Assembly (NCBI GenBank): GCA_947491305.1
Contig: CANLIL010000025.1
Location: 1-37,592, forward strand
Reading direction: 5' to 3'
Source: Flavobacteriales bacterium
Lineage (GTDB): Bacteria; Bacteroidota; Bacteroidia; Flavobacteriales_D; Crocinitomicaceae
DNA: 37,592 bases
Shown here in pieces: positions 1 through 37,592 of this stretch (positions within the stretch are counted from its first letter, which is position 1; each line of letters begins with the position of its first letter). The position numbers and the translations under genes were made by a program. The notes beneath the pieces are model-generated. The model saw nothing but the letters and a program-made list of their open reading frames with translations. It did no database searches and was not told the origin of the DNA.

Positions 1-128
1 ATTCAGATGATGCCTCTTACATTTCAGAAATGACATCAGTGTATTTAATTTGGTCAGATGATTCAATTTTAGGTACAGATTTTTCAAGTTTAGGTGCTGG
101 CTATGCTGTTAGGTGTGTTAAGAAATAG
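1..128 (+). CDS. FISUMP-domain secreted protein, C-terminal end only
   Basis: The open frame enters from the left edge and stops at TAG 126-128. About 41 residues remain. They end in GYAVRCVKK, the typical tail of the Fibrobacter succinogenes major paralogous (FISUMP) domain, in which an aromatic/Trp strand (here VYLIWSDD) is followed by a closing VRC(V/I)K motif. The complete gene at 626-1285 ends the same way (SVRCIKE), so the two are paralogues. FISUMP proteins are secreted or surface-located; their molecular role is not established. The last 8 bases of this gene lie inside the 115-base direct repeat, so its stop codon sits at a duplication junction. The protein start lies outside the window. 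Confidence 0.7.
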   Translation, partial: SDDASYISEMTSVYLIWSDDSILGTDFSSLGAGYAVRCVKK

Positions 129-235
129 TGTTCTCTAAATTAGAAAAGTAAAGCATAATTATTTTAAAGTTATAATAAATGAAAAAATTATTAGTGGTTT
201 TAATAATAGCATTTAGCGGAGTATTAAATGCACAA
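121..235 (+). repeat. 115-base direct repeat, copy 1 (upstream region plus signal peptide)
   Basis: Positions 121-235 and 568-682 are identical except for one base (A206 versus G653, which changes Ile to Val at residue 10 of the following protein). The unit holds the whole region ahead of the gene, the start codon and the 19-residue signal peptide of the following gene. Similarity stops exactly at the end of the signal peptide, and the mature parts are unrelated. The near-identity in A+T-rich intergenic DNA points to a recent duplication or gene conversion. Confidence 0.95.
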
Positions 236-598
236 GATATCGTAAATAATTTTATATTAAATGAACAGTTTAATACATTAACAATTGCATCAAAAAATAA
301 CATTGCTTTAAGTTATGATAGTTTAATTACAGATGATAGTGAATTATTTGTTGATTCATTAATTGATATTAAATATGAGCCAGCTTTAAATTCTAAATAT
401 AGTATCAGCGTATATTATATTGATAATGGTGTCGTAAGTGTTGCAGTATTAAATAATGAAGCATTTAGACCTGAAAATTTTGATCAAACAGCAAGAAATA
501 ATTCTTTTTACACAACACTGAATAATATTGAATCAGCTTTTTTAAAAGGTGTTTTGTTAGATGAAATAGAAATAGTGTTCTCTAAATTAGAAAAGTAA
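179..598 (+). CDS. Small secreted protein of unknown function
   Basis: This is a 139-residue protein with a clear signal peptide: basic MKK, a hydrophobic core at about 4-14, and a small-residue cleavage site before Gln19. The mature part of about 120 residues is acidic, rich in Asn, Asp, Ser and Leu, and likely to be mostly beta strand; I do not recognise its family. The signal peptide and upstream region are shared almost base for base with the FISUMP gene at 626. Its last nine codons (ending FSKLEK) lie inside the second copy of the repeat. The same bases occur after the stop codon of the upstream FISUMP fragment, so this family's native 3' end appears to have been copied there. The mature sequence is not obviously FISUMP. 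Confidence 0.7.
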   Translation: MKKLLVVLIIAFSGVLNAQDIVNNFILNEQFNTLTIASKNNIALSYDSLITDDSELFVDSLIDIKYEPALNSKYSISVYYIDNGVVSVAVLNNEAFRPENFDQTARNNSFYTTLNNIESAFLKGVLLDEIEIVFSKLEK

Positions 599-682
599 AG
601 CATAATTATTTTAAAGTTATAATAAATGAAAAAATTATTAGTGGTTTTAATAGTAGCATTTAGCGGAGTATTAAATGCACAA
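568..682 (+). repeat. 115-base direct repeat, copy 2 (upstream region plus signal peptide)
   Basis: This is the second copy of the unit at 121-235, offset by 447 bases, with one mismatch at 653. Its left 31 bases encode the C-terminus of the 179-598 protein. Its right 57 bases encode the signal peptide of the 626-1285 protein. The base just outside each left end differs (A120 versus T567), so the boundary is sharp. Confidence 0.95.
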
Positions 683-1285
683 CCATATATTAATGTAGCT
701 GGTCAAACATGGATGAAATATGATTTAAAAGTTTTCACTTTTCAAAATGGAGATTCAATATATATTGCTAAATCAAATGAAGATTGGTTAAACGCTACAG
801 CCATTGAGAAACCTGCTTTGTGTATTGAATATGGTGGTTTTTTCTATAATCATTATGCCGTTTCTGATAAGAGAGGCTTAGCGCCTAAAGGTTATCGAAT
901 TCCAACTAAAAAAGATGTTGAAATATTAACAAATAAACTTGGTGGTCTTGATAAAGCAGGTTTGTTTCTACAATATCAAGAGCCATATGAGATGTATCCT
1001 AATGGTTTTGGAGATTCAACAGTTGGTTTTAATGTAAATGGTAATGGGCATAGAGGAGGAATTGGTTCGTATTGGTCTATGCAAAATCCTAGAGGAGATT
1101 ATTGGTTGTTAGATGAAATAATAAAAGATCCTGCTGAATTTAAAAATGTCGTTGTTGATTCAGAAATCAAAGACAAATTACATCTTCAAGCATATTATTT
1201 TAGTGTTTATTTTTATGAAGCAGAAATGTTTATATGGGATGAACAAAAAGGGTGCGGGATGTCTGTGCGTTGTATTAAAGAATAA
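626..1285 (+). CDS. FISUMP-domain secreted protein
   Basis: The protein is 219 residues long with a 19-residue signal peptide shared with the gene at 179. The mature part is a FISUMP (Fibrobacter succinogenes major paralogous) domain. It begins with a GQTWMKYDL strand, continues with YNHYAVSDKRGLAPKGYRIP (the counterpart of the family's YNWYAV...CPxGWHVPT motif), then an SYWSMQ strand, and closes with SVRCIKE. Such domains are common in secreted and surface proteins of Bacteroidota and Fibrobacter, and no enzymatic activity is established. The downstream gene starts 3 bases after the stop, so this gene probably leads the operon that runs to 4440. The promoter is probably inside the duplicated unit at 568-625, although I see no clean -7 match there. 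Confidence 0.8.
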   Translation: MKKLLVVLIVAFSGVLNAQPYINVAGQTWMKYDLKVFTFQNGDSIYIAKSNEDWLNATAIEKPALCIEYGGFFYNHYAVSDKRGLAPKGYRIPTKKDVEILTNKLGGLDKAGLFLQYQEPYEMYPNGFGDSTVGFNVNGNGHRGGIGSYWSMQNPRGDYWLLDEIIKDPAEFKNVVVDSEIKDKLHLQAYYFSVYFYEAEMFIWDEQKGCGMSVRCIKE

Positions 1286-1288
1286 AAT

Positions 1289-1993
1289 ATGATTAAGAAT
1301 AAGGACAAAAAAATTGATTTTGCTGACAAATTTTTAAAAGAATTTGTTGACAATGGTTTTGGAGTTTTAAGCAAAAGAGAAACCGAATTACTTGTTTTTC
1401 ATTTACTGTCTGATTTGGCAGAGCTTGATTCAAAGTCTAACTATGAACTAGCATTAACATTGAAAATTACCCCAACTAAAGTTAAGAATTATAGATTTGA
1501 AAGGAGATTAAGGTACAGTCAGTTAACAGATGAACAAATTAAAAAAGCATTCATCGAAGGATTAAGAAAGTCAAATATTAAAATCAATAAATCATCTAAA
1601 TTTATACTCTTATCTATCGAGGATTCATACATTAGAGAAGCAATTAAGGCAAAAATGAAGAAACTCAATCATTTTTCCGATAGTTCTTTTAATTCTGAAA
1701 TTATTAGCCTTGATTTTGATGCTTTTTCTGAATTAATGAGTTATTATTATAATGACTGTAAAATTAATGAGGTTTTAGATGATAACATATTAAAACACTT
1801 AAAAGAGTTATTAAATAAAGATGAAGACCAAATCACTTTCAAAAGTATAACAAAAGCGTTCCTTGAAGGAGTAGCGCAAAAGGCAGGTGAAGGAACGTTT
1901 AGCGCAGGACTTTCATTTTTAACTGGCGGAGTTTCAGATATTAAATTACTTTTTAATATACTTAAGAATCACATCTCAAAAAAGAATATTTAA
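1289..1993 (+). CDS. Helix-turn-helix-like protein of unknown function
   Basis: This 234-residue protein has no signal peptide and is rich in Lys, Leu and Ile, so it is probably cytoplasmic. Residues about 27-75 look like a helical DNA-binding fold: LSKRETELLVFHLL, then a helix ending ELALTLKITPTKVKNYRFE, which resembles the turn and recognition helix of a helix-turn-helix domain, followed by a basic RRLRY patch. The middle is helical. The C-terminus carries a Gly/Ala-rich stretch, EGTFSAGLSFLTGGVSD, that could be a loop or membrane-associating segment. I do not recognise the family. It sits 3 bases after the FISUMP gene and 18 bases before the first GldM-like gene, so it may regulate, or act with, that set. 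Confidence 0.6.
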   Translation: MIKNKDKKIDFADKFLKEFVDNGFGVLSKRETELLVFHLLSDLAELDSKSNYELALTLKITPTKVKNYRFERRLRYSQLTDEQIKKAFIEGLRKSNIKINKSSKFILLSIEDSYIREAIKAKMKKLNHFSDSSFNSEIISLDFDAFSELMSYYYNDCKINEVLDDNILKHLKELLNKDEDQITFKSITKAFLEGVAQKAGEGTFSAGLSFLTGGVSDIKLLFNILKNHISKKNI

Positions 1994-2011
1994 TTATTAA
2001 TCAAAAATAAA

Positions 2012-2635
2012 ATGATGAGAAAAATAAAGTTTACACTTATAATATTGTTTTTTATTACAAGTTCACTTGGTTTCAGCCAAACAGATATGGCAGTTATCTC
2101 ACTTAGTGATCAAAACATGTTATATACTTTATATCCCAATGAAGTTATAATAGGAAATAATGGAGGTTATAAAGATTATAAAATCAGTTCTGATAATATT
2201 AAAATAACAAAAGTTAAAGGAACAGTTAATTCATATCTTTTGGAGTGCGAAATCGAAGGAAATCAACAACTTTATTTTATCGATAAAGCTACGAAAGACA
2301 CATTTGATATAATAACCTATCGTTTTGAGCCAATGCCTCTCCCTGAGTTATATTATGATTTTAGAAGAAATGGTGAAAAAATCAATTATAGTTATTCAGT
2401 TAATTTAAGAGTTAATTATAACGAAAGCATCCCACTTATCGCAAAATTTGACATTATTGATTGGGAAATTAGTATTCCTGAGAGCCCTACAATAATAAAA
2501 GGTAATGGATTTCAATTGAACGACTCAGCAACATCTTTTATAAAAAACGCACCGGTTGGATCAGATATAATAATTCGCTGTACCTATTCATATAAAGGGA
2601 AATTAAATAAAACATCGTCAATATTTAAATTATGA
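2012..2635 (+). CDS. Secreted protein resembling the C-terminal domains of GldM
   Basis: The protein has 207 residues and a signal peptide (hydrophobic core about 6-20, ending GFSQ). The mature part follows the order of the two last periplasmic domains of GldM. An opening strand, LYTLYPNEVIIGN, corresponds to the YRGxxNP-type start. A domain boundary, YRFEPMPLPELYY, matches the F-x-I-x-x-(I/M)P-x-P linker. The last domain has a GNGFQLNDSA turn, VGSDIIIRCTYSYKG, and a final SSIFKL strand. GldM C-terminal domains project through the periplasm and contact GldK/GldN in the type IX secretion and gliding motor. Here they stand alone without the transmembrane and first domains. Its stop overlaps the next start by 4 bases (ATGA). 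The assignment rests on motif order, not a search. Confidence 0.55.
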   Translation: MMRKIKFTLIILFFITSSLGFSQTDMAVISLSDQNMLYTLYPNEVIIGNNGGYKDYKISSDNIKITKVKGTVNSYLLECEIEGNQQLYFIDKATKDTFDIITYRFEPMPLPELYYDFRRNGEKINYSYSVNLRVNYNESIPLIAKFDIIDWEISIPESPTIIKGNGFQLNDSATSFIKNAPVGSDIIIRCTYSYKGKLNKTSSIFKL

Positions 2636-3228
2636 TAAAAGTTATTACAACACTATTATTAATTACTTCTGCAAAAGTATTGTTTGCTCAAGGAATTGTT
2701 CAGAATCAGTTAAGCATTTTATATAGAGGTTTTGAAAATAAAGTAGAATTAGGTTCTGTTAATGGTGACTCTACATTAAGACTAGCGGGTGAAGATGTGA
2801 TAATTGAAAAAAAATTCAATCATTGGATAGTTAAGCCAGTTCAAGGATACAAAAGGGCTACTTTATTTGCGCTCAATAAATCCGGAGACACCTTAAATAA
2901 AACCGTGTTTACAATCAGATCACTTCCTAAATTAACATTATACATCGGTAGATTTGAATCTGGTGAAAAAATCACAAATTTTCAAGAACGAAAATTAATG
3001 GTAAAGATGCCATTTCAATGTATGATTCAACCCGAAACAAAAATCAATAACTGGAAAATAGAAATTGAAGGAGAGGAATTAATTTCTGGAAATGGAGATT
3101 TTTTGTTTGAGGATGCAATATCAAAATTAACTAATTTGAAAATAGACACTGTGATTACTATCACATGTAATTATTCTATCAATGAAGAATTGAAAACAAT
3201 ATCTGGAGTGTTTAAATTAAATCTATAA
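2632..3228 (+). CDS. Secreted protein resembling the C-terminal domains of GldM
   Basis: This 198-residue protein has a signal peptide ending VLFAQ at residue 20. It is the clearer of the two GldM-like genes. It starts with SILYRGFENKVELGSVNG, the counterpart of the YRGxxNP opening of the third GldM domain. It then shows the linker VFTIRSLPKL, a strand-rich last domain with a SGNGDFLFEDA turn, DTVITITCNYSI, and a final strand, SGVFKLNL. In both this and the preceding gene the linker, the GNG turn and the final F-K-L strand fall at matching positions, so they are paralogues. GldM is normally one polypeptide of about 500 residues; here the C-terminal half is encoded separately and twice. The next gene starts 3 bases after the stop. 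Confidence 0.6.
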   Translation: MIKVITTLLLITSAKVLFAQGIVQNQLSILYRGFENKVELGSVNGDSTLRLAGEDVIIEKKFNHWIVKPVQGYKRATLFALNKSGDTLNKTVFTIRSLPKLTLYIGRFESGEKITNFQERKLMVKMPFQCMIQPETKINNWKIEIEGEELISGNGDFLFEDAISKLTNLKIDTVITITCNYSINEELKTISGVFKLNL

Positions 3229-3231
3229 ACT

Positions 3232-4440
3232 ATGAAAAAAACAATTAACATTTTAAGTATTTCATCCTTAATAATCGCCTTTTTATTCAAGACTTTGTCT
3301 TGGCCATTTAGTGATTATTTATTTTTAATTTCATTGGGAATTTTACTTCCATTAAATTACTTAGTAGAATTAATAGAAAGTTGGAAAAATAAGGAACATA
3401 AATTAGTTGCTATCTTTTATTTTTTATCCGTATTTTTCTTTTTAGAAGCAACTATTTTTAAATTACTCTATTGGCCTTCAGATTTATTTTTTTACGGTAG
3501 TATTTTATTTTTAACTGCTTATTTTATTACGAAAGGCATCGTTTCTTACAAACAAAACAAACATCAGATTTATTTCAGTCTATTCTTCCTGCCTTTTATT
3601 GTATATCAAATGTTAAGTATAAATTATGTTTTAACAACTAACAGCATGTTGATTGTAGGATATTTGGGCTTAACAATTGCTACAATTATTGCTTTTCGTT
3701 TTTATAATAAAACAGGGAAAATAATTCTTGAATTAAACACCAAAAAAAGTATAACTATTTTACTGGTTTTAGTGTTAGTATTAATTGCAAAATTTCAATT
3801 CAGTGTTCCAAAATCCGTAGTTGCTAATCAAATTGAAGCTATTGCATTATTACAAGAGGAAAACGATTTGGAAAAAAGAACTGGTGATTACTATGCGAAA
3901 TCATTGAATAATTCACAATCAAAAAAGATAGACTTAGAAACTGCAAAAATTCTAGCTGAAATAGAAAATTTGAAATTTGAGTTACTCAAATTAGGTGAAG
4001 CTGACTTAAACGGTTTGAAGTTATATGTATATAATAATCAAGTTCCTACAAAAAACAAAAATGTTGATTCTATCAACCTAATTAAACTTGACTTATTAGA
4101 GATTAATAATAAGTTTGATTTTTTCATCTCTTATCATCACATGATAAATAATAGAAAAGGAAATATGATTAAGAATAAAGCCATTTCTTATCTTGAATCT
4201 TTAATTAATCATTTTGACACTGAATTATTGAACAAGGAAAATCCTATCGTTTTGGTTTTGAATGATAAAATAAATCAAATGAGTAATTCATCATCAAACA
4301 AATATGATGAGAATTCGTGGGAATTTAGATTATTCGCAAGTTCTACTTTAATTCAAGCGATTAATAATTTAACACAACTACAAAATGACATTCTTTATTA
4401 TAGAACATTAGCGTTGTGTGAATTATTAAGAAATAAATAA
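3232..4440 (+). CDS. Membrane protein combining GldL-like hairpins with a GldM N-terminal-like domain
   Basis: The protein is 402 residues. Seven hydrophobic segments lie at about 6-25, 28-47, 58-80, 85-104, 114-132, 137-157 and 173-190, followed by a soluble helical domain of about 210 residues. The first two hairpins each contain the same motif, LFKTLSWP at 18-25 and IFKLLYWP at 75-82. This resembles the LFKIxHWP motif of GldL, the membrane partner of GldM. Glu72 sits inside the third segment. Segment seven plus what follows resembles the single GldM helix and its first periplasmic domain. Residues 363-397 (WEFRLF, then LTQLQNDI, then ALCELL) match the GldM pattern of W...F...P...L-x-K-x-Q-x-D-I...E. 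Known GldL and GldM are separate proteins, so this would be a fused and extended version. It is the last gene of the operon. Confidence 0.55.
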   Translation: MKKTINILSISSLIIAFLFKTLSWPFSDYLFLISLGILLPLNYLVELIESWKNKEHKLVAIFYFLSVFFFLEATIFKLLYWPSDLFFYGSILFLTAYFITKGIVSYKQNKHQIYFSLFFLPFIVYQMLSINYVLTTNSMLIVGYLGLTIATIIAFRFYNKTGKIILELNTKKSITILLVLVLVLIAKFQFSVPKSVVANQIEAIALLQEENDLEKRTGDYYAKSLNNSQSKKIDLETAKILAEIENLKFELLKLGEADLNGLKLYVYNNQVPTKNKNVDSINLIKLDLLEINNKFDFFISYHHMINNRKGNMIKNKAISYLESLINHFDTELLNKENPIVLVLNDKINQMSNSSSNKYDENSWEFRLFASSTLIQAINNLTQLQNDILYYRTLALCELLRNK

Positions 4441-4476
4441 TAAAATTTATAATAACCAAACCCATCACCACCTACC

Positions 4477-4501
4477 ACCCCAAGCTAGTCTTGGGGTTTT
4501 A
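4477..4501 (+). terminator. Rho-independent terminator of the GldM-like operon
   Basis: The perfect 7-base stem CCCCAAG (4478-4484) / CTTGGGG (4490-4496), extendable by one A-T pair, has a 5-base loop and is followed by TTTT. It lies 37 bases after the last gene of the operon and just before the convergent bestrophin gene. The opposite strand has no T run, so it works mainly in the + direction. Confidence 0.8.
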
Positions 4502-4504
4502 CAT

Positions 4505-5371
4505 TTACCCTAATACTTCCTCCATGTTTTTCGTAATTGTTTCGCACAATTGGTCGGTAGGAAGGTCGTTGTCGTCAGCGCCAAACGGATCTTCAATTTC
4601 TTCTGCCAAGACTTCCATGCTTACCAAAATGTAGAAAACAAAGGTGGCAATCAAAGCGGAGAAATAACCAAATTGCATCACAAAAGCTAGGGGCAAGGTG
4701 GTTACGTAGATCAAAATGAATTTTTTGATAAATAAACTATACGATAAGGGAATGGGCGTGTTTTTGATGCGCTCACACGCGCCAACGCATTCCATGAATT
4801 GGTTTAAGTTTTGATCCATCAAAAGCACATCGGTAGATGTTAATTGACCTTTTTGTTTAATGAATTGCAATTGATCGTATAGTAAACCGCTTATTGCAAG
4901 TGGAATGTGTTCTTTTCCACTTAAATATTCGTGTTCAGCTTCGTTGAGGTTTAATTGGTCTAGTTGCACTCCTTTGCGTAAATGCTCTTTTGCCGCAAGC
5001 GCAAAATTGGGAATCATGCGCTTGAAGAACTCGCGGTCTTTTTCTAATGGTAATAAACTCGATAATTTTATAGCAAAATTACGCGTGTCATTGACTAAAC
5101 TGCCCCATTTATTCCTGCCTTCCCACCAGCGATCATAGGCTGTATTGGTTCTAAAAACTAACAACAAAGAAATCACAAAACCGATTAATGAATAGACTGC
5201 AAATAAATCTTTCAAGCCCGTTGCATCTGGAAACAATTGTAAAACGATAAATGCAATGACAAGCGTTAAAATCCCCATGTATAGGATTTCTTTGCGCAAC
5301 ATATGAAAGGTGTCACTTTTGTGAAATGCAAAAATTAGTTTGGCCCAGCTTTTTGGATTGTATTTGATCAT
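4505..5371 (-). CDS. Bestrophin-family (UPF0187) anion channel protein
   Basis: This is a bestrophin-like inner membrane channel of about 288 residues. It shows the family hallmark RTNTAYDRWWEGRNKWG after the second transmembrane helix, hydrophobic pairs near the start (YMGILTLVIAFIVLQLF, then YSLIGFVISLLLVF) and a second pair later (LIYVTTLPLAFVMQFG and ATFVFYILVSMEVLAEEIEDPFG). The last of these carries the conserved acidic E-D-P-F-G motif. Bacterial bestrophins are pentameric channels; some conduct anions and some cations. The frame stays open to 5437, but I chose the ATG at 5371 because MIKYNPKSWAKL aligns with normal family N-termini, while the 22 residues before it are proline/lysine-rich and atypical. 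Confidence 0.85.
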   Translation of the reverse strand: MIKYNPKSWAKLIFAFHKSDTFHMLRKEILYMGILTLVIAFIVLQLFPDATGLKDLFAVYSLIGFVISLLLVFRTNTAYDRWWEGRNKWGSLVNDTRNFAIKLSSLLPLEKDREFFKRMIPNFALAAKEHLRKGVQLDQLNLNEAEHEYLSGKEHIPLAISGLLYDQLQFIKQKGQLTSTDVLLMDQNLNQFMECVGACERIKNTPIPLSYSLFIKKFILIYVTTLPLAFVMQFGYFSALIATFVFYILVSMEVLAEEIEDPFGADDNDLPTDQLCETITKNMEEVLG

Positions 5372-5517
5372 AATTTTTTTTGGTAAAGGTAAGGGTTTTG
5401 CTTGACTTTTTACCTTCGGTGCTGCTTCGCGGTCCAAAGCAAAAAATAAGCAACTAAACGAAGTGACCTCACAAATTCCTTTAAAAAATAAACACTCATT
5501 TGTAAAAAGCTTTTTTC

Positions 5518-5603
5518 AAATTTTCCGAGGATTTTTTTCATTTCACTGCGTTGCATGAAAACCACCGATTGCACTTTGCTGCATGCTTTCCCCTGATCAG
5601 CAA
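5518..5603. repeat. Direct repeat about 86 bases, copy 1
   Basis: This copy aligns with 5654-5740 at an offset of 136 bases with only a handful of substitutions. It runs from AAATTTTCC through a GAAAACCACCGATT core to a GCTGCATGC...CCTGATCAGC end. Both copies are outside genes. Confidence 0.9.
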
Positions 5604-5610
5604 TCTCTTC

Positions 5611-5636
5611 TTACTTTTTCCAAAGCAAAAAAGTAA
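5611..5636. repeat. Perfect inverted repeat, 9-base stem
   Basis: TTACTTTTT (5611-5619) pairs with AAAAAGTAA (5628-5636) around an 8-base loop. It lies between the two direct repeats. There are no terminator features on either side beyond the stem itself, and no adjacent gene that it would clearly serve. Confidence 0.75.
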
Positions 5637-5653
5637 GCAAAAGTGCTTTTTTT

Positions 5654-5740
5654 AAATTTTCCAAGGATTTTTTTCATTACACTGCGTTACATGAAAACCA
5701 CCGATTCCGCTTTGCTGCATGCTTTCCCCTGATCAGCCAA
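5654..5740. repeat. Direct repeat about 86 bases, copy 2
   Basis: This is the second copy of the 5518-5603 unit, offset 136 bases, with scattered differences (for example GCGTTACATG where copy 1 has GCGTTGCATG) and one extra base near its right end. The divergence shows it is older than the 115-base repeat at 121/568. Confidence 0.9.
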
Positions 5741-5847
5741 TGCTCACGCATGGGCTTGGGCGCAATTCCGCAAGCGCAACGGCTAAATCTTGGAAAATTT
5801 AGAGGTTCCCGCGTTGGCGGGTTGAAAAAGTTGGTATGTAACGAAGA

Positions 5848-5932
5848 ACCCACTTCGGTCGAAGAACGTTTTAATAGCTCTAAAAACATTTTCTAACCGA
5901 AGAAAAATCTTTCTTCGCACGAAGTGAGTTTT
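5848..5932. repeat. Imperfect palindrome with about 22-base arms
   Basis: The arm 5848-5869 (AACCCACTTCGG...) is the reverse complement, with a few mismatches, of 5911-5932 (...CGAAGTGAGTT). Inside lies a smaller GTTTT/AAAAC pairing. It is intergenic and does not directly abut a gene, so a terminator role is unlikely. Confidence 0.65.
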
Positions 5933-5948
5933 AAAGAATCAACGCGAG

Positions 5949-6148
5949 ATCTTTGAAGCAACAGAGAAGTGAGGAATAGAAAAAAAGCAATTGTGTATCG
6001 TTGCACGATAGGCGCTTGCGTCTGTAAAACTTCTGCCAAAGTTTTTCAACTATTTTTCATAGTTGAAAATGACGCAGGAGGCTTTGCACCACTATCGTAG
6101 CAACGAAGCAATTGCGCTTTTTTCCCGAACGGCTTGTTGCTTCTTGAT
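5949..6148. repeat. Long imperfect palindrome of about 200 bases
   Basis: The centre is a perfect 11-base stem, TTTTCAACTAT (6043-6053) / ATAGTTGAAAA (6059-6069), with a 5-base loop. Moving outward, matched blocks continue at intervals: CGTTGC-ACGATAG against CTATCGTAGCAACG, AAAAAAGCAATTG against CAATTGCGCTTTTTT, and GAAGCAACA against TGTTGCTTC. The intervening bases do not pair. It could be a miniature inverted-repeat element or a REP-like intergenic element. I saw no terminal target-site duplication. Confidence 0.65.
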
Positions 6149-6202
6149 TTTTTGTTTCTTTTGTATCAAGACAAAAGATAAGAAATTTATTTTTTTCTTT
6201 TA

Positions 6203-6224
6203 GTTTTTACGCTTGCGTAAAAAC
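6203..6224 (-). repeat. Perfect 10-base-stem hairpin downstream of the SUFU gene
   Basis: GTTTTTACGC (6203-6212) and GCGTAAAAAC (6215-6224) are perfect reverse complements around two bases. It lies about 10 bases past the stop of the minus-strand gene at 6235, where a terminator would be expected. It lacks a T run on the minus strand, so either terminator or intergenic repeat is possible. Confidence 0.6.
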
Positions 6225-6234
6225 GAACAACCAA

Positions 6235-6852
6235 CTATCTTCTTATCATCCTCCACTTGCTCTTCATCACACTTCCCCGATAATCATCCAATTTCTCACT
6301 TACGCCTTGCGTATTGAGCTTATCCATGAATTTGAGTGTGCCGCGGTGCAATTTGTATTCCACTTCTTTTTCAAAAACGGGAATAATGGCTAAAAAGCGA
6401 ACTGTATAATCTGGAAGTTGAAGAGGCGTCAGTTCGTCTCTTAGGTAAATGGGGCGCGATAAGAAAAAGTGATTTTGTTTCATTGTGGGTGACAATTCTT
6501 TTTTGTCCTTCCCACACGGCATGGTGTGACCATGACCAAACCACGTATTTTTTTCTACAACAAAATGAGCTAACCGATTGATCCATTCAAAAACCCAATT
6601 CATGGGTGCTAATTCTGTAGCGTTAATATCCCAATAGCTGGGTAAGCAAAAGTATAGTTCGTTGTGTTCGTTGCCCGCTTCTTTTTCGTGAACCGGCATT
6701 TTGTAGTTACTCAAACCAGTTGTTACGAGCAAAGTACAGTGTTTTTTTGGTACGTGAACCAAGGCCAATTCCACCGCGCCAATTTTTGGCGTGATTAGCT
6801 GGCAGTGTTCGCTTCCAAAGCGCTGCGTTAATGCTTCGTAAAATGCAGACAT
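6235..6852 (-). CDS. Suppressor-of-fused (SUFU) domain protein
   Basis: This 205-residue cytoplasmic protein has no signal peptide. It follows the bacterial SUFU-domain pattern: a LLVTTGLSNYKMPV strand-turn, the hallmark HNELYFCLPSYW, a WVFEWINRLAHFV helix, a WFGHGHTMP loop and a late FLAIIPVFEKEVEYKLHRG segment. Bacterial SUFU-domain proteins are small stand-alone proteins; some are predicted immunity proteins of polymorphic toxins, but most have no assigned job. No toxin gene is nearby. The gene lies 3 bases downstream of the DUF2911 gene on the same strand, so the two are probably co-transcribed. The C-terminal tail is basic (MKSKWRMIRR). Confidence 0.75.
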   Translation of the reverse strand: MSAFYEALTQRFGSEHCQLITPKIGAVELALVHVPKKHCTLLVTTGLSNYKMPVHEKEAGNEHNELYFCLPSYWDINATELAPMNWVFEWINRLAHFVVEKNTWFGHGHTMPCGKDKKELSPTMKQNHFFLSRPIYLRDELTPLQLPDYTVRFLAIIPVFEKEVEYKLHRGTLKFMDKLNTQGVSEKLDDYRGSVMKSKWRMIRR

Positions 6853-6855
6853 TGT

Positions 6856-7707
6856 TTATTTTTTCTTTTTAGACCACTCTTCAATAGAAGCTTTGTTCAT
6901 TGCAACATACGCTTTGTTTTCACCTTTTTCAGCGGCTAATAAGCTTTTCTTTGCTGTTTCAATTGCTGCTTTGTAATCGCCTAATTCAGCTTCAATCAAT
7001 GCTTTCACGCGCAACATCCAATACGCATCTTCTCCACGCATTTCAACCGCTTTTGTTGCCCATTCGCGAGCTTTTTGCAGGTCTTTTTTCTCTTTGTAAT
7101 AGAATTCAGCTGCTGCATGATAATCATTCGCGCTTGGTCCTGCCATTGTTTTTTCAATCGAAGCCAATACTTTTTGTGCCGTTGGAACCGCAAAAGGAAC
7201 CGTTACACGTGTTTTGTCCCAAGAAAAAGACAATTGCCCCATTTTGCTATTGATTGGGTCTAATTGGATCGTAAATACTTCTACAACATCGTTTAATGCA
7301 ATAGTTGGAGCGGATGTTTTTAATGCAACTTTGGAAGCGTCCCACGTTTCTGGTAAACCCCAATTGCTCGTTTCTGTGTAAAAATAAATTTCCCAAGCTG
7401 TTGCAGTTGGCTTTGTAAATACGGCATATGTTCCAGCACGCAAGGTATCTGTACCAAAAACAAGTGCATCCGAACAGGTGAATTTTGTATTTTCATTCGC
7501 TCCTGTTCGCCAAATTTCATTCATGGGAACAACGTCACCGAAAACAGCACGGTTATTTTTCATTGGCCGGTAGTATTCCACTTTCACGTCGGTTACGCCA
7601 ATTTTTTGTTCAATTTTCCCTTGAGGACTCGCTTTCGGAGCAGCAATTTGTGCATTTATTCCCGTTCCTAGTGCGATCAACGCAGCAACTAATAGGTGTT
7701 TTTTCAT
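6856..7707 (-). CDS. Exported DUF2911-domain protein with C-terminal TPR-like helices
   Basis: The protein is 283 residues, with a signal peptide of about 20 residues ending GINAQ. Residues about 25-170 are a DUF2911 domain, recognisable by the VEYYRPMKNNRAVFGD start, the NEIWRTGANENTKF motif, the GTYAVFTKP turn and NWGLPETWD. Residues about 190-283 are helical and rich in Ala, Lys and Glu (EFYYKEKKDLQKAREWATKA), resembling two to three tetratricopeptide-type hairpins. DUF2911 proteins are common in Bacteroidota periplasm and have no known function. The SUFU gene follows after 3 bases. No consensus -7 element is visible directly upstream. Confidence 0.85.
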   Translation of the reverse strand: MKKHLLVAALIALGTGINAQIAAPKASPQGKIEQKIGVTDVKVEYYRPMKNNRAVFGDVVPMNEIWRTGANENTKFTCSDALVFGTDTLRAGTYAVFTKPTATAWEIYFYTETSNWGLPETWDASKVALKTSAPTIALNDVVEVFTIQLDPINSKMGQLSFSWDKTRVTVPFAVPTAQKVLASIEKTMAGPSANDYHAAAEFYYKEKKDLQKAREWATKAVEMRGEDAYWMLRVKALIEAELGDYKAAIETAKKSLLAAEKGENKAYVAMNKASIEEWSKKKK

Positions 7708-7774
7708 CGTTTTTTATTTTGTATAAAAGTACGATAAAAAGTTTGAAATTTTTAGATTGAGAAATTGATAAAAT

Positions 7775-8248
7775 TCACTTCCCTTCCAACACGTGTTTCA
7801 ACACATTCCAAAATTCGCTGGAAGAAACTACGCAGCCACTTTCAATTAATTCATGAATAGCGGTTTCACGATTAGCAGTGTAGGGTTTTTCACTTTTGAA
7901 AAAGTTCAAATTAGAAACGTGGTTTTGCAAGGCTTCGTGGATGCTTTCTACAGAAGATAAATCGCAGTTTTGGTCTTTTCGTTGCAAGGAAATTAGTTCC
8001 ATTTTTTCAGGTAGGCAGTGAAAAAGGATACACGAATCGGCACTTCTGAATTCTAAATAGTTTAATTTTTCGTAGACTTTTTGTAAAACAGTATCGCTGA
8101 AAACTTCAACGAGTTGCACGGCTTTTTCGGGCGTTTGTTGGTTCATTTTCGCCCATTCCTCCGCATGAATGCCATTTACAATGAGAAATTGTTTGAGATC
8201 TTCTTCTAAATGCTGTAATTCTTCGTTGGTTAAAATGCGGTACTTCAT
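7775..8248 (-). CDS. Cytoplasmic protein, probable DUF6495 family
   Basis: This 157-residue protein starts MKYRILTNEELQHLEEDL and continues with VFSDTVLQKVYEKLNYLEFRS. These features resemble the small Bacteroidota family DUF6495, whose members begin MKYR.LT.EEL and share a V-F-S-D motif; I recall this family only moderately well. There is no signal peptide or membrane segment. A consensus -7 element on the minus strand (8253-8260) ends only 4 bases before the ATG, so the message may be leaderless. The function is unknown. Confidence 0.7.
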   Translation of the reverse strand: MKYRILTNEELQHLEEDLKQFLIVNGIHAEEWAKMNQQTPEKAVQLVEVFSDTVLQKVYEKLNYLEFRSADSCILFHCLPEKMELISLQRKDQNCDLSSVESIHEALQNHVSNLNFFKSEKPYTANRETAIHELIESGCVVSSSEFWNVLKHVLEGK

Positions 8249-8252
8249 GCCA

Positions 8253-8260
8253 CAAAATTA
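8253..8260 (-). promoter_or_regulatory. -7 promoter element (TAATTTTG) for the 7775-8248 gene
   Basis: It is an exact match to the Bacteroidota -7 consensus TAnnTTTG on the minus strand, 4 bases before the ATG. Transcription would begin at or next to the start codon. No good -33 TTTG was seen at the usual distance. Confidence 0.5.
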
Positions 8261-8322
8261 GAGGAAAATTGACAACTTCTAACGATTGTCAACAAAATGT
8301 AAGAAACTATTTTGATTTTCTT

Positions 8323-8352
8323 TTTGTAGCTTCAAAGGTTTCCTTAATTTTA
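8323..8352 (+). promoter_or_regulatory. Probable -33/-7 promoter for the small protein gene and dxr
   Basis: TTTG (8323-8326) and TAATTTTA (8345-8352, one base off the -7 consensus) are spaced by 18 bases, which fits Bacteroidota promoters. The ATG at 8368 is 15 bases downstream of the -7 element. Confidence 0.45.
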
Positions 8353-8367
8353 GAAAAAAATTACGCT

Positions 8368-8544
8368 ATGGAAGAAACTATTAATGCTAAAATCGCTGAG
8401 TTGAAACAACAATTAACAGGAGATTTGTTTCAAGATGGTGAATTAATGCAAGAAATTTACGAGTTAAAAAAACAATTAAATCCTGCAATTGTAGACAATC
8501 CAGCGGAAGATGACGACGATGGGTGTTTGTATTGTGGAAGCTAA
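8368..8544 (+). CDS. Small acidic protein with C-terminal Cys-x-x-Cys tail
   Basis: This is a 58-residue protein starting MEETINAKIAELKQQ. Residues 1-37 form an amphipathic helix pattern rich in Lys, Glu and Leu. The C-terminus is strongly acidic and ends DDDDGCLYCGS, a CxxC pair four residues from the end. The open frame extends back to 8269, but that extension has no protein-like composition and runs through the promoter, so I chose the ATG at 8368. The paired cysteines after an acidic run could bind a metal or be redox-active, but this is inference. The stop is 39 bases before dxr, so the two may share a transcript. Confidence 0.65.
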   Translation: MEETINAKIAELKQQLTGDLFQDGELMQEIYELKKQLNPAIVDNPAEDDDDGCLYCGS

Positions 8545-8583
8545 TTAACGCTACCATTCTTACATTATTTGTAACAACAACAC

Positions 8584-9738
8584 ATGACAGAAAAAAAAGG
8601 AATTGCCATTTTAGGATCTACTGGATCCATCGGAACACAAGCATTAGAAGTGATTGAAGCCTACCCAGAATATTTTGAGTTGGAAGTAATTACGGCAGGT
8701 AAAAATGCCGATTTATTGATCGAACAAGCGCTTAAATTTCAACCTAATTCTGTTGTGATTGTTGATGAAAGTCAGTACCTAAAAGTGAAAGATGCTTTGG
8801 CACACGAACCCATTCATGTTTATGCAGGTGAAGAGGCTTTGTGTCAAGTGGTGGAGTCGTCGCAAGTGCATACCGTATTAACAGCCTTAGTTGGTTACGC
8901 CGGTTTGAAACCAACGTTGCGTGCCATCGAAGCGAAAAAAACCATCGCATTAGCGAATAAAGAAACCTTGGTTGTAGCCGGAGAATTGGTCACAAAAATG
9001 GCCCGTGAAAACGGAGTCAATATTTACCCCGTTGATTCAGAACATTCCGCCATTTTTCAATGTTTGGTGGGTGAATTCATGAATCCGATTGAAAAAATAT
9101 ACTTGACCGCTTCTGGCGGACCTTTCAGAGGATGGAGCACGCAACAATTGGAACAAGTTACGTTGGCACAAGCATTAAAACATCCTAATTGGTCGATGGG
9201 CGCAAAAATCACCATTGATTCTGCATCGTTGATGAACAAAGGATTAGAAGTAATTGAAGCGAAATGGTTGTTTCATTTGCGACCAGATCAAATTGATGTG
9301 ATTGTGCATCCGCAATCGATTGTACATTCATTGGTCCAATTTGAAGACGGCAGCATGAAAGCCCAAATGGGTTTACCGGATATGAAATTACCGATACAAT
9401 TTGCCTTAACTTTTCCAGCACGATTGAAAACAGATTTCCCGCGTTTCAATTTTATGGATTATCCACAATTGACCTTCGAACAACCCGATCGTTCGGTCTT
9501 TAAAAATTTAGATTTGGCCTACAAAGCCATGGATCTAGAAGGGACAGCAGCATGTATTTTAAACGCTGCAAATGAAGTAGCAGTTGATGCATTTCTCCAC
9601 GAAAAAATTCAGTTTTTAGACATCGCTCGTATCAACGAAGCAACCATGCTAGGTGTTCCAATGATTCAACAGCCAGGCTATTCAGATTACGTTCAAAGTG
9701 ATGCTTTGGCGCGCGTTTTTGCGGAAGGGTTGTTGTAA
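8584..9738 (+). CDS. dxr: 1-deoxy-D-xylulose 5-phosphate reductoisomerase
   Basis: DXR (IspC) is the NADPH-dependent enzyme that converts 1-deoxy-D-xylulose 5-phosphate to 2-C-methyl-D-erythritol 4-phosphate in the non-mevalonate isoprenoid pathway. The 384-residue length is typical. Visible motifs are the NADPH-binding GSTGSIG at 11-17, the ALANKETLVVAGE segment, the metal/substrate motif PVDSEHSAIFQ, the ASGGPFRG loop, the IDSASLMNKGLEVIEA segment and VHPQSIVHS. All catalytic regions look intact. The isoprenoid neighbour often seen next to dxr in Bacteroidota (an RseP-type protease) is absent; a repeat-rich gap follows instead. Confidence 0.97.
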   Translation: MTEKKGIAILGSTGSIGTQALEVIEAYPEYFELEVITAGKNADLLIEQALKFQPNSVVIVDESQYLKVKDALAHEPIHVYAGEEALCQVVESSQVHTVLTALVGYAGLKPTLRAIEAKKTIALANKETLVVAGELVTKMARENGVNIYPVDSEHSAIFQCLVGEFMNPIEKIYLTASGGPFRGWSTQQLEQVTLAQALKHPNWSMGAKITIDSASLMNKGLEVIEAKWLFHLRPDQIDVIVHPQSIVHSLVQFEDGSMKAQMGLPDMKLPIQFALTFPARLKTDFPRFNFMDYPQLTFEQPDRSVFKNLDLAYKAMDLEGTAACILNAANEVAVDAFLHEKIQFLDIARINEATMLGVPMIQQPGYSDYVQSDALARVFAEGLL

Positions 9739-10211
9739 AATTTGTGGATATTATCCAATGGAAATTGTTAGTTGTTTTCCTAAACCAATTTCTATTAATT
9801 TGTGAAAAGTGGATAATTGAATGTCACTTAACCCACGTTTAATTCTTGAAATTCAAAAGTTTTACTTGTTTTCATGCATCTCTTTTTGTCATTTCTTTGT
9901 CATTTCTTTGCTACGAATGCACGAATTTACACGAATTTCTTTTTGTTATTTCTTTGCCACGAATGCACGAATTTACACGAATTTCTTTTTGTCATTTCTT
10001 TGTCATTTCTTTGCCACGAATGCACAAATGACCACTAATTTCTTCGTGTTCATTCGTGATTTTGTGGCTATTTTTTTTTACCACTAATTTCTTCGTGTTC
10101 ATTCGTGCCTTTTTTTCTTATCCGGCCGATTCGAAGTTAACTAATTAGTTTACTATTAACAAAAGTATTTGTGTTTTTTAAGAAATTTTAAATGTTTAAT
10201 GTGATGCGTAA
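9739..10211. other. Gene-free interval between dxr and the BlaI-type repressor
   Basis: The interval holds the tandem and inverted repeat cluster at 9881-10107, listed separately. The flanks (9739-9880 and 10108-10211) show no gene, hairpin terminator or known motif that I can support. Open frames on the + strand here are simply translations of the repeats. Confidence 0.7.
9881..10107. repeat. Tandem and inverted ACGAATGCACGAATTTACACGA-type repeat cluster
   Basis: Three tandem units start with TCTTTTTGT(C/T)ATTTCTTTG at about 9881, 9938 and 9983. Each is followed by a (C/T)ACGAATGCAC block; in the first two units this continues as GAATTTACACGAA. The cluster ends with two identical 28-base copies at 10031-10058 and 10080-10107, containing TTCGTGTTCATTCGTG. 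That sequence is the approximate reverse complement of the CACGAATGCAC blocks, so the cluster can fold back on itself. Similar CACGAAT repeats are familiar from intergenic DNA of many Bacteroidota. Their function is unknown. Confidence 0.85.
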
Positions 10212-10508
10212 TTATTTTATTAGCGCCACTAAATCATTTTTCACCCCATCAAAATAGTTGTCCATCAAATGTTTTAAAAGGTATTGGCGGTAGGATTCGC
10301 GTGTAATTTTTGGAGAGTAAAGATAACCCCGCCCAATAGATTGGTGTTTAATGAATTTTTTGCGTTCTAATATTCGAACGATTGTAGAGGTTGTGTTGTA
10401 AGCAGGTTTAGGATTTACAAATAATTCTTGAATGTCTTTTACGGCAGCTTTCTCAAGTTTCCACAATTTTAACATAACAAGCTCTTCAGCTGGCGTCAAT
10501 CGTTCCAT
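10212..10508 (-). CDS. BlaI/MecI/CopY-family repressor, short C-terminus
   Basis: This 98-residue winged-helix protein has the family core: LTPAEELVMLKLWKLEKAAVKDI, then KPAYNTTSTIVRILERKKFIKH (recognition helix), and a GRGYLYSPKI wing. Family members repress beta-lactamase or other genes and are cleaved by a partner BlaR1/M56 protease. Here no M56 gene is adjacent. The protein ends at VALIK, about 20-25 residues before the usual end, so the C-terminal dimerisation helix is shortened. I saw no in-frame continuation after the stop. A perfect dyad and a -7 element lie directly upstream, so autoregulation is likely. Confidence 0.8.
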   Translation of the reverse strand: MERLTPAEELVMLKLWKLEKAAVKDIQELFVNPKPAYNTTSTIVRILERKKFIKHQSIGRGYLYSPKITRESYRQYLLKHLMDNYFDGVKNDLVALIK

Positions 10509-10516
10509 TAGTAGTA

Positions 10517-10557
10517 GTTTTAAGTTCCAAAAATAGTAAATTTTCGGAACTTAAAAC
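10517..10557 (-). promoter_or_regulatory. Dyad operator overlapping the blaI-type promoter
   Basis: GTTTTAAGTTCC (10517-10528) and GGAACTTAAAAC (10546-10557) form a perfect 12-base inverted repeat with a 17-base spacer. The minus-strand sequence TATTTTTG (10528-10535), an exact TAnnTTTG -7 match, begins at the edge of one arm and runs into the spacer, 19 bases before the start codon. This layout is what a self-repressing BlaI-family regulator would need. Confidence 0.75.
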
Positions 10558-10580
10558 CTTATTGCCTAAAATACAATAAA

Positions 10581-11792
10581 TTATAAATTTATTTTCTTTT
10601 TCAAGGATGGCATTACACCGTCTTTGTGCAAATAAATATTGATGGTTTTGTACTTGAAATAGTTTTCAGAAACATACAAGAATCCTTTTGGATAATTGCT
10701 TGTTCCCCATGAGTTTTTCACTAAGAAATAACGGGTACCTTTTTGGTCTTTGTATAAACCAACGATGTGCATTCCATGGTCATCAGTTGTGGTTTTTTGG
10801 TCGTACCCTTTTTGACGCAATTCAGGCGTAATCGTTAATTCTTTCACGGGTGTTTGGAAGGCATTTGAAGCGCGATCTGCACCACCATTTGAGAAGTTTT
10901 TGTTGTCTTTACCAGAAACTTCAATCGTAGATGGGTCTTCTGGAACAATTCCCAAACCATTTCTAAAACTGAATCCTTTTTCAGAAACATCTGCTCCCCA
11001 AGCAACAGAATAGCCATTTTTTACAGCGTATTCACACGCATCGAACAAATCGTTTAAACCAACGTTGTAACTTTCACCCCATGCCCAGTTGTCTGGAATT
11101 GCTAACGAACATTTTTCATACATTCCATGATTGGTAAACGATGTCAACGAAACATACTCGTCCATGTTTAAACCAATTGCTTTTGCATACGATTTTGGCG
11201 TGTATTTTTTTCCTTTGTAGTCAAATTCTTTGATGTCTTTTCCTAAGTAAGCATCTAAAATTCCATTCAAGGCTGTCATCCAAGACGTTGTCAATGTTTT
11301 TCCGTTTTTAGTTGTTGTCAAAACACCTTGTAAACCACCGTTTAATACTTCAAATAATTCACTATGATCATGCGACGTTGTTCCATAATTCAATCCTGAA
11401 TAAACATCCAACGGAACAATTCCGTAATTTCTAATTACGAAAGGAATATCATGAAATGCGCCACCTTCTGAAAAGTTAATTTTCCCATCCATGCGGATGA
11501 ATTTTTCTGCTTTACTTTCGTATGCTTTTCTCACTACGAACATTTCAGCCAATAAATCTGGATTTTTTGTTCCCATTCGAATCAATTCAGATTCAAAGAA
11601 AGACAAGGCTGAAAAACTCCAACACGTTCCTGTTTGACCTTGTTCTTGAACAGGTGTTGCATCTAATAAAGCTAATTTAGTAAATTGGTATTCACTTCCT
11701 TCTGAATTTTTAACAGGTTCCGTGTAGCCAAATTGCGCAGAAGCAACAGCAGAAAATCCTAGAAACAGGAATGAAATATAGATTTTTTTCAT
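10581..11792 (-). CDS. Secreted C1B (bleomycin hydrolase/aminopeptidase C-like) cysteine peptidase
   Basis: The protein has 403 residues with a signal peptide ending VASAQ at about 20, so it is exported. The papain-type catalytic set is present: Gln51 and Cys57 in PVQEQGQTGTCWSFS, His339 in DDHGMH, and Asn360 in VKNSWG. The HGM order around the histidine and the overall length resemble bleomycin hydrolase / aminopeptidase C (peptidase C1B) rather than short papains. Many Bacteroidota carry such exported versions, probably for peptide trimming in the periplasm or outside. There is no propeptide and no type IX sorting tail. A near-consensus -7 (TATCTTTA, minus strand, 11832-11839) lies about 40 bases upstream. 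Confidence 0.9.
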   Translation of the reverse strand: MKKIYISFLFLGFSAVASAQFGYTEPVKNSEGSEYQFTKLALLDATPVQEQGQTGTCWSFSALSFFESELIRMGTKNPDLLAEMFVVRKAYESKAEKFIRMDGKINFSEGGAFHDIPFVIRNYGIVPLDVYSGLNYGTTSHDHSELFEVLNGGLQGVLTTTKNGKTLTTSWMTALNGILDAYLGKDIKEFDYKGKKYTPKSYAKAIGLNMDEYVSLTSFTNHGMYEKCSLAIPDNWAWGESYNVGLNDLFDACEYAVKNGYSVAWGADVSEKGFSFRNGLGIVPEDPSTIEVSGKDNKNFSNGGADRASNAFQTPVKELTITPELRQKGYDQKTTTDDHGMHIVGLYKDQKGTRYFLVKNSWGTSNYPKGFLYVSENYFKYKTINIYLHKDGVMPSLKKKINL

Positions 11793-11879
11793 GGGAAAAT
11801 AATTCGTTATAGTTTTATAATTTATGGTGCGTAAAGATAGCAGTATTCTGAAAAAAAACGAAGAAATAAAAAGGAATGT

Positions 11880-13004
11880 TTATTTCAAAATCCAGCCTTC
11901 GAATCCAGCTGCTTTTGCTTTTGTAATAATCGCATCCAAATCTGAGATAGAATTTCCTGATCCAGCACTGATGCGGTGTAAGCCATTTTTAACATCCAAT
12001 TGGAACGCATTCATATCGTGTGCTTTTAAAGCTGAAATCACTTTTTTCGCATTGCTTTCGCTGCTGAAACAACCGACGATGTAATTCAGTTGATTGCTTG
12101 CATTAACAGGCGCAACGGAAGTTGGAATTGTTTCTGTTGGAACGACAACTGCTTCTTTCACCTTTATTGGAAAACTAAACGATGCGTCGTAGGTGTAATT
12201 TAAAATTGTTTCGTTTTCTGGAAGCGCAGCCAATTGATCTGCCAAGGTATTTTGTTCAACAGGAATTCCTGCTAATTTTAATTTTTGTTGGGTATAATTG
12301 GCTTTAATTTTTGCTTGAAACGGGTTGAAATCGCGAATTGATAAAATCCCTGATTGCAAAGCCGGTGTTTTCATTGGCAACCAATACGAATAAAATCCAA
12401 TTGGTAAAATACACGCTGCAGCGGCAACATATTTCCACGCTTTTGATCGTTCTTTTAATGCAGGATGTTCAATTACTTTTGCTGTATTCGGTTCAATTTT
12501 TAATTCTTCCGCAACAATTGCTTGTTCAGGAGCATGAATGGTTGATGCAACGTCGATTGCAGCATGTGCAACAATTTGAACATCTTCTTCCGTTAAGAAA
12601 TGAACTTTTCCTAAACCGTAAGATTCCAACAAAAGGTTGAAAAAACGGTCTTGTTCAAAGCAAATATTTTTTTCTTGATCAAAAAACAAAAAGCCAACGT
12701 TATCAATCGTGATGCGTTCTCCTTTTCTTAAAGTTTCATTCCAAAAAGCCACTTTTTCAGCCACTAATTGTGACGATTGATCGAATGAAATAGTGTTTGA
12801 TAAGGCCAATTCAGATTGCAACAAACCATCGTTGTTCATTAATTGACGATTGAACAAAAGGGCTTTTTTGGGCGGCGACATAAAACCATTGACATAATCA
12901 ATTGTAGCAGCCGTTTGTTTGGCTACAAATCCACCAAATGAAGGAATTATCACGCAATTGTGGCGCAATAAAAGTTCTCCAATAAGTTGTTCAATCGTAA
13001 CCAT
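11880..13004 (-). CDS. SPOR-domain envelope protein with N-terminal HU-like (CCDC81-type) domains
   Basis: The protein is about 374 residues. The N-terminus (IGELLLRHNCVIIPSFGGFVA, then ITIDNVGFLFF) resembles the two HU-CCDC81 bacterial domains common in Bacteroidota SPOR proteins. A single membrane segment follows at about 191-212 (VAAAACILPIGFYSYWL), then a linker, and a C-terminal SPOR domain of about 70 residues (YIVGCFSSESNAKKVISALK...GLHRISAG). SPOR domains bind denuded peptidoglycan, so the protein probably links a cytoplasmic HU-like module to septal or other cell wall. I chose the ATG at 13004 because the ATG at 13013 lies inside a consensus -7 element, and MVTIEQ matches the usual family start. 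Confidence 0.85.
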   Translation of the reverse strand: MVTIEQLIGELLLRHNCVIIPSFGGFVAKQTAATIDYVNGFMSPPKKALLFNRQLMNNDGLLQSELALSNTISFDQSSQLVAEKVAFWNETLRKGERITIDNVGFLFFDQEKNICFEQDRFFNLLLESYGLGKVHFLTEEDVQIVAHAAIDVASTIHAPEQAIVAEELKIEPNTAKVIEHPALKERSKAWKYVAAAACILPIGFYSYWLPMKTPALQSGILSIRDFNPFQAKIKANYTQQKLKLAGIPVEQNTLADQLAALPENETILNYTYDASFSFPIKVKEAVVVPTETIPTSVAPVNASNQLNYIVGCFSSESNAKKVISALKAHDMNAFQLDVKNGLHRISAGSGNSISDLDAIITKAKAAGFEGWILK

Positions 13005-13010
13005 AGAATA

Positions 13011-13018
13011 CAAATGTA
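13011..13018 (-). promoter_or_regulatory. -7 promoter element (TACATTTG) for the SPOR-domain gene
   Basis: It is an exact TAnnTTTG match on the minus strand ending 6 bases before the chosen ATG at 13004. It implies a leaderless or nearly leaderless message, and it argues against a start at 13013. Confidence 0.5.
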
Positions 13019-13065
13019 ATAAAAATGCTCAATGTCTGCAACTTACGAAATTTTAAAGAGAAAAG

Positions 13066-13797
13066 TTACAAAAATGGAAGTACTTTTTCAAGGTCTTCTG
13101 GCACATCAATATTGGGTGTTTCAATCGTTGTTTCTACTACTTTAATCGTGTAGCCATAATACAACCATCTGAGCTGTTCCAAGGATTCGATTTTTTCTAA
13201 CGCACACGGCTTTAATTGCGTTAATTCTTGTAAGGTTTGCGCTCGGTAAGCATACAATCCGATGTGTCGAAAATAAGGATAATTTTCCAAAGGATTTCCT
13301 GCGCAATTCGCAAAATTTGGAAGCGGACTTCTGCTAAAATAGAGTGCATCATTTTGGTGATTCACCACAATTTTAATGCGGTTTGTATTTTGAATGTCAT
13401 CGAGCGAAACCGCGTGATTTCCTAATGTTGCAATGTTGATTTTTTCATCTTCGAATGCAGCGATCAAGGCATCAAGTTGGCGGTAATCCACCAAAGGTTC
13501 GTCGCCTTGTATGTTGACAACAACATCAATGTTTGGAAAGTGACGCGCAACTTCCGCGCAACGATCTGTTCCACTTGGATGGTTTGGATTTGTTAAAACT
13601 ACGTTTCCTCCAAATGCTTCTACTGCTTCCACAATTCGTTGATCGTCGGTTGCAACGATTATTGTACTAAATTTTGAAGATTTCAACGCTCCTTCATACA
13701 CCCGTTGAATCATTGATTTTCCTTTTAAATCAATTAAAGGTTTTCCAGGAAAACGACTGGAAGCGTATCGTGCGGGAATAATGCCTAGTACTTTCAT
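13066..13797 (-). CDS. kdsB: 3-deoxy-manno-octulosonate cytidylyltransferase (CMP-KDO synthetase)
   Basis: KdsB activates KDO with CTP to give CMP-KDO for lipopolysaccharide inner core synthesis in the cytoplasm. The 243-residue length is standard. Diagnostic motifs are the nucleotide-binding IPARYASSRFPGKPL near the start, TDDQRI, the NPNHPSGTDRCAE segment, the QGDEPLV active-site motif and YFSRSPLP. The start codon directly abuts the stop of the TonB-dependent receptor gene upstream (no gap), so translation is probably coupled. The only possible promoter of its own would lie inside that gene. Confidence 0.96.
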   Translation of the reverse strand: MKVLGIIPARYASSRFPGKPLIDLKGKSMIQRVYEGALKSSKFSTIIVATDDQRIVEAVEAFGGNVVLTNPNHPSGTDRCAEVARHFPNIDVVVNIQGDEPLVDYRQLDALIAAFEDEKINIATLGNHAVSLDDIQNTNRIKIVVNHQNDALYFSRSPLPNFANCAGNPLENYPYFRHIGLYAYRAQTLQELTQLKPCALEKIESLEQLRWLYYGYTIKVVETTIETPNIDVPEDLEKVLPFL

Positions 13798-16125
13798 TTA
13801 GAACTTAACTTGTAATTGAACCATAAAATTTCGGGGTGCCTGCACATCACCAGGACGCGTCACATATTCTGCGTTCAACAAATTGTTGGCGATGAATCCC
13901 AATCGGATGGAAGACGTTATTTTCCAACCGAAACGAGCATCAAAGACCAACGCACCTTTGTTATTTTCAGTTCTGTATTTTTTTAATCCTGGTAAAATCT
14001 GTGTTCCAGCTACTCCGTCCTCAAAAATAGCGTCAATATTTGACATGTAGCTCGCATAGCGCATTGAAAAACCGAAACTAATTTTTTTCCAGGTCGCTTC
14101 CACATCCGCTTTTGCTAAATGATTGAAGCGGTATTTTAAGAGTTGACTGTTTTCATCCGAAAAACTTAAGCGGTAAATGGAATCGTTGTTTAAGCTGATG
14201 GGATTCATGTAAGTATAACCGATTAAAGCAACCAATTCCACTTCCTTGATTTTTCCTTGGCTATTCATGGAGAATTCAAAGCCAGAAATCCGAGCTTTCT
14301 CCGCATTTTCTGCTCTAAATCCGAGCCATTTCATAATGTAATAGGGGTTGTTAGGATCTGTACTAGGTGTTGCGCCTGCTGGTAAATAATTTCCAAACGT
14401 AAATTCCATCATGTTATCGTATTCATTGATAAAGGCAGCAACATCAACCATCGCTTTCCACGTTCCAATTGGGAATAGTTGTTTGATTCCAATTTCAGCA
14501 GCCCAACCTGTTTCACGTTTTAAAGTTGGATTTGGAAACACATTCAATGCGCCAACAGAAGTAAATGTAAAACGTTCCGCTACAGAAGGATAGCGCACTC
14601 CTTGTCCTAAAGAAGCGCGAAGATGAGTTAATTTTGTAAGTGCATAATGTGCGCCAATTCTAAAAATTGGATATACGGGAGAAACGGTATTTTTCCCCAA
14701 TTTAAAATCTGAATCGCCTTGTTTTCCATCCATTTCAAAGTATTCCACCCGCACACCTGCTGTAAGATCCAGTTTTTTAATTTTTCGGTCGTATTGGGCA
14801 TAAAACGACCCATTTTTTGACACATGATTTCCAAATAAATTCGATAAAACATCGGATTGAATGTAACTAATACCAGTTGTTAATACACCTTTTTCTTGCC
14901 ATGATTTTTGAAATTGATAATCTGCCATGTTTACAATTGATCGTGTACTTTGTGAAGCATTGCTTAAATTGGTATTATCAACAGCATAAATCCGTGTTTT
15001 TAATGCATGCTTATTCGAAAAACGATCGGTATATTTTACGTAAGGATCAATGCTCAAACGCCAGCCTGTGTTGTAAGTTAAAGTAGAAGCTGCAATGCTT
15101 GTATCAGCACCACCACTTGGCGTATAAGCGAAGGTGTCACTTTGCCAAATGATAAAATTACCTGTTTTTTGTGCTTGAAAATTATAGCCGAGCCCAACTT
15201 TTAGTTTTTTAATTTTTTCAGGAAGGTAAAAAAATGTGCCACTAATTCTTGCCCGCGCTTCCGTTTCTCCTTGTCGGTACCCATCGTTTCGGAAGCCGTT
15301 TGCCGAAATGGTAAATCCAGTTTTTGCGTACATTTTTCCATAATACGCATCGATCTGTTGAAATTGTGGGTTGGACTTCCACCATTTTAAAGAAGAGCGT
15401 TGTGGATTATCGTAAAAACCGCTCATCACTTTTATGGAAGTTTCCCCTTTTTTAGTTGGTTCTTTTTCCGTTAACGAAATGATGCCGTTCAATGCGCCAC
15501 TTCCATATAAAACAGATGATGCGCCTTTCAAAATTTCAATTTGCGCCGCTTGTTCTAGTGGAATTGCATTCCACTTTGAGTCTCCAGCATCGCCGCTTAA
15601 AAGTGGCAATCCGTTCCAAACTAGCAACACGCGACTTCCAGCGCCGTAGGCAAATCCACTTCCTCCGCGAATACTCACTTGCCCATCCATGGCATAAACG
15701 CCTGGACTTTGGTCGACCGCTTGTTCTAAATCTGTGATTCCTTTATTGTCAATTAACTGAGGTTTAATAATTTCCATTGAAATGGGAATTTCTTCTATTT
15801 TTTGCGCTCTTTTTCCTGCGCTCACAACGATGCCAGATAATTGATTTATTTTCAATTTTACCACAATGTTTAAGGGTTCTTTGTTGGAATTAAACACCAT
15901 TGAATCTGTTTCAATAGAACGGTGACTCCACGTTATCGTACCTTTTTCTAAGGAAGTAGTAATGAAAAATTGCCCCGTTTTATCTGGCGATGTCACCAAT
16001 CCATTCGATAATTTTAATGTAATTGGAAATACCGCGTCTGGAAATTCAGCAATCGTTACTTTTCCTTGTAGTTGCCCAAAAGTTAAAAAAGGTAAAATGA
16101 AGCTCAATAAACTGATAAATTTCAT
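13798..16125 (-). CDS. TonB-dependent outer membrane receptor
   Basis: This 775-residue protein has a signal peptide (MKFISLLSFILPFLTFGQ). A short carboxypeptidase-regulatory-like domain follows at about 20-95. The plug domain runs from about 105 to 220, with IRGGSGFAYGAGSR and the KGASSVLYGSGALNGIISLTEK end. The C-terminal 22-strand barrel ends in an aromatic residue (QVKF). It imports a large substrate, such as a siderophore, cobalamin or another chelate, using TonB energy. The substrate cannot be told from sequence. There is no SusD partner, so a SusCD glycan uptake system is unlikely. The N-terminal extension is not the roughly 110-residue STN type. Confidence 0.93.
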   Translation of the reverse strand: MKFISLLSFILPFLTFGQLQGKVTIAEFPDAVFPITLKLSNGLVTSPDKTGQFFITTSLEKGTITWSHRSIETDSMVFNSNKEPLNIVVKLKINQLSGIVVSAGKRAQKIEEIPISMEIIKPQLIDNKGITDLEQAVDQSPGVYAMDGQVSIRGGSGFAYGAGSRVLLVWNGLPLLSGDAGDSKWNAIPLEQAAQIEILKGASSVLYGSGALNGIISLTEKEPTKKGETSIKVMSGFYDNPQRSSLKWWKSNPQFQQIDAYYGKMYAKTGFTISANGFRNDGYRQGETEARARISGTFFYLPEKIKKLKVGLGYNFQAQKTGNFIIWQSDTFAYTPSGGADTSIAASTLTYNTGWRLSIDPYVKYTDRFSNKHALKTRIYAVDNTNLSNASQSTRSIVNMADYQFQKSWQEKGVLTTGISYIQSDVLSNLFGNHVSKNGSFYAQYDRKIKKLDLTAGVRVEYFEMDGKQGDSDFKLGKNTVSPVYPIFRIGAHYALTKLTHLRASLGQGVRYPSVAERFTFTSVGALNVFPNPTLKRETGWAAEIGIKQLFPIGTWKAMVDVAAFINEYDNMMEFTFGNYLPAGATPSTDPNNPYYIMKWLGFRAENAEKARISGFEFSMNSQGKIKEVELVALIGYTYMNPISLNNDSIYRLSFSDENSQLLKYRFNHLAKADVEATWKKISFGFSMRYASYMSNIDAIFEDGVAGTQILPGLKKYRTENNKGALVFDARFGWKITSSIRLGFIANNLLNAEYVTRPGDVQAPRNFMVQLQVKF

Positions 16126-16256
16126 GCGTAGCAGTATATGTGTTTAAAAAAACTTATTCGGCTAAAATAGTATTTATTTTAATGAAAAAAAAGAAAGAAT
16201 AGAGATTGTAAATCCAAACTTATTTCATAAATTCAAGGTATACCAACTCAAAAAAA

Positions 16257-17357
16257 GTGGAAACTTCAACGTTAAAAAATCAAATTGCTTTAACATTATT
16301 GCATGGAATAGGGCCAGTAAAAGCCAAGTTATTAGTCGCAAAAATTGGTTCTTTGGAAGCTTTATTCTACGCGTCGCTTAGTACGCTGCATCATGAAACA
16401 GGTATCAGTAAAACTGTTCTTAAAAACATGAATCGTAAGGCGGCATTGGATCGTGCGTCTGGTGAAGTAGATTTTATTTTGAAAGAAGAATTAACGACGC
16501 ATTTTTATACTGAAATTAATTATCCACGTCGCTTAAAACAATGTGATGATGCGCCCTTATTGTTGTTTAGCAAGGGAAATTTTAACCCCAATCCAACACG
16601 TGTTATTGCAGTTGTAGGAACGCGAAACGCGACCAATTACGGTAAAAAAATCTGTGAAGATTTTATTCAGCATTTAGCAGGGTGCAAGTTACAAATTGTA
16701 AGTGGAATGGCTTATGGAATTGATATTTGTGCGCACACAGCTTCCGTTCGTAATCAATTGGAAACAGTTGGTGTTTTAGGGCATGGTTTGGATCGTTTGT
16801 ATCCAAGTGTTCATCGAAAAGTTGCAGAAAAAATGGTGGAACATGGCGGATTAATTTCAGAATATTTACCGGGGACAAATCCAGATCGGGAGAATTTTCC
16901 AATGCGCAATCGCATAGTTGCAGGCATGGTGGATGCGGTTGTCGTTATTGAAAGCAAAAAGTCGGGAGGTTCATTGATAACAGCAGATTTAGCGAATGAT
17001 TACAACAAAGATGTATTTGCATTTCCGGGCAATGTTGACCAAGTATATTCGGAAGGCTGCAATCGGTTGATTCAACAACAGAAAGCACATTTATTGGTGA
17101 GTGGCGAGCAATTTCTCAAAGAAATGAATTGGTTAGAAAGTCAACAAGCAACTACATTTCAGCGCAGTTGTTTTGTCGATTTATCGGAAGAAGAACAAGT
17201 AGTTTGTAATTTATTAAGTCGCACACAGGGTGAACACATCGATGTCTTAGCGATCCACACAAAAACACCTATTTCAAAAATGAATGTCTTGTTGTTTCAT
17301 TTAGAAATGAAAGGCGTGATTCAAGCGTTGCCGGGAAAAAAATACCAATTGATATAA
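16257..17357 (+). CDS. dprA: DNA-processing protein DprA
   Basis: DprA (Smf) loads RecA on incoming single-stranded DNA during natural transformation. The protein is 366 residues. It has an N-terminal helix-hairpin-helix segment (TLLHGIGPVKAKLLVAKIG) and then the Rossmann-like core (VVGTRNATNYG, VSGMAYGIDICAH, GHGLDRLYPSVH). Next come the conserved ENFPMRNRIVAG, SGGSLITA and PGNVDQVYSEGCN. A C-terminal winged-helix (DML1-like) domain begins at about residue 305. The start is GTG at 16257. No upstream in-frame ATG exists, and starting at the next ATG would remove the N-terminal domain. dprA stands alone here, with divergent and convergent neighbours. Confidence 0.96.
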   Translation: METSTLKNQIALTLLHGIGPVKAKLLVAKIGSLEALFYASLSTLHHETGISKTVLKNMNRKAALDRASGEVDFILKEELTTHFYTEINYPRRLKQCDDAPLLLFSKGNFNPNPTRVIAVVGTRNATNYGKKICEDFIQHLAGCKLQIVSGMAYGIDICAHTASVRNQLETVGVLGHGLDRLYPSVHRKVAEKMVEHGGLISEYLPGTNPDRENFPMRNRIVAGMVDAVVVIESKKSGGSLITADLANDYNKDVFAFPGNVDQVYSEGCNRLIQQQKAHLLVSGEQFLKEMNWLESQQATTFQRSCFVDLSEEEQVVCNLLSRTQGEHIDVLAIHTKTPISKMNVLLFHLEMKGVIQALPGKKYQLI

Positions 17358-17386
17358 AAAAAGGCCGTTCAATTTGAACAGCCTTT
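17356..17386 (-). terminator. Terminator between dprA and the small membrane protein gene
   Basis: The stem AAAGGC-c-GTTCA / TGAAC-a-GCCTTT (17360-17371 / 17375-17386) has one mismatch and a 3-base loop. On the minus strand it is followed by seven T's (17362-17356). It ends the minus-strand gene at 17405 and, with its A-rich left side, may also stop dprA transcripts weakly. Confidence 0.75.
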
Positions 17387-17404
17387 CGAATATAATTAGG
17401 TCAA

Positions 17405-17599
17405 TTATTTTAATTGATTTGGATCATTTTTTGCATTTTCGTTGAATTTCTTTTGCCAGTTTAACCAGTAAAATAAACCAACAAAACCAAGAACAATTAG
17501 TGAATAATTGAAAATATTACCTACATTTTCATAAAAACCAAATGTCCAATTTAAAAAATCACTTATTGCGTAAAATACCTTTGTTGAGCTCATCGTCAT
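17405..17599 (-). CDS. Small single-helix membrane protein (possible DUF6341)
   Basis: This 64-residue protein has one strong membrane helix at about 32-48 (YSLIVLGFVGLFYWLNW). It is followed by a hydrophilic tail, QKKFNENAKNDPNQLK. The helix ending YWLNWQKKFNE resembles the small Flavobacteriales family DUF6341, which has a similar Y-W-x-x-x-L-K-K-x-N motif and is sometimes mislabelled uracil phosphoribosyltransferase. I am only moderately sure of that match. The ATG at 17599 or the one at 17593 could be the start. It has its own terminator. The function is unknown. Confidence 0.65.
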   Translation of the reverse strand: MTMSSTKVFYAISDFLNWTFGFYENVGNIFNYSLIVLGFVGLFYWLNWQKKFNENAKNDPNQLK

Positions 17600-17661
17600 T
17601 AATTTTAATGGTACAAAGGAACTAAAAAATTTTATAAAAAATCAATTTTACGCTGAAAAAA

Positions 17662-18540
17662 TCAGTCGGCTGGTTCAATATGAATTAAAACATGCCCAAT
17701 TTGAGGTATTTTTTCTTTCAATGCATCTTTCAATGCGTGGGACAAATCGTGTCCTTGTTTCACTGAAATCGTTCCGTCAACAATCGCATGTAAATCAACA
17801 TGATACTGCATTCCCGCTTTGCGAATAAAGCATTTTTCTGTTGCAATGATTCCATCAACATCCAACGCGACTGATCGAATGGATTCAATGACATCATCGT
17901 ACACATGTTCATCCATAATTTCTCCCAAAGCGGGTCTAAAAATCAAATAACTGTTATACAAAATAAATCCTGATGCAAACAATGCCGCCCAATCATCAGC
18001 TGATTCGTAGCCCTTACCTAGGAATAACGCAATTGAAATTCCAATAAATGCGGCAATGGAAGTAATGGCGTCACTTCTATGGTGCCAAGCATCTGCTTTT
18101 AAAGAAGAACTGTTGGTGATTTTACTTTGCTGGATAACGATTCGATAGGAAATCTCTTTCCAAATGATAATTCCTCCCAATACATATAAGGTAAAAGGTC
18201 GTGGTAATTGATGCGGTGTTTGTATATTGATAATGCTTTCGTGTGCAATATAAACGGCTGAAAAAATTAAAAAACCTACGACTAAAAAGGTGATCAGTGG
18301 TTCTATGCGTCCATGTCCATATGGATGATTTTCATCCGCTGGGCGTTTTGCATAATTTAAGCCAAATAAAACTAAAAACGAGGCGAAAATATCAGCTGTA
18401 GACTCAATCGCATCTGCAATTAGCGCATAAGAATTTCCAAAAAAACCAGCAAACCATTTTAAGATTGCCAAAACCGTATTTCCGATGATACTGAAATAGG
18501 TTGCTTTTATCGCTTTTTGAGTATCTGCAGTTAATTTCAT
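17662..18540 (-). CDS. Cation diffusion facilitator (CDF) family transporter
   Basis: The protein is 292 residues with about six membrane helices. It is a proton-coupled divalent metal exporter of the inner membrane. Helix 2 carries the metal-site motif ADAIESTAD and the following loop HPYGHGRIEPL. Helix 5 carries ADAWHHRSDA, giving the second half of the transport site. The C-terminal cytoplasmic dimerisation domain (about 205-292) includes the closing VLIHIEP. Its variant DAxES..D motif is common in the bacterial subgroup whose substrates include iron, zinc and manganese; the metal cannot be fixed from sequence. The start overlaps the rsmA stop by 4 bases, so translation is probably coupled. 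Confidence 0.93.
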   Translation of the reverse strand: MKLTADTQKAIKATYFSIIGNTVLAILKWFAGFFGNSYALIADAIESTADIFASFLVLFGLNYAKRPADENHPYGHGRIEPLITFLVVGFLIFSAVYIAHESIINIQTPHQLPRPFTLYVLGGIIIWKEISYRIVIQQSKITNSSSLKADAWHHRSDAITSIAAFIGISIALFLGKGYESADDWAALFASGFILYNSYLIFRPALGEIMDEHVYDDVIESIRSVALDVDGIIATEKCFIRKAGMQYHVDLHAIVDGTISVKQGHDLSHALKDALKEKIPQIGHVLIHIEPAD

Positions 18541-19331
18541 TCAGAAACAGCTGTTCTGTCAATTTTTTCGACAGCTTGTGTTAGTTCGATAAAATCTTCA
18601 ACAGACAATCGCTCTGGACGCAAGGTTAAAAATGGATGGTCAAAGTTGGTGCCTCCAATTAATTGTTTGATTGAATTCCGAATTGTTTTTCTGCGTTGGT
18701 TGAAACTCATTTTAACCACTTGTATGAATAATTTCTCATTACAAGGAAAAGTTTCGCGTGAATTTCTTGTGCAACGAATCACACCTGATTTAACTTTTGG
18801 AGGCGGATTAAAAACATGCTCATCAACCGTGAAACAGTATTCAATATCATAAAATGCTTGCAATAAAACACTCATAATACCATACGTTTTTGTGCCGGGT
18901 TTTTCTGCAACGCGTTCCGCCACTTCTTTTTGAAACATTCCCATTATTTCAGGAATTTGATTTCTATGATCCAAGCATTTAAAAAGTATTTGCGTCGAAA
19001 TATTGTACGGGAAATTTCCAACGACTCCAAATGGCTCGTCGCCCATAATTTTCTTCAGGTCCATTTTTAAAAAATCGGCCTCAATGATTTTATCTTTTAA
19101 TTTAGGGTAATGGTTGTTTAGGTATGCAATTGAATCGCGGTCAATGTCCATTACATACAAATCGAGTTCTTCTCGTTGCAATAAAAAGTCAGTCAATGCA
19201 CCCATTCCAGGACCAATTTCCAGCACTTTTGAGCAGCCGTTGTGATTGCGGTATTGTGCGGCGATTTTCTGACAAATATTTTTATCCGTTAAGAAATGTT
19301 GACCTAAGTGTTTTTTAGCTTTAACTGCCAT
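18537..19331 (-). CDS. rsmA: 16S rRNA dimethyladenosine transferase (RsmA/KsgA)
   Basis: RsmA dimethylates two adjacent adenines in the 3' terminal helix of 16S rRNA during late small-subunit assembly. The 264-residue length is typical. Motifs are KKHLGQHFLTD at the start, the SAM-binding LEIGPGMGALTD, the acidic VMDIDRDS and the catalytic GNFPYNIS (motif IV N-F-P-Y). A C-terminal helical domain contains SFNQRRKTIRNS. The gene overlaps the DUF4286 gene upstream by one base and the CDF gene downstream by four, forming a tight three-gene operon. Confidence 0.96.
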   Translation of the reverse strand: MAVKAKKHLGQHFLTDKNICQKIAAQYRNHNGCSKVLEIGPGMGALTDFLLQREELDLYVMDIDRDSIAYLNNHYPKLKDKIIEADFLKMDLKKIMGDEPFGVVGNFPYNISTQILFKCLDHRNQIPEIMGMFQKEVAERVAEKPGTKTYGIMSVLLQAFYDIEYCFTVDEHVFNPPPKVKSGVIRCTRNSRETFPCNEKLFIQVVKMSFNQRRKTIRNSIKQLIGGTNFDHPFLTLRPERLSVEDFIELTQAVEKIDRTAVSE

Positions 19332-19642
19332 TATTTAAATTCTTCGATTAATGAAAGGGTTGTGCGAAATGCGGCAAATTTACCTTGATAACGCGCTGCA
19401 TGATCCTTTTGCAACAAAGGTGCGTGAATTTTTTGGTATTCATCCATTTTATCTTGACTAGGCGATAAATACATTACAGCATACGTCATTCCGCCTTCTT
19501 CTTCACCATGCACTCTTGAAATTCTACTTTCGATAAAACAGCCTGTTGCCATTACATCAGGAATATGATTTGTTCGCATCCAGGCCAACCAATCTTCCGC
19601 AATATGCGGGTCGATACTAACTGTAACATTGTATAAAATCAT
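19331..19642 (-). CDS. DUF4286-family protein
   Basis: This 103-residue protein resembles DUF4286, a ferredoxin-like small fold found widely in Bacteroidota. Motifs are MILYNVTVSID, the AEDWLAWMRTNHIPDVMATG helix and a late YQKIHAPLLQKDHAARYQGKF segment. No function is known. It is the first gene of the operon with rsmA and the CDF transporter. A near-consensus -7 element (TATCTTTA on the minus strand, 19647-19654) lies 4 bases upstream of the start codon, suggesting a short or absent leader. Confidence 0.88.
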   Translation of the reverse strand: MILYNVTVSIDPHIAEDWLAWMRTNHIPDVMATGCFIESRISRVHGEEEGGMTYAVMYLSPSQDKMDEYQKIHAPLLQKDHAARYQGKFAAFRTTLSLIEEFK

Positions 19643-19738
19643 GGTATAAAGATAGGAAATAGTAGAGTAATTTCGTTCAGAATCGCTTTGAAATTACGCG
19701 AATTCAACGAATTCAAGGATTCTTCAGTTAAAAATTCC

Positions 19739-19746
19739 TATTTTTG
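19739..19746 (+). promoter_or_regulatory. -7 promoter element (TATTTTTG) for the yicC operon
   Basis: It is an exact TAnnTTTG match 15 bases before the ATG at 19762. It overlaps the in-frame TTG at 19744, which makes that upstream start unlikely. Confidence 0.55.
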
Positions 19747-19761
19747 CAAAAAATATTCGCT

Positions 19762-20628
19762 ATGTTAATGTCCATGACAGGCTTCGGTAAAATTACTGGG
19801 AGTTTTGAAAGTAAAAAAGTATCGATTGAAATTCGTTCATTGAACAGTAAGTCATTGGATTTAAATGTCCGAATTGCATCGAATTACAGAGAATTAGAGT
19901 CTGAAATTCGAAAAATTGTTGGCGAAGAATTAGACCGCGGTAAAATCGATGTTTACATTAATTTAGACAGCACAGGCGACACAAAAAATTTCACCTTAAA
20001 TAAAGATTTAGCTAAAGCTTATTTCGAAGATTTGAAAGAAGTAAACGCTTTAATCAATGGCAAAACAGAAGATTATTTATCGCTGATTTTGCGCATGCCA
20101 GACATTTATAATAATGAACGTGAAGAGCTTTCAACGGAAGAGAAAACGTGGTTATTGGCACTGATGCGCGAAGCCTGTGGAAAGCTGAATGAATTTAGAC
20201 GCCAAGAAGGCGATGCTTTGGTGCAAGAATTTACGTTGCGAATCGAAGACATTCGTCGTTTATTATTGGAGGTTCCTAAGTATGAAGCAGAGCGTTTAGA
20301 AGTTGTAAGAGACAGAATGCGCAAAGGATTAGAAGAATTGGAAAACGGTCAACACGATCAAAATCGTTTGGAGCAAGAAATGATTTTTTACATCGAGAAA
20401 TTAGATGTTTCGGAAGAAAAAATGCGTTTGATGAACCACCTTGATTATTATATACAAACAATGAAGGTGCCGATGTCGGGTAAAAAATTAGGATTTATTT
20501 CACAAGAAATCGGTCGAGAAATTAACACATTAGGAAGTAAAAGTAACCACGCTGAAATGCAAAAATTAGTTGTGGACATGAAAGATAACCTTGAAAAAAT
20601 CAAGGAACAAATTCTTAACACGCTATAA
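19762..20628 (+). CDS. yicC: YicC-family endoribonuclease
   Basis: YicC-type proteins have been reported as endoribonucleases acting in RNA turnover. At about 288 residues, this one starts MLMSMTGFGKI, the near-universal family opening, and has the expected closing segment with GKKLGFISQEIGREINTLGSK and a final helix LEKIKEQIL. The upstream TTG at 19744 is rejected because it lies in the promoter. It is followed 12 bases later by gmk, a linkage conserved in many bacteria. It leads a four-gene operon (yicC, gmk, nadD, HAD phosphatase). Confidence 0.93.
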   Translation: MLMSMTGFGKITGSFESKKVSIEIRSLNSKSLDLNVRIASNYRELESEIRKIVGEELDRGKIDVYINLDSTGDTKNFTLNKDLAKAYFEDLKEVNALINGKTEDYLSLILRMPDIYNNEREELSTEEKTWLLALMREACGKLNEFRRQEGDALVQEFTLRIEDIRRLLLEVPKYEAERLEVVRDRMRKGLEELENGQHDQNRLEQEMIFYIEKLDVSEEKMRLMNHLDYYIQTMKVPMSGKKLGFISQEIGREINTLGSKSNHAEMQKLVVDMKDNLEKIKEQILNTL

Positions 20629-20640
20629 ATTAGTTCCGTC

Positions 20641-21213
20641 ATGAATGAATCAGGAAAATGCATTATTTTTTCAGCGCCTTCTGGAGCAGGGAAAACAACT
20701 ATTGTTCATGCATTGTTAGACGCAAATATTGGCTTAGAATTTTCTATTTCAGCATGTAGCAGAGCTCCTAGATCAAATGAAACGGATGGAAAAGACTATT
20801 ATTTTTTAGGGCTTGAAGGATTTAAACAAAAACTTGATGAAGACGCTTTTTTCGAATGGCAAGAAGTTTATACAGATAACTTTTATGGAACACTAAAATC
20901 AGAAATTGAACGTATTTGGTCGCACAATAAAACTGTTATTTTTGATGTTGATGTTATTGGCGGATTAAATTTAAAGCGGATGTTAGGCGATCAAGCATTG
21001 GCGATTTTTGTGCAGCCACCGAGTTACGAAGAATTGGAAAACCGTTTGCGTTATCGAAGCACAGAAACAGAAGATAAAATTCAACAACGCATGAAAAAGG
21101 CGCATCAAGAATTAGCAAGTGCCAAAGAATTTGATATTATTTTAGTGAACGATCAATTAGATCAAGCTATAGCAAAAGCGAAAGACATGGTTATTTCGTT
21201 TATAAAACAATGA
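20641..21213 (+). CDS. gmk: Guanylate kinase
   Basis: Gmk phosphorylates GMP to GDP with ATP in purine nucleotide synthesis. The protein is 190 residues, normal size. Features are the P-loop SAPSGAGKTT near residue 11, SACSRAPRSNETDGKDY in the GMP-binding region, EWQEVYTDNFYGT and the lid-region FVQPPSYEELENRLRYRSTE. The stop overlaps the nadD start by 4 bases. Confidence 0.97.
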   Translation: MNESGKCIIFSAPSGAGKTTIVHALLDANIGLEFSISACSRAPRSNETDGKDYYFLGLEGFKQKLDEDAFFEWQEVYTDNFYGTLKSEIERIWSHNKTVIFDVDVIGGLNLKRMLGDQALAIFVQPPSYEELENRLRYRSTETEDKIQQRMKKAHQELASAKEFDIILVNDQLDQAIAKAKDMVISFIKQ

Positions 21214-21827
21214 AAATAGGACTTTACTTCGGGACATTTAACCCCATTCATGTGGGACATTTGGTGATTGCTAATTACATGGCAGATTTCACTGAATTAG
21301 ATCAAGTATGGTTAGTTGTTTCACCGCAAAACCCTTTAAAAGATAAAGCGAGTTTATTGAGTGATTTACACCGTTTAGCCTTGGTGAAAGTTGCTATTGA
21401 TGATAATCCAAAATTGAGAGCTTCAGATATTGAATTTACCTTACCAAAACCAAGTTATACTGCTACAACATTAGCCTATTTAAAAGAACAGTATCCGCAA
21501 CATGAATTTGCAATAATTATGGGGGAAGATAATTTGAGAACCCTTCACAAATGGCATAATTACGAGCAAATTTTAAAAAATCATACCTTGTATGTTTACC
21601 CGCGTTTGCTGACGATACAAGAAGAACAAGAAGTGGGAACGATCAATAGCCATATTTCAAATGATTTTTCCAATGAAGGCAACGTTATCATTTGTGAGGA
21701 TGCGCCAGTCATGAAAGTGTCCGCAAGTTTTGTTCGAAATGCAATAAAAGAAGGAAAAGATGTGCGTTATTTATTAACCGAACCTGTTCATCGCTACATC
21801 AATGAAATGAATTTTTACAAGAAATAA
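21210..21827 (+). CDS. nadD: Nicotinate-nucleotide adenylyltransferase
   Basis: NadD makes nicotinic acid adenine dinucleotide from nicotinate mononucleotide and ATP, a late step of NAD synthesis. The protein is 205 residues. It has the nucleotidyltransferase opening LYFGTFNPIHVGHL, an internal PSYTATTLAYL, MGEDNLRTLHKWHNYEQI, and the C-terminal VSASFVRNAIKEGKDVRYLL that completes the ATP site. It overlaps gmk by four bases at its start and the HAD gene by one base at its end. Confidence 0.96.
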   Translation: MKIGLYFGTFNPIHVGHLVIANYMADFTELDQVWLVVSPQNPLKDKASLLSDLHRLALVKVAIDDNPKLRASDIEFTLPKPSYTATTLAYLKEQYPQHEFAIIMGEDNLRTLHKWHNYEQILKNHTLYVYPRLLTIQEEQEVGTINSHISNDFSNEGNVIICEDAPVMKVSASFVRNAIKEGKDVRYLLTEPVHRYINEMNFYKK

Positions 21828-22498
21828 TGGCAGCACCTGAATTAAAGCTTTCGGATTTTCAAGCGGTTATTTTTGACATGGACGGCGTTCTAATTGATTC
21901 TGAGCCCTTGTGGAAAATTGCAATGGAGGAGGTTTTTCATGCTATTGGGTCTAAATTAACGAAGCAAGATTTTCAAAAAACGGTTGGTTTGCGTCTGGAT
22001 GAGGTGATTCATTTTTGGTTTCACCACGAAGGTTGGAAAAATTGTACGCCTCAAGAAATTGAAGCGGCAATTGTAACTAAAATGTGTGACTTAATTTCAG
22101 AAACTGGTTGCCCATTGCCCGGCGTTTTAGCAACATTAGAATACATAAAATCTCAAGGAGTAAAAATTGGCTTAGCAACTTCATCCTACCGAATTCTCAT
22201 TGAAACGGTTTTAACGCAATTGAACATACATTCCTATTTCGATTTTACCCATTCTGCAGAAAACGAAGCGTTTGGTAAACCTCACCCAGCGGTTTATTTA
22301 TCCGTTGCAAATCATTTTAAAATTGAACCAACAAAATGCTTGGTGATTGAAGATTCATTGAATGGAATTATTTCTGGTAAAGCGGCAAAAATGAAGGTGG
22401 TTTGCATCCCTGAAAAAACACATCATCCAGAGCCAAAATTGATCCTTGCCGACTACCAATTTGATGATATGGAGAAATTTTTAATGGCAATAAAATAG
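21827..22498 (+). CDS. HAD-family sugar-phosphate phosphatase (HxpB/YniC-like)
   Basis: This 223-residue haloacid-dehalogenase superfamily hydrolase has all four motifs. FDMDGVLIDSEPLW contains the nucleophilic Asp and the general acid. ATSS is motif II, the Lys of FGKPHP is motif III, and IEDSLNG is motif IV. A helical cap between motifs I and II places it in subfamily IA, near E. coli HxpB/YniC (hexitol and 2-deoxyglucose 6-phosphate phosphatase) and beta-phosphoglucomutase. The ExxD-type phosphoglucomutase signature is not clear, so a phosphatase is more likely. The substrate is unknown. It is the last gene of the yicC operon. Confidence 0.88.
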   Translation: MAAPELKLSDFQAVIFDMDGVLIDSEPLWKIAMEEVFHAIGSKLTKQDFQKTVGLRLDEVIHFWFHHEGWKNCTPQEIEAAIVTKMCDLISETGCPLPGVLATLEYIKSQGVKIGLATSSYRILIETVLTQLNIHSYFDFTHSAENEAFGKPHPAVYLSVANHFKIEPTKCLVIEDSLNGIISGKAAKMKVVCIPEKTHHPEPKLILADYQFDDMEKFLMAIK

Positions 22499-22542
22499 GC
22501 TATAACTGTAACTAGATGTTTACCAGTAAAATAGCCTTATTT
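22493..22542 (+). terminator. Possible weak terminator after the yicC operon
   Basis: AAATAGGCTAT (22493-22503) pairs with ATAGCC-t-TATTT (22531-22542) with a one-base bulge and a 27-base loop. The stop codon lies inside the left arm. There is only a mixed T/A stretch after the stem, so activity is uncertain. Confidence 0.3.
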
Positions 22543-22607
22543 ATATGAAATCTAAATAAGCTTTTTTGACATTTATATGACAATTCTTCCTCTAGAAGTT
22601 TGCAAAT

Positions 22608-23855
22608 TTGCAGTCAATTAATAAAAACGTGTTAGACTCTTTTCACATTATTGCATTTACGCACCGAAACATTGAAATCAATGAAGTTGGTTTATTGCAT
22701 ATTGAAGAAGAAAACCAAGCAGAGCGTTTAATGTTATTGAAAAAAGAATTGCAATTAGATGAGTTGCTTTTCTTATCGACGTGTAACCGGGTTGAATTTC
22801 ATTTCTGCAGTAAAAATAAGTTTGATTTTACAACTGTTTTACGTTTTTTCAAAACACTTTATCCAGATTTTACAACTGAGAAGCATTTAAATTATGCTGA
22901 AAAAGGATCTTTTTTCAAAGGAATTGACGCGGTTGAGCACATTCTTTCTGTAGCTTCTTCGATTGATTCGATGGTAATTGGTGAAAGAGAAATTATTACA
23001 CAAGTTCGCCAAGCATTTGATAATTCTAAAAAGCTCAAATTAACAGGTGATTTTATTCGATTAGTGATTCGACACACCATAGAAACGGCCAAACGCGTTT
23101 ATACTGAAACAAGTATTGCAACAAAACCAGTTTCAGTTGTTTCGCTTGCTTACCACAAATTACGCGACATGAATATCCCGTTGGATGCTCGTTTCTTAAT
23201 CATTGGTGCGGGCGTTACGAATACAAACATGAGTCGCTTTTTGCGGAAACATAAATTTAAAAACTTTGTCGTTTTTAATCGCACACTTGAAAAAGCGGAT
23301 GCGTTAGCAAAGGATTTGAATGGGCGTGCATTTGGATTAAATGAATTAAGTAATTATTCCGAAGGTTTTGATGTTATTATTGCTTGTACAGGCGCTGATA
23401 CACACGTTATTTCACCTGAGTTATACCAGCAATTATTGCAAGGTGAAAACAGTCGAAAAGTAGTAATTGATATTGCTTTACCACAAGATTTACATCCCCA
23501 AATTGTGATTGATCATCCGGTAACGCATATTTCTATTGATGTATTACAAAAAATTTCAACAGCTAATTTAAAAGAACGCTCGAAGGAAATTCAACATGTT
23601 GAAGAGATCATTGCTGAAGCATTATTTGAATTTAATCATATTCAAAAAGTTCGAAATGTTGAATTAGCGATGCGCGAAGTTCCCAAAAAAGTCAAGGAAA
23701 TTAAAGCCATAGCAATTAACGAAGTTTTTAAACATGAATTAGCTGAGTTGGATGAACATTCAAAAGAAGTGTTAGATAAAGTAATCGATTACATGGAAAA
23801 GAAATACATGAGTGTTCCAATGTTAATGGCAAAAGAAATTTTATTAAAAAAATAA
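22608..23855 (+). CDS. hemA: Glutamyl-tRNA reductase
   Basis: HemA reduces glutamyl-tRNA to glutamate 1-semialdehyde with NADPH, the first step of the C5 tetrapyrrole pathway. The protein is about 415 residues. The active-site Cys lies in LFLSTCNRVEF. The SVASSIDSMVIGEREIITQVRQAF motif follows, then the Rossmann segment FLIIGAGVTNTN, and a C-terminal dimerisation helix ending EKKYMSVPMLMAKEIL. No ATG lies near the start. TTG at 22608 gives a seven-residue leader before VLDSFHIIAF, and GTG at 22629 is an equally plausible start. It is followed by hemC after 2 bases, so hemA-hemC-hemD form an operon. Confidence 0.95.
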   Translation: MQSINKNVLDSFHIIAFTHRNIEINEVGLLHIEEENQAERLMLLKKELQLDELLFLSTCNRVEFHFCSKNKFDFTTVLRFFKTLYPDFTTEKHLNYAEKGSFFKGIDAVEHILSVASSIDSMVIGEREIITQVRQAFDNSKKLKLTGDFIRLVIRHTIETAKRVYTETSIATKPVSVVSLAYHKLRDMNIPLDARFLIIGAGVTNTNMSRFLRKHKFKNFVVFNRTLEKADALAKDLNGRAFGLNELSNYSEGFDVIIACTGADTHVISPELYQQLLQGENSRKVVIDIALPQDLHPQIVIDHPVTHISIDVLQKISTANLKERSKEIQHVEEIIAEALFEFNHIQKVRNVELAMREVPKKVKEIKAIAINEVFKHELAELDEHSKEVLDKVIDYMEKKYMSVPMLMAKEILLKK

Positions 23856-23857
23856 GT

Positions 23858-24745
23858 ATGCAACACATTCGAATTGGATCTAGAGGAAGTGATTTGGCAC
23901 TATGGCAAGCCAATCATGTTAAAAATCAATTGGAAACGTTAGGATGTACTGTTGCTATTACAATTATTATTACCCAAGGAGATGCAATTCAAGATTTAAG
24001 CTTCGATAAATTAGAAGGGAAAGGATTTTTTACCAAAGAAATAGAACAAGCTTTATTAAATAATACGATTGATTTAGCTGTTCATTCACATAAAGATTTG
24101 GAGACAAATCAACCAGTTGGTTTACAAATTGCATGTGTTTCAGAGCGTGAAAATCCAGCAGATATGCTATTAATTGCGAAACATGCTGTGGATGCTTCTC
24201 AAAAATGGAATTTGAAAGAATCGGCTATCGTTGGCACTTCTTCAGCACGAAGAAAATCGCAAGTGATTGCTTACAGAGACGATGTTGCAATCAAAGATTT
24301 AAGAGGAAATGTTCCAACACGCATCCAAAAATTAAGAGACGGACATTACGACGCTATTTTATTAGCAAAAGCAGGTGTCGATCGCTTGAAAATTGATTTA
24401 TCTGAATTTGAAGAAGTGGTGTTGGATCCAACAGAGTTTGTTCCTGCTCCCGCACAAGGAGTTTTGGCCTTGCAAATTCGCGAAGCGGACACAACTTTAT
24501 TTGATGTATTGCAAAAAATAAATCATCCTGAAGTTCAAAAGCGCATTGCTGTAGAACGCAAAGTATTGAACTTAATGCAAGGCGGCTGTCAATTGCCTTT
24601 AGGTGTTTATTGCAACGAAGCAGAAACAGTGTACGTTTCATATACCGCAGATTGGGAAAATGGCGCAGCATGGTATGAATACAGCGCAGATGATTTAACT
24701 GACTTAGCGGAAATCATTGCCGAAGATCTTCTTGAACAAGAATAA
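23858..24745 (+). CDS. hemC: Porphobilinogen deaminase (hydroxymethylbilane synthase)
   Basis: HemC joins four porphobilinogens into linear hydroxymethylbilane. The protein is 295 residues. Motifs are IRIGSRGSDLALWQA at the start, KEIEQALLNNTIDLAVHSHKDL, the substrate-binding GTSSARRKSQ, LRGNVPTR, and GGCQLPLG, whose Cys carries the dipyrromethane cofactor. Everything needed for catalysis appears intact. hemD begins 4 bases after the stop. Confidence 0.97.
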   Translation: MQHIRIGSRGSDLALWQANHVKNQLETLGCTVAITIIITQGDAIQDLSFDKLEGKGFFTKEIEQALLNNTIDLAVHSHKDLETNQPVGLQIACVSERENPADMLLIAKHAVDASQKWNLKESAIVGTSSARRKSQVIAYRDDVAIKDLRGNVPTRIQKLRDGHYDAILLAKAGVDRLKIDLSEFEEVVLDPTEFVPAPAQGVLALQIREADTTLFDVLQKINHPEVQKRIAVERKVLNLMQGGCQLPLGVYCNEAETVYVSYTADWENGAAWYEYSADDLTDLAEIIAEDLLEQE

Positions 24746-24749
24746 GACG

Positions 24750-25415
24750 GTGAAAAAGTCGATTTTTATATCGAAATCTTTAACTGATTTACCAGTGCTT
24801 TCAGCTTTCTGTGCCGCTAATAATTGTTCACTTTTTGCGCAATCATTAATTCAATTTTTCCCAATTAAAGCGACTATTTCATCCACTTTTGATGTTGTTT
24901 TTTTTAGCAGTATTCGCGCTGCATCCTTTTTTTTAGAACTGCATCAACTGCCAGAAAATTGTCAGATTGCTTGTATCGGTGAAACGACGGCTAAAAAAAT
25001 AAATGCATTAGGATTTGGGGTTTCTTTTATTGGTGAAAACGCGGGAAATCCATTACATGTCGCAGAAATATTTAAAATGTGGTTAGGAGAAAGACGCGTT
25101 TTGTTTCCGCTTTCCAACGTTTCGAAAAGAACGATTGTTGAACAAATTCCACCACATCAACGTTGCGAAGTTATCATTTATGAAACGCGTGCATTGCCAC
25201 TAATCATTGAAGAGTCTGATTGGCTGGTTTTTACAAGTCCATCAAATGTTGAAAGTTATTTTTCACTTAACACGCTAAACGAAAGCAAAATTATTGCTTG
25301 GGGCTCCACGACAGAAAAAGCACTAAAAGAAAAGGGCTATTCAGTAGAATACACCCTTTCAGAAGCAAATGAAAAAAATCTGGTTGCTTATTTTAACGAA
25401 AAATTAGTCCTTTAA
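24750..25415 (+). CDS. hemD: Uroporphyrinogen-III synthase
   Basis: HemD closes and isomerises hydroxymethylbilane to uroporphyrinogen III. The family is poorly conserved; the assignment rests on the bilobed pattern and position. Visible features are FISKSLTDLPVL at the start, FFSSIRAASFF in the middle, ACIGETTAKKINALG and VFTSPSNVESYF near the end. I chose GTG at 24750 (about 221 residues), because the frame's earlier TTG lies inside hemC and the GTG places the typical start KKSIFISKS first. The 3' end overlaps the convergent gene by 12 bases. Confidence 0.9.
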   Translation: MKKSIFISKSLTDLPVLSAFCAANNCSLFAQSLIQFFPIKATISSTFDVVFFSSIRAASFFLELHQLPENCQIACIGETTAKKINALGFGVSFIGENAGNPLHVAEIFKMWLGERRVLFPLSNVSKRTIVEQIPPHQRCEVIIYETRALPLIIEESDWLVFTSPSNVESYFSLNTLNESKIIAWGSTTEKALKEKGYSVEYTLSEANEKNLVAYFNEKLVL

Positions 25416-26120
25416 AAAGCGAATAGCTGTTGAAGTAGTATCACGTGAGCATTTTAACAAATATATTCCTTTTGTTAATTCAGCACAATTAATGTCCATT
25501 GTTGAAGCTCCATTTCCTTTTTGTGACATTAACAACTCACCAGCAATTGAATAAATTGCAATTTCATCGGTTGAATTTAAGCCATTAACGGTTAGATTTT
25601 CTTGAACAGGATTTGGAACAAGTGTTAGGTATCCTTCAGAATTATCTTCAATTCCAGCTGTTCCAACTACAATTCGATAACCTGAAAACACATAAGGAGT
25701 AGGAATAATTACACCAAATCCAATATTAATGTTTCCAGTTACTTCAATTGTTACAGGATAAATCCCAAGTATTGTTGGTGTTCCAGATATTTGAGCACAA
25801 CCTGTTGAGCCACCATTAAATGTACAGTTTGAATTGTTACATGCGTATGATAAGCCAGCTGGCAAACCAGTTACATTGTTTACAACAAAGTTTTGAATTG
25901 TTCCCGTTGTAAGCAATGGGTTAACGTCAGATGCGTTTAATGGCACTTTAAAATTTAGAGTTGCCGTGTAAGGCACATTTGCCGCAGCGCCAGGTAAATT
26001 TTGAGTTGTATCTGGCCAAGCACCAAAGCTCGAATCAGCAAAGTTTGCACCCGGGATACATTGTGCAAATGAAATTGTTGCAACAACTGCAAACAATAAA
26101 GAGAGTATAAATTTTTTCAT
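25404..26120 (-). CDS. Secreted protein with type IX secretion sorting domain
   Basis: This 238-residue protein has a signal peptide ending ISFAQ at 19. The region at about 25-155 is strand-rich, with a Cys-containing NNSNCTFNGGSTGCAQISGTP loop and immunoglobulin-like ISGTPTILGIYPVTIEVTG. The C-terminal 70 residues form a type A sorting domain: LVPNPVQENLTVNG, IAIYSIAGELL, ELTKGIYLLK and a final RFLKD. The protein should cross the outer membrane by type IX secretion and be cleaved or anchored there. The function of the passenger is unknown. Its 3' end overlaps hemD in the opposite direction by 12 bases. Confidence 0.9.
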   Translation of the reverse strand: MKKFILSLLFAVVATISFAQCIPGANFADSSFGAWPDTTQNLPGAAANVPYTATLNFKVPLNASDVNPLLTTGTIQNFVVNNVTGLPAGLSYACNNSNCTFNGGSTGCAQISGTPTILGIYPVTIEVTGNINIGFGVIIPTPYVFSGYRIVVGTAGIEDNSEGYLTLVPNPVQENLTVNGLNSTDEIAIYSIAGELLMSQKGNGASTMDINCAELTKGIYLLKCSRDTTSTAIRFLKD

Positions 26121-26137
26121 AGCTTAATTTTTAAGCT
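26121..26137 (-). promoter_or_regulatory. Perfect 7-base hairpin in the leader of the sorting-domain gene
   Basis: AGCTTAA (26121-26127) and TTAAGCT (26131-26137) pair around TTT, directly between the start codon at 26120 and the -7 element. It would fold in the message just before the ATG, or act as an operator. Confidence 0.45.
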
Positions 26138-26145
26138 CAAATATA
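26138..26145 (-). promoter_or_regulatory. -7 promoter element (TATATTTG) for the sorting-domain gene
   Basis: It is an exact TAnnTTTG match on the minus strand, 17 bases before the start codon and 7 bases after the stop of the upstream membrane protein gene. The sorting-domain gene therefore probably has its own promoter. Confidence 0.55.
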
Positions 26146-26152
26146 ATTAATT

Positions 26153-28474
26153 TCAGTTAAGGTGAATACGGTGGTTATTTTTAAATAATAATTTTGAGCC
26201 AATTTCTTTATATACGTTCAAGTTAGCATCTTGAATGAATACATCATCTATTCTTATATGTCGCCCGTATTTTTTAGATGTTAACAACATGATTTCGTAA
26301 GATAATGTTGGGTCCTCATGCTGTAATTCAATCGAAATATACGTCCATTTTCCATTTATTTCATGACTTTCTGATGGAAATACATGTTGCGGTAACCAAG
26401 TGCGTGTTCCATTTTTATCAATTGATTCAATGTAAAAATCGCCCTGTGTGCAATCTTGTCCTTGATTGGGGCCAGCGTTATACATCCAACACGAAATGGT
26501 ATATGAATGATGAGGTGTTAAATGCGCACCATTAATTTTCGCAAGAACATTGTAATCATTTGGTTTGGCTCTAAAATAGTTTCTTTTTGCATTTAAAAAG
26601 GGAGTATTTGGGTCAGAAAACCCAATGAATTTAAAGTATGCGCTAGTGTCTGAAACTAAAAACCCATTTTTTTCAACGAAATTATCTTTAAGTTGTTGGA
26701 AGCGTTTCCATTCTTTTTTCGCCGAGTTTTCAATTAAATCATCGTAATCAAGTGTTAAAAGGGCGAATGCTTTTCCTTTAACGAGTAAACGACATTTTTT
26801 ATAGATTTTATATGCTTTTTCGGATAAATGATCATGGGTATAAAGCACTAAAAATGATTTTTTTGATGGTAAGTGTTTTTGAATTTCCTTTTCATAAAAA
26901 TCGGAAGCTAACAATTGCATGCTTTTTTTGCTTTCACCAATGGAGATGCGCGTTAAATAACTTTCAAAAAGGGGCAATTGTAATTGTTGCGCTGCAATAA
27001 ACGACCATTTGTAGAGTTTATCTGTGCCATTAATTCCTAAATTATCTGAACCAAAACTATAGAAAGGCAAGGTCAATATTGCTTGATACTGTTGTTTTTG
27101 AATCGTTGAAAAAAGTCTTATTTCATTATCCGTAGAAAACACATTCTCTTTTTTGGATAACATCATAGCTTTTTCTACAAACGGATCATGCCCTTCAAAG
27201 AAGAGTAAAAAAGGGAAAATAAATCCTATAAAATATGCAGTTTTTAATTTTTGAATCCCGACAAAATGTGTGTATAATTTTCCACCAACAATAATAAACA
27301 GAAGTGTAGCAACAAAATAGAACGGCCATGTGAATCTTCCGATTGCTCTAAATTGTTTTACAATTGCTAATTTCTCTAATAAATCATCGTACCCAAATCT
27401 AAATGGAATAAAGAGCGCAAAAAGTAATAACACTACTGAACTTACCAATAAAAAACTGAAGCTATTTGGAATGAACTTTTGGTGTGATTTTTTGGGAGTC
27501 AGTTTTATATATATAAAACGAATCAAGAGGCTTATAAGTAAAATGGTTGTTCCTAAACCAATGTAAGCTCTGCCCTCCCATGGTTGATCGATCCCTTCCA
27601 AAAAGGGAAAAACACGGATCATGTTTTCTGTTATGTAAGGAATAAAAACGGTGCTTAGTTCAGCATGATTTTCGTAAATACCCCACGGATTTGTTGTGCG
27701 ACCAACATGTATATCTGTTAGTTTGACACAACTATAAAAAAGTAAAAGTGGCAAAATACCGCTTAAAAAAAGCCACATTGAATGCTGATACGTTCCTTTT
27801 TTTATAAGTTGTTTTAGAAATAAAGTCAATGCCATTAGTAGGACAAGTCCCGAACAAATGATTCCTAAATAAGCATGTGTCATAAAAAAAACGAGGCAAA
27901 TTAATCCAATAATCAATCCATTTTTCAAGCAATTTATTTTTTCAGAATATAGGATTACAAAATAAATGATCATAGGAATTGCACAACTATAAGCTAAGGC
28001 ATAATGGCCAGCTAATCGACCATTTTGTGGGCTCAATAAAGTAATGGCAAAAGCACCGAACAAGGCAATTGTAGGATGAATGGAAAAGTGCCGGATAATC
28101 TTATAAAGAAATAGAACTGTTACTACCAATGAACCTAGTAAAAGAATGTTTAAAATTCCAACGCCATAAAAATTTATAGAAGGGAAAATATAGCCGATGG
28201 ATTTAATGATAACGGCTAAAAGTGGGTGACCATCAGTATAGAAAATACTTTCTCCAAATGGGTAATTCATCCCTTCAAAATTTGTCCAAGAATGATTGTT
28301 TTGAATGTAATATGTGAATGTAAAGTAGTTTTTCAGTCCATCGCCAGAATTGCCAAATAAATAGGAATTTGGATGGAGAAGAATCGGATAAAATAAGTAA
28401 AGAAAAAATCCTATCATTGTTATTAATAACAAATAAAAGGAGTTATTTTTTTTAGAGTGTTCTGGGTTGATCAC
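26153..28474 (-). CDS. GT-C-like polytopic membrane protein with C-terminal beta-sandwich domain
   Basis: The protein is about 773 residues. After a short cytoplasmic N-terminus there are about 11 membrane helices to residue 430. The first outer loop carries FGNSGDGLKNYFTFTYY and MNYPFGES, with acidic residues where GT-C glycosyltransferases place their catalytic base. A long soluble C-terminal part ends in a jelly-roll-like segment (TPHHSYTISCWMYNAGP...RIDDVFIQD), as in carbohydrate-binding modules. A lipid-linked-sugar glycosyltransferase role is inference. I chose GTG at 28474 because it overlaps the xseB stop as GTGA. The frame's TTG at 28534 would put 64 bases inside xseB and add a highly basic, atypical leader. 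Confidence 0.7.
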   Translation of the reverse strand: MINPEHSKKNNSFYLLLITMIGFFLYLFYPILLHPNSYLFGNSGDGLKNYFTFTYYIQNNHSWTNFEGMNYPFGESIFYTDGHPLLAVIIKSIGYIFPSINFYGVGILNILLLGSLVVTVLFLYKIIRHFSIHPTIALFGAFAITLLSPQNGRLAGHYALAYSCAIPMIIYFVILYSEKINCLKNGLIIGLICLVFFMTHAYLGIICSGLVLLMALTLFLKQLIKKGTYQHSMWLFLSGILPLLLFYSCVKLTDIHVGRTTNPWGIYENHAELSTVFIPYITENMIRVFPFLEGIDQPWEGRAYIGLGTTILLISLLIRFIYIKLTPKKSHQKFIPNSFSFLLVSSVVLLLFALFIPFRFGYDDLLEKLAIVKQFRAIGRFTWPFYFVATLLFIIVGGKLYTHFVGIQKLKTAYFIGFIFPFLLFFEGHDPFVEKAMMLSKKENVFSTDNEIRLFSTIQKQQYQAILTLPFYSFGSDNLGINGTDKLYKWSFIAAQQLQLPLFESYLTRISIGESKKSMQLLASDFYEKEIQKHLPSKKSFLVLYTHDHLSEKAYKIYKKCRLLVKGKAFALLTLDYDDLIENSAKKEWKRFQQLKDNFVEKNGFLVSDTSAYFKFIGFSDPNTPFLNAKRNYFRAKPNDYNVLAKINGAHLTPHHSYTISCWMYNAGPNQGQDCTQGDFYIESIDKNGTRTWLPQHVFPSESHEINGKWTYISIELQHEDPTLSYEIMLLTSKKYGRHIRIDDVFIQDANLNVYKEIGSKLLFKNNHRIHLN

Positions 28475-28662
28475 TCTAATTCTTTTAGAATTTTTTGAAC
28501 GTCTTCTTCTGTATTGTGCAATTTGTTTTTGCAAATTTGAATCAGTTCGGATGCGCGTTTTACTTTTGCAGCTAATAGGTCAACGGAAATTTCACCATCT
28601 TCCATTTCACGCACAATTGCTTGTAACTCTTCAAAAGCGATAGTATAACTTGTTTCTGCCAT
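28471..28662 (-). CDS. xseB: Exodeoxyribonuclease VII small subunit
   Basis: This is a 63-residue helical protein. It follows the XseB pattern: SYTIAFEELQAIVREMEDGEISVDLL, then KVKRASELIQICKNKL and a final EDVQKILKELE. Several small subunits wrap each large subunit to form the nuclease that trims single-stranded DNA ends. The start overlaps the outer membrane protein stop by one base (TAATG) and the stop overlaps the next gene by four, so it is translationally coupled on both sides. It is separated from xseA by the outer membrane protein gene. Confidence 0.93.
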   Translation of the reverse strand: MAETSYTIAFEELQAIVREMEDGEISVDLLAAKVKRASELIQICKNKLHNTEEDVQKILKELE

Positions 28663-29291
28663 TAGAATCGAGCGCTTATCCCTAAATTTAATACAGAACC
28701 ACTGCCAATTCCGAATTCTCCAAATGCCCCGATGTTTTTAGTAAATACAGCTCTAAAACCAACAAAAATTCTTCCTGCGAACGGATCCGTTATTTTGTCT
28801 AAAAAACGGATAGGAAAGAAAACAGAATTTAATTCATCTGGCTCATTTTGTGGATTAACTCTTGAAATATTTGTGATTCCAAGTCCAGCTCCTAAATACA
28901 TGTCAAATTTTTCACGTTGAATTGGATGGTAATAAAAACGCCCTAAATAACGTGTTTTTGTTTGCGAATAAGTCGTGATTGAATTATTCATAGTGTCTTC
29001 TAAACTAAAACCAGCTTGTTCGTAATTATAATCAATACCAATTCCGATATTGTATGTAAGCATGTATTCCATTTTGAAACCTAATTCAACAGGCATACTT
29101 TTATTGGTATATATTAAATTAGAATAATCGTTTTTATTTTCTTGCTCAAAAATTGTCGCTGCTGCGTTAGTAATTCCAATATAAGGCTCAAAAATAAAAT
29201 TTCCTTTTCGATCTTCTTCATCGAAATCCTCTTGGCTAAATACAGACAAACTTACGGCTGTAATTAAAAATAATAAAACAAATTTTTTCAT
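28662..29291 (-). CDS. Outer membrane beta-barrel (porin-family-like) protein
   Basis: The protein has about 209 residues with a signal peptide, MKKFVLLFLITAVSLSVFSQ. An acidic EDFDEEDRKG stretch follows, then alternating amphipathic strands (FEPYIGITNAA, VELGFKMEYML, YNIGIGIDYNYEQAGF, RYLGRFYYHP). It ends with LGISARF, whose terminal Phe is the usual barrel end. The pattern is a small eight-strand-type barrel. I chose the ATG at 29291 because the frame's earlier start at 29336 adds 15 residues ahead of a perfect signal peptide. It sits between xseA and xseB on the same strand. Its function is unknown. Confidence 0.8.
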   Translation of the reverse strand: MKKFVLLFLITAVSLSVFSQEDFDEEDRKGNFIFEPYIGITNAAATIFEQENKNDYSNLIYTNKSMPVELGFKMEYMLTYNIGIGIDYNYEQAGFSLEDTMNNSITTYSQTKTRYLGRFYYHPIQREKFDMYLGAGLGITNISRVNPQNEPDELNSVFFPIRFLDKITDPFAGRIFVGFRAVFTKNIGAFGEFGIGSGSVLNLGISARF

Positions 29292-29348
29292 AATCAAACA
29301 ATTATAATTAAATACTAAAATTAAGAATATTTTCACAAAAATACGTTT

Positions 29349-30725
29349 TCATTCAACATTTTCAATGGTTGAATTGATATTAAAATCAAATAGCTCAGTT
29401 TCTATATTCATGCCATTTTTTAATGCTTCTTTATTTGAAATCACGTTGCCTTCAAATCGCGTAATACTGTATCCGCGTTTTAAAATGTTTTTCGGATCTA
29501 AAATTGACACGTGTTTTTCTACAACTTGAATACGTTGTGCTGCTTGTTCTGTTATGCGCGTTATTTTTTTTGGCAATGAAGCCGCAAGGTCACTTATTTT
29601 TTCACGGTTCAATTTCAGGTTGCGTAAACTTACATTTTGTAGTGTTTTTTGTAAATAGATAAAGTGTTCTTGCTGTAAATTAAAAGTATTGTTATAATTA
29701 TTTTTAAGCGCTATTTGAGCAGTTGAAACCTTGTTTTTTTCGTGATTTAAAAAAATTGTTGCACTGTTTTTGAAATGTTTAATTTCTGTTTTAAAAGCGT
29801 GTTTGGTAGCGTCCAATAAATTTTTTGAGTACGTGAATAGCAACTTTTTTGCTTCTTGAACGGGCACAGAAAATTCGTGGAATGCTTGGAGTAAAAAATC
29901 TGCTAATTCTGTTGGCGTAATCGCATTTCGAAAGGCAACTAATTCTGCTACGGTCATGTTGGTTGAATGACCAATCCCTGTTAAAATTGGCAAACTGCTG
30001 TTTGTAATCGCTTTACAAAGCTCATAATTATTGTAACACGATAGTCCAACTTCTCCGCCACCACCGCGCACAATAACAATCACATCAAAATGATCTTTCA
30101 CCTTCTCGATGTTATTCAATTGTTGAATAATCGACGATACTGCAACATCTCCTTGCAAATAAGCGGGAAATAAGTGTGTGTAAAATGCGTAATTCCAGGC
30201 ATTATTATTGAGAACTTTCATAAAATCAGAAAGACCTTTGCTGGTATCTGCCGAAATAATCGCAATTCTTTGCGGCAACAATGGAAATGCAAGTGCTTGA
30301 TTTTTATTTAAAACGCCTTCTTGGTGTAATTTTTTTAAGGTTTCTTCCCGCTCTCGTTGCAATTCGCCTAAAGCGTAATTTGGATCAATATCTGTTATTT
30401 GTAAACTCAAGCCAAATGTTTCGTGGAATGAAATGCGGACTTGCAATAAAAGTGTTGTGCCTTCTTTTAACGGTTCTTTTACAACCGTCATAAATTGGTG
30501 ATTGATCCGGTGCAATTGTTGTTTCCAAATAGATCCCGTAATCTGTGCAACAATTTTACCCGCTTCTTTTTGAACCAACTCCGGAAAGGCGTGACCGCTG
30601 GGATATAAATTTAATTTATGCATTTCAGCTTTTACCCAATAGGCTTGCTGGTATCGATCCTCTAAGGTTTTTCGAATGGAGGAAACGACTTGCTTCAAGG
30701 TAAATATTTGGCGATCTTCTGACAC
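29349..30725 (-). CDS. xseA: Exodeoxyribonuclease VII large subunit
   Basis: XseA is the catalytic subunit of exonuclease VII. The protein is 458 residues. It has an N-terminal OB-fold (FTLKQVVSSIRKTLED...YWVKAEMHKL), a catalytic domain with RIAIISADTSKGLSDFM, VRGGGGEVGLSCYNN and a long helical C-terminus that carries the small subunits. Where E. coli has GHETD, this protein has GIGHSTNMTVAEL; I recall this substitution from other Bacteroidota, so it is probably a lineage feature, but it removes one acidic residue. The start is GTG at 30725. Its 5' end faces pgk across 81 bases. Confidence 0.93.
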   Translation of the reverse strand: MSEDRQIFTLKQVVSSIRKTLEDRYQQAYWVKAEMHKLNLYPSGHAFPELVQKEAGKIVAQITGSIWKQQLHRINHQFMTVVKEPLKEGTTLLLQVRISFHETFGLSLQITDIDPNYALGELQREREETLKKLHQEGVLNKNQALAFPLLPQRIAIISADTSKGLSDFMKVLNNNAWNYAFYTHLFPAYLQGDVAVSSIIQQLNNIEKVKDHFDVIVIVRGGGGEVGLSCYNNYELCKAITNSSLPILTGIGHSTNMTVAELVAFRNAITPTELADFLLQAFHEFSVPVQEAKKLLFTYSKNLLDATKHAFKTEIKHFKNSATIFLNHEKNKVSTAQIALKNNYNNTFNLQQEHFIYLQKTLQNVSLRNLKLNREKISDLAASLPKKITRITEQAAQRIQVVEKHVSILDPKNILKRGYSITRFEGNVISNKEALKNGMNIETELFDFNINSTIENVE

Positions 30726-30782
30726 GGAGGATGAAGTTAATAAAAATTTAGAAGCGAATCCTACTTAAAACGAAATGCTCCG

Positions 30783-30790
30783 TATCTTTG
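30783..30790 (+). promoter_or_regulatory. -7 promoter element (TATCTTTG) for pgk
   Basis: It is an exact TAnnTTTG match 16 bases before the ATG at 30807. It gives a very short leader. No clear -33 element was seen at the usual distance. Confidence 0.55.
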
Positions 30791-30806
30791 TCTAAAAAAG
30801 TTGAAA

Positions 30807-32003
30807 ATGGAAAACATACACACCTATAATTTTGAAGGAAAACGCGCATTAATCCGTGTTGATTTCAATGTTCCACTAGATAAAGAAACAGGTAAAATTT
30901 CGGACGATACACGCATTCGTGCTGCAGCGCCAACAATTTTACACGTGTTAAAAAATGGAGGAAGTGTAGTGCTTATGTCGCATTTTGGACGACCAAAAAA
31001 CGGCCCAGAAGCTGCTTTTTCATTGCAACAAATTGTTGCGCATACGGCAGAAGTTTTAGGCACAACCGTTCATTTTGTAGCTGATTGTATCGGTGAAAAA
31101 GCCTTAACAGCAAGTCAAAACTTGAAAGCTGGAGAAGTATTGCTATTGGAAAATGTGCGTTTTTATCCGGAAGAGACAGCTGGAGACATCAACTTTGCGA
31201 AAGCCTTGGCACAAAACGGGAATGTTTATATCAATGATGCTTTTGGAACGGCACACAGAGCGCACGCAAGTACCGCCGTGATTGCTCAATTTTTTCCAAA
31301 CGATAAACTTTTTGGTTTTTTAATTGAAGCAGAAATCAAAAGTGTTGACAAAGTATTAAATAGCACGGAAAAACCATTGACAGCAATCGTTGGTGGGGCA
31401 AAAGTATCTTCAAAAATTGCTATAATACAACAATTGTTAAACAAAGTTGACAACCTTATTGTCGGCGGTGGTATGGCGTTTACCTTTGTGAAAGCAATGG
31501 GGGGCGAAGTTGGGAACTCGTTGATTGAAGATGATTTTTTATCTATGGCAAAAACGATCATTCAAGAAGCAAAAGTCAAAGGGGTGAATTTATACATTCC
31601 AACGGATGCGGTTATTGCTGACAAATTTGACAATGAAGCCAACCGAAAAGTGTGTAACATTGGAGAAATTCCAGCAGGTTGGATGGGCTTAGATTGTGGT
31701 CCAGCGTCTTCATTGGCGTGTCAACAGATTATCGCTGCTTCAAAGTTGATCTTGTGGAATGGACCAATGGGTGTTTTTGAAATGGAAAACTTTCAACAAG
31801 GAACAAAAGACATTGCTTATGCCATTGTTGAGGCGACAGAAAAAGGCGCTTTTTCATTAATCGGCGGCGGCGATTCTGTAGCTGCAATCAACAAATTTCA
31901 TTTAGCGGATAAAGTTTCCTATGTTTCAACAGGCGGTGGCGCAATGCTAGAATATTTGGAAGGAATTGAGTTGCCAGGAATTAAGGCAATTTTGGAGGAT
32001 TGA
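30807..32003 (+). CDS. pgk: Phosphoglycerate kinase
   Basis: Pgk transfers phosphate from 1,3-bisphosphoglycerate to ADP in glycolysis. The protein is about 398 residues. Conserved blocks are RALIRVDFNVPLD, LMSHFGRPKNGP, LLLENVRFYPEE, YINDAFGTAHRAHAS, VGGAKVSSKI, LWNGPMGVFE and the nucleotide-loop GGGDSVAAINK, followed by STGGGAMLEYLEG. ATG at 30807 is chosen over the TTG two codons earlier. It ends at a strong terminator. Confidence 0.97.
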   Translation: MENIHTYNFEGKRALIRVDFNVPLDKETGKISDDTRIRAAAPTILHVLKNGGSVVLMSHFGRPKNGPEAAFSLQQIVAHTAEVLGTTVHFVADCIGEKALTASQNLKAGEVLLLENVRFYPEETAGDINFAKALAQNGNVYINDAFGTAHRAHASTAVIAQFFPNDKLFGFLIEAEIKSVDKVLNSTEKPLTAIVGGAKVSSKIAIIQQLLNKVDNLIVGGGMAFTFVKAMGGEVGNSLIEDDFLSMAKTIIQEAKVKGVNLYIPTDAVIADKFDNEANRKVCNIGEIPAGWMGLDCGPASSLACQQIIAASKLILWNGPMGVFEMENFQQGTKDIAYAIVEATEKGAFSLIGGGDSVAAINKFHLADKVSYVSTGGGAMLEYLEGIELPGIKAILED

Positions 32004-32020
32004 ATATTAGAAACTAAATA

Positions 32021-32048
32021 AAAAAGGGACAGTTTAGTCCCTTTTTTT
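32021..32048. terminator. Bidirectional terminator between pgk and the MORN-repeat gene
   Basis: AAAAAGGGAC (32021-32030) and GTCCCTTTTT (32037-32046) form a perfect 10-base stem with a 6-base loop. It is flanked by A's on the left and T's on the right, so it serves both convergent genes. Confidence 0.9.
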
Positions 32049-32055
32049 ATTGAAT

Positions 32056-33750
32056 TTACCGCGGAGAAAATGTTTTCCCATTGATGTCTTCATTGCCCTC
32101 TTTGAAGAATTTTTCTTTCAAAACGCCGCCTTTTTTATCATAGATCACAAAGCGTCCATCTTTCACGCCGTTTTTAAATTCCATTTCTTGTAGAAGTTTG
32201 CCACGCTTATCGTATTGTTTCATGGCACCATTGAGCTTGCCATTTTTGTAATTCGATACAACAGCCGGAATTCTTCCACCTGGGTAATAAGCGGTCCATT
32301 CTCCATCTTTTTCTCCGTCTTTGTAAGTACCCGTTTCTGTTAATTGGTAATCTTTTGCAGAAAATGAAGCGGCGTATCCATCTTTTATACTTTCATATAA
32401 CACACGGTCTTTCGCAAAGCCATAATCAATTTGTGATTTGATTTTTACCAATTTAAACGTTGTAATTTCTTTGGGCTTTCCATTTTCATAATAATCCACC
32501 CACGTTTTTACTTTGAAGTTTTTATCATAAAATCCTGTCAATTTTATTTTTCCAGTTGGGTAATTAGAAAGCCATTGCCCATCCATTTCCCCTTTTTTGA
32601 AGGTGGTTTTATTTTTCACGATATTGTTTTCCCAATAATTGATCCATTCACCTTCTTCTTTTCCTGCAACATAAACGCCACTCATCAAAAGATCGCCGTT
32701 TTCATACCAGGTTGTCCATTGTCCGTCTTTTTCGTCCGATTTAAACGTTCCTTCTTTAAATTTTTCGCCGTTTTTATACCAATACACCCAAAGTCCGTCT
32801 TTTTTTCCTGCTTTGTAATTCGCTTCATAAGACAATTCACCTGTTGGATGCCAATATTTCCAACTTCCATCTTGTAAATCTTCTACAAACGAACCTTCCA
32901 TATCGGGCGTTCCTTTGTTAGTAAACCAAGACCATTTGTCTGTTTTTAAGCCGTTTTTGTAGTGACCTTGTACATTGAGTTGGGCATTGTCATAATAGTA
33001 AAAATATGGACCATTTAAAACGCCATTTTTGTAGGTGCTAATTTTTTCTGTTTTACCCGTGTAATAGGCGAATGTCCACGTACTATCTTTTTCACCATTT
33101 TTGAAAAAACCAGTTAATGTTGGATAACCATAAACGCTTCGTTCTTCAAAAGCGCCATTTTTCAGCCCATTTTTGTAGCGGTACCATTCTTTTAATTGTC
33201 CAGTTGTATAGAAACTTTTCAGTTCGCCATTGCCATTGATGATTGTTTGTGTATGTGCAGCATCTGCTAACCAAAACGACCGCATTTCAGGTTCTTTTTC
33301 GGAATAATAGCTTACAGATTTTTCTTTACCTGTTGAATAAAACTCCTTCCATTCACCAATTTTTTGGTCTAATTTATACGCGCCTTGCAGGGTTAATTTC
33401 CCCATTTCATTCCATTCTCTATAACTACTGTCTTGTTGGTCAAGTTTAAAGTAACCTTCTTGTTTTAATTTTTTTGAAGGGTGGTATAATACAACTTTTC
33501 CGTTTAATTTATCCCGGTAATAATTGCGTTCTTCTTCTAATTGTCCCAAACGATTGTAGTAAAGCCATTGGCCATGTTTTTCAGTTGTAACACTTAATTC
33601 ATCTTGAAAATAAGCGCCACTAGCTTGCAATTGTGTTTTCTTAAAATCCCAATAAAGGGTTTCTTTTTTTGTTAAATTTTCGGGATTGATTGTTTGCGCT
33701 AAGCTAAAAAACGAAACAAAAATCAGGAGTGAAGTAATTATTTTTTGCAT
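32056..33750 (-). CDS. Secreted MORN-repeat (YwqK-like) protein
   Basis: This 564-residue protein has a signal peptide ending SLAQ at about 19. Nearly the whole mature part is a tandem array of about 20-25-residue repeats of the MORN_2/YwqK type, each with a YxNGxxxGxWxxYYxxG-style core (for example YKAGKKDGLWVYWYKNGE, FKSDEKDGQWTTWYENGD and YKDGEKDGEWTAYYPGG). Such arrays form extended beta sheets. YwqK itself is annotated as a toxin-antitoxin-type antitoxin, but exported Bacteroidota members with this architecture have no known function and no toxin is adjacent. A central part (about 150-180, ADAAHTQTIINGNG) breaks the repeat pattern. Confidence 0.88.
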   Translation of the reverse strand: MQKIITSLLIFVSFFSLAQTINPENLTKKETLYWDFKKTQLQASGAYFQDELSVTTEKHGQWLYYNRLGQLEEERNYYRDKLNGKVVLYHPSKKLKQEGYFKLDQQDSSYREWNEMGKLTLQGAYKLDQKIGEWKEFYSTGKEKSVSYYSEKEPEMRSFWLADAAHTQTIINGNGELKSFYTTGQLKEWYRYKNGLKNGAFEERSVYGYPTLTGFFKNGEKDSTWTFAYYTGKTEKISTYKNGVLNGPYFYYYDNAQLNVQGHYKNGLKTDKWSWFTNKGTPDMEGSFVEDLQDGSWKYWHPTGELSYEANYKAGKKDGLWVYWYKNGEKFKEGTFKSDEKDGQWTTWYENGDLLMSGVYVAGKEEGEWINYWENNIVKNKTTFKKGEMDGQWLSNYPTGKIKLTGFYDKNFKVKTWVDYYENGKPKEITTFKLVKIKSQIDYGFAKDRVLYESIKDGYAASFSAKDYQLTETGTYKDGEKDGEWTAYYPGGRIPAVVSNYKNGKLNGAMKQYDKRGKLLQEMEFKNGVKDGRFVIYDKKGGVLKEKFFKEGNEDINGKTFSPR

Positions 33751-33789
33751 AAAATAGTTTAAGTCTGTAAACGTAAAAAAGGTGATTTG

Positions 33790-34437
33790 TTACATTTTTA
33801 AGAGTTCTTTCAAGATCAAAACTATCCCAAAACCTAAAAATACGAAACCGATGAATTGATTCATTCTTTTCAAGACACTCTCTGTAACTAAGGGGCGTAA
33901 TTTTTTCGCGCCAAGAATTTTTAATAAGTCGAAAGAGAAGAATGAAAGCAGTAAAATGCCAATATAAATAAATGTTTCTTGTTCGTGGCTACCATCTGGG
34001 CTATATGATTTCGCCCCTAAATTGATTACACTAAACCAATAAAAAATCACCAACGGATTAGAAAAATTGAGCAGAAAACCTTTGAGAACCAACATCGCTA
34101 AATCACCTTTATTGACAACTGTATTACCAACTTCGTCCACTTTTATTTCCTTCGATTTTTTGAAAAACGTAATTACTCCAAAAATTATAAATAAACTCCC
34201 AGCAGCGATTTTGACACGGCCTTGGTGTTCTCCGGATGCGAATGAAGAAACTTCTGCATAAAAAATATAGGCAATTAAAATGTAAAGAATATCACTTAAA
34301 ATAACGCCAGTGTTGAAAGCTAGCGCTGCTTTTGCCCCTCTACGAATACTTGTTTCCAACAAAATAAAAAAGACAGGACCTATCATGATGCTCAAGACAA
34401 ATCCAGTAATAATTCCTTTTATAATTAGTTCTACCAA
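33790..34437 (-). CDS. LysE-family exporter
   Basis: The protein is 215 residues with about six membrane helices and the family opening ITGFVLSIMIGPVFFILLETSIRRG, where G-P after the first helix is a hallmark. Next come a NTGVILSDILYIL helix, a lysine-rich loop, and the NFSNPLVIFYWFSV motif (N-P in the middle). Members export amino acids or related small molecules. The substrate here is unknown. The only start that fits is TTG at 34437, since the next upstream in-frame codon beyond a short stretch is a stop. A consensus -7 element lies 19 bases upstream. Confidence 0.88.
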   Translation of the reverse strand: MVELIIKGIITGFVLSIMIGPVFFILLETSIRRGAKAALAFNTGVILSDILYILIAYIFYAEVSSFASGEHQGRVKIAAGSLFIIFGVITFFKKSKEIKVDEVGNTVVNKGDLAMLVLKGFLLNFSNPLVIFYWFSVINLGAKSYSPDGSHEQETFIYIGILLLSFFSFDLLKILGAKKLRPLVTESVLKRMNQFIGFVFLGFGIVLILKELLKM

Positions 34438-34456
34438 AGCTTCTTTTTTTGTAACA

Positions 34457-34464
34457 CAAATTTA
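34457..34464 (-). promoter_or_regulatory. -7 promoter element (TAAATTTG) for the LysE-family gene
   Basis: It is an exact TAnnTTTG match on the minus strand, 19 bases before the TTG start. It supports transcription starting just ahead of that codon. Confidence 0.5.
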
Positions 34465-34567
34465 AGGTTTCAACCCGATAATATGCTAATATTTTAACTT
34501 ACTACTCAAATATCAGAAAAATTATTGATGTTTTCCAATAAAAAAGCAAAATATTTCGGAAGATGTT

Positions 34568-34575
34568 TAACTTTG
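34568..34575 (+). promoter_or_regulatory. -7 promoter element (TAACTTTG) for the 34641-35024 gene
   Basis: It is an exact TAnnTTTG match. The leader would be about 60 bases long and would contain a short open frame starting at 34612. Confidence 0.45.
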
Positions 34576-34640
34576 TGAAAGAAATGAATTCGTTTTGTTT
34601 TTTGTAGGATTATGCCGACTAAAGAATTGAACGAGGAAGA

Positions 34641-35024
34641 GTGTTAAAAGTTTACAAAACATATATGAAATTAGCGACAGCAAACAGCAAGTTAGATGAA
34701 ATCATCACTTTAGTTGAAAAAAAAGGAGTTACAGCAGCTAAATTAATTGCCAACTTAAAGGAATTAAGAGAATTAGCATTGAAAGAACAAGATCCTTTGG
34801 TAACAAAAGTTTTACGTTTAACTTATGAATACTTAGCTGAACACGAAAATTTTGAAGTAGCAGCTCAGTACGATGAAGATGAAGAAGGGAATGAATACCC
34901 AATCGAAATCGAAGCGAAAGAAAATTTGTTATACTTATTGAACTTGTTGAAAAAGGCAGATCATAAAATCAACCGTGAAGAGATTAAAGATTACAGAACA
35001 GCATTGAAATTAGATTTATATTAA
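34641..35024 (+). CDS. Small helical acidic protein of unknown function
   Basis: The protein is 127 residues from GTG 34641, or 119 from ATG 34665. It is mainly helical and charged, with SKLDEIITLVEKKG, LIANLKELRELALKEQDP, VLRLTYEYLAEHENF, a strongly acidic QYDEDEEGNEYP turn and LLYLLNLLKKADHKINREE. I do not recognise the family, but the composition is clearly that of a real cytoplasmic protein. GAGG lies shortly before the GTG. An 11-codon frame (34612-34647, MPTKELNEEEC) overlaps the GTG in another frame, so the N-terminus may be frameshifted. The strong terminator that follows supports a single-gene unit. Confidence 0.65.
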   Translation: MLKVYKTYMKLATANSKLDEIITLVEKKGVTAAKLIANLKELRELALKEQDPLVTKVLRLTYEYLAEHENFEVAAQYDEDEEGNEYPIEIEAKENLLYLLNLLKKADHKINREEIKDYRTALKLDLY

Positions 35025-35047
35025 TTCATTGCATACTTATACAAATT

Positions 35048-35078
35048 AAAAAAGCACCTATATTTAGGTGCTTTTTTT
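35048..35078. terminator. Bidirectional terminator
   Basis: AAAAAAGCACCTA (35048-35060) and TAGGTGCTTTTTT (35065-35077) form a perfect 13-base stem with a 4-base loop, followed by T's on the right and A's on the left. It ends the + strand gene at 35024 and the convergent nuclease gene at 35098. Confidence 0.92.
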
Positions 35079-35097
35079 GTTGCTAGCTAATTAATTT

Positions 35098-37592
35098 TTA
35101 TTCGCAGTAAGCACAAAACGACACAAAGAAATCATTCCCAATATGCTCAAATGGTTTTTCAACTTCGTATAAATCCGCAAAAACTTCTTCAATAAATGCT
35201 GGAAATAAATCCACGATTTCTTGCAATGTTTTTTCTTGGCTTTTTAAAACCAGTGGACTTTCAGAAATATTTACCATTGAATAAATAGCGGCTTCCGTTG
35301 GCAAAACACCAAATTGTTGTTGGTATAAATAACTGTACCATGTTAATTGAACCAAGTGTTTTTTACTACTAAAGGCATGTATTAATCCGTTGTCTGTTTT
35401 TTTTGGAAACTTGACATCTTCTTCTTTGGATTTCCCCGATTTGTAATCAATGATTCGAATTTTGTTTCCAATCGAGTCTACGCGATCAATGACACCTTTT
35501 AAACGAATTGTTTTCGGTTGACCAAGTACATTAATTGTTAACGGAACTTCCATCGTAGCCTCTATAAACTCAATGAAAACAGGCTCTTTTTGTTGCGCAA
35601 CAAATGCTTTTTCTTTCTCTAAAATTCGTTTGGTTAATTCTAATGCCATTTTATAACTCAACAAGTTTTTCCCGGTTTCGAATGCTTTTACATCCTCATT
35701 GAAATGCTCCATGAATTGCGCACGAATCAAATCTTCGTATCGGGTTAGCATGCGTTCGACATCCAAAGGAGTTAAGTTGGACGGTTGAATTGGTTTCAAA
35801 ACGCCCGCCTTGTCGTGACGCGCAAAAGGTTCAAACAACAATTCCAAAACATTGTGAATAAAACTACCGAACGTGTTGTTTTCGACTTCTTCTTCAATGG
35901 TTTTTTCTTCCCCAAAATCTAGCAAGTATTTATAATAATAATTCAACGGACATTTTAAATATGTATTGATTGCTGATGCGGATATCGCCCGTTCAAAAAA
36001 TGCATCCATTCGGGCAAGGATAGCGGGTGTTTTCTCAACGATTTGGTGAATTTCATTGTCGTTGGATAAATTTGGAATGGTGTAGAATGAACGCTCAATT
36101 TTACATGCTGGATTTAACCGAGCCAACTCTAATTCTAATTGTAAAATGTAACGACTTGCCTCGTTGCTTCCAATGTTTTCTTGCGCGCTTGTATACGTAA
36201 CCCACATATTTTCGCAATGGTGCAACAAACGGTAAAAATGATGTGCAAACAATCCTTGTTTCTCTCTTGGCGAAGGCAACCCTAAGTACTTGCGTAAATC
36301 CATTGGAATCATCGTTTGAATCGGATTCGTTGGCGGCATTTTCCCTTCATTTAATCCTAAAACAATGCAATTTTTGAAATCTAATAAACGGGTTTCTAAC
36401 AATCCCATAATTTGCAATCCGTCTAATGGATTTCCATGGTATGCAATGGATTTTGAACTCCAATGTTGTTGAAACAATTGACGAAAACTCTTCAATGACA
36501 TATCTGGAAGTCCTTCTTGCACAATGTTGTCAAAGTCTATTAATGCATGATCAAATCCTTGCACAACTGCTTTTTCAAAGCCATCTGTTTGTTGAAGATT
36601 ACTGTAAATAAGTTGATTGATGGTACGGATCGTTTCAATTGCTATAACCCAATTATTGCTCCAGTTTTGTGTGAATAATTGCAACAGTTGGTGACTAATT
36701 CCCGAAAAATTTAAGTTCTTTATGGCAACAAAAATGCGGTTGTTTTGAATTAATTTTTGTTCAATTAATGTAATGTTTTCACGTTCTTCTTCCGACAACA
36801 AACAGTTGATAAATGGATGGTTCCAAAATTTTTGTAAGTCGTGAATGTAAATTGCTTCTGTAGAGAACCGTTGTTTATTTTCTTGTATGGTAAACAACAA
36901 ATCTACCCATGTTCGAATCGCCGTGTTTTTTAAGGGTAAACCAAGGGTGACGTTTGCTTTTTCAATTTTTTGCGGTAAATTTTTAAGTAGGGGGGCGATT
37001 AAGCTTTCGTCCGCCAATAGAACTAAGGTATTGGAAAGTTCTTCCTGCGTTAATTTATTGAGTAGCGTTGCGGCAATTTTGACTTGTCCTGTTTGTTGCG
37101 CACATTCAATAATTTGAATATTTTTTGCAGCAGTTGAAAGCGAATTTTGAACTACAGGCAATTCTTTCATTTGTAAAGTTGCTTTTAATTCCCGTAAAAA
37201 TTTTCCCGCTTCATGGTTGATGTCATTGAAATAGTACGTATCAGCATTAATGAGAACATGTCCTCGTCCCATAGTGTGGAGCTGCTGTATAATTTTTAAT
37301 TCTGCTTTTGACAAGGCATTGAATCCTGCAAATAAAAAGTGCCGTTGTTTATCTTTTTGAAAAACAGTAGCTATGTTTTCTGCAACAAATCGATAAGCTT
37401 TGCCCATGTAGCAAACGTTTTCATCGCTTAGTTTTTTGTTTAATCGGGTGTAATAATCTGGCAAACGATCCCAAAATTCCATAAAGCGTTTTTGACCTTC
37501 CGTTAGTTCGGTTGAATCAAAACTCCATGCTTCAATCTCTTTGATGTCTGCTAAATTTTTAAAAACTTGTTCAGAAGAAAGCAAGTAACGAT
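35098..37592 (-). CDS. PD-(D/E)XK nuclease family protein (AddB/RecB-like), 5' end beyond the window
   Basis: The visible part is about 831 residues; the frame stays open to the right edge, so the start is outside the window (the in-frame TTG at 37584 is not a credible start). The N-terminal two-thirds look like an inactive helicase-type AddB scaffold (LFAGFNALSKAELKII, LVLLADESLIAPLLKNLP, CIVLGLNEGKMPPTNP). The C-terminal third is a RecB-type nuclease: SASAINTYLKCPLNYYYKYLL, then GSFIHNVLELLFE, then GVIDRVDSIGNKIRIIDYKSGKSK with the D-x-D-Y-K catalytic core, and QLTWYSYLY. With a UvrD-type partner it would resect DNA ends for recombination, as AddAB does. The end, FCAYCE, has a paired Cys. 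Confidence 0.88.
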   Translation of the reverse strand, partial: RYLLSSEQVFKNLADIKEIEAWSFDSTELTEGQKRFMEFWDRLPDYYTRLNKKLSDENVCYMGKAYRFVAENIATVFQKDKQRHFLFAGFNALSKAELKIIQQLHTMGRGHVLINADTYYFNDINHEAGKFLRELKATLQMKELPVVQNSLSTAAKNIQIIECAQQTGQVKIAATLLNKLTQEELSNTLVLLADESLIAPLLKNLPQKIEKANVTLGLPLKNTAIRTWVDLLFTIQENKQRFSTEAIYIHDLQKFWNHPFINCLLSEEERENITLIEQKLIQNNRIFVAIKNLNFSGISHQLLQLFTQNWSNNWVIAIETIRTINQLIYSNLQQTDGFEKAVVQGFDHALIDFDNIVQEGLPDMSLKSFRQLFQQHWSSKSIAYHGNPLDGLQIMGLLETRLLDFKNCIVLGLNEGKMPPTNPIQTMIPMDLRKYLGLPSPREKQGLFAHHFYRLLHHCENMWVTYTSAQENIGSNEASRYILQLELELARLNPACKIERSFYTIPNLSNDNEIHQIVEKTPAILARMDAFFERAISASAINTYLKCPLNYYYKYLLDFGEEKTIEEEVENNTFGSFIHNVLELLFEPFARHDKAGVLKPIQPSNLTPLDVERMLTRYEDLIRAQFMEHFNEDVKAFETGKNLLSYKMALELTKRILEKEKAFVAQQKEPVFIEFIEATMEVPLTINVLGQPKTIRLKGVIDRVDSIGNKIRIIDYKSGKSKEEDVKFPKKTDNGLIHAFSSKKHLVQLTWYSYLYQQQFGVLPTEAAIYSMVNISESPLVLKSQEKTLQEIVDLFPAFIEEVFADLYEVEKPFEHIGNDFFVSFCAYCE

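Follow-up and report, generated by a model that had tools for sequence, protein, structure and literature searches.

Three adjacent genes, ORF1 to ORF3, in a 37,592-nucleotide stretch of Flavobacteriales DNA (referred to here in its full length as the window) carry parts of GldL and GldM redistributed among separate proteins. In Bacteroidota, gliding and type IX secretion are powered by the motor proteins GldL and GldM; GldM is described as a GldL-driven dimer of four-domain chains (D1 to D4) that crosses the periplasm. According to the reading preferred here, to which a probability of about one half is assigned, the genes would represent an acquired accessory set made of GldL and GldM parts, a proton-uncoupled envelope scaffold derived from GldM, with a tip of two proteins that docks on a GldN-type partner. 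ORF1 and ORF2 would be exported to the periplasm and, with one chain each, would jointly form the D3-D4 tip of a GldM dimer. ORF3 would be the membrane anchor of this tip, a single inner-membrane chain in which a GldM-like helix and D1 are joined to three GldL-type hairpins. The partner bound by the tip may be the cell's own GldN or one from related cassettes. Since the set lacks GldL's proton-coupling glutamate, it would by itself convert no protons to movement; it may instead serve as a passive scaffold, transmit signals, or modulate the resident type IX/gliding machine.

As listed in Table 1, the three genes close a run of six (positions 179-4440) with intergenic gaps of 27, 3, 18, -4 and 3 bases. 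The 4-base overlap and 3-base gap which the original prediction had taken to suggest one functional set were found as described, together with the coordinates and lengths. Pattern scanning of positions 1-4600 detected 2 terminator-like hairpins, compared with 1.1 expected from shuffles. Family searches with the 139 aa protein gave nothing above any cut-off.

Table 1. Features of the six-gene run and its right edge
Feature	Position	Strand	Description
139 aa secreted protein	179..598	+	gene 1 of the six-gene run
FISUMP-domain secreted protein	626..1285	+	Pfam Fib_succ_major, E 6.5e-23; 3 bases 5' of the 234 aa gene
234 aa protein	1289..1993	+	without obvious signal peptide; ends 18 bases 5' of ORF1
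ORF1	2012..2635	+	207 aa; signal peptide (by eye) and GldM D3-D4-like domain pair
ORF2	2632..3228	+	198 aa; signal peptide (by eye) and GldM D3-D4-like domain pair
ORF3	3232..4440	+	402 aa; three GldL-type hairpins, seventh helix, GldM D1-like domain
Terminator-like hairpin	4477..4497	+	3' of ORF3; pattern scan
Flank gene, presumably bestrophin-like	4505..5371	-	conserved neighbour, right edge of the locus

Scored with a profile built from 58 different full-length GldMs, ORF1 reached 87.9 bits and ORF2 83.1 bits. Chance likeness to GldM is ruled out by the shuffles, since none of 900 shuffles and 3 reversals scored above 4.6 bits; the best other ORF of the window reached 2.2 bits. The matches cover positions 400-576 (ORF1) and 395-580 (ORF2) of the 582 in GldM, and D3-D4 is the only part of GldM matched by either protein. 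The two proteins are also paralogous to each other (E 2.2e-10). The motif order of the GldM C-terminal domains, originally noticed in both translations, is present above chance: LYRGFEN in ORF1, a loose version, and LYTLYPN in ORF2, then FTIRSLP and YRFEPMP, GNG in both, and FKL at or near both ends. The predicted model of ORF2 (pLDDT 81), whose input alignment included two GldM C-halves, found only PorM/GldM among its top 7 solved Foldseek matches (E 5e-9 to 7cmg). Its VIA scores were Z 12.5 to 11.1 for four PorM/GldM entries, followed by 8.4 for the next row. Profile and structure searches, of the kind proposed with the original prediction, returned GldM for both proteins and for the ORF2 fold. 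It is confirmed by profile comparison that ORF1 and ORF2 carry GldM D3-D4 sequence, and the D3-D4 fold is predicted for ORF2. With TIGR03517 (cut-off 180 bits), ORF2 scored 13.8 and ORF3 15.6 bits, and ORF1 gave no match at E up to 1. No match to GldM_2nd (D2) was obtained with any of the three ORFs at E up to 1, and none of them has the single-chain GldM architecture of an N-terminal helix followed by D1-D2-D3-D4.

ORF3 matched the 58-GldM profile at 32.5 bits, over GldM positions 84-186 and 239-292 of 582, and Pfam GldM_1st exactly at the cut-off (25 bits, E 2.2e-5). Two turns of the FKxxHWP type, FKTLSWP and FKLLYWP, lie at residues 19-25 and 76-82, and the model (pLDDT only 59) places helices at 2-21/27-52, 57-78/84-104, 110-130/137-161 and 170-190. 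All of its top 12 Foldseek matches are PorM, GldM, GldLM or PorLM, each at E >0.01 (0.016 to 0.57), and the list was given weight only for this uniformity of the first 12 rows. Against the GldL profile ORF3 alone scored 3.6 bits, under the best shuffle at 4.8, and its link to GldL comes from its relatives. Full-length relatives of ORF3 are present in five other genomes. A profile of 11 relatives with ORF3 left out scores ORF3 at 212 bits, the 12-row family profile matches the solved GldL 7sau_C at E 4e-8, and one relative reaches Pfam GldL_N just below the cut-off (E 6e-5, 23.6 of 24 bits). These comparisons support the view that ORF3 joins GldL-type hairpins to a GldM D1-like domain, as had been predicted from the translation, with the GldL side established through relatives only. 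The accompanying claim that GldM parts are redistributed across three genes is likewise supported by profiles and predicted folds. In the D1 tree ORF3 stands on a long branch among other long ones, and its placement is unsure. With three hairpins to each D1 in a single chain, the ratio would differ from five GldL to two GldM.

One report describes the TM2 glutamate of GldL (E49 in F. johnsoniae) as strictly conserved and required for function, and E59 as affecting gliding and not secretion (PMC8986121). The TM2 glutamate was found in 36/37 rows of the GldL set, and the sole exception, L008, is a hairpin protein of 177 aa and probably no true GldL. At the corresponding place, located by profile alignment in the third hairpin of ORF3 and by distance from the FK motif in hairpins 1 and 2, no acid occurs in any examinable hairpin of ORF3 or of 11 relatives; in the relative L148 a glutamate stands two residues ahead. 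A proton-driven role therefore appears unlikely, as the TM2 glutamate was found in no hairpin examined. The original prediction had seen the set as a reduced proton-driven motor acting on surface proteins, and this is now very improbable. GldL-type hairpins and GldM D1 within one chain would suit such a motor, as would acidic residues E46 and E49, which lie where the second helix ends, close to the position of GldL E59, and E72 in the third helix. However, among the 6 closest fusions E72 is an acid in only 2 (window and L145) and Q in the other four. GldM R9, found in 58/58 true GldMs, has no counterpart placeable by eye in ORF3. A motor acting on the neighbouring FISUMP protein as substrate is further disfavoured: the cassette occupying this site in the close relative G025 showed no FISUMP gene, so that this neighbourhood is not conserved, and nothing tested ties FISUMP to the set.

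The absence of gldK and gldN, on which the original prediction had drawn, holds for the window, where neither is among the six genes of the run, but not for the genome, in which normal gldK, gldL, gldM and gldN lie outside the window at G000:C2. Given these genes, a stand-alone replacement for lost gldK/gldN is not supported, and the window genes are therefore an extra set. A five-row GldN-like profile found no GldN-like gene in the window's own genome, and the canonical GldN is the only one known there.

The site of the run differs in content among three close relatives. DNA common to the window and its relatives starts at 4469/4470 (blastn), and the flank gene at the right edge has matches of 98% identity in G025 and 97% in G016. 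At the same site G025 carries a diverged version of the ORF1-ORF2 pair, together with a GldN-like gene instead of ORF3, and another close relative carries neither pair nor third gene. ORF1 is 39% identical to the first D3-D4 gene of G025 and its sister (support 99/94), and ORF2 is sister of the second (97/84). The 234 aa protein, whose family was found in 8/240 genomes of the bacterial family, also has a counterpart of 27% identity at the same place in G025. The GC content is 0.271 in 179-4440 and 0.359 in the remainder (sd 0.025 over 1-kb windows). This low GC, together with the variable site, favours the view that the set was acquired. That the third gene, hairpin or GldN-like, is exchanged at one site while its neighbouring pair stays orthologous would point to a modular system moving between genomes.

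The orthology of the pairs also suits another explanation, rather unlikely as a whole, in which the ORF1-ORF2 pair alone would be the working unit. It would form a soluble tip competing with GldM, or tuning it, on the resident GldKN ring or track, and ORF3 would be a separate regulator or sensor adjoining by happenstance. No ORF3-type gene was seen at the G025 locus. Additionally, 32 of the 37 stand-alone D3-D4 loci inspected, which were chosen by interest, include near copies of each other, and often lie close to contig ends, are without a hairpin gene. It is also common for hairpin proteins to lack D3-D4 neighbours, and many of these adjoin PadR-type genes. Against this explanation stand the gap of just 3 bases between ORF2 and ORF3 and the renewed association of hairpin and D3-D4 genes in L146, L149, L251 and L252, the other four of the 5/37 loci with a hairpin gene. 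The D1 of the L146/L149 fusion is closest to the GldM of its own lineage (100/100), and this fusion probably arose separately.

Among the same 37 loci, one of which (L110) has its D3-D4 gene interrupted by a stop codon, at least two D3-D4 units stand together in 18, as expected if two chains replace the homodimer. The stand-alone D3-D4 genes found by the class-wide search are to be taken as a lower bound. A GldN-like gene is present in 12/37 loci, the window not among them. The GldN identity of this third gene rests on the five-row profile, which also matches a canonical GldN (E 5.7e-7); by hhalign the link is weak, with probabilities against GldN of 25% and 20% (controls 0.1-1.7%). Three GldN-like proteins scanned with TIGR03523 gave no match at E up to 0.1. 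A hairpin gene beside D3-D4 genes recurs elsewhere, but the exact ORF1-ORF2-ORF3 trio was seen in the window only; conservation of the ORF1-ORF2 pair extends further than its association with ORF3.

In two distant families, L251 and L252 combine in an operon an nSTAND1 ATPase (E 2e-30, 2e-38), a hairpin protein, D3-D4 lipoproteins with GldM_3rd and GldM_4th above cut-off, and a SpoIIE phosphatase (E 5e-19, 6e-22). Such operons raise the idea, quite unlikely for the window, of an independent envelope system for signalling or conflict that only borrows GldLM parts. The variable site and low GC would agree with it. Relatives of the 234 aa protein adjoin putative nuclease-like genes in L243 and a putative restriction-like gene in L244. 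However, no ATPase, phosphatase or known defence gene was seen in the run of six, and its six proteins gave 0 matches to the PADLOC models at E up to 1. When ten proteins from four further loci were compared with PADLOC, TPR matches and one weak MukB-like match were all that appeared.

Returning to the acquired scaffold, docking on GldN is favoured by the GldN-like genes in 12/37 loci and by the binding of PorN by PorM D4: in P. gingivalis D4 suffices for PorN binding, and PorK binding needs D2-D3 and D4, according to PMC5790014. Against the scaffold count the single occurrence of the exact trio, the G025 pair without ORF3, the lack in ORF3 of the D2 that would connect D1 to D3, and the failure to find a GldN-like gene in the genome itself, as well as the position of E46/E49 and the low hhalign values. 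More broadly, it is possible, if rather doubtful, that GldL hairpins and GldM domains are a kit which Bacteroidota have repeatedly dismantled and reassembled into envelope machines other than motors. The window would then hold a very compact example, with a single-chain GldL3-GldM(D1) anchor and a two-chain D3-D4 tip on an exchangeable cassette, passing force or signal between the inner membrane and GldN-type rings without proton use of its own, and the nSTAND1-hairpin-D3D4-SpoIIE operons would be a signalling branch. A natural tip of two secreted proteins, with the base fused to hairpins lacking the glutamate, would indicate which GldM and GldL parts can exist apart. The window genes may serve as ready constructs for studying the partners of the GldM tip, the need for dimer symmetry, and motor-free uses of the GldL/GldM scaffold.

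Compared with GldM/PorM (TIGR03517; PDB 6ey4, 6ey5, 6ey6, 7cmg), likeness is seen in D3-D4 of ORF1 and ORF2, the predicted ORF2 fold and the D1-like part of ORF3. The difference is that GldM/PorM is one four-domain protein, whereas the window has three proteins, with D3-D4 twice and no D2 found. ORF3 resembles GldL/PorL (TIGR03513, Pfam GldL_N; PDB 7sau, 7sat) in its hairpins with the FKxLxWP turn, and differs in having three hairpins per chain, the GldM D1-like fusion, and no proton-coupling glutamate found. GldN/PorN (TIGR03523) is distantly like the third gene of related cassettes, a gene that the window is without. In the literature covered, open-access journal papers including PMC8986121, PMC9389320, PMC12635249 and PMC5790014, no description of a split GldM or a GldL-GldM fusion was seen, and no paper there combines GldM and SpoIIE. 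Extra porM orthologues of F. johnsoniae are mentioned in PMC5790014, in a passage that does not call them split. The operon of G156 and G200 (L149, L146; L182 = CALQIX020000030.1) differs from the window in its GldN-like gene and in its fusion D1, sister to own-lineage GldM, and the G200 fusion, unlike ORF3, retains the rest of GldM (positions 18-571). As in the window, this operon places a hairpin-GldM chain beside two secreted D3-D4 proteins.

In a search of 399 genomes of the order, ORF2 as the only query found matches in 158, and among the best of these were the C-terminal halves of proteins of approximately 580 residues (E down to 1.2e-16). The same search also brought a second group, stand-alone proteins of approximately 200 residues, and showed ORF1 and ORF2 to be paralogues (E 2.2e-10). 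A profile of 58 distinct GldMs from the fetched loci scored 87.9 bits for ORF1 and 83.1 bits for ORF2; no control (900 shuffles, 3 reversed copies, the window's remaining ORFs of at least 90 aa) exceeded 4.6 bits. The positions covered, 400-576 and 395-580 of 582, correspond to GldM domains D3-D4, and this part was matched by all 25 aligned stand-alone proteins, the window's two included. For ORF2, a model from 7 aligned rows, two being GldM C-halves, reached pLDDT 81; its top seven Foldseek matches were PorM/GldM (E 5e-9 to 3e-7), with Z scores of 12.5, 12.2, 11.8 and 11.1 against PorM/GldM and 8.4 for the following row. Judged by sequence for ORF1, and by sequence and predicted fold for ORF2, both are GldM tips.

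ORF3 matched Pfam GldM_1st at E 2.2e-5, right at the family cut-off, and a direct GldL profile gave no signal on it (3.6 bits versus 4.8 for the best shuffle). Its closest match among 99 genomes was 27% identical. A two-row profile of ORF3 and this match retrieved full-length relatives from five genomes (one other genus; E 4.5e-92 or better, its own second row included), and also matched numerous true GldMs in their D1 region, with E down to 5.5e-22. ORF3 scored 212 bits against a profile of 11 relatives from which it was left out. The 12-row family profile, with zero true GldL/GldM rows and one row cut from a longer fusion continuing into full GldM, matched the solved structures of GldL (E 4e-8) and PorM (E 5e-5). 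The ORF3 model (8-row alignment, pLDDT 59) contains three hairpins and, at 170-190, a seventh helix, the remainder being largely helical; its first 12 Foldseek matches were PorM, GldM, PorLM or GldLM only (E 0.016-0.57). On the basis of Pfam, the relatives' profiles and this low-confidence model, ORF3 is a hairpin-D1 chain. The split GldM of the original prediction is thus borne out, with D3-D4 in ORF1 and ORF2 and hairpins plus D1 in ORF3, at a probability of about 0.95.

The stated absence of gldK and gldN holds for the window only. On another contig of the same genome, gldK, gldL, gldM and gldN form one cluster, all above NCBIfam cut-offs (556, 252, 195 and 168 bits), and the trio is therefore an extra set.

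The trio closes a run of six genes, and the N-termini of ORF1 and ORF2 look by eye like signal peptides. To the right of about 6 kb, the window is covered here by a list of ORFs. Near the left edge, a local duplication is indicated by a direct repeat and by the signal peptide that the 139 aa and 219 aa genes share. At L239 and L240, relatives of the 234 aa protein sit before secreted proteins of approximately 1450 aa, and at L241 before one running off the contig end; at L243 and L244 they lie near what we take to be nuclease- or restriction-like genes.

Coordinates of features in the window and at fetched loci
Locus	Positions	Feature
Window	1-128	tail of apparent further FISUMP-like protein, left edge
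Window	121-235 / 568-682	direct repeat, 115 bases, 99%
Window	179-4440	six co-directional genes; intergenic spacing 27, 3, 18, -4, 3 bases
Window	1289-1993	234 aa protein
Window	2012-2635 (+)	ORF1
Window	2632-3228 (+)	ORF2
Window	3232-4440 (+)	ORF3
Window	5504-6185	intergenic repeat; five matches in own genome including itself
L054 (own genome, contig C31)	5726-7196	short gene, then extra-head protein with GldL-type hairpins
L142	4270-5253	lipoprotein, GldM_2nd above cut-off (26.5 bits)
L250	5815-8593	tandem of four D3-D4 genes
L251	1-11999	nSTAND1-hairpin-D3-D4-SpoIIE operon (with L252, two distant families)
L252	3159-9901	nSTAND1-hairpin-D3-D4-SpoIIE operon
L254	6352-7656	GldM D3-D4 head joined to MORN repeats
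L255	5569-6906	GldM D3-D4 head joined to MORN repeats

To the right of ORF3, DNA likeness to the close relatives G025 and G016 starts at 4469/4470, about 29 bases past the stop codon. The flanking gene, presumably bestrophin-like, is 98% identical in G025 and 97% in G016; several copies of the intergenic repeat lie around the same site in both genomes. Between its flanks, G025 carries four genes, none of them of the ORF3 type. They encode a 228 aa protein with 27% identity to the 234 aa protein of the window, two D3-D4 proteins with 39% identity to ORF1 and 40% to ORF2, respectively, and a secreted protein of 418 aa. In the tree, the first D3-D4 gene of G025 is the partner of ORF1 and the second that of ORF2 (support 99/94 and 97/84): an old pair whose third gene was exchanged. 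In G016, the flank gene adjoins a 462 aa protein, 62% identical to the Kelch-type protein of G025. The window's own genome has a Kelch-type counterpart, cut short where contig C29 ends on the right, with 53% identity to both versions; this fits the same gene order, with the join of C29 to the window putative and the Kelch-type gene itself variable. G+C is 0.271 in the six-gene run against 0.359 elsewhere (over 1-kb windows, the mean is 0.359 with sd 0.025 and a minimum of 0.303). This composition, together with the divergence, suggests a cassette acquired from elsewhere.

One or more stand-alone D3-D4 genes (<300 aa) were found at each of 37 of the fetched loci scanned, a non-random sample with some near copies, fetched from among the matches listed for short-frame hits or interesting neighbours (window, L096-L113, L146, L149, L219, L226, L228, L229, L236, L237, L245-L253, L257; L182, the same place as L149, was left out). 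Two or more D3-D4 units lie side by side at 18 of the 37, including L099 and L226, where one unit heads a longer protein. A GldN-like gene accompanies 12 and a hairpin gene 5 (window, L146, L149, L251, L252), absences being weak since many contigs end near the genes. Conversely, 53 loci were reached via the hairpin-D1 chain and only L182 holds stand-alone D3-D4 genes, so most hairpin proteins occur without such neighbours.

The third-gene family comprises five related proteins of 418, 367, 656, 725 and 729 aa; in a set of seven, the 656 aa member hit each of the remaining four, with E from 1.2e-11 to 1.3e-17. Their joint profile matches a canonical GldN (E 5.7e-7), and profile comparison with GldN gave a probability of 25%, or 20% once nine rows were added (controls 0.1-1.7%). 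From these sequence matches, we call the family GldN-like rather than GldN. With E up to 0.001 allowed, the five-row profile matched nothing in the genome that carries the window.

Two recurrences carry the most weight. In the first, a GldN-like gene bearing a D3-D4 head, and two D3-D4 genes, come after the hairpin-D1 fusion at L149 (genome G156), which scores 305 bits against GldM positions 18-298; at L146 (G200), the fusion extends to GldM position 571. The two D3-D4 genes of these loci form their own clade (100/100). Because the D1 domains of these fusions are sister to G200's own GldM (100/100) and separate from ORF3, itself on a long branch, the fusion probably arose there separately. The second comes from two other families of the class (G551, G649), where an nSTAND1 ATPase and SpoIIE phosphatases enclose a hairpin protein together with D3-D4 lipoproteins (two and one, respectively), likely an envelope signalling system; the L251 operon additionally carries a D2-D3 lipoprotein. 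Many relatives share the L054 arrangement, which is frequent in the genus, and some of its extra-head proteins match GldM_1st; the short gene ahead is presumably PadR-like. The L142 lipoprotein, two genes ahead of an ORF3 relative, is by its domain match another displaced GldM domain.

The D2 region (GldM approximately 293-394) is unmatched by any part of ORF1, ORF2 or ORF3. GldM R9 is present in 58/58 GldMs, and the TM2 glutamate of GldL in 36 of 37 rows of the assembled set, the exception being L008, a hairpin protein of 177 aa whose score lay above the limit and which is probably not a true GldL. According to PMC8986121, GldL E49 is strictly conserved and required for SprB secretion, and E59 for SprB movement only. 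Among hairpins of ORF3 and its 11 relatives aligned by the GldL profile, none shows an acidic residue at the glutamate column, where one of them has a gap; in L148, a glutamate lies two residues upstream of the expected place. In ORF3 itself, hairpin 3 was the only one aligned by the profile, and the other two were read by distance from the FK motif (glutamate at +19), giving L in hairpin 1 (I, L, L around) and T in hairpin 2 (L, T, A around). ORF3 E46 and E49 lie near the position of GldL E59. The proposal of a proton-driven motor is unsupported, as is that of a surface-protein substrate.

In a putative mechanism to which we give an even chance, a pair of D3-D4 chains could stand in for the tip of the GldM dimer and bind a partner of the GldN type, and ORF3 would be the anchor in the inner membrane; lacking the TM2 glutamate, such an assembly would not be a proton motor. 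According to PMC5790014, PorM D4 alone suffices for binding PorN, while PorK binding requires both D2-D3 and D4. The anatomy, in which GldM is split and hairpins are fused to D1, is unusual.
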